This document shows positions 1 to 57,925 of a stretch of 57,925 nucleotides of DNA, one piece after another (positions within the stretch are counted from its first letter, which is position 1; every line of letters starts with the position of its first letter). The notes beneath the pieces are model-generated. The model searched no databases. It was given only the letters and a program-made list of their open reading frames with translations, and was not told where the DNA came from. This DNA comes from Candidatus Peregrinibacteria bacterium CG_4_9_14_0_2_um_filter_53_11 (GTDB lineage Bacteria > Patescibacteriota > Gracilibacteria > UBA1369 > UM-FILTER-53-11). The DNA is taken from assembly GCA_002788775.1 (NCBI GenBank), contig PFRX01000046.1, positions 1-57,925 of the forward strand. The letters are read 5' to 3'. Both the position numbers and the translations under genes were made by a program.

Positions 1-2148
1 AATCTGAAAAACCGCGTCTCGACCTACTTCCGCAAGGGCTATGCGCACTCATCAAGAACTCATAAGATGCTGAGTCTGGTCTCCGACTTTGAGTTTACCG
101 AAACCGACTCCGAACTCGAGGCTCTCTTGCTTGAGCACAACCTCATAAAACAACTTCGGCCCAAGTACAACATCCTGATGAAGGATGATAAGAGTTACGT
201 CTATATTGAGGTTAAGACCAACGAGGACTTTCCCCGCATCCGAGTGATTCGCGAGCGTAGTCTCGACAAGGCGGCCCAGGGAGAGAAGGGGCCCGTAAAA
301 TATTTCGGACCGAAGCTGGCAGCAAACAAAGTCTATGAGACTCTCCGCATCCTCAAAAAACTCTTCCCATTCAGACACTGCAATCTCAACATCGCCTGGA
401 AAGGAAGCGAGGAGCAGAAAAAGAGTCTCTCAAAAGGAGGGGAGCCGGAGAAGACAAGTGTAGAGGTAACCAATCGGGTGATCGACTATCCCTGCCTCGA
501 CTATTATATAAAGCGCTGCCCGGGCCCTTGTATCGGTGCGATCGATCCTGCATCGTACCGTCGAATCATCGATGAGGTGATGAACTTTCTCAAGGGAAAA
601 AGCGAGGAGCTGGAGCAGCAGCTTGAAGATGACATGCGTGAGGCGGCAATGAACAAGCTCTTCGAAAAAGCCGCTCGAATCCGCGACAAGCTCTTTGCCG
701 TACAGACAATCGTTGAAAAACAGAAAATAACTAATCGCGCACGCGTCGACACGGATGTAGTTAACGTGGTCGGACTCAACGGCCACCTCTACTTCACGCT
801 CCTAATGATCCGCAACGGCAAGCTGACAGACCAGGAAAACTTCATCTTCGACGCCCTCGAAGTCGGGGAGCAGACAAGCGATGACGAACTCCGCGAGGCC
901 ATTCACGCCTTCGTCACCCAGTATTACGAACGAGCCGGCGAAATACCCCGAGAAATTATCGTCCCGGACGTCTTCGAGGAGACGCAGGTCCTGGAGGACT
1001 GGCTGGTTAAAAATGGCGCCTCCAAAGTCACCATCACCTATCCACAGAAGGGCCAGAAAAACGAGCTCCTCGAACTGGCGCACAAGAATGCCCTCGCCTT
1101 TGCCCGCCAGCACCGCATCAAGTGGCTCACGGCTCAAGATGACGAGAAAGCGGCCGAGCGACTCGGTGAACTTATCGGGCTACCTCAAGGAACACCCCTC
1201 AAACGTATCGAGGGCTTTGACATCTCGCACTTGGGCGGCGAGCAGACCGTGGCCTCGATGGTCGTATTTCACAAGGGACGGGCCCTTTCCAAAGACTATC
1301 GGCACTTCCGACTTCGCACCGTACAGGGCAAGCCCGATGACTACAAGAGTATGGCCGAGATCCTCACACGCCGGCTGAAGTACCTGACCAAAAATGAGAC
1401 CCTCTCCCTCAAAAAGGCGACAAAGAAGGATGCGGAGTTTGTAGAGAAGGTACTCGGCGCACCAACAAAGACACCGCAAGAACGTCCTGGCTCCACAAAA
1501 ACCTTCGTTCTCCGCGAGGGCGAGACCCTCATCGGCGCAGCCCGCCTGACCGATCACAAGCGCCACCTCTTCTCGCTCGACAGCATCTACCTAGACCCCA
1601 AAAAGAGCGACGAGGAGAGCCTCCTCTTTCTTATAAAAAAACTGATCCAGGGAACAAGAGATTCCAAGGCGCGCCTTTATGCCCGTCCGAACGAAAAAGA
1701 CCGAGAGCTCTACCAACGCTATGGTTTTAGAGAGATAGACAAGGTACCCGGGGAGATCCAAGCTGCCTTCAACGACCAGAAGAGGACGAAGCTCGGTACC
1801 AAGAAGACTACGACCAAGTCGGAGGGAGGGGTACTGGCCCTCTACGCCACTCAGATGGGAGGCAAAGACAACTCTTTTTCGGCACGTCCTGATCTCCTCC
1901 TCATTGACGGGGGCAAGGGACAGCTGGGAATGGTTATCGAGGTCCTAAAAAAGCTCAAGATAGAGATCCCCGTTATCTCACTGGCCAAGAGGCTCGAGGA
2001 GATTTACGTACCCGGCTTCGCAGCTCCAATCCTCCTTCAGGAGGGGGATAGTGTTCTCAAACTTCTCCAGCACATCCGCGACGAATCCCACCGCTTTGCG
2101 ATAACCTTCCAGCGCTCGCTCCACCGAAAAGCACTTCTCGAGAGCTAA
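1..2148 (+). CDS. uvrC: UvrABC excinuclease subunit C, 5' partial, with inserted GNAT-like domain
   Basis: The frame is open from base 1 (NLKNRVSTYFRKGY...), which is the middle of the GIY-YIG nuclease domain, so the true start lies upstream. UvrC makes the two incisions flanking a UvrB-bound lesion in nucleotide excision repair. Visible parts in order: the GIY-YIG remainder, a UVR motif (about bases 565-720), then the RNase H-like endonuclease domain with FDISHLGG, LLLIDGGKGQL and IRDESHRFAITF, so the second nuclease centre looks intact. About 160 residues (bases 1393-1884) are inserted between the conserved DDYKSMAEILTRR and RPDLLLIDGG blocks, where the family normally has a short linker. 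The protein stops at FQRSLHRKALLES, just after the nuclease domain, so the usual C-terminal (HhH)2 DNA-binding domain is absent; no such domain is readable in the bases that follow. Confidence 0.96.
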   Translation, partial: NLKNRVSTYFRKGYAHSSRTHKMLSLVSDFEFTETDSELEALLLEHNLIKQLRPKYNILMKDDKSYVYIEVKTNEDFPRIRVIRERSLDKAAQGEKGPVKYFGPKLAANKVYETLRILKKLFPFRHCNLNIAWKGSEEQKKSLSKGGEPEKTSVEVTNRVIDYPCLDYYIKRCPGPCIGAIDPASYRRIIDEVMNFLKGKSEELEQQLEDDMREAAMNKLFEKAARIRDKLFAVQTIVEKQKITNRARVDTDVVNVVGLNGHLYFTLLMIRNGKLTDQENFIFDALEVGEQTSDDELREAIHAFVTQYYERAGEIPREIIVPDVFEETQVLEDWLVKNGASKVTITYPQKGQKNELLELAHKNALAFARQHRIKWLTAQDDEKAAERLGELIGLPQGTPLKRIEGFDISHLGGEQTVASMVVFHKGRALSKDYRHFRLRTVQGKPDDYKSMAEILTRRLKYLTKNETLSLKKATKKDAEFVEKVLGAPTKTPQERPGSTKTFVLREGETLIGAARLTDHKRHLFSLDSIYLDPKKSDEESLLFLIKKLIQGTRDSKARLYARPNEKDRELYQRYGFREIDKVPGEIQAAFNDQKRTKLGTKKTTTKSEGGVLALYATQMGGKDNSFSARPDLLLIDGGKGQLGMVIEVLKKLKIEIPVISLAKRLEEIYVPGFAAPILLQEGDSVLKLLQHIRDESHRFAITFQRSLHRKALLES
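1393..1884 (+). other. GNAT acetyltransferase-like insertion inside UvrC
   Basis: This segment is in frame within uvrC and resembles a GNAT fold. It opens with a LKKATKKDAEF-type first strand and helix, continues with TFVLREGETLIGAARL and SLDSIYLDP (the strands that normally precede the acetyl-CoA loop), and ends with ARPNEKDRELYQRYGFREID, which is like the YxxxGF motif B of the family. The usual RxxGxG/A acetyl-CoA loop is not recognisable; LDPKKSDEESLL stands in its place. A structural or binding role is therefore as likely as catalysis. The assignment is by pattern only. Confidence 0.6.
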
Positions 2149-2236
2149 CAGAGCCTCCCACCCCGCAGCCACCTCTGCTTCAGCCAGACCTTGGCCAAAC
2201 TCGGCCCAGCCATGCATCCAGCCACCCCTCATCCTC

Positions 2237-2710
2237 ATGTTTAACATCGACCTCATCGTCCTCGGCAAACTCAAAGAAGACTACCTCCGTGCGGCTGAAG
2301 AGGAGTACACCAAGCGTCTGGGCACCTATGCGAAGCTCACTATCATCGAGCTCACCGAGGAGCCCTTCCGCGACCCTGAGGGTGAGCTCAACTCTATCCG
2401 GGAACGCGAGGCGACTAAGATTAGGCAGCGCATCGCTCCGGGCAGCTTTGTGATCGCCCTCGACGAGCGGGGAGGGGAGTATACTTCAGTTGATTTTGCC
2501 CACATGCTTGAGAAAAAGTCGTCGCAAGGGCAGAAGCTCGTTTTCGTTATGGGGGGGCCTCTCGGCCTGGACCGCGACCTCCTCAAGTCGGCAGACCTGA
2601 AGCTCTCACTCTCCCCACTGACCTTCACCCACCAGATGGCTCGAATACTCCTCTTGGAGCAGCTCTATCGCGCCGGCACAATCCTCAACAAAAAGCGTTA
2701 TCACTATTAG
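2237..2710 (+). CDS. rlmH: 23S rRNA (pseudouridine1915-N3)-methyltransferase RlmH
   Basis: The 157-residue protein matches the small SPOUT enzyme RlmH over its full length (family about 155 residues). It methylates pseudouridine 1915 in helix 69 of 23S rRNA using S-adenosylmethionine, acting on assembled ribosomes. Family blocks visible are the N-terminal IDLIVLGKLKEDYL, then IALDERGGEYTS, the knot region FVMGGPLGLD, and the C-terminal LSPLTFTHQMARILLLEQLYRA followed by KRYHY. It lies 88 bases after uvrC on the same strand, probably co-transcribed. No Shine-Dalgarno sequence precedes the ATG. A weak hairpin (2731-2745) and a T-run follow the stop, before the tRNA gene. Confidence 0.95.
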   Translation: MFNIDLIVLGKLKEDYLRAAEEEYTKRLGTYAKLTIIELTEEPFRDPEGELNSIREREATKIRQRIAPGSFVIALDERGGEYTSVDFAHMLEKKSSQGQKLVFVMGGPLGLDRDLLKSADLKLSLSPLTFTHQMARILLLEQLYRAGTILNKKRYHY

Positions 2711-2768
2711 ATGGACAAGCTGGCTAAAGCCGCTAAACTGTAGCGTGTTCCCCCTTTTTATTATATAC

Positions 2769-2853
2769 GCCCAGGTGGCGGAATTGGTAGACGCGCACGA
2801 CTCAAAATCGTGTCCCGCAAGGGGTGAGGGTTCGATTCCCTCCCTGGGCACCA
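2769..2853 (+). tRNA. tRNA-Leu (anticodon CAA)
   Basis: A class II tRNA with acceptor arms GCCCAGG (2769-2775) and CCTGGGC (2843-2849), discriminator A at 2850 and an encoded CCA at 2851-2853. The anticodon stem CACGA/TCGTG closes a CTCAAAA loop (2801-2807), giving anticodon CAA at 2803-2805, which reads UUG. The T arm AGGGTTCGATTCCCT and a long variable arm (CCCGCAAGGGG region) are clear. The start codon of obg follows only 7 bases after the CCA end, so tRNA 3' processing may define the obg mRNA 5' end. Confidence 0.97.
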
Positions 2854-2860
2854 TATTCAC

Positions 2861-4207
2861 ATGTTTTGCGACGAAGCTCACGTTCATTTTGTAGCAGGTC
2901 AAGGCGGTAGCGGTTCGATCTCTTACCGCCGAGAAAAGTACATTCCCAAAGGAGGGCCCGACGGAGGAAACGGGGGCCAAGGTGGTTCTATCTACCTTAT
3001 TGGCGATGACAACATCAACACCCTGATAACCTTTGACACCCACAAGCACTTCCGCGCCGAGCGAGGTGGACCGGGCGAGGGGAATAATAAGGCGGGTGCC
3101 GATGCCGAAGATCTCTACCTAAAAGTCCCTGTCGGGACGATTGTTTATGATGAGAAAAAGAAAAAGATGATCGGCGAGGTGAAGACACCGGGAGAGACGC
3201 TCCTGTTGGCCCGTGGCGGGCGCGGAGGCTACGGCAATGCTCACTTCAAAAGCTCAACACGTCAGACGCCGAGCTTTGCCGAACTTGGTGAGCCGGGAGG
3301 GGAGTTTAACTATATTCTGGAGCTTCAGCTCGTAGCGGATGTCGGCTTCGTCGGCCTCCCCTCGGTGGGAAAGTCGACACTTCTCGCGCACGTCTCGAAT
3401 GCCCGTCCGAAGATCGCCTCCTATCACTTTACTACACTCATCCCAAACCTTGGCGTTGTCTCTCTGAGGCAGTTTGGAGGAAGCGACGAACAGAGTTTTG
3501 TAGCCTGCGATCTGCCCGGACTGATCGAAGGGGCCCACGAGGGAAAAGGGCTCGGCATCAAGTTCCTCAAGCACGTCGCCCGCAATCGCGTTCTCGTCCA
3601 CGTCCTCGACGTCAACTCGCTCGACCCCCACGAAGATTACGTCAACATTAAGGAGGAGCTCCGCCGCTACGACCGCTCTCTGGCAAAGAAACCCACTCTC
3701 GTCGTTTTCAATAAGATCGACTCGGTGAGCCCCGAAGCCGTGGATGAGGTAGTAGCGGCTTTTCAGAAAAAACACCCACGCATAAAGCCCATCTACCGGA
3801 TCTCCGCGGTAAGCGGAGAAGGCCTCAAAGAGCTTATGCACGCCCTCTGGAAGACGCTGGAGAAAGAGCTTAAGCTTGCGCGCAAGGCCGCAAAGCCGGC
3901 GAAAGAGACTAAGCCGGAGTTCAAACTCTTCACTCCCGCCGCCGAGGAAAATGAGAAGTCGTTTACCGTTCATGTCCGACGTCTCGGCAAGCGCAAGAGC
4001 AGCTTTGAGGTAAGAGGCCGACGCATCGAACAGATCGTCGTAATGAGCAACTTCACCAATCAAGAGGCCGTGGCCCGCGTCTACGATGTCTGTGAAAAGC
4101 TGGGAATAGACAAGGCGCTCAAGCAGATTGGAGCCCGTTTTGGCGACGACTTCCGCATTGGAGGACACTCACTCATCTACCGCTGGGGCATACAGAAGGC
4201 CTCCTAA
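2861..4207 (+). CDS. obg: Obg-family GTPase (ObgE/CgtA)
   Basis: This is a ribosome-associated GTPase involved in 50S maturation and stress control. The 448 residues contain the glycine-rich Obg domain (residues 1-155; GGSGSISYRREKYIPKGGP and repeated GG), a TRAFAC G domain with G1 GLPSVGKST (about 164-172), G3 CDLPGLIEGA and G4 NKID, and a C-terminal OCT domain ending near DFRIGGHSLIYR. The ATG is 7 bases after the tRNA-Leu CCA end, there is no Shine-Dalgarno sequence, and the gene probably shares a transcript with the tRNA. The order obg-pth-rplU is a rearrangement of the usual rplU-rpmA-obg cluster. Confidence 0.97.
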   Translation: MFCDEAHVHFVAGQGGSGSISYRREKYIPKGGPDGGNGGQGGSIYLIGDDNINTLITFDTHKHFRAERGGPGEGNNKAGADAEDLYLKVPVGTIVYDEKKKKMIGEVKTPGETLLLARGGRGGYGNAHFKSSTRQTPSFAELGEPGGEFNYILELQLVADVGFVGLPSVGKSTLLAHVSNARPKIASYHFTTLIPNLGVVSLRQFGGSDEQSFVACDLPGLIEGAHEGKGLGIKFLKHVARNRVLVHVLDVNSLDPHEDYVNIKEELRRYDRSLAKKPTLVVFNKIDSVSPEAVDEVVAAFQKKHPRIKPIYRISAVSGEGLKELMHALWKTLEKELKLARKAAKPAKETKPEFKLFTPAAEENEKSFTVHVRRLGKRKSSFEVRGRRIEQIVVMSNFTNQEAVARVYDVCEKLGIDKALKQIGARFGDDFRIGGHSLIYRWGIQKAS

Positions 4208-4219
4208 TACTCATAAACT

Positions 4220-4801
4220 ATGATTCTCATCGTCGGACTGGGAAATCCCGGAAGCGAGTACCGCACAACGCGCCACAATGTGGGATTTATGTGCGTCGAG
4301 CAGCTCCAAAAGCAGCTCGGCTTTCCCGAGTTCCAAGAAAAAAAACAGTTCTCCGCGCGGATCAGTGAGGCGAATATAGAGGGAGAGAAGACCATTATGG
4401 CCCTTCCCGAGACCTTCATGAACCTCTCGGGCGAGGCGGTACTAAAACTCATGAGCTTCTATAAGATCAGCCCAACCGACCTCTGGGTTGTCTACGACGA
4501 CATCGACCTTCCTTTTGGTGAGCTCAGACTCAGAGCAGAAGGTTCAGCGGGAACTCATAACGGAATGCGCTCAATCTGCTCACAAATCGGCACGGCCTTC
4601 CCACGTCTCCGCATAGGCATAGAGAGCAGGGGAGAGAGCGCACCCGCGCAACAGGATCTGAGCTCCTTCGTCCTCTCTCCATTCTCGAAAGAAGAAGAGC
4701 CACTCCTGCCGGAACTGATAAAAAAGGCCGCAAACATCCTTGAGACTGCCGTCCGTGAGGGCTTCCCCAAGGCGCTCGACCTGCTCAACAGCCAGCGGTA
4801 A
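4220..4801 (+). CDS. pth: Peptidyl-tRNA hydrolase
   Basis: The enzyme releases tRNA from peptidyl-tRNAs that drop off the ribosome. The 193-residue length fits the bacterial Pth family. The N-terminal MILIVGLGNPGSEY contains the conserved Asn9, and TRHNVGF contains the catalytic His19. Further signatures are FMNLSGEAV, VVYDDIDLPFGELRLR and GSAGTHNGMRSI. It follows obg by 12 bases without a Shine-Dalgarno sequence and is probably in the same operon. Confidence 0.97.
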   Translation: MILIVGLGNPGSEYRTTRHNVGFMCVEQLQKQLGFPEFQEKKQFSARISEANIEGEKTIMALPETFMNLSGEAVLKLMSFYKISPTDLWVVYDDIDLPFGELRLRAEGSAGTHNGMRSICSQIGTAFPRLRIGIESRGESAPAQQDLSSFVLSPFSKEEEPLLPELIKKAANILETAVREGFPKALDLLNSQR

Positions 4802-4821
4802 AGAATTCCCCCCAAAATTAC

Positions 4822-4850
4822 TTGCCTTTTGCAATTCAATAACCTATAGT
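4822..4850 (+). promoter_or_regulatory. Sigma70-type promoter of rplU, leaderless spacing
   Basis: The -35 box TTGCCT (4822-4827), a 17-base spacer and the -10 box TATAGT (4845-4850) are followed by only 9 bases before the rplU ATG. Initiation at the usual distance would place the 5' end at or within a few bases of the start codon. No Shine-Dalgarno sequence is present. Confidence 0.7.
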
Positions 4851-4859
4851 ACCCCCGCT

Positions 4860-5153
4860 ATGTTTGCAATTGTAGAAATCGGCGGAAAACAATACAAGAT
4901 CACTGAGGACGAGACGATTCGCGTTGAGATGGTCGACCCCTCAACATGCAAAGTCCTCCTCGTATCAGATGGAAAGACGACGCAGATCGGCACTCCCTAC
5001 CTGGACAATGCCACAGTTGGTCTTGAGGTAACCCACACAGGAAAAGACAAGAAGGTCATCATGTTCAAGATGAAGTCCAAGAAACGTTACCGCCGTCTCC
5101 GCGGGCACCGACAGCCTTTCAACGAGATGAAGGTCGGAAAGATCTCGGCCTAA
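4860..5153 (+). CDS. rplU: 50S ribosomal protein L21
   Basis: Structural protein of the large subunit that contacts 23S rRNA. The 97 residues begin MFAIVEIGGKQYKI, the L21 signature, and end with the basic MKSKKRYRRLRGHRQ segment. An upstream in-frame extension to 4740 exists, but it overlaps pth and lacks similarity to L21; the start at 4860 fits both the family and the promoter at 4822-4850. The partner rpmA (L27), which normally follows rplU, is absent here: a terminator follows instead. Confidence 0.97.
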   Translation: MFAIVEIGGKQYKITEDETIRVEMVDPSTCKVLLVSDGKTTQIGTPYLDNATVGLEVTHTGKDKKVIMFKMKSKKRYRRLRGHRQPFNEMKVGKISA

Positions 5154-5201
5154 CCTACGAGCAACCTCCTCAGCAGTAGGCCAAACAAGAAGACTACTCC
5201 T

Positions 5202-5225
5202 CAGCCACACTCTGGCTGTTTTTTT
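5202..5225 (+). terminator. Rho-independent terminator after rplU
   Basis: A stem CAGCCA (5202-5207) pairs with TGGCTG (5213-5218) around a CACTC loop and is followed by seven T residues. It ends the uvrC-to-rplU strand block just before the convergent pseudouridine synthase gene. Confidence 0.85.
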
Positions 5226-5235
5226 GTGGAAAAAA

Positions 5236-6138
5236 CTAGGAAAGGGAGTCCAAAACCTTCTGGAGGTCCGGAGGAAGGGGGGAGTCGACGACTACCTTTT
5301 TCTTGGTAGAAGGATCGACGAAACTCAGCTTGTGCGCATGAAGGAACTGGCGGCCAAGGCCCAAGCGCTCTTTAAAGACCTTGTTGGCCTTCAAATTACC
5401 ATAGGTTGCATCTCCAACTATGGGAAAGCCGATACTGGCCGTGTGCACGCGGATCTGATGAGTGCGGCCGGTTTTAGGGGAAAAGCTCACGAAAGAATAG
5501 ACGTCCTCCGTTCCTTGATCGCAAAGGACTGAGTCCACATGATAGTCCGTGTAGGCATCACGCGCCTGCGGGAGCTGAGAGATCGCCATCTTCTTGCGAT
5601 TCTTACGACTGCGGAAGATACCTCCCTCGATAGCTCCATCAGTGGGTTCGAGCGCACCAATAACGAGCGCCCTGTAAACTTTCTGGACGCGACGCTCCTT
5701 CCACTGCTCCTGCAGAGCCGCCTGTGCCACGGGGTCTTTTGCGGCTATAAGAATCCCGGAGGTATCCTTATCCAGACGGTGAACCGAAAAGAGCCCCTCT
5801 GAGGCGATAAGCTGCTCGGTTGTGATTCCGGCAGGCTTGTCTAGCGCGACACACCCCTCAGTTTCATAGAGACGAGCAACAACCGGAAGATCCTTTAGGG
5901 AAGAGCGCAAGAGCTGTCCTTGTGCCGTTTTTGAGTACTTTTTTTGTTCAATAAAAGCCTCGAGAGCCGCGGCCGTGACGTCAACCTCCTCACCTTCCTT
6001 AATAACAGTGTTAGGACGCACCGCCTTTCGCCCCCGCACCTCAACGCCCACCTCACGGATAAAGCTCTGCAGGAGGCTGCGGGATATCTCGGGAAAGGCC
6101 TGTGATAAGTGCTGGTCAAGACGCATGGGCTTCATCAT
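5236..6138 (-). CDS. RluA-family 23S rRNA pseudouridine synthase (RluD-like)
   Basis: The enzyme isomerises uridine to pseudouridine in rRNA. The 300 residues have an S4 RNA-binding domain (about 5-55; RLDQHLSQAFPEISRS) and an RluA catalytic domain with HRLDKDTSGIL at about 120-130, Asp123 being the predicted catalytic residue. Also present are ALDKPAGITTE, VYRALV and the C-terminal GRTHQIRVHTASIGFPIVGD. The architecture fits RluD or RluB/C-like enzymes; the exact target uridines cannot be told from sequence. Its ATG overlaps the stop of the upstream gene (ATGA), so it is translationally coupled to it. Confidence 0.93.
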   Translation of the reverse strand: MMKPMRLDQHLSQAFPEISRSLLQSFIREVGVEVRGRKAVRPNTVIKEGEEVDVTAAALEAFIEQKKYSKTAQGQLLRSSLKDLPVVARLYETEGCVALDKPAGITTEQLIASEGLFSVHRLDKDTSGILIAAKDPVAQAALQEQWKERRVQKVYRALVIGALEPTDGAIEGGIFRSRKNRKKMAISQLPQARDAYTDYHVDSVLCDQGTEDVYSFVSFSPKTGRTHQIRVHTASIGFPIVGDATYGNLKANKVFKERLGLGRQFLHAHKLSFVDPSTKKKVVVDSPLPPDLQKVLDSLS

Positions 6139-7718
6139 AGCACAGGATCGCCCTCAGCGGCTGGTTTAACAAGCCCCTTCAATACGGGGAAAAAAGGAAG
6201 TGCACGGCCGGCGGCTGCCCGCCTTTCTACCGCACGCTCATGGACCAGCCCACCAACAGTATTAACTAAGCCACCCAGCTGGGGGGGATAGAAATTTGGG
6301 GGGAGGGGATCAGCTCCATTGTCGCAGGCCCAGTCGAAAAGTCCGTCACGCTCGGCGGCACTTATTTTGAGACCCTTACAAACTTCCTTTCGAACATTCT
6401 TAACGTTGCTGTTAGCACGGAGAAAGCGGCGCACAGTTCCCATGGCATCGATCATAACCTCAACCGGCCCATTGGTTCGAAGGCCACGAGTTTGCGGATC
6501 GGTCATATGGTCCACCGTCCAACCACCCGCATTATAGCCGGGAACCGTGTTCAAGTGGCCGCGAAGTTGATAGTAAGGGTCGACACGCTCAACACCCCCA
6601 TCCTGACGGAAGGCGTGACCGGCAAGGCGGTCGACAACCTGAAAGTGCTGAGCTGCTCGCTCAGAATCTCCCTTGATAACGCCATCCTCCATTGCACAGA
6701 CAAGGCCGGCGCGCACCCAGCTGTGACTATCCATTTTCAAGATGCCTGAGTCACCGAATGGCGAGATCTTCCTACTGTTTCCGGGATAGACGACAGCTCC
6801 TCCCTCGGCCAAGATCTGAGCGACAAGTGCCGCATTGGCAAGGGGATAGGCGGCAGCCTTGTTTAGCTCATCCGGCGTCGTCGGCCTTATCCAGTCTGGC
6901 AGCATGTGACGGACGATACCGCTAAAAGGAATCGACATCGTTGGCGGTTGATCACTTGGAGAAGCAGCTTCTCCCACTGGAAGATCAGTAAGATATCTAC
7001 GATCAGCCGTAGCGCCCAAAAGCGCTGACGTGTCATTAAGGAGGGCAGTGCGGAGCTGAGAATCAGCGCTGAGCGCGGCCAAACTCCCCCAGGCGCCGCC
7101 ATAGACATCGTCAAATCCAAACATCTCAGCGGTGGCATCAGCAAGGGCAACACGGCACGACTCTTGGCGTCGCACACCCCGGGCGGCCCTCTCGTCACTC
7201 TCGTCGCCCTCTCCGCGCAGGACACGCTCAACCTCCTGAAGCGTCTTTCCCTGAGCGACCATAAGCCCGATCAGTCGTGCGGCACCATCTACAAACGGAA
7301 CAAGCCGAGATGTGGAGCCCCCCTCCCTATCACTTTGGCGAGCAGCAAGATCCGCGGCACCTGCGAGGTAGCCATAGAAGTTGAAGGGCGCGCCCTGCTG
7401 ACAATAAGCTATAGAGGGGACGCCAACCGGACAGCTTAAGGTATCCGGCGTGATAGATCGAACATCGAGTTTAGGCTCTACAGATAGATCATGGGGATGT
7501 TCGTTTACAGATGGAGGGAGGACAGGCCCCAGACGATCGCGTCGTCCCGCGACTATACTGCGTGGGGAAGCAACAGCCCGAGGAGAAAGCTGATCGAATC
7601 CTTGAATCCGGCCGGTGTGACCGGGCAGCGCTGAACGTTGACGCTCTGCCCGCGCTTGAGCGGGAGAGGTCAAGGAGTCAGCTCCTCTAGACCATGTAGA
7701 TGGGACTGATGCATTCAT
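6135..7718 (-). CDS. Unknown protein, middle gene of TrmB-RluD operon
   Basis: I do not recognise this 527-residue protein. There is no signal peptide or membrane segment. The first 100 or so residues are rich in Arg, Ser and Pro and look disordered; the rest looks globular, with conserved-looking stretches such as PFNFYGYLAGAADLAAR, GYNAGGWTVDHMTDPQTRG and VRRFLRANSNVKNVRKEV. Its ATG overlaps the stop of the TrmB-like gene (ATGA at 7715-7718) and its TGA overlaps the next ATG (6135-6138). It is thus the centre of a tightly coupled three-gene unit, which supports it being a real gene. Function unknown. Confidence 0.8.
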   Translation of the reverse strand: MNASVPSTWSRGADSLTSPAQARAERQRSALPGHTGRIQGFDQLSPRAVASPRSIVAGRRDRLGPVLPPSVNEHPHDLSVEPKLDVRSITPDTLSCPVGVPSIAYCQQGAPFNFYGYLAGAADLAARQSDREGGSTSRLVPFVDGAARLIGLMVAQGKTLQEVERVLRGEGDESDERAARGVRRQESCRVALADATAEMFGFDDVYGGAWGSLAALSADSQLRTALLNDTSALLGATADRRYLTDLPVGEAASPSDQPPTMSIPFSGIVRHMLPDWIRPTTPDELNKAAAYPLANAALVAQILAEGGAVVYPGNSRKISPFGDSGILKMDSHSWVRAGLVCAMEDGVIKGDSERAAQHFQVVDRLAGHAFRQDGGVERVDPYYQLRGHLNTVPGYNAGGWTVDHMTDPQTRGLRTNGPVEVMIDAMGTVRRFLRANSNVKNVRKEVCKGLKISAAERDGLFDWACDNGADPLPPNFYPPQLGGLVNTVGGLVHERAVERRAAAGRALPFFPVLKGLVKPAAEGDPVL

Positions 7719-8539
7719 GAGGTCTTTTTCTTGGGGTTAGCGGCTGCGGCAAGCTCCCACGCTGCGGGGAGAGCTCCACGCCAGGCGAGCTCAAAGAGGG
7801 CCTTCTGTGTCTGAGCAATACTCTGACTCTCGATCAAAACCCCCATCAGCTCGTTGGGGCTGATGGAGACGATCGCAACCTTGTCCTCGTAGATATTAAT
7901 TTCATTGGTAACACCCGCGATATCTTTGGGCATCCAGCGGAAGTGCGAGAGCTTACTCGTCCGAACCTCGGGATACTCGTCCTCAAGATACTTACGGCTA
8001 ATATCATTATCGATCGCAACACAGCGCTCAGCGAGCCTCTTCTTCTGCACGCGCTGGATTCCGTACCATAAGATGTACTCCCGCGTCTCGGGACGCGAGA
8101 ACCAGGACTCCATATTCACATAAGCACAGAGAGGCTCGGAAGAGGTAAGCGTATCATTCATAACACGCTCAACCCCATCAAAGCCGTCATAAAAACGCAC
8201 CTTGGGATTGAGTGAGTAGGGATTGGTGAGTGAGTTCAGCTCGGGAAGGTAGGCCTCAAGCTCATGCTGATGATGAGTGAGTTCACGCTTCTGCTTCTCT
8301 ATAAAATGAAGCAGATAGTCGGGAGAGACCGCCGTAAAGTACTTAACATTTGAGCCGCTAAACTCACTCACCAGCCCCTTCTTTGCCAACCCCTCAAGAA
8401 TGAGGTAGGTGGTGGGACGCTTAAGACCGGCCTTTTTTGCGATGATGCTCGCCGGCTGGGTCCCCAGTTCGAGACAGGCAAGATAAACCTCAGCATCCTT
8501 TTCCGAAAGGCCGATATTTTTTAGAATCGCAGTGAGCAT
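7715..8539 (-). CDS. TrmB-family transcriptional regulator
   Basis: A 274-residue regulator with an N-terminal winged helix (residues 1-75: LKNIGLSEKDAEVYLACLEL, then RPTTYLILEGLAKKGLV), a short coiled segment and a C-terminal sensor region (VRFYDGFDGVERVMNDTL). This is typical of the TrmB family first described as sugar-responsive regulators in archaea and also found in bacteria. It leads an operon with an unknown protein and a pseudouridine synthase rather than a sugar transporter. The 5' region carries a promoter (8581-8608) and a palindrome (8548-8564) that could be its own operator. The ligand cannot be inferred. Confidence 0.85.
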   Translation of the reverse strand: MLTAILKNIGLSEKDAEVYLACLELGTQPASIIAKKAGLKRPTTYLILEGLAKKGLVSEFSGSNVKYFTAVSPDYLLHFIEKQKRELTHHQHELEAYLPELNSLTNPYSLNPKVRFYDGFDGVERVMNDTLTSSEPLCAYVNMESWFSRPETREYILWYGIQRVQKKRLAERCVAIDNDISRKYLEDEYPEVRTSKLSHFRWMPKDIAGVTNEINIYEDKVAIVSISPNELMGVLIESQSIAQTQKALFELAWRGALPAAWELAAAANPKKKTS

Positions 8540-8547
8540 AAAAGTAA

Positions 8548-8572
8548 TTGTCAGTTAACGACAACAGGTCGT
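8548..8572 (-). promoter_or_regulatory. Two overlapping inverted repeats, candidate TrmB operator
   Basis: TTGTC (8548-8552) and GACAA (8560-8564) flank a GTTAAC core, giving a 17-base near-palindrome. It overlaps a second pair, ACGAC (8558-8562) and GTCGT (8568-8572). The two repeats share bases, so as RNA structures they would exclude one another. They lie between the promoter and the start of the TrmB-like gene, where a bound repressor would block transcription. Confidence 0.5.
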
Positions 8573-8580
8573 AAGATAAA

Positions 8581-8608
8581 AGTATATCAACTTTAAGCTC
8601 TATTGCAA
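8581..8608 (-). promoter_or_regulatory. Promoter of the TrmB-unknown-RluD operon
   Basis: Read on the minus strand: -35 TTGCAA (8603-8608), 16-base spacer, -10 TATACT (8581-8586). Transcription would start near 8574, giving a 5' leader of about 35 bases, long compared with most genes here, that contains the inverted repeats. Confidence 0.6.
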
Positions 8609-8729
8609 GCTAAAAAGCGCCCGTGGCGAAAAGTAGCCTGGAGTGTCAGGACAGGCTGAGTGGGCGGTAAAATCCACCTCCTATTGCGCCTCCTATACGG
8701 ACGGCTCATTTTTTAGTAGTATCTGGACT

Positions 8730-9923
8730 ATGAAGAAGCATGATGCCATTACCGACCTGCTCGAGCGTGGTGTAAGTGAGGTGATCGTCCGCAGCGAGCT
8801 CGAAAAGCGACTCCGCTCGGGCCCGCCGATCAAGCTCTACCACGGAATCGACCCTACCGGCTCACGACTTCACATCGGTCATGCCATTCCGCTCAGAAAG
8901 CTCCGCGCCTTTCAGGAGCTCGGCCATGAGGTAGTCATGCTCATCGGGAGCTTTACGGCACTTATCGGCGATACCTCGGACAAAAACTCGATGCGCCCGG
9001 CCATAACGCAGGAGGAGATAGAAGAGAACTTCAAGACCTACAAAGAGCAGGCCTCCAAGATTCTCGACTTCAGCAAGGTGGAGATTCGCTACAACGGCGA
9101 CTGGCTGGGCAAACTCGACCTGAAAGATCTGCTTCAGCTCGCGAACAAGTTCACCGTCCAGCAGATGATCGAGCGCGACATGTACCAAAAGCGTCTCAAA
9201 GAAGGTAAGCCGATTGGCCTTCACGAGTTCCTCTACCCGCTGATGCAGGGATACGACAGCGTAGCGATGGACGTCGACCTCGAGATCGGTGGCAACGACC
9301 AGCTCTTCAACATGCTCGCCGGTCGCACGCTCCAGCGCGTTCTGAAAGATAGAGAAAAGCACGTGATGACGCTCCAGCTGCTCGAGGGAACCGATGGCCG
9401 CAAGATGTCGAAGACCTACAATAACGTCATTAATATAACCGACGAGCCCAACGAGCAGTACGGGAAGATCATGTCTATTAAGGACGAGCTCATCATCCGC
9501 TATTTCGAGCTCTGCACCGACCTTCCGCCCGAAGAGATTAGAGAGCTCGAGGCCACGCTTAAAGCCGGCAAGAATCCACGCGATCTTAAGATGCGACTGG
9601 GCCGCGAGCTGGTTACCCTCTACCACGGAGCAGAGGCGGCAGAGCAGGCCGAGCGGGAGTTCATAAGCGTATTCCAGAAAGGCTCAAAGCCCACCGAGAT
9701 GCCCGAGTTTGAGCTTACCGAGAAAGAGATTGGCATCATGGATCTCATTGTGGAGCTAAAGCTCGCCTCCTCGAAGAGTGAGGCACGGCGCCTTGTTGAA
9801 GGAGGCGGCGTCTCGATCAACGATGAGAAGATATCAGACAGAGAGGCGGCCATTCAGCTGAGCGGTGAGTGGAAGACCATCCAGGTTGGCAAGCGACGCT
9901 TTGCTAAAGTGAAAAAGGCCTAG
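8730..9923 (+). CDS. tyrS: Tyrosyl-tRNA synthetase
   Basis: The class I synthetase charges tRNA-Tyr. The chosen ATG gives 397 residues. HIGH motif HIGHA is at about 48-52, a KMSK-type loop GRKMSKTYNN at about 225, and the C-terminal S4 domain (SKSEARRLVEGGGVSINDEKI) binds tRNA. The KMSK form and overall layout fit the TyrZ-like bacterial branch. An in-frame extension to 8643 is not supported: a TAGTAT box at 8717-8722 ends 7 bases before the ATG, pointing to a leaderless start, and the extra residues do not belong to the family. No Shine-Dalgarno sequence. Confidence 0.96.
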   Translation: MKKHDAITDLLERGVSEVIVRSELEKRLRSGPPIKLYHGIDPTGSRLHIGHAIPLRKLRAFQELGHEVVMLIGSFTALIGDTSDKNSMRPAITQEEIEENFKTYKEQASKILDFSKVEIRYNGDWLGKLDLKDLLQLANKFTVQQMIERDMYQKRLKEGKPIGLHEFLYPLMQGYDSVAMDVDLEIGGNDQLFNMLAGRTLQRVLKDREKHVMTLQLLEGTDGRKMSKTYNNVINITDEPNEQYGKIMSIKDELIIRYFELCTDLPPEEIRELEATLKAGKNPRDLKMRLGRELVTLYHGAEAAEQAEREFISVFQKGSKPTEMPEFELTEKEIGIMDLIVELKLASSKSEARRLVEGGGVSINDEKISDREAAIQLSGEWKTIQVGKRRFAKVKKA

Positions 9924-9974
9924 AGAAGAAGACCTTAGGGAGAGAGGCCCGTTTCAAGCTAAAGCCCGGGGGGG

Positions 9975-10003
9975 TTGCGCTTACCTCCTATTTACCGTAC
10001 AAT
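9975..10003 (+). promoter_or_regulatory. Promoter of the SLH-domain gene
   Basis: -35 TTGCGC (9975-9980), 17-base spacer, -10 TACAAT (9998-10003). Transcription would begin near 10010, leaving about 20 A/T-rich bases before the ATG at 10030. The same TTGCGC -35 recurs in the minus-strand promoter at 22516-22544. Confidence 0.6.
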
Positions 10004-10029
10004 ATATAGTAATCTTTTAACTTACAAAA

Positions 10030-11028
10030 ATGAAAATGCACAAGTACAGAAATCGATGGCTCACGGTGGGAGTAGCAACGCTCATCGTTATAACATTCAT
10101 CGCTACTTATAAATCAAATAATGAGACCCTTACTGGAAGGCTGGATTTTTCCAGCAACCAGGCATCAGCTTCAGCTTCACCATCTACACGCAGCGAGGCT
10201 CTCGCGATTCTTATGAAGGCCTCTAAACGGCCCATCATGAGAAATCCTCAGGTACAGACCTTTGCCGACGTTCCCCCAACACACCCTTACTTCGTTCATA
10301 TTGAGCAGGCGGTCGCCGATAACCTCATTGCGGGGAATGTCCAGCGTGGTGTACGCAATTTTAGGGCCGATTCATATATGACGCGCGCCGAGTTCGCCAC
10401 CTTAGCCAATGCTGTTTTTGGTCTAAAAGACCAGACCCTGAAAGCCGGCTACCCCTTTATCTCAGACAATGGTGCATCCACCTGGTATCAGACACAGGTA
10501 AATACGCTCTACCGTTTCGGTGGTGTTGAGACGGCCTTCCGTCCTGGCGACTCGATAACAACAACCGAAGCGAGTGCTAGTGCCAAGAGTCTGGCGCAAC
10601 GCGCCCTCTACACGAGCAGAGGCGAGCTGGCAGAGAAGATCTCAGACGCTCTCTACCTACCGCTCATCCGCTGCCGACAAGGAGTTGCCCGCGACGTTAG
10701 TAGCGCACATCCTCACTGTCCAGCAATCCAAGCGGCCATATCAGCAGGAATCTTCTCAGGATATGCAGACGGCACTTTCGACCCGGCTAGGGAAATGACC
10801 CGAGCTGAGGTAGCAGTAGTCCTGGCCAATGCCTTCGACCTGGGAAGCAGCCAGAATGAGACCCTTTTTGCTGACGATGCGGCGATTCCCGCATGGAGCA
10901 GAGGCGCAGTCGCAGCGCTCAATGATACAGGCGCACCAGTTGCGGATGACGAAAATAGGTTTAACCCTGTAGCTACTGCAACGAGTTGGTATATAACAGA
11001 CTTGGTTGACTTCCTTTCGGATCGCTAG
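10030..11028 (+). CDS. Exported protein with S-layer homology (SLH) domains
   Basis: The 332-residue protein starts with a basic stretch and a hydrophobic segment (about 10-27, WLTVGVATLIVITFIATY) that acts as signal peptide or anchor. Three or four SLH-like repeats follow, with the typical F-x-D-V...H-x-Y opening and the T-R-A-E-x-A motif: FADVPPTHPYF...MTRAEFA (about 77-140), a weaker copy with a degenerate TTTEASA, ISAGIFSGYADGTFDPAREMTRAEVA (about 238-270), and a final partial copy. SLH domains usually hold surface proteins to pyruvylated cell-wall polymers. There is no other domain, so this may be an S-layer or cell-wall linker. It has its own promoter and terminator. Confidence 0.87.
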   Translation: MKMHKYRNRWLTVGVATLIVITFIATYKSNNETLTGRLDFSSNQASASASPSTRSEALAILMKASKRPIMRNPQVQTFADVPPTHPYFVHIEQAVADNLIAGNVQRGVRNFRADSYMTRAEFATLANAVFGLKDQTLKAGYPFISDNGASTWYQTQVNTLYRFGGVETAFRPGDSITTTEASASAKSLAQRALYTSRGELAEKISDALYLPLIRCRQGVARDVSSAHPHCPAIQAAISAGIFSGYADGTFDPAREMTRAEVAVVLANAFDLGSSQNETLFADDAAIPAWSRGAVAALNDTGAPVADDENRFNPVATATSWYITDLVDFLSDR

Positions 11029-11058
11029 AAAGAGTAAGAAAAGTTAAACAGATAAAAA

Positions 11059-11090
11059 GTGAGGTCGGACCTTCCGATCTCACTTTTTTT
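11059..11090 (+). terminator. Rho-independent terminator after the SLH gene
   Basis: An 11-base stem, GTGAGGTCGGA (11059-11069) with TCCGATCTCAC (11073-11083), one G:U pair and a 3-base loop, is followed by seven T. A run of A precedes it, so it could also act on the other strand. Confidence 0.92.
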
Positions 11091-11159
11091 GACCGATCCG
11101 GTTCAGTGGTATAGTGAGTGTGTCCTCACATCAACCTATCTGCCTAACGTGAACACCAC

Positions 11160-13238
11160 GTGGCCCTACAGACACCACTTCAAGACATCCTCCGCACAAC
11201 CTCAACGCACCTCAAGCGGCTCAAAGAGCTCGGCATCGAGACGGTGCAGGATTTTTTATTGTACTTTCCACGTCGCTATGCGGACGAACGGGAGATGCAG
11301 CGCATTGCCGATATCAAAACGGGGGAGGTGAGTACTATTCGGGGGCGTGTAACAACAATCGCGGGCCGCTCGACCTTCCGCAAACGCATGAGAATTCTCA
11401 CCGCCCTGATCGGAGATGAGACGGGGAGTGTCGAGGCCGTCTGGTTCAATCAGAAGTACCTTGAGCAGATAATTCACCAGGGGAGTGAGGTGATACTATC
11501 GGGCAAGCCGGCGCTGAATCCCAAGAAGGGAATTTTTAGCTTCAAGAGTCCACAGATCGAGCCGGTTAAGGAAGAGCAGCTCCACACGGCGCGCATCGTC
11601 CCCATCTACCCGGAGACCGAGCTCGATCAGATAACAAAAAAGCGCGGCCGCCTCTCGTCAAAATGGATTCGCGAAAAGCTCTTTCCCCTGATGTATGAGG
11701 CCAAAAATCTGGAGGAGTTTCTGCCCGAGAATCTCATAGAAAAGTACCGGCTCACTCCCTACTCAAAGGCCGTAAAAAAGGCGCACTTTCCCGAGTCGGA
11801 AGAGGAGCTGGAGGAGGCGAAGCGCCGCCTGGCCTTCAACGAGCTCTTTCTTCTTCAGCTTGCCGCCCTGCATAGACGAGCCCGCTGGAGGACGATCGCC
11901 GCCAAAGAGCAGAAGCAGATCCCCACGAAAATAGAGACGCTGAAGACGTTCACAGAATCACTTCCCTGGCCGCTAACCGCCGCCCAGAAAAAGACCCTGC
12001 TCGAGATTCTCTGTGATATGGAGAAGCCCTATCCCATGTCGAGACTCGTTGAGGGAGACACGGGCTCGGGAAAGACCGTTGTGGCTGCGGCGGCCCTCCT
12101 CAATGCGGTCGCAAATGGCTTCCAGGCCTGCCTTATAGCACCCACCGAGATTCTTGCCCGCCAGCACCGTGCCACCCTGAGCAAGCTGATGCGCCCCTTC
12201 GACATTCAGACGCACCTTCTTATAGGAGCCGGGACGGCTCGAGAAAAAGAGATCATCAGAAACGGCCTGCGCGGTGGCGACCTCCAGCTCGTGGTGGGAA
12301 CACACGCCCTTCTGACCGAGAGCACGACCTTCAAAAACCTGGGCCTCGTCGTAATTGATGAGCAGCATCGATTTGGTGTACGGCAACGCGAGTACCTCAA
12401 AACACAGGGGAGCCCGCACGTCCTCAGCCTCACGGCAACGCCCATTCCTCGAACCCTCGCCCTCGTCTTGTACGGCGATCAGGACCTCTCACTCCTCGAC
12501 GAGATGCCCCCCGGCCGTCAGACGATCATGACCCGCATAGTCCCCGACGAGAAGCGCGCCGACGCCTACAGCTGGATTCGAAAGCAGATCGAAGATGGAC
12601 GTCAGGCCTTCATCATCTTCCCGCTGATTGAGGAGTCGGAGGCGCTCATGGCGAAGGCGGCGACCGTTGAGTACGAGCGGCTGAGCAGCGATATCTTTCC
12701 GGAACTCTCTCTCGGCCTCCTCCACGGCCAGATGCGCTCGGCCGATAAAGAGCGTGTGATGAAGGAGTTTGCCGAAGGAAAGACGAAGATACTCGTCTCA
12801 ACAGCGGTCGTCGAGGTAGGCGTAGACGTTCCTAACGCGACTATTATGATGATTGAGAGTGCAGAGCGTTTTGGACTGGCTCAGCTTCATCAGTTCCGTG
12901 GGCGCGTCGGCAGGGGAGAGCACCAGTCCTACTGCCTCCTCTTTCCCACCGAGATTACCGCCCCCAGCCTTAAGCGTCTCGGAGCAATGGCGAAGCACTC
13001 CTCAGGCTTTAAGCTGGCAGAGATAGACATGACGCTCCGCGGCCCCGGAGAGGTCTACGGCACAGCCCAGAGCGGCATTCCGGACCTGACCATGGCCTCA
13101 CTCAGCGATGCCGAGACGATTAAGGAGTCGCGTGAGGCTGCCGAGGCGATTATCAGCGAGGACCCAAGCCTCAGCCGGCACCCACTCCTGCAGCACGAGA
13201 TCGCCCGCTGGGATGAGAAGGTCGCAGTAGACTACTAG
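11160..13238 (+). CDS. recG: ATP-dependent DNA helicase RecG
   Basis: RecG remodels stalled forks and Holliday junctions. The 692 residues contain an N-terminal wedge/OB domain (about 1-230; LGIETVQDFLLYFPRRYADE), Walker A EGDTGSGKTVV (about 297-307), a DEQH box VIDEQHRFGV, SLTATPIPRT, and the C-terminal helicase block RGRVGRGEHQSYC. The start is GTG at 11160; no ATG fits and an in-frame stop lies just upstream at 11145. A TATAGT box (11110-11115) lies 44 bases before the GTG, so the leader is longer than usual for this window. It contains GTGAG/CTCAC (11114-11129) and ACGTG/CACGT repeats. Confidence 0.96.
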   Translation: MALQTPLQDILRTTSTHLKRLKELGIETVQDFLLYFPRRYADEREMQRIADIKTGEVSTIRGRVTTIAGRSTFRKRMRILTALIGDETGSVEAVWFNQKYLEQIIHQGSEVILSGKPALNPKKGIFSFKSPQIEPVKEEQLHTARIVPIYPETELDQITKKRGRLSSKWIREKLFPLMYEAKNLEEFLPENLIEKYRLTPYSKAVKKAHFPESEEELEEAKRRLAFNELFLLQLAALHRRARWRTIAAKEQKQIPTKIETLKTFTESLPWPLTAAQKKTLLEILCDMEKPYPMSRLVEGDTGSGKTVVAAAALLNAVANGFQACLIAPTEILARQHRATLSKLMRPFDIQTHLLIGAGTAREKEIIRNGLRGGDLQLVVGTHALLTESTTFKNLGLVVIDEQHRFGVRQREYLKTQGSPHVLSLTATPIPRTLALVLYGDQDLSLLDEMPPGRQTIMTRIVPDEKRADAYSWIRKQIEDGRQAFIIFPLIEESEALMAKAATVEYERLSSDIFPELSLGLLHGQMRSADKERVMKEFAEGKTKILVSTAVVEVGVDVPNATIMMIESAERFGLAQLHQFRGRVGRGEHQSYCLLFPTEITAPSLKRLGAMAKHSSGFKLAEIDMTLRGPGEVYGTAQSGIPDLTMASLSDAETIKESREAAEAIISEDPSLSRHPLLQHEIARWDEKVAVDY

Positions 13239-13295
13239 GTAGTAGAGTGTGGTCAGCTCAAACTCCTCCGAGAGGGTCATCGTGCCGGGCCGACA

Positions 13296-13324
13296 TTGAC
13301 TTCCGTGAGCCCTTTGCGTAGACT
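13296..13324 (+). promoter_or_regulatory. Promoter of the exported unknown protein gene
   Basis: -35 TTGACT (13296-13301), 17-base spacer, -10 TAGACT (13319-13324). The predicted start near 13331 coincides with the inverted repeat at 13333-13347. Confidence 0.65.
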
Positions 13325-13332
13325 TGGGCGCT

Positions 13333-13347
13333 CTAGTAGATTACTAG
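13333..13347. promoter_or_regulatory. Inverted repeat at the predicted transcription start
   Basis: CTAGTA (13333-13338) and TACTAG (13342-13347) form a perfect 6-base inverted repeat around GAT. Its position, immediately downstream of the -10 box at 13319-13324, is that of a repressor operator. No T-run follows, so it is not a terminator. Confidence 0.4.
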
Positions 13348-13362
13348 GATAACCCTTATTCC

Positions 13363-14619
13363 ATGCGACGTTTTGCAGAAAAAATGTACTTTGCGGCAGC
13401 CCTCGCGGGAGCCAGCCTCTCGGGACCACGGCCGGCTGGTGCGGAAAAACAGACCGAGGCTCAAGAGGCGGGACGTGAGTGTAGAATCAACCTTCCCGAA
13501 AGAAATTATGCTGTCGGGGGTGAGCGGGGCCGCACCACCGCGCAGATACAACATAGCATCGCCGATCAGCTAAGGTTCTGTCTGCTTTTTGAGGCGGGGG
13601 AGGCGAGACAGCTAAGCGAGAGTGTCGAGCTGGACCATCCGCTCTCCGGCTTTGAGATAGTGGGCGAGGGCCGCTACCGATACCTTCTCAAGGGCGCGGC
13701 CGGCGTAGCTGAAGACCAGCTCATAGGGGAGATAAGCACATTCGTAACAGACTCTGCCACACTAAAAGAAGAGCAGCTACCCGCCACGGCCAAGGCCGGG
13801 ATCCGCTTCGAAATCCCCTCAACAACGCTTTATACAGATAGAGGTGACGAACCGCTGAAGCGTCTTAAGCAGGCGCTTCAGGGCAAAGGCCCCGACGGCA
13901 AAAAATTCGCAGACGCCCTGGGCATGCCCGTAGAACTGGTAGCACCGGAATCAAAAGACAAAAGGGGAAAGGTGGCCCAGCTCACACCGACCTCAACACA
14001 CCGACAGGAGCAGTGTGGACGGATCGCGGGCTCCACAATCCTCTACCTGCCGACTGAACAGCCCCTAAGTTCCGACCAGCTTAAGCAGCTAACGGAGAGC
14101 CTACGTGCCGGCCTCGATGGATCGGGAATAAGGATCAACGTTTATCTTGAGCTGACGATCGACTTGAACGGCCAAGGCGTACAACCGGCCAACCCAAGAC
14201 GGTCGGTCCAAGAACTCCTAACAAAAATGCGGGGAGAGAGGCAGCCCAAAAAACTTTCGATAAACGCACACGGTTTACCAAGAGAGGCAGAGAGAGCTCA
14301 AACTCCCCTGCCAGCACACGCAATAAAAGAAAAAAATGTCAACTCCGAGGGGGAGAGAAGCTTACTTGACCAACTCAAAGATGCGCAAATCGCAGAGTAT
14401 AAGAAAAAACCGACACTGTTCGGACAGGTATTCGAGATAGACAGCACTACAACCGATCAGGATGGAAATCTGGTTATATCAGCTCATATTCGCAAAAAGG
14501 GCTATGCTGGAAATGGGCCACTGACGGGGCCAAAGCTCAAAGAACTCTTTGGTGAGATGCTGAAAAAGGCAGAGTGGAATTCGAAGAAAAACACCATCAC
14601 CTTAGTCTTTGAACAGTAG
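13363..14619 (+). CDS. Exported protein of unknown function
   Basis: I do not recognise this 418-residue protein. Residues 1-27 look like a signal peptide: MRRFAEKMYFAAALAGASLS followed by a possible signal peptidase I site after PAGA. The mature part is soluble and charged, with two Cys-containing spots (GRECRINLPE; RQEQCGRIAG) and a lysine-rich, probably flexible region near residues 280-345. The last 75 residues (FGQVFEIDSTTTDQDGNLVI... NTITLVFEQ) look like a small beta-rich domain. It is followed by two inverted repeats and a lytic transglycosylase gene on the same strand, suggesting an envelope role; this is inference only. Confidence 0.75.
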   Translation: MRRFAEKMYFAAALAGASLSGPRPAGAEKQTEAQEAGRECRINLPERNYAVGGERGRTTAQIQHSIADQLRFCLLFEAGEARQLSESVELDHPLSGFEIVGEGRYRYLLKGAAGVAEDQLIGEISTFVTDSATLKEEQLPATAKAGIRFEIPSTTLYTDRGDEPLKRLKQALQGKGPDGKKFADALGMPVELVAPESKDKRGKVAQLTPTSTHRQEQCGRIAGSTILYLPTEQPLSSDQLKQLTESLRAGLDGSGIRINVYLELTIDLNGQGVQPANPRRSVQELLTKMRGERQPKKLSINAHGLPREAERAQTPLPAHAIKEKNVNSEGERSLLDQLKDAQIAEYKKKPTLFGQVFEIDSTTTDQDGNLVISAHIRKKGYAGNGPLTGPKLKELFGEMLKKAEWNSKKNTITLVFEQ

Positions 14620-14663
14620 TAAGGTCATCAAAAAAATTCCAGGGGCCTCAAATCGCGAGTTTC

Positions 14664-14691
14664 ACTTTGTACAAGATATATTGTGCAAAGT
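14664..14691. promoter_or_regulatory. Long inverted repeat upstream of the lytic transglycosylase gene
   Basis: ACTTTGTACAA (14664-14674) and TTGTGCAAAGT (14681-14691) pair over 11 positions, one as G:U in RNA, around a GATATA centre. No T-run follows. It could be an operator or an mRNA hairpin at the 3' end of the upstream gene. Confidence 0.5.
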
Positions 14692-14718
14692 AATAGGGCG
14701 ACTCCACCAACCTCCCCG

Positions 14719-14739
14719 AGTGTGTTCAATGAACACACT
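14719..14739. promoter_or_regulatory. Second inverted repeat upstream of the lytic transglycosylase gene
   Basis: AGTGTGTTC (14719-14727) and GAACACACT (14731-14739) form a perfect 9-base inverted repeat around AAT, 28 bases before the ATG at 14767. It is followed by TAAGAACCC, not a T-run, so a protein-binding site is more likely than a terminator. Confidence 0.5.
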
Positions 14740-14766
14740 TAAGAACCCAGCTAAAAAGTTACACAC

Positions 14767-15645
14767 ATGAACAGACAACTGCATCTAGCGGTTTTGCTTG
14801 GGGCGGCGGCAGCCCTTGAAGGGGGCTGGCTTGAAGGTGGGATGAAGACGGCAGCGGCGAAAGAGAGGCCGAGTGGACTTGAGGATCAGCTGCAGCAGAC
14901 GAGTTCCGCAGTGCGAAGGGCAGTAGAGGCCGAGACTATCTCCTCTGAAAAAGAAGAAAAGACACCGGTTGAAAAAGCGATCGACCGAATTTTCGCTAGT
15001 GGAGCTACAATTACCGCCCCTGAAGATGACTACAATCAAAAAAGAATTGCTTACTGGAAAAAACGCTTCGCACGGCCCGGCGGCAAGTGGGTTAAAGCGT
15101 GGGAGAGAATGAAAGAGCGTGGCCATTTGGAGATGGTCGTTAAGATCTGTGACGAGGAGGGGGTCCCCCCCGAACTGGTCTTCATCGCGTTGATTGAGTC
15201 GGGTTGGCGTTCAAACACAACATCCCCGGCAGGAGCTCGCGGCTACTGGCAGTTCACCGAATCGACCGCACGTCATCGTGGCCTGCGCGTTGATGCCGAA
15301 GCCGGCGTCGATGAACGTACTCATCCGCGCAAAAGTACACGTGCAGCGGTTCGCTACCTGAAATTCCTCTACAACCTGACCTATGAGTGGGATAAGCAGC
15401 GCCGCCCTGACGATGAAGAGTTAGACGATAGTGTCCGCTGGATGTTTGCCCTCTGGGCCTATAACCGTGGTCCCAAATACGTGGCACTGGCCTACGAAAA
15501 ATATGAAGGAAATGTCGCAACCTACCAGGAAAAACTGCCAGCACGCCTAGAGGAGCACGGAGACTACCCCAACAGGTTCTTTGGGATAAGGGAGTTCCTC
15601 AGAGACCATGAGCAGCTAAAGGGGAAGCAAGACTTGGAAGAATAG
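14767..15645 (+). CDS. Exported lytic murein transglycosylase (SLT domain, MltD-like)
   Basis: The 292-residue protein has a weak N-terminal signal sequence (HLAVLLGAAAALEGGW), a charged linker, and an SLT/lysozyme-fold domain from about residue 125. Signatures are PELVFIALIESGW with predicted catalytic Glu144, then SPAGARGYWQFTESTARHRGL, HPRKSTRAAVRYLKFLYN and MFALWAYNRGPKYV. Such enzymes cleave the MurNAc-GlcNAc bond of peptidoglycan with formation of 1,6-anhydroMurNAc. No LysM repeats are visible, unlike MltD itself. It lies 49 bases before the 1089-residue gene, so the two may be co-expressed and could serve insertion of a surface structure. Confidence 0.9.
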   Translation: MNRQLHLAVLLGAAAALEGGWLEGGMKTAAAKERPSGLEDQLQQTSSAVRRAVEAETISSEKEEKTPVEKAIDRIFASGATITAPEDDYNQKRIAYWKKRFARPGGKWVKAWERMKERGHLEMVVKICDEEGVPPELVFIALIESGWRSNTTSPAGARGYWQFTESTARHRGLRVDAEAGVDERTHPRKSTRAAVRYLKFLYNLTYEWDKQRRPDDEELDDSVRWMFALWAYNRGPKYVALAYEKYEGNVATYQEKLPARLEEHGDYPNRFFGIREFLRDHEQLKGKQDLEE

Positions 15646-15694
15646 GCCTTTTAGGTTATAATATAGAGAAACAAACTATCAAATAAATGGGCGC

Positions 15695-18600
15695 ATGGGA
15701 GACAATCGAATACACAACGGAGGAGCAGCCGATCAGCTCATAGAGCAGCAGCCACTGGAAGCCGACAACACTACTAGTGTTGAAGATGAGCCGCGAGATT
15801 CTGAGCTGACGCTCGAAACCGCCGAGGAGGCCCGTGAGACGGCTGAGATGAGAACGAAACTGACCTCTAAGCGTGAAGGGGCCGATATATCCCTGGAAGT
15901 TTTGGAGAGTGCGGCCCGCACACGACATTTTGACGTACAGACACCCCGACAGATAGCCGACATCCCCCTTGATGACCGAGAGACTCCGGAAAACAAGCAG
16001 GCATTTAGAGAGCGCTGGAGCTCATTTTTCATAACGTCTACAGCCTTGCTGGCTCGACTTTTTGAGGAGCGCCCGGAACTGGCCGGAAGATTCGACTCGG
16101 CCTCCTCAATGGGCTCACTGGGACGAGCCGCTCAAGAGGCCGGCCTCGCCCTCCATCCTGCAGAAATCGCGTTGATCACAAAATGTGAACAACTTGCCGC
16201 CTCCCCAACCTCAAAAGCCTCTGTATATAGCGCCGAACGTTGGCCGCAAATTGCTGCAATTTCTAAAAAAATCGCCAGCGAAGTTGGGACGATGAGAAGC
16301 GCCCTCCCCCCTACTCCCGGTGCGCACTCCCCAGAGAGACCAACCGACTCCCCTTCTTCGAGGCAGGAAGGCCCCTCATTCTGGAAACAACACCCCGTCA
16401 TAACCGGTCTGGCCTTTGCCGCTGGCGCCTATGGCGTCTACCGCATTGCAAAAGGCATACTGGGCTCACTATCCGATGGCGAGAAGGACGCAGACGGCAA
16501 GTCAGAAGGATTTTTCAGCAAGCTGATCGCAAGTAAAGGCGGATGGGCCAAGATCCTGCTTGGAGGAAGTGCCCTGAGCGCACTCAGCACTTTCAGCGCG
16601 GGGAAGCTCATGGGCGTCGACAGCGTAAAGAGCTTTATGAAAGAGCAACTGGGCGTCGATGTTGACATGAACCGACTCACCAAAGCTATGATGCTCGCCT
16701 CCAATGGTGATATCAGCGAGGCTTGGGAGACGATCTGGGAAGGCACCGACGAACATGCTACTGAACATCGCGCCTGGGCCGAGTACATTAATCGGAGCGT
16801 ACATACCCAAGTCGTGAGAGGAAAACATATTCATGCCATTATGGGCATGAAGTACTCAGACTTCGTCTCGAAAACTCAAGACTGGAAAGATCAGGCCGGG
16901 CTCAAGGCTCGTGAGACAGGTGGGCCCCTGCTTCAAGTTATCACCGACTCACCCGAGGTCAATAAGGCCCAGATGGCAATTCGCAGCTTTTTGAGACACT
17001 CTGAGCCGATGGTCAGGCAACAGCTTCTGCCAATCCGCGAGGACGAGACGACCGTGGGAGAGGTTCTTAATGTCCTGATGCCCCACCTTACGGGAACGGC
17101 ACTCCCCTCCCCGGCAGCTCCCACATCTCCCGGTGCACCGGCTCAACCGGGCCTTCCCGGCAGTCCTGCTCCCCTCGTCGCAGGTGCGGCGGCGGCAGCC
17201 GGCGCCCTCGGAGCGGCCGAATCCCTTGCGGGAGGCCACTCCCCTTCTGCAGCTCCGGCCCTCACAGCAACACCCCGGCTCGATCCGAGCAAGGTCGACT
17301 ACCTCCAGCGCAACGAGGTTATTACTCACCTTCCAGTCTCACCATTTAAAGAGCGCACACTGGCCAATGAGGCAGTTCTGGGCGCCATGATGGATACGAC
17401 AGCGATAAACGATCACCTCAAGGTGCTTGACGAGGTCATTACGGAGGTACAGTCCAAGATTGCCGACGCAGATGAGAAAGAGCGCCCTGAGCTACAACAA
17501 TCGCTAACAAAACTCATCCGCATCAGAGACCGCATTCTGAGCAAGCTGATGCCCAACCATGCCGTAGCTGCCCAGAACTATCTCGCAGCTCTTGCGAGTG
17601 GAGATGAAGAAAAACTTCAAGAGGCCCTGACGAACTATGTCGCTGCAAAAGAAGAGATCAGCAAAGCCTTCGCCGAGAGCTTCGAACGTGACTTCATCAA
17701 GTACCTTGCAGGCCGCCTCGTCCTCAACTACAACAAGATTTTTAAGCTGGGCGCCTTCCTCCGCGTGGGTGACCTCAAGGAGGAGAACTCAAAGTATCTC
17801 TTTGGCAGATATCTCAAGAAGCTCGCCGCATTCACCCATCCGGTGGCCGGCCTACGCAGTGCAGCTGAAAGTATCAGGAAGCAGCCACTCAAACCACTCA
17901 ATGAGATCGGCGTCGAACGCACAAAACTCAATGGCGAGATCGAGAGCTGGCACAAGAACTGGAGCGCAGGAACCCAAGGAGGCATGTCCCACAAGCCCGA
18001 CACACGGTTCCTTGCAGAGATAGATGAGTACCATGGCCGAGCCGTGACTCTCCAGAGCGGACTTGAACGCCACTGGTCGGAAGCCCACCGCGAGATGCAG
18101 GCCGCGATGAAGCGCGGTGACCGTGGAGCCGTAACTGCTCAGATGGCCCGCCTCAACCGCGTTGCCAAAGAAATGGAAGACCTTCAAGTGGGTACGATAC
18201 GACGTGATATCGGAACCTTCAACATCCTCAAGGCCAGCTTTACCGGCCAGGATTATAATGAGGGAGTCAACAAGCTACGCAACGGCTTCCGTAGCGCGAT
18301 GGAAAAGCACAACCGAGCTAATAATGCCGGTGGCATGGGGCGACTCATGCCCACAAAGGGAGGTCTCGCCTTCGTTGCGGGGCGTATCGCCTTGGGATCC
18401 TGGCTTATGTCAGACGAAGAGTCTCACTGGTATGACTCTGAAAACCTCAAGCATGCCGCACTGATGGCTGCCCCAATTACAGGAACCGCGATGGATCTCA
18501 AGGCCCTCTACACCATGCAGGACCCCATTACGGGACGCCCGCTCGACACAAAAGAACTCGTTGCAACCGGTGCCTTCGCAACGGTCGGGGTTATCAGTGA

Positions 18601-18964
18601 CGCCCTCACAGTACTGGGTGTCGGTCTCGGCACACGAGCCGCATTAAACGCCTACCGAACAGCTACGGGGCTCGGTGCTGTAAAAAAAGCTCAGCGTCTC
18701 CGAAAAGCGATAAGTGAAGGAGCTGACGCCCGGAATCTTCTGCGCGCGCACAGAGTTGCACGAGCGGTAACTATGGGGCACCGAGCTCTAACAGTTTACA
18801 CCGTCGGGCAGCTGGGCTCTCAGCTTATCGAACTCAGTCTCGAAAAACACGATATCCCGGATATTCCCGCAGAGTTCAAAGCGGCAATCGTGGATCCGGT
18901 TATGAGTGAAGTGGGTTCACGCCTAGGCGTGAATGATGCGGTTGACCTGTACAGAGGACAGTAA
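15695..18964 (+). CDS. Large unknown protein with hydrophobic segments and Pro/Ala-rich linker
   Basis: I do not recognise this 1089-residue protein. There is no N-terminal signal peptide; the first 220 residues are acidic and helical. Hydrophobic stretches occur at about 233-255 (HPVITGLAFAAGAYGVYRIA) and 283-305. A Pro/Ala/Gly-rich linker spans about 469-532. A charged, helical and probably coiled-coil region follows to about 885, then further hydrophobic stretches near 889-905 and 955-990. This resembles a scaffold or membrane-bound secretion component more than an enzyme. A possible ATG 8 bases upstream is out of frame and soon stops. A TATAAT box lies about 32 bases before the ATG. It follows the transglycosylase gene on the same strand. 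Confidence 0.78.
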   Translation: MGDNRIHNGGAADQLIEQQPLEADNTTSVEDEPRDSELTLETAEEARETAEMRTKLTSKREGADISLEVLESAARTRHFDVQTPRQIADIPLDDRETPENKQAFRERWSSFFITSTALLARLFEERPELAGRFDSASSMGSLGRAAQEAGLALHPAEIALITKCEQLAASPTSKASVYSAERWPQIAAISKKIASEVGTMRSALPPTPGAHSPERPTDSPSSRQEGPSFWKQHPVITGLAFAAGAYGVYRIAKGILGSLSDGEKDADGKSEGFFSKLIASKGGWAKILLGGSALSALSTFSAGKLMGVDSVKSFMKEQLGVDVDMNRLTKAMMLASNGDISEAWETIWEGTDEHATEHRAWAEYINRSVHTQVVRGKHIHAIMGMKYSDFVSKTQDWKDQAGLKARETGGPLLQVITDSPEVNKAQMAIRSFLRHSEPMVRQQLLPIREDETTVGEVLNVLMPHLTGTALPSPAAPTSPGAPAQPGLPGSPAPLVAGAAAAAGALGAAESLAGGHSPSAAPALTATPRLDPSKVDYLQRNEVITHLPVSPFKERTLANEAVLGAMMDTTAINDHLKVLDEVITEVQSKIADADEKERPELQQSLTKLIRIRDRILSKLMPNHAVAAQNYLAALASGDEEKLQEALTNYVAAKEEISKAFAESFERDFIKYLAGRLVLNYNKIFKLGAFLRVGDLKEENSKYLFGRYLKKLAAFTHPVAGLRSAAESIRKQPLKPLNEIGVERTKLNGEIESWHKNWSAGTQGGMSHKPDTRFLAEIDEYHGRAVTLQSGLERHWSEAHREMQAAMKRGDRGAVTAQMARLNRVAKEMEDLQVGTIRRDIGTFNILKASFTGQDYNEGVNKLRNGFRSAMEKHNRANNAGGMGRLMPTKGGLAFVAGRIALGSWLMSDEESHWYDSENLKHAALMAAPITGTAMDLKALYTMQDPITGRPLDTKELVATGAFATVGVISDALTVLGVGLGTRAALNAYRTATGLGAVKKAQRLRKAISEGADARNLLRAHRVARAVTMGHRALTVYTVGQLGSQLIELSLEKHDIPDIPAEFKAAIVDPVMSEVGSRLGVNDAVDLYRGQ

Positions 18965-18988
18965 GCGCAGCCTGCCTGTAGACGAGCG

Positions 18989-20563
18989 CTACAGTTTCTT
19001 CGTCATATACGTTCCCTCGAGTTCGTATCCCATCTTCCTGTAATACTCTCGGATTCCGATCCCCGAGATAATCGCCATCTTCTTGAAACCATTAGCCTTT
19101 GCGATCCGCTCGGCCTCGGCAACAAGCTTCTTTCCAAATCCCATGTGCTGACTGGCCAGCTCATCTTTTTCTGAAATGGGAACCTGCGCACCATAGGTAT
19201 GAAGCTCGCGGATGAGGGCGGCTCCCTCCAACTCCTTAATAAAGTGAGGAGTGCCGGTCATCGAGTAGCTGGTGAAACGAAGACGCAAGAGTGCACAGAG
19301 CTTATCCTGCTTCATCTCATCATAACTCAAGAAAAACTCCTTACCCCCCGAGGCCTCATACTCCATCGTCTTGAGCTGAATCTGCTTGGGATCGATCACA
19401 TTTCCACGAATCTCCCGGCAGCGAATACACTGGCAGACAATCCCCTGCTTCTTCATCCGCTCATGAGCGACCTGCCGGAGATTGGAGACCTTACTCCCGC
19501 CAATAATACTCGTTGCCGGAATATCTCGAATCAGACGAGTGACCCGGAGGTAACGGGGGAAGTAGGGCTTGCTCTTGAGGATAACCTCGAGCAGCTCCTC
19601 GTCGGTATAAGGGCGGTGCCTCCCCTGCTCGTGCCAGAGCTTGAGCTCGGAAAAAGGCACAACCATACAAGGGTAAAACTTAATCATATCGGGCTTGAAG
19701 TCGGGATTCTCAAAGAGCTCCTTGAACATGGCGATGTCCCGCTCGACGGTCGCTCCCGGAAGGTTGGGCATCATGTGGTAGGAGATTTTGAAGCCGGCAT
19801 CTTTAAGTAACGTGGTCGCATGAATTGTTGCCGCCACATCATGACCACGATTCACCAGCTTCAAGACGTCATCATAGATCGTCTGGGCCCCCATCTCGAT
19901 ACGCGTTGCGCCGAGCTTTCGCATGCGATGGATCTCATCTTCGTCGATCCAGTCCTGGCGCGTTTCCAAAACGATGGCGACACAGCGATGTTTGGCCGTC
20001 TCGTTAATCCGCTGAGCCTCATCCAAACTCCGCGATCGGGTACCATTCATCGCGTTCAAACACTGCTTAATATAATCACTCTGATAACGTTTTGGATGAG
20101 CCGACCAGGTTCCGCCCATAACGATGAGCTCGACCTTGTCAGTAGGATGACCGTTCGCATCGAGTGCGGAAAGACGGGTCTCTACCTGGCGGTAGGGATC
20201 GTAGTCGTTGAGGATGGCACGCATCACAGCCGGCTCATTACTTAGGTAACTTTTGGGAACATTCTCCTCGGTTGGGCAGAAGACGCAGCGAGCGGGACAG
20301 CCCATCGGCTTGGTTAAAACAGCAACCGGAGAGACTCCGGAAAGGGTGCGAATCGAGCGCTTCTGAATGAGCTTGGCAAAGGCGGGATTTTCCTTAACCT
20401 GCCCGACCTTCACAAGCTGACGATAGGCGGCGATCAGAGCGGAATTGGGCGGCGGTGAGACGCCAAAGTGCTCGGCGTACTGAAGCTTGAGCTCGTGGAG
20501 CTCTTGAGGAGTGGTAATGCCGCTCTCCAGGGCATCGATAACGAGTGGTGCGATTGAAGCCAT
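18989..20563 (-). CDS. elp3: Elp3-family tRNA wobble-uridine carboxymethylation enzyme
   Basis: Elp3 combines a radical-SAM domain with a GNAT domain and makes cm5U34 in tRNA. From the ATG at 20563 it has 524 residues, close to Elp3 proteins. The cluster motif GCPARCVFCPTEENVPKSYL supplies Cys89, Cys93 and Cys96, followed by NEPAVMRAILNDYDPYRQ and ELIVMGGTWSAHP, all Elp3 signatures. The C-terminal GNAT part (about 400-524) has QHMGFGKKLVAEAERIA and the diagnostic ISGIGIREYYRKMGYELEG. An upstream extension to 20779 overlaps the divergent gene and lacks family similarity, so it is rejected. No Elp1/2/4-6 subunits are nearby, as in other bacterial and archaeal single-subunit systems. A Trm9-like gene starts 90 bases away on the other strand. 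Confidence 0.95.
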   Translation of the reverse strand: MASIAPLVIDALESGITTPQELHELKLQYAEHFGVSPPPNSALIAAYRQLVKVGQVKENPAFAKLIQKRSIRTLSGVSPVAVLTKPMGCPARCVFCPTEENVPKSYLSNEPAVMRAILNDYDPYRQVETRLSALDANGHPTDKVELIVMGGTWSAHPKRYQSDYIKQCLNAMNGTRSRSLDEAQRINETAKHRCVAIVLETRQDWIDEDEIHRMRKLGATRIEMGAQTIYDDVLKLVNRGHDVAATIHATTLLKDAGFKISYHMMPNLPGATVERDIAMFKELFENPDFKPDMIKFYPCMVVPFSELKLWHEQGRHRPYTDEELLEVILKSKPYFPRYLRVTRLIRDIPATSIIGGSKVSNLRQVAHERMKKQGIVCQCIRCREIRGNVIDPKQIQLKTMEYEASGGKEFFLSYDEMKQDKLCALLRLRFTSYSMTGTPHFIKELEGAALIRELHTYGAQVPISEKDELASQHMGFGKKLVAEAERIAKANGFKKMAIISGIGIREYYRKMGYELEGTYMTKKL

Positions 20564-20653
20564 AGGGTGTGACGGTGGGGTTTTCCCATCCGCGCTGAAA
20601 GTGTAGAGTGTTGAAGGAATAAGGTAAAGTCTAACGAACCAACTCTCAAAATC

Positions 20654-21385
20654 ATGACCGAACATGATGAGTCCGTCGTCCGGAAGGTGAATGCCGACTA
20701 TAATGCGATCGCCGATGCGTTCAACGAAACACGCACAAAACCATGGCCCGAGTTCGAGGCGTTTAAAAACGCCCTCCACAAACTCAGAGAAGAGAGCGCC
20801 GGCCAGCCTAAAAAGGAGCGTGAGGGCCAGTCAGCACAAGAGCCGCTCTCACTCCTGGATGTTGGCTGTGGCAACGGCCGGCTCGCGCACTACCTTCATG
20901 ACGAACCGATCAGCTACCATGGTATCGACACGAGCGCCGCACTTCTCAGTAAGGCGCGCGCCTCTCTTCCAACCGACAAAAGTCAGCTGCTGAGCTGCAG
21001 CTTCACTGAAGCCGATATGCGGGCTCTTCCCTTCCCCGAAGAGACTTTCCACTGTGTCGCCGCCGTGGCCTCGCTCCACCACCTTCCAACTCCTCAGATG
21101 CAGACAGCCGCGCTGCGAGAGATATACCGCGTCCTCAAAAAGCCCGGCCTGCTTTTTATAACCGTCTGGGACCTCTGGCAGGAGCGCTACCGTGAGATGA
21201 TCGACCCAACGACCCAGCACGCCACAATCCCCTGGAAACGCGGAGTACAAGAAGGAGAGGTCGAACGCTTCTACTATGCATTTAAAAAAGAAGAGTTCGA
21301 GGATCTCCTCAAGCACAACGGCTTCCCAAGTTACAACGCTATCCCCAGCACCCATAACTTCGCCTATCTCTGCAATGTCAGCTAA
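20654..21385 (+). CDS. Trm9/ABH8-like tRNA (cm5U34) methyltransferase candidate
   Basis: This is a class I SAM methyltransferase of 243 residues with motif I LLDVGCGNGRL (DVGCGNG at about 69-75), motif II/III HGIDTSAALLSKAR and DMRALPFPEETFHCVAAVASLHHL. Outside the generic fold it carries features of eukaryotic Trm9/ALKBH8: YNAIADAFNETRTKPWP (about 16-32, like the family's FSxTRYKPWP), IPWKRG, and VERFYYAFKKEEFEDLL. Those enzymes methylate cm5U34 to mcm5U34 in tRNA. The neighbour elp3 would make the substrate, which strengthens the call. No Trm112-like partner is visible here. A generic small-molecule methyltransferase cannot be excluded. Confidence 0.75.
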   Translation: MTEHDESVVRKVNADYNAIADAFNETRTKPWPEFEAFKNALHKLREESAGQPKKEREGQSAQEPLSLLDVGCGNGRLAHYLHDEPISYHGIDTSAALLSKARASLPTDKSQLLSCSFTEADMRALPFPEETFHCVAAVASLHHLPTPQMQTAALREIYRVLKKPGLLFITVWDLWQERYREMIDPTTQHATIPWKRGVQEGEVERFYYAFKKEEFEDLLKHNGFPSYNAIPSTHNFAYLCNVS

Positions 21386-22196
21386 GATCCGCATCCTCAA
21401 CATCCCCTTCGACGCCATCACGGAAGCCGAGGCGATCGAAAAAATACGCCATCGGCTCGGTGGTGAGTCGGGAGACCTTGCCCTCATCACGACGCCAAAT
21501 CCCGAGATGCTCCTTGAGGCCCAGAATAATCCCGCCTTCCGAGACATACTCAATAACACCTGGATGAGCATTCCCGATGGGATCGGCATTCTCTGGGCGG
21601 GCCGCTTTGCACAGGAGTCGGAGGGGCGTTCTTATCTTGGCAAGATCTTCACCGCGCTTAGGACGCTCGCAGAGTTAGTAGTATCCCCAAAAAAGAGCCG
21701 GAGTGTCTTTCCACAGCGACTGAGCGGCGTCGACCTCATGCAGAAGATCGTCGAGCTGAGCCAGAGCTCGGGCGAGCGAATCTTCCTCCTCGGCGCAGCG
21801 GAGGGTGTTGCAGAAAAGGCAGGAGAAAAACTCCTTGAGCAGTTTCCGAAAGCAAAGATCGTAGGCTACCATGCGGGCTCACCGGCTGATGAGGACTACC
21901 TGTCAATTTTAAGAAAAATCCGAGAGACAGAACCCGAAATCCTCTTTGTCGCCTACGGCGCCCCGGCTCAGGAGGAGTGGCTCAACAGGCACCGTGGAGA
22001 GCTTACCGGCGTGCGACTTGCCATGGGCGTCGGTGGCTCATTTGACTTTATAGCGGGAACAAAAAGACGTGCACCTCTGTGGATGAGACTTCTCGGCTTG
22101 GAGTGGGCGTTCAGGCTCGCGCAAGAACCAACGCGCTACAAAAGAATCTGGAACGCCGTCGTTCGCTTCCCTCTTGCGGTACTACGATCATTTTAG
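21375..22196 (+). CDS. WecG/TagA/CpsF-family glycosyltransferase
   Basis: A GT26 enzyme that adds a sugar, often N-acetylmannosamine or its uronate, to a lipid-linked GlcNAc in cell-wall polymer synthesis. From the ATG at 21375 it has 273 residues, typical of the family; the longer frame to 21276 lies inside the methyltransferase gene. Motifs are ITTPNPEMLLEAQ, SIPDGIGILWA, GVDLMQKIVEL, VAYGAPAQEEWL and GVGGSFDFIAGTKRRAP with the C-terminal LEWAFRLAQEPTRYKR. It overlaps the end of the Trm9-like gene by 11 bases, so it is co-transcribed and probably translationally coupled. An SLH-type wall polymer would be a fitting use. Confidence 0.92.
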   Translation: MSAKIRILNIPFDAITEAEAIEKIRHRLGGESGDLALITTPNPEMLLEAQNNPAFRDILNNTWMSIPDGIGILWAGRFAQESEGRSYLGKIFTALRTLAELVVSPKKSRSVFPQRLSGVDLMQKIVELSQSSGERIFLLGAAEGVAEKAGEKLLEQFPKAKIVGYHAGSPADEDYLSILRKIRETEPEILFVAYGAPAQEEWLNRHRGELTGVRLAMGVGGSFDFIAGTKRRAPLWMRLLGLEWAFRLAQEPTRYKRIWNAVVRFPLAVLRSF

Positions 22197-22229
22197 GCCT
22201 TCAATTAGGTCATCAACCTAAGGCTTTTT
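22197..22229 (+). terminator. Candidate terminator after the WecG-like gene
   Basis: TTAGGT (22205-22210) pairs with ACCTAA (22216-22221), extended by GCC (22197-22199) with GGC (22222-22224) across a 5-base bulge, then five T. It lies directly after the stop codon and slightly into the end of the convergent gene. Confidence 0.6.
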
Positions 22230-22509
22230 AGCGCTTTTTCTTTGAGGATTTGGCAGCCGCGGCAGCCCTACGTTCCATCACATTTTCGATGATGGGACGG
22301 ATGTGATCGACGATACTCGAGGCGAGTGAGACCGGCTTTATGATAAAAGAATTCACACGGTCGACGGTCTCACGAACGTGCTCAATAACCTTGCTCGCAT
22401 CACGCAAAATCAGAATAACGTAGACGAGAGTAACGCAGAGAAAGATGGTCAGAAGACCGATTGAGATTGAGCCGACGAGGTAGAGTGTCATCTTGGGATC
22501 AGCAAACAT
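22228..22509 (-). CDS. Small membrane protein of unknown function
   Basis: The 93-residue protein has one clear membrane segment (about 8-35, LYLVGSISIGLLTIFLCVTL and following), then an amphipathic helix rich in hydrophobic and charged residues, and a basic Ala/Lys tail. The layout recalls DUF948-type small envelope proteins, but I cannot assign it firmly. It has a strong own promoter (22516-22544) with only 6 bases between the -10 box and the ATG. Confidence 0.7.
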   Translation of the reverse strand: MFADPKMTLYLVGSISIGLLTIFLCVTLVYVILILRDASKVIEHVRETVDRVNSFIIKPVSLASSIVDHIRPIIENVMERRAAAAAKSSKKKR

Positions 22510-22515
22510 GGGTTA

Positions 22516-22544
22516 AGTATAAAACGGGTTTTACGTAAGCGCAA
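22516..22544 (-). promoter_or_regulatory. Promoter of the small membrane protein gene, leaderless spacing
   Basis: On the minus strand: -35 TTGCGC (22539-22544), 17-base spacer, -10 TATACT (22516-22521), then TAACCC and the ATG at 22509. A transcript starting 6-7 bases after the -10 box would begin at the start codon itself. Confidence 0.75.
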
Positions 22545-22602
22545 CATCATTCCAGAACAATCTTAGCAGCTGCACCAGAATAATGGGTGGTACCGAGCCC
22601 GA

Positions 22603-22631
22603 TTGATAAAAAAGAACCAGTGGGTTATGCT
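22603..22631 (+). promoter_or_regulatory. Strong promoter of the hupE-cyclase-VOC operon
   Basis: -35 TTGATA (22603-22608), 17-base spacer, -10 TATGCT (22626-22631). The -10 box lies at the edge of the inverted repeat 22619-22652. The start would be near 22638, 19 bases before the ATG. Confidence 0.75.
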
Positions 22632-22652
22632 GAATAAAAGCGCTAACCCACT
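22619..22652. promoter_or_regulatory. Inverted repeat overlapping the hupE promoter
   Basis: AGTGGGTTA (22619-22627) and TAACCCACT (22644-22652) form a perfect 9-base inverted repeat with a 16-base centre. The left arm covers the end of the spacer and touches the -10 box; the right arm lies just before the start codon, in the place where a Shine-Dalgarno sequence would be. It suits either a repressor dimer site or an mRNA hairpin. Confidence 0.6.
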
Positions 22653-22656
22653 CTTT

Positions 22657-23250
22657 ATGAAAAACTCACGCACACTTCTTCGGCTGATTCTCGGAGGCCT
22701 CTTGCTCGTTCCTGCCGTGGCACAGGCACATCTTGTAGGGGGAAGCGGACTGAGTGACGGACTTACTCATCCACTCCTCGGCATAGACCACCTTCTGGCT
22801 ATGGTCGCAGTCGGCGTAGTAGGCAGCCAGCTTGGAGCCAGTGCTCGCTGGAAGCTTCCCGCAGCTTTCGTCGGCTCAATGATAATCGGTGGAGCACTGG
22901 CACTCATCGGGCTCAACCTTCCAGCAACTGAATCGGGCATCGCCCTTTCGCTTATCATGCTCGGCTCCTTTATCGCACTCGCACTCTCAAGCTCAACAAA
23001 AATCTCGATCAGCTGGGCGGCCCTTCCCATCGCACTCTTTGGGCTTGTCCATGGACACGCTCATGGGAACGAGATGGGAGTTGTGAGCACCCCCTCACTT
23101 TATTTTGCTGGCTTTGTAACGGCAACTGCACTGCTCCACATAACCGGCATCACACTGGGACAGCTCGCAAGAAAAACGGAAGTCAGGCAGAACCTTCTGC
23201 GCTACGCCGGAACGGGCATGGGACTGGCCGGGCTCTTCCTCATATTCTAA
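22657..23250 (+). CDS. hupE: HupE/UreJ-family membrane protein
   Basis: The 197-residue protein starts with a signal-like segment (MKNSRTLLRLILGGLLLVP, cleavage plausible after AQA) and has about six hydrophobic segments. Family signatures are HPLLGIDHLLAMVAVGVVG, LPAAFVGSM, and the His-rich FGLVHGHAHGNEM. HupE/UreJ proteins are secondary nickel or cobalt transporters linked to hydrogenase or urease in other bacteria; neither enzyme is visible here. An in-frame start at 22603 lies on the promoter itself and is unlikely. It leads an operon with a cyclase-family and a glyoxalase-fold gene (gaps of 10 and 17 bases). Confidence 0.88.
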   Translation: MKNSRTLLRLILGGLLLVPAVAQAHLVGGSGLSDGLTHPLLGIDHLLAMVAVGVVGSQLGASARWKLPAAFVGSMIIGGALALIGLNLPATESGIALSLIMLGSFIALALSSSTKISISWAALPIALFGLVHGHAHGNEMGVVSTPSLYFAGFVTATALLHITGITLGQLARKTEVRQNLLRYAGTGMGLAGLFLIF

Positions 23251-23260
23251 CACCCGAGCC

Positions 23261-23893
23261 ATGCACAACCAGCCCTGGATCGATCTCACTCATCCAATCA
23301 CAGAAACGATGCCCGTCTTTCCAGGTGACCCACCTCCCCAAATTTTAAAAACCGCAACTATTGAGAAAGAGGGATATAACGAGTTCAGCGTAACCTGTGG
23401 AACGCATACGGGAACCCATGTAGACGCCCCGTGGCACATGCTGGAAGATGGAGCTTCCATCTCCGGTTTCACTTTAAACACACTCTGCGGACCGGCCCAG
23501 TTGATTGACGCGCGAGGCAAAAGCAAGATCGACAGCGAGCTTTTTACCGGACGACAGCTGAGCAACGGCGATCGAGTGCTTATTATGACCGGCCACTCAG
23601 CGACCTATGGGACAGCTTCCTACTACGAGGACTTCCCCGAGCTCACCACCGAATGTGCAAACCTTCTAGCCGACTCAGGTGTTACTCTGGTTGGGCTCGA
23701 CACGCCAAGCCCGGATCGCGCTCCTTTCAAGAAACATCACATTTTGATGAGAGCACGCATTCTCATTATCGAAAACCTCATGGGCCTGGAAAAGCTCAGC
23801 TCGTTCAGTGACGTTGAGCTGATCGCCCTTCCCCTCAACCTACAAACCGACGCCGCGCCGGCACGCGTCATCGCTCGCGGCATCAGCCCATAA
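23261..23893 (+). CDS. Cyclase-family (kynurenine formamidase-like) metal-dependent hydrolase
   Basis: A 210-residue protein of the cyclase/KynB fold. The opening WIDLTHPITETMPVFPGDP and the metal-binding HTGTHVDAPWHM (His, Asp, His) are diagnostic, and the C-terminal VIARGISP fits the family. Members hydrolyse N-formylkynurenine or related amides and lactones; without other tryptophan catabolism genes here the substrate is unknown. It is second in the hupE operon, which may supply the metal. Confidence 0.88.
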   Translation: MHNQPWIDLTHPITETMPVFPGDPPPQILKTATIEKEGYNEFSVTCGTHTGTHVDAPWHMLEDGASISGFTLNTLCGPAQLIDARGKSKIDSELFTGRQLSNGDRVLIMTGHSATYGTASYYEDFPELTTECANLLADSGVTLVGLDTPSPDRAPFKKHHILMRARILIIENLMGLEKLSSFSDVELIALPLNLQTDAAPARVIARGISP

Positions 23894-23910
23894 TCCCCTA
23901 TCTTTAGACC

Positions 23911-24342
23911 ATGGATCAAAGACTCACCTTCATCACAATCGGCGTTGAGGACCTTGAAAAGATGAAACGGTTCTACCAAGACGTCTTTGGCTGGAAACCC
24001 TTCAAAGATGAGCAAGGCGTCGTCTTCTTCAGGCTCAATGGCATAGTTCTGGGCCTCTTCCCAAATCAGGAGCTCGCAAATGATGCACAGATTTCAGCTG
24101 AGAGTCGAGGCTTCAAGCGCTTCTCACTTTCGATCAACTTCAGCTCCGAAGCAGAGGTCAGTAAGATCTTCAAAAGGCTTGCGGAAAAAGGAGCGACCGT
24201 CCTAAAGGAGCCGGAGAAGGTTTTCTGGGGAGGGTTCAGCGGCTACCTCCAAGATCCGGAGGGGACGCTGTGGGAGCTTGCCTACAATCCCTTCATGGAG
24301 CTCGACGAAGAGGGCTCGTTCGTGGGAGAGGTAGCAAGCTGA
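23911..24342 (+). CDS. VOC (glyoxalase/bleomycin resistance) superfamily protein
   Basis: The 143-residue protein shows the paired beta-alpha-beta-beta-beta layout of the VOC fold: FITIGVEDLEKMKRFYQDVFGWKP at the start, FFRLNGIVLGLF in the middle and GGFSGYLQDPEGTLWELAYNP at the end, the last Glu being a typical metal ligand. These proteins bind a divalent metal and act on many small substrates. Third gene of the hupE operon; specific function unknown. Confidence 0.86.
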   Translation: MDQRLTFITIGVEDLEKMKRFYQDVFGWKPFKDEQGVVFFRLNGIVLGLFPNQELANDAQISAESRGFKRFSLSINFSSEAEVSKIFKRLAEKGATVLKEPEKVFWGGFSGYLQDPEGTLWELAYNPFMELDEEGSFVGEVAS

Positions 24343-24380
24343 AGCAGTCAACTCCAAGCGCGGCGCAGCACGGTACCAGC

Positions 24381-25808
24381 CTACAGCCCCAACAGCGCCC
24401 GTAGCCTTTCTTGAACGACGGGAGGCTGAGCGGTGCCCCGGCTCTCCTTCATGACCTGCCCCACAAGAAAGCCGATCGCCTGCTCTTTTCCGCCCTGCAC
24501 ATCGGCAACCGGGCCGGGATGAGCCTCTATAACCTTTTTGCAGAGCTCATCGATCGCCCCCGCATCACTCACGACCGAAAGGCCGAGTTCGTCTATGACA
24601 GCATCGGGATCTTTGCCTGTTGAGTACATCGCCTCAAAAACCTCACCTTTTGCCTGATTCGTTGAGAGCTTTCCCTCAACGATCCGTTTCACGAGGGTCC
24701 CAAGCTGCCGGGCAGAGATCGGCGACTCAGAAAGGCTGCGCTGATCACGCTTGAGCGCCCCAAAGAGAATCGTCGTAACAAATGAGGCTGCCTTTTTCAT
24801 ATCGCCCGAAACGCGGATAACCTCTTCGAAATAGTCAGCGCGCTCCGGCTCCTCCGCCAAAAAGAGAGCATCATGTTCCGAAAGACCATACTCCGAGACG
24901 AAACGAGCTCGACGAAGACGGGGAAGCTCGGGAAGTTCTTTTTTATACTCGAGCACACGCGACTCCTCAACCTCAACCGGTGGGAGGTCGGGCTCCGGGA
25001 AGTAACGATAGTCGTGAGCCTGCTCTTTGCCGCGCTGGCTCACCGTCTCCGCCTTATCATCATCCCAGCCGCGGGTCTCTTGAGCAATCTTCTGACCATT
25101 TTCGAGCATCTCCTCCTGGCGCCTGATTTCGTACTCAAGAGCTCTCTCAAGAGAACGGAAAGAGTTCAAGTTCTTAACCTCAACTTTCGTGCCAAACTCG
25201 TCCTGTCCGACAGGACGAAGAGAGACATTCAGATCGAAACGCATCATCCCTTTTTCCATATCGCAGTCGGATGAGCCCACATAGCGAAGGATCCGGCGAA
25301 CCTCCTGAGCATAGGCTGAGGCCTCTGCAACCGAACGCATATCCGGCTCGGAGACGATCTCCATAAGAGGCGCTCCACTCCGATTGTAGTCACACAGAGT
25401 CCCCCGTGAGGTGTGAGTCAGCTTACCCGCGTCGTCCTCAAGGTGGAGGCGCGTGATGCCAATGCGACGTCCTCCTTCAACCTCAATAAATCCCTTACCC
25501 GAGACGGCCTGATCAAACTGAGAGATCTGATATCCTTTTGGTAGGTCGGGGTAAAAATAATTCTTACGATCAAACTTGGAGAAAGACGGAATCTCGCAGT
25601 TCAGGGCGAGAGCTGCACGAATACCTTTCTCCACACACTCTTTATTAGTAGCGGGAAGCATGCCGGGAAAGCCCATGCAGATAGGACAGACATTTGAGTT
25701 CGGCGGTTTGCCAAAAGAGTCGGTACTGCACGAACAGAACATCTTCGTCTTCGACGATATCTGGGCATGAATCTCTAGACCGATAACCACCTCATAAGCG
25801 TGTAACAT
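24381..25808 (-). CDS. gatB: Aspartyl/glutamyl-tRNA amidotransferase subunit B
   Basis: GatB, with GatA and GatC, converts misacylated Glu-tRNA-Gln or Asp-tRNA-Asn to the cognate amide. From the ATG at 25808 it has 475 residues. Signatures are YEVVIGLEIHAQ, CPICMGFPGMLP, KFDRKNYFYPDLPKGYQISQ, DYNRSGAPLMEIVSEPD and the C-terminal YqeY-like tail domain. A GTG three codons upstream is possible but abuts a TAGAGT box (25818-25823); the ATG is 9 bases from the box, as in other leaderless genes here. gatA and gatC are not in the window. Confidence 0.97.
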   Translation of the reverse strand: MLHAYEVVIGLEIHAQISSKTKMFCSCSTDSFGKPPNSNVCPICMGFPGMLPATNKECVEKGIRAALALNCEIPSFSKFDRKNYFYPDLPKGYQISQFDQAVSGKGFIEVEGGRRIGITRLHLEDDAGKLTHTSRGTLCDYNRSGAPLMEIVSEPDMRSVAEASAYAQEVRRILRYVGSSDCDMEKGMMRFDLNVSLRPVGQDEFGTKVEVKNLNSFRSLERALEYEIRRQEEMLENGQKIAQETRGWDDDKAETVSQRGKEQAHDYRYFPEPDLPPVEVEESRVLEYKKELPELPRLRRARFVSEYGLSEHDALFLAEEPERADYFEEVIRVSGDMKKAASFVTTILFGALKRDQRSLSESPISARQLGTLVKRIVEGKLSTNQAKGEVFEAMYSTGKDPDAVIDELGLSVVSDAGAIDELCKKVIEAHPGPVADVQGGKEQAIGFLVGQVMKESRGTAQPPVVQERLRALLGL

Positions 25809-25817
25809 AGCGCCCAC

Positions 25818-25823
25818 ACTCTA
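25818..25823 (-). promoter_or_regulatory. -10 box that supports the gatB start
   Basis: TAGAGT on the minus strand lies 9 bases before the ATG at 25808 and directly beside the alternative GTG at 25817. The spacing favours the ATG. No convincing -35 box was seen. Confidence 0.45.
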
Positions 25824-25854
25824 CCAAATGCCCGGCTCCTGAGGAAGAAAAAAC

Positions 25855-26460
25855 CTAATGCTCCCGCCTCAACCTTCCGACCAACTGTGCCAACTTCTCA
25901 CGCAGCAACTCCTCTCTTCCCTCATTTCTTATCTCTTCAAAAGCCGATTCGCGAAGGATCTTCCGCTGAAAGAGGATCATCTTCTCGAGCTCCTCAGCCG
26001 GCCCGAAGCGCTCCCCCAGACGACTTTTAATGAGCTCGTCACTCGCCTCGATTCTGATCACGTGATCGACACTCCGCCCCAAGTCTTGGGGTTCGAAATA
26101 AAAGGCCTCGATACAGACATCGGAAGAAGAATCGCCTTTCCCTTCACGCTTAAGCTGATCAACTTTTTTATTCAACTCATCCGTTATAAGTGGATGCATG
26201 ATCTTATTCAAAATCCATAACTTCTGGTGATTTCCCAGAACGAAACGCCTCAAGATGGGACGGCGAACCTCTGTCTTACTCACAAAGCGCTCACCAAAGT
26301 GAGAGCGGATCTTCTCGTATCCCCTCCCCCCGGCACGATAGAACTCATGCACAAGAGCATCGGCCTCAATCCAGTGAAAACCAAACTCATCACGAAGAAG
26401 ACGACAGGCAGTGCTCTTACCACTCCCGATAACCCCGGTAACGCCCAAAATCACACCCAT
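25855..26460 (-). CDS. coaE: Dephospho-CoA kinase
   Basis: Phosphorylates dephospho-CoA in the last step of coenzyme A synthesis. The 201 residues begin MGVILGVTGVIGSGKST (P-loop), followed by EADALVHEFY, the LID-region FGPAEELEKM and a C-terminal helical tail, as in the family. The start codon follows a 137-residue gene by 27 bases on the same strand; no Shine-Dalgarno sequence. The rest of the CoA pathway is not in this window. Confidence 0.93.
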   Translation of the reverse strand: MGVILGVTGVIGSGKSTACRLLRDEFGFHWIEADALVHEFYRAGGRGYEKIRSHFGERFVSKTEVRRPILRRFVLGNHQKLWILNKIMHPLITDELNKKVDQLKREGKGDSSSDVCIEAFYFEPQDLGRSVDHVIRIEASDELIKSRLGERFGPAEELEKMILFQRKILRESAFEEIRNEGREELLREKLAQLVGRLRREH

Positions 26461-26487
26461 AAAACTCAGTTAAAAACCACAAACTCC

Positions 26488-26901
26488 TCAACGGACCTCA
26501 GCCCCCAGATCCCAGAGCGCGTGGCGAAAAACTGCAAGTGCCTGAGTCGTTTCTTTTGCCGTGACCTCATAATGCATCTCATGAACCGCCCTATTGCGCA
26601 TCTTGTGGACACGCCATACCCCATCGAGATCGGAAAAAAGGCGATCGCCTCTACGCTTAAGCACCTCCCCCATCGACCCCGAATAGCCGAGCTGCTTCAA
26701 GGTATAGGCAAGAAGCTTGTCCGCCTCCACCAAGGCATACTTAGGATTGGTGCTAAAGGTCCGCTGGATCTCGGCCCAGCCGCGCATAATTACACGAAGC
26801 TGAGCAGCTCTCAGCCCCCCTCTCCTAAGATAGAAGGTGAGCGCCAAGTAGAGTAGGGCGGCAAGAAGAAAAATACCGATGAGAAAAAATGTGCTGTTCA
26901 T
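26488..26901 (-). CDS. Unknown protein with one N-terminal membrane segment
   Basis: The 137 residues comprise a membrane anchor (about 5-25, FFLIGIFLLAALLYLALTFY), a helical domain starting RVIMRGWAEIQRTF and a C-terminal RNRAVHEMHYEVTAKETTQALAVFRHALWDLGA segment. The R-N-R-x-x-H-E element recalls small helical proteins with an HEPN-like RxxxxH spot, but I would not assign that family on this alone. It starts 6 bases after the PH-domain gene stop, with no Shine-Dalgarno sequence, and precedes coaE. Confidence 0.7.
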   Translation of the reverse strand: MNSTFFLIGIFLLAALLYLALTFYLRRGGLRAAQLRVIMRGWAEIQRTFSTNPKYALVEADKLLAYTLKQLGYSGSMGEVLKRRGDRLFSDLDGVWRVHKMRNRAVHEMHYEVTAKETTQALAVFRHALWDLGAEVR

Positions 26902-26907
26902 TATTAG

Positions 26908-27501
26908 TTATGAGTTACGTTCAACGGCAGAGGGAACCCCATGCTCTGAAACATGCTGTTGAAGAAGATCGGAGATCAGATTCTGGAGAGCGTGATGATC
27001 ACGGAAACTCTTATTTTTCACGAACTCATCCTGAGCCTGAGTAAGGAGCTCAGCCTTCCTCTTGGGATTCATCGCGCCATCAAAGACCGAGCTGTTGCCG
27101 GTAAACTTGTCCAGTGTAATAGTTCCGTAATTAAAGATCGTCCGCACAAAGCCCTTCACCTCGTAGCCAATCCCCTGGATAATATGGTACTCTATTCGAG
27201 CTGAGCTTTTCTCGAAAAAGCCCTGCCAGACTATCTCCGTTATGCTGACATTGGTAACAAGCCAGACGTCGTAATACCAGTCGAAAAACTCATAGATAAA
27301 TCGTATAAGTCCGAGGCCCAGCCAGATGCCAGCTACAGCACCGAAGGGTGGGAAAAGCCACCAGAGGAAGGCGGGAATGAGCAGCCCAAAAAACATGATC
27401 TTCATAAAGTCCTTAGCCTGCATAAAGACATGGCGATGGATAACGAAGATGATCTTCTCCCCATCGCCCAGATAGCTACGAAACAGAAAATCACGTATCA
27501 T
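26908..27501 (-). CDS. Membrane protein with bacterial PH-like domain
   Basis: From the ATG at 27501 the protein has 197 residues. It begins with EKIIFVIHRHVFM, typical of the short strand before the membrane pair in bPH-domain proteins, then two hydrophobic segments (about 38-80), and a beta-rich part (WLVTNVSITEIVWQGFF and IEYHIIQGIGYEVKGF) similar to YdbT/bPH domains. Function unknown in most bacteria. A TAGACT box (27510-27515) ends 8 bases before the ATG. The gene is divergent from lepB with only 20 bases between start codons. Confidence 0.75.
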   Translation of the reverse strand: MIRDFLFRSYLGDGEKIIFVIHRHVFMQAKDFMKIMFFGLLIPAFLWWLFPPFGAVAGIWLGLGLIRFIYEFFDWYYDVWLVTNVSITEIVWQGFFEKSSARIEYHIIQGIGYEVKGFVRTIFNYGTITLDKFTGNSSVFDGAMNPKRKAELLTQAQDEFVKNKSFRDHHALQNLISDLLQQHVSEHGVPSAVERNS

Positions 27502-27521
27502 ATAAGCACAGTCTATCACGT

Positions 27522-28259
27522 ATGATTGAATCAGAAAAAGAAGAGAGTAGCGCACTGGCACGTTTCAGAGAAAGACGTCCCCACCTTTACTTTGTGGGAG
27601 ACCTCCTCTTGAATATTGTCATCATAGTGATCCTCGTGGGCGTCATTAGGACTTTTCTCCTATCCCCATTCCAAGTCTTTGGCCCCTCGATGTGCGACAC
27701 TCTTAACACTATTGATGGAGAGTGCAAATCAGGCTTCGGTGAGTATCTTATCGTGAACAAAGCTCTTTACCGAGAGGTGGGAGAGTGGCGCATCGGGGAT
27801 CCCGAACGCGGCGACATCGTCGTCTTTCGGCCTCCACACAACACCAAAGACTTCTACATAAAGCGCGTCATCGGCCTTCCGGGAGAGAAGATTAAGATCC
27901 AGAATGGCAAAGTGTTTATTTTCAACGAAGAGCACCAAAGCGGCTGGCAGATTCCGGAGCCCTATCTCAATGAGCACAATAAAGATAAGACCTACTTGAT
28001 TCCAGCCCAACGCTCAGAAACGTTCGAGGTACCGGCAGGAGAGTACTTTGTCATGGGAGACAATCGAGACAAGAGCACCGACTCACGAAGCTGCTTCCAC
28101 GGCAGCAGCGCTGATGCATGTGAAGATAGGAGTGATCACTTTCTGGAGAGAAGCAGCATCGAAGGCAAGGCCTCAATCGTCCTCTGGCCCTTCAGAACGA
28201 TACGCATCCTCCGCGATCCGAGCTACGAAACCGAGACGGCATCAACCGACAACTCATAA
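27522..28259 (+). CDS. lepB: Signal peptidase I
   Basis: Cleaves signal peptides from exported proteins at the membrane. The 245 residues have one membrane segment (about 26-46), the catalytic Ser56 in FGPSMCDTL, and Lys114 in FYIKRVIGLPGE; the MGDNRDKSTDSRS box is also present. The substrate-binding region is somewhat longer than in small Gram-positive enzymes. The exported proteins at 10030, 13363 and 14767 are likely substrates. It is divergent from the PH-domain gene; the 20-base gap leaves room only for overlapping promoters. Confidence 0.96.
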   Translation: MIESEKEESSALARFRERRPHLYFVGDLLLNIVIIVILVGVIRTFLLSPFQVFGPSMCDTLNTIDGECKSGFGEYLIVNKALYREVGEWRIGDPERGDIVVFRPPHNTKDFYIKRVIGLPGEKIKIQNGKVFIFNEEHQSGWQIPEPYLNEHNKDKTYLIPAQRSETFEVPAGEYFVMGDNRDKSTDSRSCFHGSSADACEDRSDHFLERSSIEGKASIVLWPFRTIRILRDPSYETETASTDNS

Positions 28260-28276
28260 AGCCCCCAACTCCGCGT

Positions 28277-28678
28277 CTATGAGCCGGCTCTGGTGAAATA
28301 GAGCTCCATCACGAGAATTATGACGAGCATGAGAAGTCCGCTCCACCAGGTCAGCGCCTGAAGAATGAGGAGGGCAAGGCCTCCCAAACAGCAGATGGTT
28401 AAGAAGATCCCCTGACGTGCAGAGACGGCAAGGTGTTCTTTGTACACATCATCATTGAAGCCAAAGCGCATCAAAAAGCCCAGGCCGATGAAGGTACCTA
28501 AGAGCGCGACGAGGAGGCTCAAGAAAAAGAGAGAGAGTGAGCCTGTTGAGACAGAGTGGCAGATGGTAATCTCACCGGCTGCGGTGCAGGGCTCCATCTG
28601 GATAATAACCAGGGCAAAAGCCGCCCAGCCTACAGCGGCAACACCCAGGAGCGTGTAAAGATAGTTACGAGGACTCAT
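28277..28678 (-). CDS. Membrane protein of unknown function
   Basis: From the ATG at 28678 it has 133 residues and four hydrophobic segments (about 5-25, 45-68, 83-105, 108-128). A Cys pair (MEPCTAAGEITICHS) lies in the first loop and could form a disulphide outside the membrane. The start overlaps the previous gene by 14 bases, so the pair at 28277-29588 forms a coupled unit. I do not recognise the family. Confidence 0.68.
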   Translation of the reverse strand: MSPRNYLYTLLGVAAVGWAAFALVIIQMEPCTAAGEITICHSVSTGSLSLFFLSLLVALLGTFIGLGFLMRFGFNDDVYKEHLAVSARQGIFLTICCLGGLALLILQALTWWSGLLMLVIILVMELYFTRAGS

Positions 28679-29588
28679 TACGACGACGGTAAAGAATGCC
28701 ACCGCCAAAACAGACGACACCTGTTGAGAGGAGGGCAAAAGTAAGAGCCCTAAGGGCGGGGCCTGGGGCACTCACGAAAAAGCGAAGCAGACTGGCCTCT
28801 CCGTAGGTAAAACTATCAGCGCCGGGGAGGACCTCGGGAAGCTGTGCGAGAGAGAGGCCAAAGAGGAGCATCAAGAGACCGAGGGCCACAACCACTCCAC
28901 CAAACCATTTCAACGCTGGAGCCATTTGACGATGGATTAAGAGGAGAAGGAGGAAGTAGAACAAGACCATGCCGGCTATGAGAAAAGGAATATTCGCCTG
29001 CAGAAGTGTGAGAGCCCGCACCAGCTGAGAGAGCTCAAAAACCTCGGGAGATGAGACCATCTGCGAGTCGGGGATCTCATTTTTGAGAATCAGCTCGAGC
29101 CTGGTACGAAACTCCCCTTGATCGATGGCCTGGAGTTCCGCTGACTTACAAAAACGAAAGCCGGACTCCCCCCCCTCGTCTGCATCACAAAGAGGAGTGT
29201 TATCGAGGATCTCGTCTAGATGTGAAAGCAGTGCTGCTTTCAGTGGAACAAGATCCAAGATCACTGAGTCAGCTCTCTCATCCGCACCAAGATCTTGCTG
29301 ACTAACTATGAGCTTCCTGAGAGAACTAACGCCCTGCTGCATGGCCTCTTCGTAAATGTCAGGGGGCAGCATCGTACGAGCACGCGTCTTAAAAAGACGA
29401 GCTTCATTGGGAGTCTGGGCAAACTGCTCTACAAAAAGCCCCAGAACGGCCTCATAACTCTGAGGAATGAGCTTTTCTCGAACGTTATCAACATTAAAGA
29501 AGGTCATACCAAGCCCTTGTAATAGAACAAGGTTGGTCATCATCATGACAAAGGGAATACTGATAAGTATCGAGAAAAAAGCCCGCAT
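28665..29588 (-). CDS. Membrane protein of unknown function with large extracytoplasmic loop
   Basis: The 307 residues start with a membrane segment (about 4-26), then a 170-residue helical, mostly polar region with two Cys (LCDADEGG... RFCKSA), then three membrane segments (about 195-215, 226-246, 275-297). The layout, anchor plus outside domain plus membrane bundle, is that of a sensor or envelope-assembly protein, but the family is unknown to me. It has one of the clearest leaderless promoters in the window (29598-29626). Confidence 0.7.
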   Translation of the reverse strand: MRAFFSILISIPFVMMMTNLVLLQGLGMTFFNVDNVREKLIPQSYEAVLGLFVEQFAQTPNEARLFKTRARTMLPPDIYEEAMQQGVSSLRKLIVSQQDLGADERADSVILDLVPLKAALLSHLDEILDNTPLCDADEGGESGFRFCKSAELQAIDQGEFRTRLELILKNEIPDSQMVSSPEVFELSQLVRALTLLQANIPFLIAGMVLFYFLLLLLIHRQMAPALKWFGGVVVALGLLMLLFGLSLAQLPEVLPGADSFTYGEASLLRFFVSAPGPALRALTFALLSTGVVCFGGGILYRRRNESS

Positions 29589-29597
29589 CTGGCCACC

Positions 29598-29626
29598 ATT
29601 GTAGTCCAGCTGGCTCGCACTATCAA
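29598..29626 (-). promoter_or_regulatory. Strong promoter of the membrane protein pair, leaderless spacing
   Basis: On the minus strand: -35 TTGATA (29621-29626), 17-base spacer, -10 TACAAT (29598-29603), then 9 bases (GGTGGCCAG) and the ATG at 29588. Both boxes and the spacing are near consensus, and no room remains for a ribosome-binding site. Confidence 0.75.
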
Positions 29627-29635
29627 TGTGGGTTT

Positions 29636-30652
29636 TCAGGGAAGCTCAACAGAAGAGGTGGTCGAGGCAGGAGTCCCATCAGCTGGGGCGATTTTCCAAA
29701 CTGTGTGCTGCTCAAGACGACCATGCATGCGGAATCCGGAGGCTTTCATATGTCCCCCGCCTCCAAACTGCTGAGCGATCTTGTTCACATCAACATCGTC
29801 GCGCTGAGTACGCAAAGAGCCCTTAACCACACCTCGATCCTCAGTGAGGAGGATGGTAAAACGAGCACCTTTTACCGTACTCATAAGATCAATAATACCT
29901 CCCGTGTCACTCGCATCCGCTCCCACTACCGAGAGGTCCTTGCGGGTCACAACCGAAGAGACAACATCTTTGTCATTTTTCTGCATCTTCTCTAGAAGAT
30001 GTCCCCAAAGCTTTAGCTGGGCCATAGAGGACTGCTTGAACATAGGCTTCACGATCTGGCTCACCGGAACATCATACCGGGTGAGATCACCGGCGATCTC
30101 AAAGGTCTCTTGGTTAGTATTTGAGTGCATGAACCCTCCGGTATCATTATAAATACCGGCCAGGAGGGCCAGAGCGATACTCTGGTTGAAGGTCGTCCCC
30201 ATAAGCTTAAGGAGACGATACACCATCACAGTTGCGGATGAGGCTTGAGCATCAACACAGTTCACAACACCGAAATTATCGTTGCTCGCATGGTGATCAA
30301 TGTTGATGATGGGAAGCTTGTTGCTGAGAAACTCCTCATAACGCTCCTGAAAACCGGTCATGTGGCTCGCACCTGCGTCACTTATGATCATAAGGTCGTA
30401 GTCGTCCATCTCAAACTCGCGCACGAACTCCATCCCCTGAGGAAGAGCATCCGAGATAAAGGTAAGGCGTGACGATATCTGGTCCATGCAGGCGGGCACA
30501 ACGGTTTTGCCGAGCTGCACAAGTGCATGAGCAAGAGCGACGGTGGCACCGAGAGTATCACCGTCGGGCCGCCTATGAGATACAAGCAAGATCTTCTTGC
30601 TGCTCTGTATCAGCGCTATGGCCTGGTTAAAGTTGTCGTTTAGTGAGTTCAC
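29636..30652 (-). CDS. nrnA: DHH-family phosphoesterase (NrnA-like oligoribonuclease/pAp phosphatase)
   Basis: The 338-residue protein has the DHH domain with SHRRPDGDTLGA (metal-binding DxD), NIDHHASND and a C-terminal DHHA1 domain with the substrate-binding GGGHMKASGF. NrnA degrades short RNA oligonucleotides and 3'-phosphoadenosine 5'-phosphate. The start is GTG at 30652; the nearest -10-like TAGAAT is about 22 bases upstream, so a short leader is expected. Confidence 0.9.
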   Translation of the reverse strand: MNSLNDNFNQAIALIQSSKKILLVSHRRPDGDTLGATVALAHALVQLGKTVVPACMDQISSRLTFISDALPQGMEFVREFEMDDYDLMIISDAGASHMTGFQERYEEFLSNKLPIINIDHHASNDNFGVVNCVDAQASSATVMVYRLLKLMGTTFNQSIALALLAGIYNDTGGFMHSNTNQETFEIAGDLTRYDVPVSQIVKPMFKQSSMAQLKLWGHLLEKMQKNDKDVVSSVVTRKDLSVVGADASDTGGIIDLMSTVKGARFTILLTEDRGVVKGSLRTQRDDVDVNKIAQQFGGGGHMKASGFRMHGRLEQHTVWKIAPADGTPASTTSSVELP

Positions 30653-30745
30653 TGGTCGGGTGTTAGGGTTGATTATTCTACCTGAAAAACGACTTTTGTC
30701 AACAAGAAGTCTCTCAACGTGATATTTGGAACGTACAATAGGAGC

Positions 30746-31684
30746 ATGGAAAAATTAAAACTGGTCTTTGCGGGAACGGGAGATATAGGAGCAGAGGTGC
30801 TCAAAGCACTTGCACAAGACGAACGCTTCTCAATACTCGAGGTAATTACCGGCTCAGATAAGCCGGGCGGGCGCTCGCTTAAGCTCCAGCCCTCACCGAT
30901 CAAGGAGCTTGCTCTTGAGCTCAACCTACCCATCGGACAGCCCACGACCAAGTCGGAATTGAACACAAAAATTGCACAACTTGAGCCGGACCTACTTCTT
31001 GTCGTTGACTACGGAATGATCATACCGCAGGCAACACTGCACCTCCCTAAGGTTGGAGCGATCAACATCCACCCCTCACTCCTCCCAAAGCATCGCGGCC
31101 CAACTCCCATCCAAACCACACTCCTCAATGGGGAGCTCAAAACCGGCGTGAGCTGGATCATCATGAGCGCAAAAATGGACGCCGGCCCCCTTATAAAGCA
31201 GGTTGAGATGGTCCGAACCGGCCAAGAAAACTATCAGGAGCTTGCCGAGAAGCTCAAACGCATCGCCGCGGATCATACGGGCACCGTCCTGGCAGAGTAT
31301 GCAATGAACAAAGAGAGCAAACTTCAAGATGAGGAGATGGCGACCTACACCAAGAAGATCAGCAAGGCGGACGGCTGGATAAACTTCGACCAAAAAACTG
31401 CTGATGAGATTGAGCGGATGTGTAGAGCCTACAGCGGCTGGCCCGGCTGTTACTTCTACCTCGATAATAAGCGCATTAAGACACTCTCAGTAAGAGCTAT
31501 TGAACAAAAAATGTATTCTTCATCAGTCTCAACGAGTGGGGGGAAACTTAGCATAGGTGCGCGCGAAGGAGCTGTGGAGATAGAGCAGCTGCACCCTGAA
31601 TCAAAAAAACCCATGACCGCAGATGAGTTCCTGCGTGGAGTTGGCGCTTCTTCCGCCGAGCTAAAACTCGAGCCGAAACCGTAA
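30746..31684 (+). CDS. fmt: Methionyl-tRNA formyltransferase
   Basis: Formylates initiator Met-tRNA using 10-formyl-tetrahydrofolate. From the ATG at 30746 it has 312 residues. Signatures are LVFAGTGDIGAEVLKAL, INIHPSLLPKHRGPTPIQ (catalytic Asn-His region) and TGVSWIIMSAKMDAGP, with a C-terminal tRNA-binding domain. The longer frame to 30719 covers the promoter. TACAAT (30734-30739) ends 6 bases before the ATG; AGGAG is present but only one base from the ATG, too close to act as a normal Shine-Dalgarno sequence. Confidence 0.95.
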   Translation: MEKLKLVFAGTGDIGAEVLKALAQDERFSILEVITGSDKPGGRSLKLQPSPIKELALELNLPIGQPTTKSELNTKIAQLEPDLLLVVDYGMIIPQATLHLPKVGAINIHPSLLPKHRGPTPIQTTLLNGELKTGVSWIIMSAKMDAGPLIKQVEMVRTGQENYQELAEKLKRIAADHTGTVLAEYAMNKESKLQDEEMATYTKKISKADGWINFDQKTADEIERMCRAYSGWPGCYFYLDNKRIKTLSVRAIEQKMYSSSVSTSGGKLSIGAREGAVEIEQLHPESKKPMTADEFLRGVGASSAELKLEPKP

Positions 31685-31692
31685 AGAAGCTC

Positions 31693-33066
31693 TTATTTCT
31701 TGGGGTAAAGCCCCTCGGGGAGTTCAGCTTTGAGGAGCTCTGTAATCGCAGTCTGAGCTTCAGCCAAAGCGGATCGTGCATTCTGACCATCAGCAGCCTG
31801 GGTAAAGGCAGCTCGCAAGATAGCGCTGTAACTCGACTCAGAGAGGACTGGAACCGTTTCGGCGTAACCGACTTGAGAGACGAAGACGTCTACAAAAGGT
31901 TCCTTCTTCTGATCTTCTATGAGGTCGCGACGTGCAGCCGGACGACGCGTCCTGTCGTGGTAACTCTGGGCACTGCTCTTCGAGGTCGCGAACTGAACAA
32001 AATCCCACGCTATCGCAGGGTTCTTACTTGTCCGTGAGACGGCGAGTGCGTCATAGCTGGCGAGTGTCCTGTGCTCACGCTCATCTTCAGAAAACTGGGG
32101 AAGGGGCGCCACTTTAATATCGCGGAGCTGGATGACACTTCCCGCCCGACTCTTCACGTTTTTGAGCTCGTTTTCAAGACGGGGAAAGAGGTCGGAGTAG
32201 GCCATGATCGCAGAGACGTCTCCCCGGAGGAAGGCCTCAAGTTCGGGCTGCTTAAGGTCGGCACTGACCAGCTCCTTACTCCAGCTGTACTCACTCTTAC
32301 TGGCGGTCGCAAAGGCTACAAACTGCTCAAAAGCTCGCTGCACACCAGAGGCAAAGCGGGCCTGCTGACCCGTGGAGTCGTAAAAAGAGGTACCTGACTG
32401 CAAGACCATAGCGTAGAAGATGTCCGGAGCAGTTGCGATATTATCCCCACGCCCCAGAGCGATTGAACCACGGAGAAGATCAAAATCTGCCGACTCTCGC
32501 CTGAGAGTCGCGGCATCCTGAGCAAGCTCAGCCCAGGTCGGTGCGGGACGGCCGCGCTCGGGAACCGCCTGCTCAAACTGGCTCTTGTTGTAGTAAAGAG
32601 CGAGTGAGTCGACATAAAGAGGAAGGGCAAAAATACGGGAGACTCCGTCACGTGGATCGGCCTGGATCAGATCATCCGAGGCTACGTCGACAAAGGCTGC
32701 AGAAAAGGTCTCGGGAGTAAGCGTCTCGGACTCTAGAGGTACGAGCTTTTTTACATGGCGAGGCAGCCAGTTATTGTGAAGGTAAAAGATATCGGGCCCC
32801 TCACCCTCTGCAATCTCATTAATCAGGAGTGACTCGTAGTTTTCCCGATTATCGTACTTTTTATAGACGACCTTAACACCGGGCTGACGTTCGCCGTAAG
32901 CTTTGATAATGGGGGCCATGACCTCACTATTATCAAGGCCATAGATCGTCAGCGTTGCTTTTGCGCTAGCGGTCGTCTGCTTACGGCCACACCCCGAAAG
33001 AACAAGGGTGAGCAGCAGAAGACCAGAAACAAGCAGGGCCACGGAGGTGAGTTTTTTATTCTTCAT
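31693..33066 (-). CDS. Extracellular solute-binding lipoprotein (ABC family 1)
   Basis: A 457-residue lipoprotein with signal peptide and lipobox LVLSGCGRK (acylated Cys at about 26). The mature part is a type 1 solute-binding protein: LTIYGLDNSEVMAPIIKAYGERQP, EGPDIFYLHNNWLPRHV, IFALPLYVDSLALYYNK and AIAWDFVQFATSK match the family that binds sugars or sugar phosphates. No permease or ATPase gene is beside it. TATAAT lies 10 bases before the ATG, inside the 3' end of the glycosyltransferase gene, which it overlaps by 11 bases. Confidence 0.92.
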   Translation of the reverse strand: MKNKKLTSVALLVSGLLLLTLVLSGCGRKQTTASAKATLTIYGLDNSEVMAPIIKAYGERQPGVKVVYKKYDNRENYESLLINEIAEGEGPDIFYLHNNWLPRHVKKLVPLESETLTPETFSAAFVDVASDDLIQADPRDGVSRIFALPLYVDSLALYYNKSQFEQAVPERGRPAPTWAELAQDAATLRRESADFDLLRGSIALGRGDNIATAPDIFYAMVLQSGTSFYDSTGQQARFASGVQRAFEQFVAFATASKSEYSWSKELVSADLKQPELEAFLRGDVSAIMAYSDLFPRLENELKNVKSRAGSVIQLRDIKVAPLPQFSEDEREHRTLASYDALAVSRTSKNPAIAWDFVQFATSKSSAQSYHDRTRRPAARRDLIEDQKKEPFVDVFVSQVGYAETVPVLSESSYSAILRAAFTQAADGQNARSALAEAQTAITELLKAELPEGLYPKK

Positions 33067-33979
33067 TCTTCTCTTTATTATACCCTTTTTTGACGCCTTT
33101 TAAAAAATATTTTTTAGATAATGAGTAGTAATAGAGATCGGGATAAAACATCTTCGTAATAAAAAGGAGCGGCGAGAGAGCCAGCAGCCTAAAAACAAAC
33201 CACTTTTTTAGGGAGGGAAGATACCTCCCGGAGGGATCTCGCTTCTGCATTGAGTGACTCCCCTCACCTATGGCGACCATACGCTTCTTAAAATCCTCAA
33301 GACTTATCCAGTGATCGTGGAAGACACGGGCCCGGGGAGCATAGTAAAGAACCATGCCGCGCTTACGCTCAAGCCGCATACCAAGCTCGATATCCTCCCA
33401 ACCATAGGCACTAAATGTTGGATCAAAAGACTCTTTTTGAAGAAGCGAGCGCTTGAGCGAGAGATTTGCCGTGTAAAAAAAACGCGCATCGGCACGCTCC
33501 TTTCCCTCAAGGAGATCATAGGCAAACTGATGGCCTCCCCACCGCCCCAGAATCGCACCTCCCTTCTCCATAAAACGCATAAGGGGTGAGGGGGTGAGTT
33601 CGGGAAGCCAGGTTACAAAACCAAGCACGGCAGCAGTCTCCTCAGGGTGCGCCGTGTGCTGACGGTCGTGTTCGGCGAGCAGCCCATAATCTGCATAACA
33701 GTCATCACCGATTATCAAGACAAGCTCACCCCGAGCCATCGACAGAGCCTCATTGCGAGCGACGCCCTGGCCCTGGTTAAGCTGACTTTTATAATGGAGG
33801 TTGAGAGCTCCTTCGGCAGCGACCTGCTCAAGGTACTGTTCCGTCTCATCGCTACTCCCGTCGTTGATGACTATAACCTCAAACTGCTCCCGAGGGAGCG
33901 TCTGGCGGCCAAGGGCCGCCAGACAGCGCTCGAGTTTTTGTCGACGATTATAGGTTGGAATAATAACTGAGATACGCAC
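33056..33979 (-). CDS. Family 2 glycosyltransferase
   Basis: The 307-residue enzyme begins ISVIIPTYNRRQKLERCL, then VIVINDGSSDET, a DxD-like GDDCYAD and a C-terminal acceptor part GWEDIELGMRLERK, as in GT2 (GT-A fold) enzymes using nucleotide sugars. A hydrophobic stretch near residue 270 (WFVFRLLALSPLLFITKMF) suggests membrane attachment. The start is GTG at 33979, with TACCAT (33986-33991) ending 6 bases upstream. Product and acceptor unknown; surface glycan synthesis is likely. Confidence 0.9.
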   Translation of the reverse strand: MRISVIIPTYNRRQKLERCLAALGRQTLPREQFEVIVINDGSSDETEQYLEQVAAEGALNLHYKSQLNQGQGVARNEALSMARGELVLIIGDDCYADYGLLAEHDRQHTAHPEETAAVLGFVTWLPELTPSPLMRFMEKGGAILGRWGGHQFAYDLLEGKERADARFFYTANLSLKRSLLQKESFDPTFSAYGWEDIELGMRLERKRGMVLYYAPRARVFHDHWISLEDFKKRMVAIGEGSHSMQKRDPSGRYLPSLKKWFVFRLLALSPLLFITKMFYPDLYYYSLSKKYFLKGVKKGYNKEKNEE

Positions 33980-34005
33980 GTCGACATGGTATCACAGCGG
34001 AGGTT

Positions 34006-34434
34006 CTAGACGGAGGCTATAACTTCCTCAACAACCGCCTCAGCCTGCTCGGCCTCAACAGCTTCCCTCACCTCCTCATCTTCGGGTGAGGTACCGTTAG
34101 AACGCTGATGAGGGATAAAGTTGAAATCATCGAGCACGACCTCTGTTGCGTACCGCTTCTCGCCCTCGGCGTTGAGATATGAGCGGCTCGAAAGGCGTCC
34201 GGCAACCAGTATTGGTGCACCTTTTTTGAGGTAGCGAGCCACCACCTCCCCGAGTCGTCCGAAGGCGACGATACGGTGGAAGTCCGTCTCGGAGACGAGC
34301 TCACCGTCTTTATCCTTCCAGTCGCGATTTGTCGCGATAGAAAAGGTTGTGAAGTTGTTGCTGTTCTTGCTCATCTTCACCTCGGGATCCGAAGTGAGAT
34401 TACCGTACAGCATAACCTTATTGAAGCTGCGCAT
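34006..34434 (-). CDS. ssb: Single-stranded DNA-binding protein
   Basis: The 142 residues from ATG 34434 begin MRSFNKVMLYGNLTSDPEVK, the SSB OB-fold signature, and include TDFHRIVAFGRLGEVVARYLKKG. The acidic tail ends EEVIASV, which does not match the usual DDxIPF partner-binding tip. An upstream extension to 34533 has no SSB similarity. It precedes the divergent ribE; its upstream region carries an inverted repeat at 34440-34463. Confidence 0.94.
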   Translation of the reverse strand: MRSFNKVMLYGNLTSDPEVKMSKNSNNFTTFSIATNRDWKDKDGELVSETDFHRIVAFGRLGEVVARYLKKGAPILVAGRLSSRSYLNAEGEKRYATEVVLDDFNFIPHQRSNGTSPEDEEVREAVEAEQAEAVVEEVIASV

Positions 34435-34439
34435 AATAA

Positions 34440-34463
34440 AAGGGGTTAGAAAATATGCCCCTT
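34440..34463. promoter_or_regulatory. Inverted repeat upstream of ssb
   Basis: AAGGGG (34440-34445) and CCCCTT (34458-34463) flank an A/T-rich 12-base centre, followed by the palindrome GGTTATAACC (34464-34473). The repeat lies 6 bases from the ssb start codon and covers the likely promoter. Confidence 0.35.
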
Positions 34464-34550
34464 GGTTATAACCGAGAAAGATGACAGCGTGATGAACAGA
34501 AGCACGAACGCTGTACCAACAAGCCCGGAACACGCTACAATGCGCCCAGA

Positions 34551-35150
34551 ATGTTTACCGGAATCATCAAAGCACTGGGAACGGTTCAGAAGATGGACAA
34601 GACGGAGTACGGACTTCGCCTAACGATTGAGGCTCCCCGCGAACTACCAGCCAAAATCGGCGCAAGCATAGCCCTCAATGGCGTCTGCCTGACCGTTGTA
34701 GAGGCCGCCACAGGGCTCATCTCGTTCGATCTCATTCACGAAACTCTTGAGCGTACCGGCCTTGGAAGCCTAGAAGTCGGAGACCAGCTCAACCTTGAGC
34801 CGGCGCTCACTCCCCAGAGCCTCCTTGATGGGCACTTGGTATCCGGACACATTGACGCAGTCGGAAAACTCCTCAGCCGCAGCGACCTTCCCGACAAAGG
34901 CCGCATCCTGGAAGTCGAACTCCCCTCATCACTCGCGCCCATGATCGCAGAAAAGGGCTCGGTAGCACTCAATGGAGTCAGCCTAACCGTAACGGCAGTA
35001 AGCCGCGAGAGCTTCTCAGTTGCGCTCATCCCACTCACGTTAAGAGAAACAACGCTCGGTTCGGCACAGGAAGGCTCGGCGATAAATATCGAAGTCGACG
35101 TCATCGCCCGCTACGTCGTCAACGCCCTCCGAGTCAAAAATGAGATCTAA
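34551..35150 (+). CDS. ribE: Riboflavin synthase alpha chain
   Basis: Converts two 6,7-dimethyl-8-ribityllumazine molecules to riboflavin. The 199 residues form the two tandem barrels of the family: MFTGIIKALGTV, ALNGVCLTVV, then DGHLVSGHIDAVG and VALNGVSLTVTAV in the second half. TACAAT (34536-34541) ends 9 bases before the ATG. ribH follows after 19 bases. Confidence 0.96.
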   Translation: MFTGIIKALGTVQKMDKTEYGLRLTIEAPRELPAKIGASIALNGVCLTVVEAATGLISFDLIHETLERTGLGSLEVGDQLNLEPALTPQSLLDGHLVSGHIDAVGKLLSRSDLPDKGRILEVELPSSLAPMIAEKGSVALNGVSLTVTAVSRESFSVALIPLTLRETTLGSAQEGSAINIEVDVIARYVVNALRVKNEI

Positions 35151-35169
35151 CCTCTAATCTCCCCTCCAC

Positions 35170-35592
35170 ATGCGTATCGCCCTCATCGTCTCGAAGTTCA
35201 ATCCGGAGATAACTCAACGTCTTCTTAATGGAGCTTACAAGGGCCTCCAGCAGCACGGGCTCAGCGAAAGCGATTATGACACGTTTATCGTGCCCGGAGC
35301 CTTTGACATCCCTGCCGTCGCACAGAAGCTGTCTCAGTCGAAGAAATACGCCGGGCTCATAACTTTGGGAGCCGTCATAAGAGGTGAGACCGATCACTAC
35401 CGAACGGTTTGTGATGGTGTGACCTATGGCATCCAGAAAGTTTCGATTGAGAATGTTACGCCGATACTCTTTGGGGTACTCATGTGCGACACCATGGATC
35501 AGGCACGGGCGCGATCTGAAGATGATGAGAGCAATAAGGGCTTTGAGTGTGCTCAGGGACTTTTCGAGCTCCTTCCCTACTTCAATAGCTAG
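35170..35592 (+). CDS. ribH: 6,7-dimethyl-8-ribityllumazine synthase
   Basis: Makes the substrate of RibE. The 140 residues contain RIALIVSKFNPEI, the VPGAFDIPAVAQKL box, GAVIRGETDHYRTVC with the catalytic His region, and FGVLMCDTMDQARARS with NKGFECA. ribD and ribBA, which supply the two substrates, are not seen in this window. Confidence 0.95.
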   Translation: MRIALIVSKFNPEITQRLLNGAYKGLQQHGLSESDYDTFIVPGAFDIPAVAQKLSQSKKYAGLITLGAVIRGETDHYRTVCDGVTYGIQKVSIENVTPILFGVLMCDTMDQARARSEDDESNKGFECAQGLFELLPYFNS

Positions 35593-35620
35593 GAAAGCAG
35601 TGGTATAGTGAGAGCCGACT

Positions 35621-36808
35621 ATGATACAGACGCTCAAAGATATCGGTGAGATCAAAGGCAAGCGGGTACTCCTCCGCGTAGACTTCAACGTGCCGATCGA
35701 TAAGACCGGCGTGACGGACGACACACGTATCCGAGAGACTCTTCCGACGATTCAGTACCTCCTACGTGAGGGGGCTCGCCTGGTAGTCATAACGCACCTG
35801 GGCCGCCCCGAGGGTAAGGTTGTCGACGGACTCAAACTCACCGCGGTGGCGGATAGACTTGAGCACCTTCTTCAACAGCCGGTCTCCAAGCTCGATGGCT
35901 GTGTCGGGCCGGAGGTGGAAAAGGCGGTGCGCTCGATGGAGGATGGCTCGATAACCCTTCTTGAAAACATACGTTTTTACCCTCAAGAAGAGGCTAATGA
36001 TCCGGATTTTGCAGCGCAACTGGCCAGGCTGGGTGAGCTCTACGTCAACGACGCTTTTGCCGCCTGCCACAGGGCACACGCCTCAGTCGCGGGCCTCCCG
36101 CAGCTCCTTACCTCCTATGCAGGATTCTTACTTGCCGAAGAGGTTGAGCACCTCACTCCCCTCCTTAGTCAGGTGGACAAGCCACTTACCGTTATCGTTG
36201 GAGGAGCAAAAATTGACACCAAGATCTCACTCATAAAAAACTATGTCGGCATCGCCGATACGATTATCATTGGGGGTGCCCTTGCAAACACCTTCCTCGC
36301 CGCCCAGGGCTACGATGTCGGGGCCTCACTCTATGAAGCCGACCAGCTAAGTGTCGCCCGCGAGACCCTGCTTCTGGCCGAACAGAAAGGAACGGCAATC
36401 GCCCTCCCTCATGATGTTATTGTCGCAGACACCGTTACCGAGTACACAACAACGCTCGACCTTCCTCTCGAGGATATTGAAGGCGCCATGAAAATTCTTG
36501 ATGCGGGAAAAGAGACGATGGCGCGTTACGCAAAGATTGTGAATGAGTCGGCTACCATTATATGGAATGGGCCCATCGGTCTCTACGAGTTTACTCCCTT
36601 CTCTCACGGGACAAAGATACTCGGTGAGGCGATCGCCCTGAGAAAGAATGAGGCAAAAACCTACGTTGGTGGTGGGGATACACTGGATGCCTTGAGCAGA
36701 CTCGGGATTGACCGAGACCGCTTCACCTTTGTCTCAACGGGTGGGGGCGCTATGCTCGAGTTCCTTGAAGGCAAAAAACTCCCGGGAATACTGGCACTTG
36801 AAAAATAG
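35621..36808 (+). CDS. pgk: Phosphoglycerate kinase
   Basis: Transfers phosphate from 1,3-bisphosphoglycerate to ADP in glycolysis. The 395 residues carry VLLRVDFNVPID, THLGRPEG, LLENIRFYPQE, DAFAACHRAHASVAGL, VIVGGAKIDTK, ATIIWNGPIGLYE and the C-terminal GGGDTLDAL and STGGGAMLEFLEGKKLPG. TATAGT (35604-35609) ends 11 bases before the ATG. gpmI and pyk, later steps in the pathway, are elsewhere in the window in separate units. Confidence 0.98.
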   Translation: MIQTLKDIGEIKGKRVLLRVDFNVPIDKTGVTDDTRIRETLPTIQYLLREGARLVVITHLGRPEGKVVDGLKLTAVADRLEHLLQQPVSKLDGCVGPEVEKAVRSMEDGSITLLENIRFYPQEEANDPDFAAQLARLGELYVNDAFAACHRAHASVAGLPQLLTSYAGFLLAEEVEHLTPLLSQVDKPLTVIVGGAKIDTKISLIKNYVGIADTIIIGGALANTFLAAQGYDVGASLYEADQLSVARETLLLAEQKGTAIALPHDVIVADTVTEYTTTLDLPLEDIEGAMKILDAGKETMARYAKIVNESATIIWNGPIGLYEFTPFSHGTKILGEAIALRKNEAKTYVGGGDTLDALSRLGIDRDRFTFVSTGGGAMLEFLEGKKLPGILALEK

Positions 36809-36860
36809 CAAAAAAACTGCGCCCGGCGGAAGCCAAGATAAAAACCCTCCCGACTCCACC

Positions 36861-37607
36861 CTACTTCTTTTTTCTATTTTTAAAACGCGTTATCTGGAGG
36901 TGCGAGAACTTTCGCAAAAACTCATAGCGCCGCTCAATTCTAACCACGATACGCTTAAATCCAAGGTTGAGGTTGTTGAAGATCCGATCACTGACGATGT
37001 AAATGGTATACGTTATAAAATAAGCCGAAAATACATCGATCGAGTAGTGAACATGCATAAATAAAACCGTGATGGCCTGCACGCCCGACATCGCCAGCAG
37101 AAATGAGCGCACGATCTTGTTATCCCAAAAAAGAAGCGCCCCTAAAAAAGGGAAACCGGTGTGCCCTGAGAAAAAAAGGTCGTTCATGTAAAAGATCTTG
37201 AATAAGCCCGGCTGATCTTGGAACTGGGGCAGCTGGAAGTAATTTGCGGGAGCGCCCAAGTGAGTCAGACTGATGAACCCGGCCCGAATGAGAATGAAGG
37301 CGGCAATCGTCTTCATCGTGAACGGCACAAGCTCGGGACGAAATAGAATCGGATAAAGAGCCATAACCAAGGCAACCAGATAGATGCCAAAGGTGAAGCT
37401 AAAACTCAGATCGAGGGTCGGAATGCGGTCCAGAATAAGATCCCCCACGGAAAGAACGGGAATCTCATTCGTATAGAGAGTCGCGTAGTAGTTTACTACA
37501 TAGGCAATTATGAGAACCGCAACTCCGGAAAAAAGAGAGATTCTAAAACTCCGCTCTCCCCAAAGATCGCTCCACTGATGCTTCCATTTACGCCAAAAAT
37601 GAGCCAT
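36861..37607 (-). CDS. PAP2-like membrane phosphatase/transferase (PAP2_C type)
   Basis: A 248-residue integral membrane protein with about six membrane segments. FFSGHTGFPFLGAL and MHVHYSIDVFSAYFITY supply the His and Asp pattern (SGHT...HYxxDV) of the PAP2_C branch, best known in sphingomyelin synthase-like proteins. It probably acts on a lipid phosphate or transfers a lipid head group. The C-terminal 40 residues are strongly basic. The phosphate donor and lipid are unknown. Confidence 0.78.
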   Translation of the reverse strand: MAHFWRKWKHQWSDLWGERSFRISLFSGVAVLIIAYVVNYYATLYTNEIPVLSVGDLILDRIPTLDLSFSFTFGIYLVALVMALYPILFRPELVPFTMKTIAAFILIRAGFISLTHLGAPANYFQLPQFQDQPGLFKIFYMNDLFFSGHTGFPFLGALLFWDNKIVRSFLLAMSGVQAITVLFMHVHYSIDVFSAYFITYTIYIVSDRIFNNLNLGFKRIVVRIERRYEFLRKFSHLQITRFKNRKKK

Positions 37608-37631
37608 AGCACATTAGACAATACGCTCTGA

Positions 37632-40154
37632 TTATGACTCTGTCCACCGCTTAATCTTATCCTCAACCACCGAGCGTTTTTTGCTGTAACGTTCACGACA
37701 AAACTTGAAGATGTTCTCACGACGCTGCGCGTCAACCGCCTCATCAAGGGGACCAAAGGTGCTCATTGAAAAGACATTTGAGGGCATCCCGTCAATAAGG
37801 AGGCGAATATAGGTGCTCCCGGTATGCAGAGCAACCAGATCGGCGACCATCGTCTCGTCTCCACCAAACTGACCGGCAATGGCTTCCGCATCATCGTAGC
37901 CAACCTGAAAGGAGATGAGGGTTCCCACATTTCCAAAAACGGCATCGCGTACCTCCTCGGGCATCTGGGCGATGTACTGATTGGCCATCGTCAGATTGAG
38001 ACGATACTTACGCGCCTCAGAAAGAATTGTCGCGAAGGAGTCGGTGGCGAAGTTCTGGAACTCATCTACATAAAGGTAGAAGTCGGTTCGCTCATGTTCG
38101 GGGATGTTTGCCCGGCTCATAGCGTCAAGCTGGAACTTGGTGATGAGCATCGACCCCAGCAGTGCCGAGCTGTCCTCACCGATTTTCCCTTTGGCCAGGT
38201 TCACTATGACGATCTTCTTCTTATCCATAGCAAAGCGCATATTAAAGGAGCTCTTGGGCTGCCCCACGATATTCCTAATAATCGGGCTCGAGAGAAACTG
38301 CCCAACTTTGTTTAAGATAGGTGAGATGGCCTCGGTGCGCTGACGAGCATCGAGGCGCTCAAACTCATGCGTCCAAAAACGCTTAACGATAGGGTCTTGG
38401 AGCTTCTTTACAACACGCTTGCGGTACTCTTCGTCCTGGAGGATACGGGTAATTCCGAGCATCGTCGTATCGGGATATTCAAGAAGGGAGAGGATAGTAT
38501 TGCGCAGAATATGCTCCAGACGGGGGCCCCAGCTCTCCGCATACAACTTTTTGAAGATACCCACCAGGCCGGAGGCGACGATCGTGTTATAGGCCGGGTC
38601 GATATTTTCGAGCATGTTAAAGGCCACGGGGAAGTCACGGTCCGAAGGGTCAATGAGGATCACATCGTTCGTACGATGAGAGGGGATGAAGTCGAGAACT
38701 CGCTCGGCAAGATCACCGTGGGGATCAATCACGGCAACTCCCCTACCCTGCTGAATATCGTCATAGATCATACGCTCGAGCAAGGTTGACTTTCCCATAC
38801 CCGTCTTACCGATAATATAGGCATGACGCCTTCGATCACCCAGTTTTATGCCAAAGGGCTGCTGGCCTCCACGGAAGTTTGTCTTCCCCAAAAGAGTGAG
38901 CTCACCGCCCGTCTCGCCGTCGGAGGGAGGCAGTGGTATGTTCAAAGGTGGCTCAAGGGTACGCGAACGCACCCAGTCTATCGTGGGCGTCGAGACCGAC
39001 TGGTGCGGGAGATGATAGATTGTGGCGAGCTCCTCGGTATTGAGAACAACCTCACCCAAACATAGGCGGCGAGCATAGCGACTCAGCGCCTCACGACCGC
39101 GAACAACCTTGCCGACCTCAAAACCGTTGATGTGAGGTATGGTGAACTGCTGGAAGGCCCCGGCAACCTCTCGCGCTTTTGACTCGGCGGCGTCAGCACC
39201 CATTGCGACGTCTCCAGGGAGAATATAGATACGAATCGTCGCCTCGAAGAGAAGTTTTGAGATTTTGTTGAGTGCAGCTGTCGTGTCGGTCTCACGCTCG
39301 TGACCAGCGGAAAGCTCCTCCTTGAGGGAGTCGGCAGCCGTGGAAACTTCGGAGAATAAGCCTCCCTTACTTCCCGAGAATACTCCTCGTAGCCAGAAAT
39401 AGAGGTACAAGGGAAAAAGGACCGTTTTGAGTGCCGAACTCCGCGTCGTAAAGAGGCGAATGTACAGGGCCTTGAGTGAGTCGATATTAGCGAAGACGCC
39501 GCGAGAGACAATGCGCAAACACTTCAAATAGACAAGGCGCCAGCGTGGACTGAGAGGGCGAACCACCAGCTGAATCCCCGCATAATCATCCTTATGAATA
39601 ACCTGCGCCAGTGTTGCAGTTATTGAGGCGAGTGGATCAACCACGGTGCGTGTGAGCTTATCCTCAAACTGAGAGTAGCGTTTTATGGGAAAGAGCGTGG
39701 GAGATATAAGGTTCAGCTCAACCGAAGCCCCCCGAGAGGCACGACTCATCGCCCTATTTTGAGTGGCGTAGTCGGGCACTTCCTGGATACTGGCATCCGG
39801 ATACTGAGCATAGAGCTGCCCTTCGATCAAGGTCCTAAGCTGCTTGGGATAGCGAACGAAGAAGGTTATCTGCTGATTAATACGGACAATCTCGAAACTA
39901 ACAGTCGGCTGCTGCGTGCCCGAGAAAAGGTGACGGATCTTGAGTCGGCTAAAAGTCCCATGGAGAGTCGCGTAGATCTGCTCGGCCACGATGGGCCCCG
40001 ACTCGTTGGTCTTGGGGACTCGAATGGCAATAACCCCATACTGCTGCTTCCGCGCCCAACGAACACGCTGGAGGGCTATCATAAAGCCAGCCAAGCCGAG
40101 AGCAACGACAATGGCGATTACGATGAGCGGAAGTAGAAAGGACGGCGTTTGCAT
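37632..40154 (-). CDS. Membrane-anchored TraG/VirB4-like ATPase, paralogue 1
   Basis: From ATG 40154 the protein has 840 residues; a TTG three codons upstream is less likely. An N-terminal membrane segment (about 6-28) is followed by about 400 residues without known motifs, then a conjugation-type ATPase with Walker A YIIGKTGMGKSTLL (about 448-456), VAVIDPHGDLAERVL and Walker B FYLYVDEFQNFATDSF (about 690). Such ATPases drive DNA or protein transfer, or power type IV pilus-like machines. It is related along its length to the product of 40361-42886. No other type IV secretion genes lie in this window. Confidence 0.88.
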   Translation of the reverse strand: MQTPSFLLPLIVIAIVVALGLAGFMIALQRVRWARKQQYGVIAIRVPKTNESGPIVAEQIYATLHGTFSRLKIRHLFSGTQQPTVSFEIVRINQQITFFVRYPKQLRTLIEGQLYAQYPDASIQEVPDYATQNRAMSRASRGASVELNLISPTLFPIKRYSQFEDKLTRTVVDPLASITATLAQVIHKDDYAGIQLVVRPLSPRWRLVYLKCLRIVSRGVFANIDSLKALYIRLFTTRSSALKTVLFPLYLYFWLRGVFSGSKGGLFSEVSTAADSLKEELSAGHERETDTTAALNKISKLLFEATIRIYILPGDVAMGADAAESKAREVAGAFQQFTIPHINGFEVGKVVRGREALSRYARRLCLGEVVLNTEELATIYHLPHQSVSTPTIDWVRSRTLEPPLNIPLPPSDGETGGELTLLGKTNFRGGQQPFGIKLGDRRRHAYIIGKTGMGKSTLLERMIYDDIQQGRGVAVIDPHGDLAERVLDFIPSHRTNDVILIDPSDRDFPVAFNMLENIDPAYNTIVASGLVGIFKKLYAESWGPRLEHILRNTILSLLEYPDTTMLGITRILQDEEYRKRVVKKLQDPIVKRFWTHEFERLDARQRTEAISPILNKVGQFLSSPIIRNIVGQPKSSFNMRFAMDKKKIVIVNLAKGKIGEDSSALLGSMLITKFQLDAMSRANIPEHERTDFYLYVDEFQNFATDSFATILSEARKYRLNLTMANQYIAQMPEEVRDAVFGNVGTLISFQVGYDDAEAIAGQFGGDETMVADLVALHTGSTYIRLLIDGMPSNVFSMSTFGPLDEAVDAQRRENIFKFCRERYSKKRSVVEDKIKRWTES

Positions 40155-40179
40155 TGTATACAAGCCCTTCGGGCTATAC

Positions 40180-40207
40180 TTGACATTTTATATATAATAT
40201 GTAGAAT
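40180..40207 (+). promoter_or_regulatory. Consensus promoter facing a small unannotated reading frame
   Basis: -35 TTGACA (40180-40185), 16-base A/T-rich spacer, -10 TAGAAT (40202-40207). It points right, against the two ATPase genes, and its -10 box ends 8 bases before an ATG at 40216, the same geometry as the leaderless genes elsewhere. Confidence 0.65.
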
Positions 40208-40215
40208 TAACTCTT

Positions 40216-40371
40216 ATGCCACTCAGACGCACCCAGCTTTCATCCACTCCTCGAGACAACTCCCACAGTCGCAGAGTTGCCTTTGCACTGGGTATGCGGG
40301 CCTATCTTTCAACAAGCTGGATCTCGCTCAGAAAACTCTATCGAACCCGGCGCACGGAACTTAGAGGTTGA
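40216..40371 (+). CDS. Small basic protein candidate
   Basis: A 51-codon frame from ATG 40216 to TGA, between the two ATPase genes and antisense to the last 11 bases of the second. The product is strongly basic (12 Arg and 1 Lys), with a short hydrophobic patch (VAFALGMRAYLSTSW). The evidence is the consensus promoter just upstream rather than similarity. It could be a small nucleic-acid-binding protein, or the promoter could instead make a non-coding antisense RNA. Confidence 0.4.
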   Translation: MPLRRTQLSSTPRDNSHSRRVAFALGMRAYLSTSWISLRKLYRTRRTELRG

Positions 40372-42886
40372 TGCCGATACGCGCCTCGATCTCTTGATCC
40401 ACAAACTCGCGCTTTCGTCCGTACTTCATTCGAGAGTACTCACGCAAGATCTCAGCAACACGTTCGCTCTTTCCCTCCTCGTTCCAGTTGGTCTCAAGTG
40501 AGAAGGGACGAGTGGTTGAGTTGTTAAGGTTAAGTTTAATGTAAGCCTTAAAACGGGCGATACCGATAATATCCTGCTCTGTCAGCAGCGGCGCATACTC
40601 TTTTGCCATATACTCGGCATCCTCAGCACCGATCTTGAATGACTGCATCGTACCAACGTTACCGAAGACGGCATCACGAATCTGAGATGAGGTATTACCA
40701 AACTTAGAGACGACAAGTTGGTTGATGTACTGATGAGCCATAATCAAAGCGAGATGATACTTACGAGCCTCAGAGAGAATCGAACAGAAGCTGTCGGTCG
40801 CAAAGTTCTGGAACTCATCGACATACAGGTAGAAGTCGCGACGCTTGCTTTCCGGAGTATCCACACGACTCATCGCCGCCATCTGAATACGCGAGACTAT
40901 AACCAGACCGAGAAGCTGTGTATTAAGATCTCCGATCGCACCTTTCGAGAGCCTGATAAACAAGATCTTTCCGGTATCCATCGCATCACGAATATCAAAA
41001 GCGCTGTCCGGCTGACCGATCGTGTTGCGCATGATCGTATTGGTAATGAACGGACCGAACTTGGCCGAGAAGTACGGGATCATCTCCTGTCGTTCACGCT
41101 CACCGGTGCTCGCATACTCATGGTCCCAGAATGACTTAACAACAGGATTTTTCACCTTCTTGACCTTGTACTTCATAAAGGACTCATCGACGAACATACG
41201 AGGTACGTCAATAAGGGTCGCCCCCTCGTCCTCATCTTCCATCAGGGTCAGACAGGCATTGCGGAAGTAGTGCTGGATACGAGGGCCAAAGATCTCATCA
41301 CCAAAAAGTTTGATGAAGATTTCCGTCGCCTGACTTGAGGCCATATCACGCTGCTGCGGATTTTTCGCCTCGAGAATATTAAGCCCCATAGGGCGCTCCT
41401 GATCAGAAGGGTCAAAGACGATAACATCTTTGGCACGTTCCTTGGGAACATAGTGAAGAAGCTCATCGATCAAGTCACCGTGAGGATCAATGACGCAAAC
41501 GCCGTCACCATTGGCCATATCCTGGCGCACCATCGTACTCAAAAAGGCGGACTTACCTGTACCGGTCTGTCCGATAACATAATGATGACGCATTCGGTCC
41601 TTAGGCTTGATTCGAACCTCCCGCCTCTCTCCGCGAAAGACGTTAAACCCAAGCAAGATACCCTCCGTCGGCAGATCGATCGGAGCGGGAAGAACTTTAT
41701 ACTCAAGCCATTTTATTACGGGAGTATAGTTATACTTACTGTTGGGGAAGTGAAAAAAAGAGGCGAGCTCTTCGGGCACCATAATCGAGGCCTTTTCTCC
41801 AAAACGGAAGACACGATGCTCCATATTGTGAAGCATCCAAGGGGTGTTGAGGGCGTGAATCGGGAGTATGCGTCGAGTCTGAAAGTAGTTCATGTCAGGG
41901 TCCTTGAACAGATTGAGAGCAACCACGATATCACTCATAATATTCTCAGCACGACTCTGCAACTTGGCCGAGGACATAACCCTAATAACGGTATCGAAAC
42001 CGTCTTGCTGGGCCTTCTCACCGATATGTTTTGCGCGCTCTTCACGAGTCTGCAGCATACGCACATAGTGATCGCCACTATCAGCCCCCGGAGCGTTAGA
42101 TCCTTCCTTGGCACGATCATAACCGAAAACCAAGGTGGTCAGCAGCGTGTTGAGCTGTCCAATAACGGGAATTTTAGAGAGAAAACCGCCTTTCGCACCC
42201 TCATTCTTGAAGAAAGCGATGCCCGCCTTCTCTGCCTTAGCGCGCCAGCGACCACTGCGGGGCCTAATCATCATCTGGATAATCGCCTCCTCATCATCAT
42301 CCATCTTCGACAGCACGTTGGTCATACTGTTGAGTGGATCGTTTTCGATCATCTTGTAGGTCTTGACCGGGTACCAAAAGGGGTTGGGTTCATAGGCGTA
42401 GTAGCAGACCGAGTGATAGCCGGCTCGAGTGAGAGGCGTTTTTTTGAGAAACTGAATATCCGCATCCGGATAGTACGAGGTAATCTGCTTTTCCAAAAGG
42501 CTCTGATACTCCTTGAAGGTCACTACTTGGAAGGAGACCGTCTTATTTTTGGCGATGATTTCGAAAGAGACCAGTGTGTGAAGGAAGAGGATGCGGCGAA
42601 TGATATTTTTTAAAGAGAGCTCACGAATCTCATAGACACTACGGTAAAGCTGTTCCATGATTCCAATCTTCTCTCTAAAGTCCTTTTCAACTTGTTTGTC
42701 CTTATCCTTTGGCGAGTCCTCTCGGGGAAGAATAATCTCCATAAAGATGAGCTCCTTCTCCATGAGACGATGCCAGATGTAGCGCAAGATCCAGACCGTA
42801 CACCAGATACCAACAGGTATAAGCGCGAGAAGGATCAGAGTCACGATCGGATGGTTCGTAGCAAATTTCAGAAGCAGCTGCCCCAT
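40361..42886 (-). CDS. Membrane-anchored TraG/VirB4-like ATPase, paralogue 2
   Basis: The 841 residues have an N-terminal membrane segment (about 13-37, HPIVTLILLALIPVGIWCTV), a long region with no recognised motif and an ATPase domain with Walker A HYVIGQTGTGKSAFL (about 438-446), VCVIDPHGDLIDELL and Walker B FYLYVDEFQNFATDSF (about 684). Many blocks are shared with paralogue 1 (DEFQNFATDSF, ILSEARKY, FGNVGT), so they arose by duplication, and the N-terminal halves are recognisably but distantly alike. It probably precedes paralogue 1 in one operon, though 206 bases separate them. Strong promoter at 42927-42955. Confidence 0.88.
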   Translation of the reverse strand: MGQLLLKFATNHPIVTLILLALIPVGIWCTVWILRYIWHRLMEKELIFMEIILPREDSPKDKDKQVEKDFREKIGIMEQLYRSVYEIRELSLKNIIRRILFLHTLVSFEIIAKNKTVSFQVVTFKEYQSLLEKQITSYYPDADIQFLKKTPLTRAGYHSVCYYAYEPNPFWYPVKTYKMIENDPLNSMTNVLSKMDDDEEAIIQMMIRPRSGRWRAKAEKAGIAFFKNEGAKGGFLSKIPVIGQLNTLLTTLVFGYDRAKEGSNAPGADSGDHYVRMLQTREERAKHIGEKAQQDGFDTVIRVMSSAKLQSRAENIMSDIVVALNLFKDPDMNYFQTRRILPIHALNTPWMLHNMEHRVFRFGEKASIMVPEELASFFHFPNSKYNYTPVIKWLEYKVLPAPIDLPTEGILLGFNVFRGERREVRIKPKDRMRHHYVIGQTGTGKSAFLSTMVRQDMANGDGVCVIDPHGDLIDELLHYVPKERAKDVIVFDPSDQERPMGLNILEAKNPQQRDMASSQATEIFIKLFGDEIFGPRIQHYFRNACLTLMEDEDEGATLIDVPRMFVDESFMKYKVKKVKNPVVKSFWDHEYASTGERERQEMIPYFSAKFGPFITNTIMRNTIGQPDSAFDIRDAMDTGKILFIRLSKGAIGDLNTQLLGLVIVSRIQMAAMSRVDTPESKRRDFYLYVDEFQNFATDSFCSILSEARKYHLALIMAHQYINQLVVSKFGNTSSQIRDAVFGNVGTMQSFKIGAEDAEYMAKEYAPLLTEQDIIGIARFKAYIKLNLNNSTTRPFSLETNWNEEGKSERVAEILREYSRMKYGRKREFVDQEIEARIGINL

Positions 42887-42926
42887 GTATATTTTTTCTG
42901 AAGAATTTTGTTTGATTTATCTCATC

Positions 42927-42955
42927 ATTATACCAGAAAAGACGCATCTTAACAA
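42927..42955 (-). promoter_or_regulatory. Strong promoter of the ATPase pair
   Basis: On the minus strand: -35 TTGTTA (42950-42955), 17-base spacer, -10 TATAAT (42927-42932). The start near 42920 leaves a 30-odd-base A-rich leader without a Shine-Dalgarno sequence before the ATG at 42886. Confidence 0.75.
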
Positions 42956-43050
42956 TGCACCAGAGAGTCACAACGGGTATCGAGCCGAGAGTCGCCTAAC
43001 TCACCGAACCTAGAGGATCAAGCAAGGGGGGTCTCCAAGAGCAGATAAAA

Positions 43051-44454
43051 CTACAGAGCAAGCTTGTCGGCGATGTAAGCCTGGAGTCCCTCAATCGGCA
43101 GACGCTCCTGCTTCATACTGTCTCTGTCACGAACAGTGACCGTTGAGTCATCCAGTGTGTCGAAGTCGATGGTAATGCAGAAAGGAGTCCCAAGCTCATC
43201 ATGACGCCTGTAACGCTTACCAATTGAGCCGCTCTCATCGTACTCAACCATCCAGCTTTTCTTCAAGAGATCAAAAATCTCACGAGCCTTCTCGGTCAGG
43301 GGCTCTTTTTTCATAAGAGGGAGAACTGCCGCCTTTATCGGCGCCAGACTGGGTTTAAAACGAAGTACCGTCCGCACCTCAGGCTGCTCGCCCTCTTTTG
43401 ATCCTGGTACCTCCTCCTCATCATAGGCTTCGATCAAGGCTACGAGGGCGGTACGAGTCAGACCGAAGGTGGGTTCGATACAGTGTGGAACAAATTTTTT
43501 GTTCGTAACGGGATCGAGGTACTCAAGATTCTCTCCGGAAAACTCTTGGTGTTTCTGGAGGTCATAATCAGTTCTGTAGGCGATTCCCCAGAGCTCTCCC
43601 CAGCCAAAGGGAAAGTCGTACTCGATATCCCACGTCTCCTTGGAATAGTGAGAGAGCTCCTCCTCTGCATGCTGCCGCCAGCGCATTTTTTCTCGAGAAA
43701 AACCGAGTTCTTGAACAAAAAATGTATCCATTCCTTCGCGCCACTGGTCATAAAGTGGCTTCCACTCAGCCTCATCGACAAAATACTCAATCTCCATCTG
43801 CTCAAATTCACGAGTTCGAAAGGTGAAGTTACCCGGTGTGATTTCATTGCGGAAGGACTTGCCGATCTGACCGATGCCAAAAGGCAGCCTCTTGCGGGTC
43901 GTCTGCTGGATGTTCTTGAAGTTAACGAAGATACCCTGTGCGGTCTCGGGACGAAGGTAGACGAGAGCCGCCTCCTCCTCAATAACACCCTGATGTGTCT
44001 TAAACATCATGTTAAAGGCACGAGCATCGGTAAAGTCGCAGGCGCCACATTTTGGACAGGGTATGTTGTGCACCTTAATCAGCTCGGCAATATCCTTAAG
44101 TGAGATACCCGCTACAGCTTCAACCCCAAGCTTTTCCTCCAGGAGCTTATCCCCACGAACGCGCTCCTGACATTTCTTGCAGTCCATGAGGGGATCGGTA
44201 AAGGAGCCAACATGCCCAGAAGCGACCCAGACCCGGGGGTTCATGAGAATTGCCGCGTCGATACCGACCATATCCTCCCGAGACTGAATAAAGTACTTCC
44301 ACCAAACATCTTTAATATTACGCAAAAGCTCAACGCCGTAAGGACCGTAATCCCAGGTATTGGCCAGGCCGCCGTAGATTTCAGAACCGGGGAAGACAAA
44401 TCCTCTGCGCTTACAGAGTGAGACGATCTTCTCCATTGTTGCATGTGTACTCAT
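43051..44454 (-). CDS. glyS: Glycyl-tRNA synthetase (single-subunit, class II)
   Basis: The homodimeric alpha2 type found in archaea, eukaryotes and some bacteria, not the alpha2beta2 type of most bacteria. The 467 residues include KRRGFVFPGSEIYGGLANTW (motif near the N-terminus), YLRPETAQGIFVNF, FGIGQIGKSFRNEITPGNF, REFEQMEIEYFV and a C-terminal anticodon-binding domain. A zinc-binding pattern is visible (CKKCQERV and CPKCGACDF). TATAGT (44463-44468) ends 8 bases before the ATG. Confidence 0.96.
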   Translation of the reverse strand: MSTHATMEKIVSLCKRRGFVFPGSEIYGGLANTWDYGPYGVELLRNIKDVWWKYFIQSREDMVGIDAAILMNPRVWVASGHVGSFTDPLMDCKKCQERVRGDKLLEEKLGVEAVAGISLKDIAELIKVHNIPCPKCGACDFTDARAFNMMFKTHQGVIEEEAALVYLRPETAQGIFVNFKNIQQTTRKRLPFGIGQIGKSFRNEITPGNFTFRTREFEQMEIEYFVDEAEWKPLYDQWREGMDTFFVQELGFSREKMRWRQHAEEELSHYSKETWDIEYDFPFGWGELWGIAYRTDYDLQKHQEFSGENLEYLDPVTNKKFVPHCIEPTFGLTRTALVALIEAYDEEEVPGSKEGEQPEVRTVLRFKPSLAPIKAAVLPLMKKEPLTEKAREIFDLLKKSWMVEYDESGSIGKRYRRHDELGTPFCITIDFDTLDDSTVTVRDRDSMKQERLPIEGLQAYIADKLAL

Positions 44455-44471
44455 TGGGCACCACTATACTC

Positions 44472-44921
44472 CTAGAACTGAGCGGAATCCAGAACGATTG
44501 TCACGGGACCATCATTGATCAAGCTAACCTTCATATCCGCGCCAAAACGCCCCTCTTCCACCTTCTCCACTCCCGCCTCTCTTATTCTCTGTATAAATTT
44601 CTTGTACAAAGGCTCTGCAAGCTCGGGCCTTGCTGCGCCGGTAAAACTGGGGCGCCTTCCTTTTTTGCAGTCGGCAAAAAGTGTGAACTGCGAGATGACG
44701 AGAACCTCCCCTCCTCTATCCAGAAGGCTCAGATTCATCTTTCCTTCCGAGTCCTCAAAAATGCGCAAGTGAACAATTTTATTGATCAGCTTTTCAATCT
44801 CACTCTCAGTATCCGAGTGAGTCACACCAAGAAGTATAAGAAAGCCGGAACCGACCTTTCCGATAGTCTCGCCACCGACGGCGACCTCGGCCTCAGATAC
44901 CCTCTGGATAAGTGCAATCAT
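44472..44921 (-). CDS. dtd: D-aminoacyl-tRNA deacylase
   Basis: Removes D-amino acids, and glycine from tRNA-Ala, protecting translation. The 149 residues have [17 protein letters not shown], the [17 protein letters not shown] box and the C-terminal cross-subunit [16 protein letters not shown] (44928-44933) ends 6 bases before the ATG. It starts just upstream of glyS on the same strand but each has its own promoter. Confidence 0.96.
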
Positions 44922-45021
44922 GGCACCATTCTACTCCGGAAAATCAAAACAAGAAGAGAAGTTAAGAATAAGGCAACAAAAGTGCCCCGACGAAACGGCT
45001 CCGCCGGGGTATACTCAACCT

Positions 45022-45237
45022 ATGTTCACAAAAAAGAAAAAACCTGTCTGCGCTTCCTGCGCCAGAGGGTTCCAATGGCTCACCGGCCTGACTCTTTTGG
45101 CCCTTGGATCAGTTGGGGTACTGGAGCAGCTGGGGCTCCTGAGTCTGAGTCCATGGGGGTGGATCCTATCAGTCCTGGCTCTTATGTGGGGACTCCTTCT
45201 CCTCCTGAACGTAGGGTGCAAAAAATGCGCTGCCTAG
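45022..45237 (+). CDS. Small membrane protein with terminal Cys pairs
   Basis: From ATG 45022 the protein has 71 residues: a basic N-terminus, CASC at residues 9-12, two hydrophobic segments (about 18-35 and 43-63) and a C-terminal CKKC. Both Cys pairs should lie on the same side of the membrane and could bind a metal. TATACT (45010-45015) ends 6 bases before the ATG, which favours this start over an earlier in-frame position at 44920 that would overlap dtd. Family unknown. Confidence 0.6.
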   Translation: MFTKKKKPVCASCARGFQWLTGLTLLALGSVGVLEQLGLLSLSPWGWILSVLALMWGLLLLLNVGCKKCAA

Positions 45238-45298
45238 ACGAGTTCAGATCGCTCTCATGAGCCTAGCGGACTCAGCTCGACGAGGTTCGAACAAGCTC

Positions 45299-46387
45299 TT
45301 ACTCTGCCATCAGCTTGGCATTGGCACTCCCCTTCCCCTCTTCTTCCTCAACGGCAAGCTGGCCGCAGGCCGCACTTATATCCTGGCCAAGTGAGACGCG
45401 TACGGTAACAGGTATGTCATACGACTCGACGATCTCACGAAAAGCGTCGATTCGAGACTTTCCGGCATTGCTGAAGCCCAAGTAGGTCTCGTTGTAGGGG
45501 ATGAGATTTACATGACAGCGCTGACCTCTGATGAGCTCGGCAAGCTGACGAGCACAGGTCGGTGAATCATTTATGTCACGCAACATAACGTACTCGTAAG
45601 AGACCCGGCGGTGCGTCTTCTTAATATAGTCCTTGAGCGTTGCTATAAGCTCGTCAAGGCTGTAGGCGTTGGCTATGGGCATAAACGACTTCCTGAGCTC
45701 CTGAGTGGGAGCATGAATGCTGACTGCAAGATTTACTTGCAGCGGATCGTCCATAAGCTTTTTGATCGAGGGGACGATACCGGAGGTGGAGAGGGTGATT
45801 GAGCGGCTGGCAATCCCCAAGCAGTCAGGATTATTCATCGTGCGAACGGAAGACATCACGGCCTCATAGTTGAGAAAAGGCTCCCCCATTCCCATAAAGA
45901 TAACATGATCCACACGCTTACCGGACTGATCGGGATCTTTTGCCGTTGCGCCGGTCGTCCGCTTTAGATACTGGTCAAAATAGAGCACCTGGTCGGCGAT
46001 CTCCTCGCTGGTAAGATTCCGCTTGAAGCCCATCGTTCCCGTTGCACAAAATGAGCACTTGAGTCCGCACCCGACCTGACTCGATACACAGACCGAGTTG
46101 CGCCCATCACGAAAGCGCATCAAAACACCCTCCACAAGAGCACCATCCGACATCTTAAAAAGAGCCTTCACCGTCTCGCCGTTGGGAGAGGTGACTTCCT
46201 TGAGCACCTCAAATGAGAGGATGCTGAGCTCGGCCTGAAGCTTATCTCTAAGGTCTTTTGGAAGAGTTTCTATCTCGTCGAAAGTGCGTGCCCCCTCCTT
46301 ATAAACCCCCTGAAGGATCTGCCGTGAACGATACGCGGGAACGCCCTCTTGCTTGAGATAGTCGATGAGCTCTGTGGGAGTAATCAT
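45299..46387 (-). CDS. rlmN: 23S rRNA (adenine2503-C2)-methyltransferase RlmN
   Basis: The 362-residue radical-SAM enzyme methylates A2503 of 23S rRNA and, in known cases, A37 of some tRNAs. CGLKCSFCATG gives the CxxxCxxC cluster motif; SSQVGCG, GMGEPFLNYEAV and the C-terminal LGQDISAACGQL with the mechanistic Cys are present. TAAGAT (46399-46404) lies 11 bases before the ATG. Confidence 0.96.
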   Translation of the reverse strand: MITPTELIDYLKQEGVPAYRSRQILQGVYKEGARTFDEIETLPKDLRDKLQAELSILSFEVLKEVTSPNGETVKALFKMSDGALVEGVLMRFRDGRNSVCVSSQVGCGLKCSFCATGTMGFKRNLTSEEIADQVLYFDQYLKRTTGATAKDPDQSGKRVDHVIFMGMGEPFLNYEAVMSSVRTMNNPDCLGIASRSITLSTSGIVPSIKKLMDDPLQVNLAVSIHAPTQELRKSFMPIANAYSLDELIATLKDYIKKTHRRVSYEYVMLRDINDSPTCARQLAELIRGQRCHVNLIPYNETYLGFSNAGKSRIDAFREIVESYDIPVTVRVSLGQDISAACGQLAVEEEEGKGSANAKLMAE

Positions 46388-46486
46388 AGAGGCAGTTAAT
46401 CTTAGTTGTCAGGAGTTAATAACAGGTTTTTGACCCATTATATTCGCTTCAGAAAGCGGATATCCCAAGGTAATTGTAAAAGGGTT

Positions 46487-46514
46487 TTGACAAGCGTCGC
46501 CAGAGGAATACCAT
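46487..46514 (+). promoter_or_regulatory. Promoter of the response-regulator-like gene, with overlapping repeat
   Basis: -35 TTGACA (46487-46492), 16-base spacer, -10 TACCAT (46509-46514). A short inverted repeat, TGAGG (46514-46518) and CCTCA (46521-46525), spans the expected start site and may be a self-regulation site. The leader to the ATG at 46556 would be about 35 bases. Confidence 0.55.
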
Positions 46515-46555
46515 GAGGTGCCTCAGCACGACTACTATATAACATCTCCACTATT

Positions 46556-47266
46556 ATGGAAGTACGCATTATACATCGTACCGGCTCGGAGGCCAGCAAA
46601 CTGGTTGATGAGTTGGTACGAGAAAACATCTCGGCCAGAACAGAGCTTTGGAATCCCGCAAAGGAACTCCCGTCCGACCTCTTTGACTCTCACCTGATCA
46701 TCGTCTGCATCGACAGAGACAGGGCGATACTGGGAATACTTAAAGAGCTCACAAGCGAAGGGCGCTGGTCACTCCCCATAATCCTCTTGGACACCCACTA
46801 TGATCAAACCACGGCACTCTTCGCCAAGAATAACCGCCTCCCTTACTACATCCCTCCTTACAATCCCACCTTCATCGGACGAATGATCAAAGAGCTGGTC
46901 TATAAGCATGCCGAGCTCACGAACAGTGGCGAGAAGATAGAGGCATTCGACATTCTGCTAGACCCAACTAACCGGTGCGCACAGCGACGAGACAGGGTAA
47001 TACCTCTGCGCAATAAGGAGTTCGCCCTCCTCGAATTTTTCATCATGAACAAGGGACGACTCCTCTCGCGCACGAGTATTCTTGAACACGTGTGGGACCG
47101 AAACCACTGTTACGGGAGCAATACTCTGGACGTACACATCAATCGCCTCAGACGAAAGATCGATGGCCCGTTTGATGACAAGCTGATCCACACGGTTCAC
47201 TGTGTTGGCTACAGATTCGCAAAAGCCGAGGTGTTGAGCCATCTGCCCGCGGCTCACGAGGCATAA
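46556..47266 (+). CDS. OmpR-type regulator with degenerate receiver domain
   Basis: The 236 residues split into a receiver-like N-terminal half (about 1-120) and a clear winged-helix DNA-binding half (about 145-225: VIPLRNKEFALLEFFIMNKGRLLSR, VDVHINRLRRKIDG-type block, HTVHCVGYRF). The receiver lacks the usual acidic pair after strand 1 (MEVRIIHRTGSEA) and the conserved Lys after strand 5 (PYYIPPYNP). An Asp remains at the strand 3 position (VCIDRD). This is an atypical, probably phosphorylation-independent regulator. No histidine kinase gene is adjacent. Confidence 0.85.
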   Translation: MEVRIIHRTGSEASKLVDELVRENISARTELWNPAKELPSDLFDSHLIIVCIDRDRAILGILKELTSEGRWSLPIILLDTHYDQTTALFAKNNRLPYYIPPYNPTFIGRMIKELVYKHAELTNSGEKIEAFDILLDPTNRCAQRRDRVIPLRNKEFALLEFFIMNKGRLLSRTSILEHVWDRNHCYGSNTLDVHINRLRRKIDGPFDDKLIHTVHCVGYRFAKAEVLSHLPAAHEA

Positions 47267-47304
47267 CAATTGCCCCCGCCTCCGGCCTTGGGTATACTCT
47301 CGTC

Positions 47305-48345
47305 GTGGCTCCAGATACCATTCTCGTTACCGATAGAAGCACCATACGCTCCCTCTGCGGTTTTACGGGAACGGCCGGCTTCGTCGTCCTCCACAAAGAT
47401 AAGGGCTACCTCTTTACCGATGCGCGCTACCACCTGGTGGCCCGGAAAGTACTCCCCCCTTCCTACACTCTCATCGACCTCAACAAAGACTTCCCAAAAG
47501 TCTGGGCGGCCTTCCTGAAAAAGCGCGCGGTGAGCGAGATCGGCTACGAGGGATATGACCTGACTGTGGAGTTCCTACGAAGCTTACGACGGCGATCTAA
47601 AGGCGTACGATTCAGAGATGTGGGCACACTTATAAGACAGAGACGTATTCAGAAGACACAGGCCGAGATAAAACTACTTGCTCGAGCACAAGAAATTACC
47701 GATGAGGTCTTCAGCATGATGAAAAAGAAGATCAAGGTAGGTATGAGCGAGCTGGATATAAGCTGGATGGTCGAGCTTCTGGCACGCGAGTGCGGAGCCG
47801 AAGGAATCTCGTTTCCACCAATCGTGGGTTTCAAGGAAAACAGCGCCTCGCCTCACCACCACTGCTCGGAGAGAAAGTTAAAGGCGGGCGAGCTCATACT
47901 TATTGATATGGGTGTCCTCTACAAAGGTTACTGCTCGGATATGACCCGCATGCTCTTCACAAAGGAACCGACCCCGGAAGAACAAAAAATTTATACAATA
48001 GTGCGCGAGGCGCAGGAGCTGGCAATCAGCAAGATCAAGGCCGGGGTCACAGGAGTCCAAGCCGATGGCTATGCGCGAAGCCTGATCGAGGAGGCCGGTT
48101 ATGGGAGCTTTTTCACCCACTCGCTCGGTCACGGCGTCGGACTCGATGTTCACGAGCTCCCAAACCTCTCGCCGAGCTCAAAACCTCAGCTCCCCGAAAA
48201 GAGCATCGTCACAGTCGAGCCCGGCATCTACCTTGAGGGAAAGTTTGGAGTACGCCTGGAAGACATGGTCGTTGTTGAAAAAAATGGCGTCAAGAATCTG
48301 ACGAAAAGCTCGAAAGAGATCACAGATTGTATTATTAAAGCCTAA
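47305..48345 (+). CDS. pepP: M24-family Xaa-Pro aminopeptidase/dipeptidase
   Basis: The 346-residue metallopeptidase has an N-terminal creatinase-like domain and a C-terminal pita-bread domain with the five metal ligands: LIDMGVLYKGYCSDMTR (two Asp), HSLGHGVGLDVHE (His), TVEPGIYLEGKFGVRLED (two Glu). It cleaves X-Pro bonds at the N-terminus or in dipeptides; PepP and PepQ cannot be told apart here. The start is GTG at 47305, and TATACT (47293-47298) ends 6 bases upstream. glmS follows 5 bases after the stop. Confidence 0.92.
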   Translation: MAPDTILVTDRSTIRSLCGFTGTAGFVVLHKDKGYLFTDARYHLVARKVLPPSYTLIDLNKDFPKVWAAFLKKRAVSEIGYEGYDLTVEFLRSLRRRSKGVRFRDVGTLIRQRRIQKTQAEIKLLARAQEITDEVFSMMKKKIKVGMSELDISWMVELLARECGAEGISFPPIVGFKENSASPHHHCSERKLKAGELILIDMGVLYKGYCSDMTRMLFTKEPTPEEQKIYTIVREAQELAISKIKAGVTGVQADGYARSLIEEAGYGSFFTHSLGHGVGLDVHELPNLSPSSKPQLPEKSIVTVEPGIYLEGKFGVRLEDMVVVEKNGVKNLTKSSKEITDCIIKA

Positions 48346-48350
48346 AAAGG

Positions 48351-50162
48351 ATGTGTGGAATTATCGCCTATCGCGGACGCAAGAAGACTGCTGGGAACTT
48401 AGTACTCACGGGGCTCAAAAAACTCGAATACCGGGGGTATGACTCCTGGGGAGTTGCCGTAAATGACGGTGAGTCGATCTCAGTCTGCAAAAAGACCGGG
48501 AAGATCGGCGAGCTCAATATTGCCGACCTCAAACTCCCGCGTGCCTCGCTTGCCATGGCACACTCACGCTGGGCGACTCATGGCGGCGTGACTCAGAAAA
48601 ACGCCCACCCACACATGAGCTCGCAGGGGAAAATCGTCGTCATACACAATGGGATTATAGAAAACTACCTCGAGCTCAAAAAAAAACTCGTTAAAAAGGG
48701 GCACACATTCCACTCCGAGACTGATACGGAAGTGGCGACAAACCTCATCGAAGAGGAGCTCACCCTGGCCCTAAAGAAGGCGAGGCAGAGCGAGGTGAGT
48801 CGAGAGCTCCTTCTGCATGCCGTTCAAAGTGCGCTTGCACAGCTTGAGGGGCGGTATGCTTTTCTTGTCATGGCGGAAGGATGCGATGCGCTCGTGGCCG
48901 CACGCCGAGGCTCGCCGCTTATTGTTGGGGTGGGCGAGAAGGGTGAGTACTTTGTCGCCTCCGATATCCCCGCCTTTCGTAAGTATACGGAACACGTCAT
49001 GTACCTCGACGACGAGGAGCTCGTTATCATCGATGACAAAGGTGCGGAGTTTATCGACATGCGCACACAGAAGCTCCTCAAAAAGCGCATAATTAAGATC
49101 ACCTGGAAGTCAGATGATGCGGAAAAAGGTGACTTCCCACACTTTATGATCAAGGAGATCATGGAACAGAAAGAGACGATCCAACGAGCAATCAATCAAG
49201 AACCCCGACTCATTCAGCGGGCCGCCGCTATGATCAATAAGGCCTTCGGAACCTACTTTGTCGGATGTGGAACCGCAGGGAAAGTCAGTATGGTTGGTAA
49301 CTACCTCTTCTCAAAGATCGCACACAAGCATATCAACGTGGAGTTTGGCTCCGAGTTCCCGAACTTCCGACATTTTATCAAAAAGGGCAGCCTGCTCCTG
49401 GCCATCTCTCAAAGTGGCGAGACGGCGGACACGCTTGAGGCGATGGAGGTCGCACGAGAAAAGGGTGCGAAACTCATGACTCTCGTCAACGTTGAGGGCT
49501 CGAGCATGGACAGAATGGCCGATCTCTCCATCTACCTGAATGCAGGTCCGGAAAAGGCTGTCGCCTCCACGAAGGCAACAACGGCACAGATGACGCTCCT
49601 GACACTCCTTGCTTACGCCTGTGCCGATCGGCTCGACGAGGGACGCAAGCTCCTGATCGAGACGGCTGCGAAAATAAACGACATGCTCAACCCACGCTAC
49701 GAAGCGCACATCAGGGCGATCGCAAAAAAAATCGACAAAGTTGAAAGCATGTATGTCATTGGCCGTGGAATGAACTATCCCATGGCGCTCGAAGCCGCGA
49801 TCAAGCTCCAGGAGGTCTCGTACATTCATGCCGAGGGCTTTGCCGGCGGCGAGCTCAAACACGGCCCGCTCGCCCTCATCAGTAAGGGGACGCCCTGCAT
49901 CGCACTTGTGGCCAACGACGAGACGCGGGCAGAGATTATATCTAACGCTACAGAAGTAAAAGCTCGTGGAGCCTATGTGATAGGAGTTGGTCCGCAGAAT
50001 GAAGATGTTTTCGATGAGTGGATTCGCGTTCCCGATGTGGGCAATGCCTCCCCTATCGTCACTACTATCCCGGTGCAGATCCTCGCCTACCACCTTGCCC
50101 TGCTGCGCAAGAACAACCCCGACATGCCTCGCAACTTGGCCAAGAGCGTGACTGTGAAGTAA
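48351..50162 (+). CDS. glmS: Glutamine-fructose-6-phosphate aminotransferase
   Basis: Makes glucosamine-6-phosphate, the first step to UDP-GlcNAc for peptidoglycan and surface glycans. The 603 residues begin MCGIIAYRG, exposing the catalytic Cys2 of the class II glutaminase, followed by two SIS domains (GCGTAGKVSMVGNYL, SQSGETADTLEAM, FAGGELKHGPLALI) and the C-terminal NLAKSVTVK. It probably shares a transcript with pepP; no ribozyme-like glmS leader is possible in the 5-base gap. Confidence 0.98.
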   Translation: MCGIIAYRGRKKTAGNLVLTGLKKLEYRGYDSWGVAVNDGESISVCKKTGKIGELNIADLKLPRASLAMAHSRWATHGGVTQKNAHPHMSSQGKIVVIHNGIIENYLELKKKLVKKGHTFHSETDTEVATNLIEEELTLALKKARQSEVSRELLLHAVQSALAQLEGRYAFLVMAEGCDALVAARRGSPLIVGVGEKGEYFVASDIPAFRKYTEHVMYLDDEELVIIDDKGAEFIDMRTQKLLKKRIIKITWKSDDAEKGDFPHFMIKEIMEQKETIQRAINQEPRLIQRAAAMINKAFGTYFVGCGTAGKVSMVGNYLFSKIAHKHINVEFGSEFPNFRHFIKKGSLLLAISQSGETADTLEAMEVAREKGAKLMTLVNVEGSSMDRMADLSIYLNAGPEKAVASTKATTAQMTLLTLLAYACADRLDEGRKLLIETAAKINDMLNPRYEAHIRAIAKKIDKVESMYVIGRGMNYPMALEAAIKLQEVSYIHAEGFAGGELKHGPLALISKGTPCIALVANDETRAEIISNATEVKARGAYVIGVGPQNEDVFDEWIRVPDVGNASPIVTTIPVQILAYHLALLRKNNPDMPRNLAKSVTVK

Positions 50163-50199
50163 AGAGGAGATCAGACGCCGACAAAACAACCGCAACGGT

Positions 50200-50228
50200 T
50201 TAACAAAAGCCACTTTTTCTGCTACACT
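50200..50228 (+). promoter_or_regulatory. Promoter of the small coiled-coil gene
   Basis: -35 TTAACA (50200-50205), 17-base spacer, -10 TACACT (50223-50228), with start near 50235 and a leader of about 17 bases before the ATG at 50252. Confidence 0.6.
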
Positions 50229-50251
50229 TATGGTAAGTAAAACAAAAAAAT

Positions 50252-50572
50252 ATGACACTCGACGAACAGTACCAAAAAGTGATTGGCGACCAGCGTGCCT
50301 ACCTGCTCCAACTGCAGAAGGATTTCAATGTGGTCTGTGAGAATGCAAAGGTAAAAGCCAGAGAAAAACTCCAGCGCATTCCTAAGGAAGATAGCGAGTC
50401 ACGCACAACCGTTCTAAAAGAGCAGAAAGAGTCGCTGGACAAGGCCCTCGGCACGCTCAAACAGGCCGTCAGCGACTCGACCCGAAAGACGATGAAAGAG
50501 CTCGAGTCGATCGTGCGCCAGAAAGAAGAAAAAATACTGCAAGAGCTTGAAGATGAGCTCGCGACCCTATAA
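50252..50572 (+). CDS. Small coiled-coil protein of unknown function
   Basis: The 106 residues are almost entirely charged and helical with heptad-like spacing (LDEQYQKVIGDQRAYLLQLQ; MKELESIVRQKEEKILQELE), predicting a long coiled coil. There is no membrane segment. It has its own promoter and lies just before pyk. I cannot assign a family. Confidence 0.68.
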   Translation: MTLDEQYQKVIGDQRAYLLQLQKDFNVVCENAKVKAREKLQRIPKEDSESRTTVLKEQKESLDKALGTLKQAVSDSTRKTMKELESIVRQKEEKILQELEDELATL

Positions 50573-50581
50573 TCTATATGT

Positions 50582-51982
50582 GTGTTTAACAGAACAAAAA
50601 TAATTTGCACGATCGGTCCCGCCTCAGAACAACCGGCTGTTCTTGAGCAACTTGTCGATGCGGGAATGGACTGTGTGCGACTGAACTTCTCTCATGGCAC
50701 CTACGATCAGTTTGCGGAAGTTATTAAGAATGTGCGTACACTCTCAACAAAGAAGGGGTATGAGATTGGTATTATCCAAGATCTTCAAGGACCCAAAATC
50801 CGCCTGGGCACACTCCCGAAGGAAGGAGTCGAGGCCCGTGAGGGGGAGACCATCGTGCTCAGTATAAAAGAGGGCACAGGACTCATTCCAATCCAGTATA
50901 AAGATCTTCCCCGAGACGTAAAAAAAGGCGATACGCTCTTAATTGCCGATGGACTGATCGAGGTCGTCGTCGTCTCGGTTAACAAGGCAAAGACACAGAT
51001 AGAGTGCCACGTTGTGGTGGGAGGAAGACTCTACTCAAACAAAGGAATCAACGCCCCAACAGCCTCTATCTCGGCTCATCCGCTTACTCCGAAAGATCGT
51101 AAAGATCTGGTTTTTGGAGTGAGCCAAGAGGTTGACTATGTCGCCCTCTCATTCGTGAGACAGGCCGAGGACATTCACGAGCTCCGAGCACTTCTAAAAA
51201 AACACAAGTCGCGTGCGCTCATCATCGCAAAGATAGAAAGACACGAGGCGGTGAGCAATATGAAGTCTATAATCAAAGCCGCCGATGCGGTGATGGTGGC
51301 GCGTGGAGACCTTGGCGTCGAGATCGCCGCCGAGCAGGTCCCACTCGTCCAGAAGCGCATAATCGATCTGTGTAATATCCATGGGAAGCCCGTCATCGTG
51401 GCGACACAGATGCTCGACTCAATGGTGGAAAACCCTCGTGCCACTCGTGCGGAGATTTCAGATGCTGCAACCGCCATCTTCGACCATGCAGATGCGATGA
51501 TGCTCTCGAATGAGACCGCCGTGGGCAAGTATCCGGTTGAGGCCGCTCGCACACTCTGCAAAGTTGCGGGAGCCGTCGAACACGACCTCCAAAAACACCA
51601 GGACCTCCTTAAGTTGAGACGTCCGGAAGAACTCCCGATAACAAATGCGATCTGCCTCAACGCGACAAAGCTCGCCAAAGACATAGGTGCGAGTTATCTC
51701 GTGGCTATAACACGCAGTGGCTACACTGCTCGGGAGATTGCGAAGTACCGGCCTTTTATCCCAATTGTGGTCTTTAGTTCGGATATAAACGTAGCACGAC
51801 AGATGACGCTCGTACGCGGGGTCAAAAAAACCTTCGTACAGTGGATCGACCTCAAAGATCCACTCAAACAGATCAAAGAGAGCCTCAAGAAAGAGAAGCT
51901 CGTTAAAAAGGGCGATGAGATCGTCATCTGCAACGCGGGCTTTGGCAAAAAAGAGAAGCTGATTACAACAACGATGATCTAG
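50582..51982 (+). CDS. pyk: Pyruvate kinase
   Basis: Makes pyruvate and ATP from phosphoenolpyruvate. The 466 residues contain TKIICTIGPASE, RLNFSHGTYDQF, DLQGPKIRLG, IIAKIERHEAV, VMVARGDLGVEIA and ATQMLDSMVENPRATRAE, with the usual C-terminal allosteric domain. The start is GTG at 50582; TATAAT (50568-50573) ends 8 bases upstream, at the end of the preceding gene. Confidence 0.97.
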   Translation: MFNRTKIICTIGPASEQPAVLEQLVDAGMDCVRLNFSHGTYDQFAEVIKNVRTLSTKKGYEIGIIQDLQGPKIRLGTLPKEGVEAREGETIVLSIKEGTGLIPIQYKDLPRDVKKGDTLLIADGLIEVVVVSVNKAKTQIECHVVVGGRLYSNKGINAPTASISAHPLTPKDRKDLVFGVSQEVDYVALSFVRQAEDIHELRALLKKHKSRALIIAKIERHEAVSNMKSIIKAADAVMVARGDLGVEIAAEQVPLVQKRIIDLCNIHGKPVIVATQMLDSMVENPRATRAEISDAATAIFDHADAMMLSNETAVGKYPVEAARTLCKVAGAVEHDLQKHQDLLKLRRPEELPITNAICLNATKLAKDIGASYLVAITRSGYTAREIAKYRPFIPIVVFSSDINVARQMTLVRGVKKTFVQWIDLKDPLKQIKESLKKEKLVKKGDEIVICNAGFGKKEKLITTTMI

Positions 51983-51996
51983 GGTATGCTGTGTGC

Positions 51997-52479
51997 ATGC
52001 GAATCATCGGCATCGATCCGGGTATTGAGAAGATGGGTTTTGCCATTTTGGAAAAACAGAAAAACATCATACGACTTCTCGACTGCGGCTGCATTTACAC
52101 GCCCTCTTCGGAACACCTATCACGCCGACTGAACATGCTCTCTCAGGACCTGAAGAGCATCCTGAAAGAGTGGCGCCCCAGCGTAGCCGGCGTCGAGCAG
52201 CTCTTCTTTTCAAAAAATGTTAAGACAGCACTGACCGTCTGCCACGCACGCGGAGTTATACTTGAGGCACTGGAAGATCATGGAGTCGAAATGATGGAGT
52301 TCAATCCGGGAACAATCAAACAAGCGGTAACCGGCGATATGCGAGCTGATAAAAAACAGATGCAGAAGATGGTAGACTACCATCTGGGCGTAAACCTAAA
52401 AAATGATGATACCGTCGACGCCATTGCCTGCGGGATCTGTCTGCTATCAAGCTATAACCGAACTCACGTATCTCTATGA
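51997..52479 (+). CDS. ruvC: Holliday junction resolvase RuvC
   Basis: Cuts Holliday junctions with RuvAB. From ATG 51997 it has 160 residues: MRIIGIDPGIEKMGFAIL carries catalytic Asp7, AGVEQLFFSKN the second acidic residue, and NDDTVDAIACGIC the last two. A GTG two codons upstream lies next to the -10 box TATGCT (51985-51990) and is less likely; the ATG is 6 bases from it. The TGA overlaps the next ATG. ruvA and ruvB are not in the window. Confidence 0.95.
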   Translation: MRIIGIDPGIEKMGFAILEKQKNIIRLLDCGCIYTPSSEHLSRRLNMLSQDLKSILKEWRPSVAGVEQLFFSKNVKTALTVCHARGVILEALEDHGVEMMEFNPGTIKQAVTGDMRADKKQMQKMVDYHLGVNLKNDDTVDAIACGICLLSSYNRTHVSL

Positions 52480-54008
52480 TGTCGCGCCGACGCATACTCA
52501 CAACACTCGTGATAATCCTGGTCGTCGCCGGAGGTATTTATGGACTGAGCAAGAGCGGAGCACTCAACTTATCAGTCCTTTTCAACGATGAGACCGAGCC
52601 GGGACCAACCGTTAAACAGCCGCCTTTAAAAGTACGTCGCCCCACAGCCGTCGCCAATAAGAGCTACACCGAACTCCTGCAAGAAGGTAGCCAGCTCGTA
52701 CAGCGTGGCCTTCTTAAGGAGGCACTCATTCGCTATCAAAGTGCCTCGGAACAGGCACCACGCGAGGCCCTCCCCTACGAGAAGATCGGCGACATCCTAT
52801 TCGCACAAAAAGACTATCAGTCTGCAGAAGAGAGCTACCTCTTGGCACAACAGCTGAGCCCGGGCGCAAGCCATCTCATACTTAAGCGACTCCGGTCACG
52901 TCTGGGGCAGAGAAAGATTCTCGGGGCGCAACAACTCCTCACCGAGATGCCGGCAGAGGCGCAGGAAACCCTCTACTACTCGGGCCTCCTCGCCTCCTTT
53001 TTAAATGAGCAGCAGACAGCACGAGAAAGCCTCAAAAAAAGCACTGAGGTCGGGAGCGATGAGGGGCTCAGAGCCAAAGCCCAGAAGATGCTCACTCTGT
53101 ATGAAGAGTTCGATGTGGCACAAGAGGCCCCCCTCTACTTTCTACAGGCCCTCTTGGCCAATACCTACAACACGATCGGCGAACAGGGCCTCGCCATAGA
53201 GATAGCTTTCAATGCCCTGAAAGCCGAACATAACTACCGCGACGTATGGATAGTGCTTGGCCACGCCTATCTGACGGAGTACTCATGGCTTGATGCTCAA
53301 GATGCTTTTACAAAAGCCATCGAGCTCGACGCCTCACGGGCCGAATCCTTCTTTTTCAGGGGAGTCGCGGAAAAAAACTTGGGTAAGCAGCGCTCAGCAA
53401 TTGAGGATTTCGAGCAGGCAGTCACACTCGGCTGGCGGCCGAAGATTTTGGCCCAAAACGAGATGGCAGAGAGCTATTTTGCACTGGGCGATATCGAGAA
53501 AGCCTATGCCCTCTATAGAGAGGTCGTGACGACCGATCCGGGAGATGTAAACCGTTTTGTCAGGCCAATCGCACTGGCCATAAACCAGCTCAATAAGCCG
53601 GCAGAGGCTCGTGCCATGGCCCAGCTCGCTTACGACACACATCCGGATACAGCCCGAGCTCACTCACTGCTCGGCTGGGCACTTCTTGCGAACAACGAGC
53701 TTGCTGCCTCTCGCCAAGAGCTGGAACAGGCCCTCTCTCTAGACCCCAACCTTTCCGACGCCTGGCTCAACATGGGGCAACTTGAGGAGCGCATAGGAAC
53801 GAACGATCGAGCTCGTGCGGCCTACAAAAAAGCCGTCAGTTATGGGGAGGCGAACTTTGAGTTTACTATTAGTGAAGAGGCGAAGAGCAAGCTCAAAGAA
53901 CTGGGAGACCGTCCCAATGGAGAACTTAGTGAGGCGGGCATCGCACCAACACTTCCACAAACACCTACACAGTCAACGCGACCGGCCCCCAGCTTCTCAC
54001 TCGAATAG
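52476..54008 (+). CDS. Membrane-anchored tetratricopeptide repeat protein
   Basis: The 510 residues start with a basic stretch and a membrane anchor (about 5-25, ILTTLVIILVVAGGIYGLS), a Pro-rich linker, and then about seven TPR units such as YEKIGDILFAQKDYQSAEES, VWIVLGHAYLTEYSWLDAQD, AESFFFRGVAEKNLGKQRSA and AWLNMGQLEERIGTNDRARA. The C-terminal 30 residues are Pro/Thr-rich. TPRs bind partner proteins, so this may hold an envelope assembly together, possibly with the pilus-type system implied by the prepilin peptidase next door. Start at 52476 or 52479; the ruvC stop overlaps it. Confidence 0.86.
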   Translation: MMSRRRILTTLVIILVVAGGIYGLSKSGALNLSVLFNDETEPGPTVKQPPLKVRRPTAVANKSYTELLQEGSQLVQRGLLKEALIRYQSASEQAPREALPYEKIGDILFAQKDYQSAEESYLLAQQLSPGASHLILKRLRSRLGQRKILGAQQLLTEMPAEAQETLYYSGLLASFLNEQQTARESLKKSTEVGSDEGLRAKAQKMLTLYEEFDVAQEAPLYFLQALLANTYNTIGEQGLAIEIAFNALKAEHNYRDVWIVLGHAYLTEYSWLDAQDAFTKAIELDASRAESFFFRGVAEKNLGKQRSAIEDFEQAVTLGWRPKILAQNEMAESYFALGDIEKAYALYREVVTTDPGDVNRFVRPIALAINQLNKPAEARAMAQLAYDTHPDTARAHSLLGWALLANNELAASRQELEQALSLDPNLSDAWLNMGQLEERIGTNDRARAAYKKAVSYGEANFEFTISEEAKSKLKELGDRPNGELSEAGIAPTLPQTPTQSTRPAPSFSLE

Positions 54009-54013
54009 CTGAC

Positions 54014-54043
54014 TTGTCTTAGTCTTTAAGATCACGGTACAAT
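54014..54043 (+). promoter_or_regulatory. Promoter that decides the prepilin peptidase start
   Basis: -35 TTGTCT (54014-54019), 18-base spacer, -10 TACAAT (54038-54043). The -10 box overlaps the first possible ATG (54042), so that ATG would not be in the transcript. The next in-frame ATG (54051) is 7 bases after the box. Confidence 0.65.
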
Positions 54044-54050
54044 GACAGAT

Positions 54051-54860
54051 ATGGAGCTTACACTTCCCCTCATACTGATCGCACTACTGCTTTTTATCGT
54101 TGGAGCCGCCGTGGGCAGCTTCATCAGCGTCCTAAGCTATCGACTTCATCACGACCACAAGGGCATTGTGAAGGGTAGATCGAAGTGCACGACCTGCGAA
54201 AAACCGCTCAAAGCACTGGATCTCATCCCGATACTCAGCTATCTCACACTGCGAGGCCGTTGCCGCTACTGCGCCGAACCGATCTCTTTCATGTACCCGC
54301 TCTTGGAGCTCATAACCGGAGCCGCCTTCGTCTTGCTCTTCCTCCACTTTCCTTTTGTGGTTCCGGATCTGTTCTTTTCAATGGACCTTCTCGGGCTCTA
54401 CCTCCTCCATGCTTTTTACCTGATTATTCTGATCTTCACCTTCTTTTATGACCTCCAGTATCTACACGTAGCCGATAGCGTAATACTGCCGGGAATTCTC
54501 GTGGGTCTGATCGCCACAATGGCGCCACAGACGCCCCATATTTTTGATTCCCTCTTGGGGGCGGCCGTTGCCATAATCTTTTTTGGACTACAGATACTGC
54601 TCTCGCGAGGACGCTGGCTCGGCGAAGGCGATCTGCGAATCGGTATTTTCATGGGCGTTATTCTGGGGTGGAAGCTGGTCATCGTCGCGCTGTTTCTAAG
54701 CTACATTATCGGAAGCATCGCCTCTCTTGTGATCGTCGCCAGAACAAAAAAAGTACGAGGAGTTAAAATAGCTCTCGGACCCTTCTTGGTGATCGGCACC
54801 TTGATCTCACTTTTCTGGGGAGAGAGGATACTCGGCTGGTATCTGGGAGTCCTGATTTAA
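54051..54860 (+). CDS. pilD: Prepilin peptidase (A24 family)
   Basis: Cleaves and in many cases methylates type IV prepilin-like proteins at the membrane. From ATG 54051 it has 269 residues and about seven membrane segments. The N-terminal domain has two zinc-binding CxxC pairs (KCTTCEKPLK and CRYCAEPI) and GSFISVLSYRL; catalytic Asp residues are in FFYDLQYLHVADSV and LGEGDLRIG (GxGD). Together with the TPR protein and the membrane ATPases it suggests type IV pili or a pseudopilus, though no pilin gene is in this window. Confidence 0.93.
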   Translation: MELTLPLILIALLLFIVGAAVGSFISVLSYRLHHDHKGIVKGRSKCTTCEKPLKALDLIPILSYLTLRGRCRYCAEPISFMYPLLELITGAAFVLLFLHFPFVVPDLFFSMDLLGLYLLHAFYLIILIFTFFYDLQYLHVADSVILPGILVGLIATMAPQTPHIFDSLLGAAVAIIFFGLQILLSRGRWLGEGDLRIGIFMGVILGWKLVIVALFLSYIIGSIASLVIVARTKKVRGVKIALGPFLVIGTLISLFWGERILGWYLGVLI

Positions 54861-54915
54861 AGAAGAGCGTGCCAAAAATTTCTGTTTTTCCTTTTGAGAC
54901 GTATAATGGGCCCGC

Positions 54916-56454
54916 ATGAAAAAAGCGCTGCTCATAATTGTAGATGGATTGGGAGAGGGAGCTGACTATCCCGGCAATGCGGTAACCAGGGCCGAGCTAA
55001 TGACCCTTCCCGAACTCAAAAAAACAGCTCCGTGGACGCTTTTGCAAGCCTCCGGCGAAGCCGTTGGTGTTCCCGAAGAAACTATGGGAGGCTCAGAGGT
55101 AGGTCACTTCACAATGGGCGCCGGTCGCATAGTTTTCCAGACACTTGAGACGATCAACAAGCTGATCAAAAATCGCGAGTTCTTTTATGACGAGACCTTA
55201 ATAAAGGCCTGTACTCAAGTTAAACGGACCCCGGGTGCGGCACTGCATTTGTTGGGAATGATCTCGGACCAAGGCATTCACGCCCACATCGCTCACCTTT
55301 TCGCTCTGTTGGAGATTACAAAAGAACAGGACGTTCCCGAGGTAATCATTCATGCGATTACCGATGGGCGAGATGTTCCCGAGAGCAGTGCCAAGAAGTA
55401 TATCAAACAGATCGAAGATAAGATCGAGGAGCTGGGACTGCAAAAAATTGCACGCATCGGAAGCGTCATCGGGCGCTATTATGCAATGGACAGGGACTCA
55501 AACTGGGATCGGCTACAAAAAGCTTACGACCTCTATACTGAAGGCGAGGGACAGCAGGTCGAGACCGGTGCCGAGGCCATCGACAAGGGCTATGAGATGG
55601 GTGCCGAGACCGACTACTACATACGCCCCGTCGTAGTGGGGAGCGCACGGCCAATAAGAAGTGAGGATGCGGTCATCTTCTTCAACTTTCGCACCGACCG
55701 AGCCCGACAACTAACGTGGGCCTTCACCGGAGAACATGATGAGCTCATAAGGCTAACACAGCCTGTGGGAGAACGCCCTCGCCCTTTCTTTGTCTGCTTC
55801 GGAGACTACAGCAAGCAGGCCCCGGTCCTCTTCCCCACCCCGATCATTCGCAACAACCTGGGCACCGTGATTGCGGAGCACGGACTACGACAGTTCAGGC
55901 TAGCGGAGACTGAGAAATATGCGCATGTAACCTACTTCTTCAACAGCCAGGTTGAAACGCCGTTACCAAAGGAAGATCGATTGATGATAGACTCTCCAAA
56001 GTGCCCTTCGTATGCGCAAAAACCGGAGATGAGTGCTGCGGAAATCACCGATACGCTCTTAACAAAACTGAACGACGACTATGCCCTGATAGTGGTAAAC
56101 TTTGCCAACTGTGACCTGGTGGGACATTCTGGAGACCTCCCTGCCGCGCTTAAGGCAATGCAGGTTGTCGACTCCTGCCTTGGACGCATTCTTCCCGCCG
56201 CAGAAAAGGCAGGCTACACGACGCTGATTACCGGAGATCACGGGAACATCGAGTCAATGCTCTACGAGAACGGCAGTGCAAAGCCGAGCCATACCAGGAA
56301 TCCCGTCCCATTTATCATTGCCGGAGCCACAGACAAAAATCTCAAGCTCAGAACTGACGGCGGCCTTCAAGATGTCGCCCCCACCATCCTCGATATTATG
56401 GGAGTTACCAAACCGGCCGAGATGAGCGGGAACTCACTGATCGTTGCAGAGTGA
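54916..56454 (+). CDS. gpmI: Phosphoglycerate mutase, cofactor-independent
   Basis: Interconverts 3- and 2-phosphoglycerate with two metal ions and no 2,3-bisphosphoglycerate. The 512 residues show LIIVDGLGEGADYPGNAV, the phosphoserine site GGSEVGHFTMGAGRIV (Ser60), ITDGRDVPESSAKKY, GSVIGRYYAMDRDSNWDR and the C-terminal TLITGDHGNIE and HTRNPVPFII metal sites. TATAAT (54902-54907) ends 8 bases before the ATG. It lies downstream of the prepilin peptidase but has its own promoter. Confidence 0.97.
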   Translation: MKKALLIIVDGLGEGADYPGNAVTRAELMTLPELKKTAPWTLLQASGEAVGVPEETMGGSEVGHFTMGAGRIVFQTLETINKLIKNREFFYDETLIKACTQVKRTPGAALHLLGMISDQGIHAHIAHLFALLEITKEQDVPEVIIHAITDGRDVPESSAKKYIKQIEDKIEELGLQKIARIGSVIGRYYAMDRDSNWDRLQKAYDLYTEGEGQQVETGAEAIDKGYEMGAETDYYIRPVVVGSARPIRSEDAVIFFNFRTDRARQLTWAFTGEHDELIRLTQPVGERPRPFFVCFGDYSKQAPVLFPTPIIRNNLGTVIAEHGLRQFRLAETEKYAHVTYFFNSQVETPLPKEDRLMIDSPKCPSYAQKPEMSAAEITDTLLTKLNDDYALIVVNFANCDLVGHSGDLPAALKAMQVVDSCLGRILPAAEKAGYTTLITGDHGNIESMLYENGSAKPSHTRNPVPFIIAGATDKNLKLRTDGGLQDVAPTILDIMGVTKPAEMSGNSLIVAE

Positions 56455-56479
56455 GAGAGGCCATGCGATACTATCCTGG

Positions 56480-57517
56480 ATGAAAGCAGTAATCATGGCG
56501 GGAGGCACGGGGACAAGGCTCTGGCCCCTCAGCCGAGACAACAAGCCGAAACAGTTCCAAGCCTTTGTAGGAGAAAAAACGATGCTCCAGCAAACCTACG
56601 AGAGATTGGGATTTTTATCAAAAAAAGACATCTTCGTCTCAACGAATAAGAAGTACGTCGCAGTCGTTCGCGAGCAGCTCCCAGACCTTCCCCGCTCACA
56701 CATCATCATAGAGCCGGCGATGCGCGACACAGGCCCCTCAATATGCTACACGGCTCACGTACTCAACGAGCTGGGACACGGCGATGAGGTAATGGCCCTC
56801 ATCTATGCAGACCACCTGATACAAAACAAACAGGCATTTCGCTCAAGTTTGAATGCGGCGGCCGAGCTTGCCCATAGTACGGGGATGTTCGGTGTTATCG
56901 GCGTTCGTGCCAAATACGCTAATCCTACATTAGGCTACATTCGCATGGGAAAGCTCCTCAAGAAACACCGCTCGGTCGATATCTATCAGCTGGACAGTTT
57001 TGTTGAGAAACCCACTCTTGAAAAGGCCAAACAGTTTCTCCACTCTTACAAATACCTGTGGAATACGGGACTCTACGTCGGTGGCGTCTCGAACTTTTTA
57101 GAGGGATTTAAGACCTTCTCTCCCGAAATCTACAAGGCTATCGTAACGCACAGGCAGTACGAAAAATCACCAAAGATTTCGATCGACTATGCCGTAATCG
57201 AACAGCTCGGCCCCTCCAAGATGTTTGTGATTCCGGCCGACCTGGGCTGGAACGACATAGGCAACTGGCGCGCCCTTCACGAAGAGCTCACCGCCCATGA
57301 CGACGAGACACTCGCCGTTGGCCAGCACCTGGGGATCGAAACGGAGGGATGTCTCGTAGTGGGCCAGAAAAAGAAGCTCATAGCAACCTTCGGCCTCTCA
57401 AATATTGTTATTATAGATACACCGGATGCCCTTTTGGTCATTGATAAAAAACGCGCCGGCGAGGTGAAGCAGATTGTCAATGAACTTAGGGAGAAAAAAC
57501 GCGGGCGCTATCTTTAA
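56480..57517 (+). CDS. manC: Mannose-1-phosphate guanylyltransferase
   Basis: Makes GDP-mannose from mannose-1-phosphate and GTP for surface glycans. From ATG 56480 it has 345 residues with the pyrophosphorylase signature MAGGTGTRLWPLSRDNKPKQF, EPAMRDTGPSI, YADHLI, FVEKPTLEKAKQFL and NTGLYVGGVSNFL. An earlier ATG at 56444 gives residues outside the family. A TACTAT box (56469-56474) lies 5 bases before the ATG. The phosphomannose isomerase-like domain often fused to it is encoded separately by the next gene. Confidence 0.94.
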   Translation: MKAVIMAGGTGTRLWPLSRDNKPKQFQAFVGEKTMLQQTYERLGFLSKKDIFVSTNKKYVAVVREQLPDLPRSHIIIEPAMRDTGPSICYTAHVLNELGHGDEVMALIYADHLIQNKQAFRSSLNAAAELAHSTGMFGVIGVRAKYANPTLGYIRMGKLLKKHRSVDIYQLDSFVEKPTLEKAKQFLHSYKYLWNTGLYVGGVSNFLEGFKTFSPEIYKAIVTHRQYEKSPKISIDYAVIEQLGPSKMFVIPADLGWNDIGNWRALHEELTAHDDETLAVGQHLGIETEGCLVVGQKKKLIATFGLSNIVIIDTPDALLVIDKKRAGEVKQIVNELREKKRGRYL

Positions 57518-57567
57518 GCGGCCTTTACTGTGCCCTTGAAGAATTCCATGCTATTATGTCGCCTGAA

Positions 57568-57925
57568 ATGTCTGAAGACAGAGTAAAAAAGGTTACAGAA
57601 AAGCTAAAACCCTGGGGTCGAGAGATCTGGTTCGCCTGGACTCCCGAGTACGCAGGAAAAATACTCGAGCTCAAAAAGGGCCACCGTTATTCTTTGCAGT
57701 ACCACGAAAAGAAAACCGAGACACAGTATATTCTCAGCGGCAAGGTAAAGTTCACCTACGGTACCGACCCCAAGAAGCTTCGTTCAAAAACCTTGATAGC
57801 TGGCCAAAAAATGCACGTTCCGGTTGGACTGATCCACCGTGCTGAGGCCCTTGAAGACGCCCGGATTTTTGAAGTTTCAACCGCTGAACTTGACGACGTG
57901 GTCAAGCTTGCCGATGATTACGGAC
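57568..57925 (+). CDS. Phosphomannose isomerase-like cupin, 3' partial
   Basis: The frame runs from ATG 57568 to the window end with no stop (119 codons visible). The cupin barrel reads KPWGREIWF, SLQYHEKKTETQYILSGKVKF and MHVPVGLIHRAEALEDARIFEVS, closely like the C-terminal isomerase domain of type II PMI/ManC bifunctional enzymes. It would turn fructose-6-phosphate into mannose-6-phosphate for the adjacent ManC. A TATTAT box (57552-57557) lies 10 bases before the ATG. The end of the protein is outside the window. Confidence 0.85.
   Translation, partial: MSEDRVKKVTEKLKPWGREIWFAWTPEYAGKILELKKGHRYSLQYHEKKTETQYILSGKVKFTYGTDPKKLRSKTLIAGQKMHVPVGLIHRAEALEDARIFEVSTAELDDVVKLADDYG

Follow-up and report, generated by a model that had tools for sequence, protein, structure and literature searches.

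Wobble uridines of the xm5s2U34 type are described as (c)mnm5s2U in Bacteria and as mcm5s2U in Eukarya (PMC5400242). The mcm5U modification has been listed as a eukaryal signature; Elp3 and Trm9 homologues have been predicted in archaea, and clustering of their genes has been reported in S. solfataricus (PMC2584109). An archaeal Elp3 forms cm5U34 in vitro, and tRNA elicits a response of bacterial Elp3 (PMC5372719, PMC6367351). According to a 2017 review, bacterial genes similar to those of Trm112-dependent methyltransferases are not detectable (PMC5372719). Our literature search, which did not extend to subscription papers or preprints, found nothing on a bacterial Trm9 or on wobble modification in CPR bacteria; within that literature, the claim of the initial annotation that a Trm9-like partner of bacterial Elp3 had not been described is upheld.

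We analysed a stretch of 57,925 nucleotides from a Candidatus Peregrinibacteria genome (contig PFRX01000046.1; hereafter the window), in which elp3 adjoins a gene for a Trm9-like methyltransferase. This enzyme has in common with eukaryotic Trm9-Trm112 (S. cerevisiae; Y. lipolytica, structure 5cm2) and with the Trm9-like domain of ALKBH8 a methyltransferase core, an N-terminal TRxxxW motif, an HH motif, a C-terminal RxY and N and, as predicted here, a functional partnership with Elp3. The window enzyme differs in being bacterial, in consisting of a single 243-aa domain, in having its gene next to elp3 and in belonging to a genome in which no Trm112 domain was found. To our knowledge, the other Elongator subunits are not expected in bacteria.

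Among the putative archaeal Trm9 proteins (Haloferax HVO_0574/HVO_1032, Sulfolobus), the haloarchaeal homologue has the same motifs as the window enzyme; their distribution, however, is limited, archaea carry Trm112 (PMC5372719 and our control genomes), and their product is unproven in the literature found. The bacterial MnmE/MnmG pathway (with MnmC and MnmM), which yields cmnm5U and mnm5U, acts on the same wobble uridine and has the same presumed decoding role as the pathway proposed below, but its enzymes are unrelated to this pair in kind and the group they add is an aminomethyl group, derived from glycine or ammonium; MnmG, moreover, is missing here and uncommon across the phylum. The combination of Elp3 and Trm9 is itself known; what is new is its putative occurrence as a module in bacteria, where Trm112 is lacking and the thiolase is a bacterial one.

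The divergent elp3-methyltransferase locus

The elp3 gene occupies positions 18989..20563 on the minus strand and encodes 524 aa from an ATG at 20563, a start chosen in place of the GTG at 20779 in the mechanical ORF list. Its product scored 605 bits against TIGR01211 (ELP3; cut-off 350) over 515 residues, has a radical SAM and GNAT architecture, and matched the Elp3 chains of the PDB with E-values down to 1.5e-151, in agreement with the earlier identification of the gene. The FeS cysteines are C89, C93 and C96 (CX3CX2C, as in Dehalococcoides Elp3), and a QHMGFG acetyl-CoA motif is present at position 472. The active-site residues named in DmcElp3, K77, K193, E386 and Y441 (PMC6367351), correspond in an alignment with 5l7j to K143, K259, E453 and Y507 of the window protein, assuming that the numbering of the 5l7j chain is that used in the paper. 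Judged by its sequence, this minus-strand ORF, which ends at 18989, encodes Elp3 in full; formation of cm5U34 by the protein is inferred.

On the plus strand, positions 20654..21385 encode a Trm9-like class I SAM methyltransferase of 243 aa, predicted to be a cm5U34 carboxyl methyltransferase. The ATG codons at 20563 and 20654 are separated by a divergent intergenic region of exactly 90 bases (20564..20653, assigned to neither strand), as the initial annotation had stated. Both promoters are presumably located in this spacer. A promoter scan of 20564..20653 gave no good sigma-70-type match, the scores being at chance level. The divergent arrangement suggests that elp3 and the methyltransferase gene are co-regulated from the 90-base spacer, although no promoter match stands out.

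The last 11 bases of the methyltransferase gene are shared with the start of a gene for a WecG/TagA/CpsF-type glycosyltransferase (21375-22196, plus strand), an overlap that suggests translational coupling in this genome. Genes for HupE/UreJ, a putative cyclase, a glyoxalase, GatB and CoaE follow the pair at 22603-26460. On the other side, a 1089-aa ORF without a Pfam match (15695-18964, plus strand) adjoins a gene for a lytic transglycosylase (SLT; 14767-15645). No conserved third gene was found at the pair in the loci of about 80 relatives; a GatB-like gene was near the pair in 20 of them and other genes in 20 or fewer. The recurrent GatB-like and other neighbours look like lineage synteny or antisense ORFs. 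A phage or plasmid origin of the pair was also considered and rejected: there was no phage match, and viral contigs gave weak matches only, mostly to the Rossmann core.

Relationship of the methyltransferase to Trm9

The 243-aa protein contains both FNETRTKPWP and VERFYYAFKKEE, the features from which the initial annotation had inferred a Trm9-like enzyme. In Pfam and NCBIfam it matched generic methyltransferase domains only, and none of the NCBIfam equivalogs among the matches listed reached its cut-off (DVU1556, 60.5 of 155 bits; UbiE, 51.7 of 216 bits). When the PDB was searched with phmmer, the top match was Y. lipolytica Trm9 (5cm2_Z). The same chain came first with a family profile built from 26 relatives (100 bits, E=1.1e-27, profile positions 26-217), and the alignment began at the TRxxxW motif and extended as far as the C-terminus, approximately the full length; the second chain scored 67.5 bits over half the length. 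No ALKBH8 methyltransferase domain was among the PDB matches, and the comparison with ALKBH8 is made through Trm9 only. In the reciprocal search, yeast Trm9 as query returned the window methyltransferase as its sole match in the genome, and in nearly all relatives its best match was the gene already matched in the class survey described below, as judged by eye. The phmmer result, the profile scores and the reciprocal search thus indicate a likeness to Trm9 that goes beyond the common Rossmann fold. The proposed kinship is thereby supported, and no small-molecule methyltransferase family among the listed NCBIfam equivalogs competes with it at its cut-off.

Mutations R29A, H115A, R241A, Y243A and N271A of yeast Trm9 reduce both tRNA affinity and activity (PMC5372719). 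With the yeast numbering assigned to alignment columns by motif order on 5cm2, these positions correspond to R27, H142/H143, R205, Y207 and N235 of the window enzyme, all of which are present. Conservation in 106 relatives was high for R27 (105), H142 (97), H143 (104), R205 (104) and N235 (102); Y207, the equivalent of Y243, was retained in 85 and swapped, mostly for H, V or I, in about one-fifth. The complete five-residue set was found in 79 of the 106 relatives, and also in the aligned Trm9 chain, as compared with none of the 22 closest paralogues.

A tree was built from 52 sequences, without full sets of eukaryotic and archaeal Trm9 and ALKBH8. The haloarchaeal protein, which scored 126 bits with the family profile, grouped with Trm9 (support 96/96), and the bacterial family formed one side of a branch (86/87). 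The bacterial family, Trm9 and the haloarchaeal protein together lay apart from the paralogues with weak support only (65/67) and on long branches. The closest paralogue group (L148, L149, L150 and L151) is a second group of methyltransferases, whose family-profile scores were about 98-107 bits and whose genes are not beside elp3.

Distribution of the pair and of MnmG, MnmE, MnmA and Trm112

One member of the methyltransferase family was found at full score in the genome to which the window belongs (1.2 Mb, 99% complete). Matches to the methyltransferase were present in 114 of the 118 genomes sampled from the class, some of them to generic methyltransferases only, and Elp3 exceeded the cut-off in 101. 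Both positions could be compared in 100 class genomes: the matches were divergent with less than 1 kb between them in 69, and a further 7 had 1-2.1 kb. When sampling was extended to the phylum (287 genomes), Elp3 was above the cut-off in 103, and every genome with a strong family member, defined by a family score of at least 110 bits, also carried Elp3 (75/75). In this sample, 71 pairs were divergent within 3 kb, representing 36 families as counted by family label. The frequency of close, divergent pairs in both samples argues that the adjacency of the two genes is not due to chance, and conservation of the pair in related genomes, which the initial annotation had left to be checked, was confirmed. 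Of 80 loci retrieved, 66 showed both genes, and contig ends truncated several of the others; named records include Peregrini-, Peri-, Gracili-, Moran-, Magasanik-, Nealson- and other Parcubacteria. This distribution points to a patescibacterium close to Peregrinibacteria/Gracilibacteria as the organism, with which the UGA-recoded members of its class agree. A eukaryotic contaminant is excluded by this phylum-wide occurrence in many independent MAGs. In 27 genomes of the phylum sample Elp3 was found without a scored family member, so that cm5U may have other fates.

MnmG was detected in none of the 118 class genomes, and the window's genome gave only matches of about 18 bits to the N-terminal nucleotide-binding stretch, while controls were positive. 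In the phylum sample it was found in 5 of 287 genomes, none of them with Elp3, five being too few to test exclusion. Neither MnmG nor Elp3 was found in about 180 of the 287 sampled Patescibacteria. MnmE was searched for in the window's genome only, where just its GTPase domain was matched, again with positive controls. A Trm112 domain (PF03966) was not found in the window's genome and occurred in 1 of the 118 class genomes, the incomplete G027 (80% complete, 5% contamination). All of these absence calls depend on MAG completeness. The lack of PF03966 in the genome is the reason for describing the methyltransferase as Trm9-like and not as a Trm9-Trm112 holoenzyme. MnmA is present in the window's genome (354.5 bits). 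The initial annotation had asked whether mnmE and mnmG are missing: neither was found in the genome, and mnmG was not found in the class sample either. Its suggestion that wobble-uridine modification follows the eukaryotic route instead of MnmEG is supported by the absence of mnmE and mnmG and the match to Trm9, with one correction: the route is not eukaryotic throughout, since the thiolase is the bacterial MnmA and Trm112, which eukaryotic Trm9 needs, is absent.

Alternative activities and the proposed pathway

Structural comparison brought forward a different tRNA methyltransferase. When the AlphaFold2 model of the methyltransferase (pLDDT 92, pTM 0.90) was compared by VIA-align, the highest score was that of METTL6 (Z 21.6, rmsd 3.0, 214 residues), as would be expected if the enzyme methylated another position of the anticodon loop, forming m3C32. 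Several small-molecule methyltransferases reached Z 20-21.6; 5cm2 was not among the best 50 VIA-align entries and ranked fifth with Foldseek. However, the fold is common to the whole superfamily and Z differences below 1 are ties; with 1000 of 1000 chains at Z of at least 8, the comparison is uninformative as a test of family. By predicted fold alone, then, the enzyme is not specially Trm9-like. The family profile, which placed Trm9 first, did not have METTL6 among its best 60 PDB chains, and we regard a METTL6-like activity as extremely improbable. The many small-molecule enzymes among the fold neighbours, together with the generic Pfam and NCBIfam matches, could also indicate a UbiE/BioC-type methyltransferase, acting on a small molecule or a protein, that adjoins elp3 by chance. 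The strict association with Elp3, the conservation of the Trm9-specific C-terminal residues and the failure of the listed NCBIfam equivalogs to reach their cut-offs make this very unlikely.

A wobble-uridine substrate does not in itself specify mcm5U as the end product. In E. coli, CmoM forms a carboxyl methyl ester at U34, likewise with SAM as the methyl donor (cmo5U to mcmo5U), and this precedent would allow a CmoM-like reaction on a 5-oxyacetate. The ester could also be an intermediate to ncm5U, or the product could be some other one in the anticodon loop; work on a yeast trm9 mutant led to the proposal of an additional step in mcm5U synthesis in which ncm5U takes part (PMC3110198). CmoM, however, has another substrate and belongs to another family, and it did not appear in the 25 highest-ranking NCBIfam matches of the window enzyme; moreover, the partner here is Elp3, whose product is cm5U, and the Trm9 residue set is conserved. 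An end product other than mcm5U is therefore considered unlikely, if somewhat less so than the two activities discussed above.

The neighbouring Elp3 and Trm9-like genes of these Patescibacteria, which are very small and for the most part uncultured, and the near absence of mnmG from the sample lead us to predict bacterial mcm5U. We consider it very probable that the pair forms a two-enzyme wobble-uridine pathway, completed by MnmA thiolation, that replaces MnmE/MnmG. Elp3 would place a carboxymethyl group on C5 of U34 (cm5U) by SAM radical chemistry with acetyl-CoA. The Trm9-like enzyme, using its R/H/RxY/N set to bind the anticodon loop, would then methylate the cm5U carboxylate with SAM as the donor to give the methyl ester mcm5U, apparently without a Trm112 activator, as inferred from the absence of that protein. 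The presence of MnmA suggests that the tRNAs for Gln, Lys and Glu would be 2-thiolated to mcm5s2U. In lineages carrying the pair, these two enzymes would take the place of MnmE/MnmG. The substrate, the product mcm5U and the Trm112-independent activity are all inferred, and there is no biochemical evidence for them.

It is likely, though less firmly supported, that this hybrid mcm5U/mcm5s2U34 pathway (Elp3, MnmA and a Trm9 that acts as a single subunit without Trm112) replaces MnmEG in the pair-bearing Patescibacteria, that the textbook division into eukaryal mcm5U and bacterial (c)mnm5U does not hold for much of bacterial diversity, and that the Elp3-Trm9 module may predate eukaryotes. A phylum-wide bacterial pair would alter the picture of mcm5U as a eukaryotic modification and would explain how the wobble base is modified in these genomes without MnmEG. 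It would also provide a downstream partner for bacterial Elp3, the fate of whose product is undescribed in the literature found, and the window enzyme would offer structural work a single-subunit Trm9 that lacks Trm112.

The same divergent pair was also seen in a contig labelled Ignavibacteriales (SURF_28; QZJX01000010.1); either this MAG is mislabelled or mis-binned, or the pair was transferred horizontally. In six relatives (G097, G099, G101, G108, G110 and G117) the methyltransferase match was weak and elp3 contained in-frame TGA codons, as expected of UGA-recoded Gracilibacteria, which indicates that Elp3 has been kept under the altered code.
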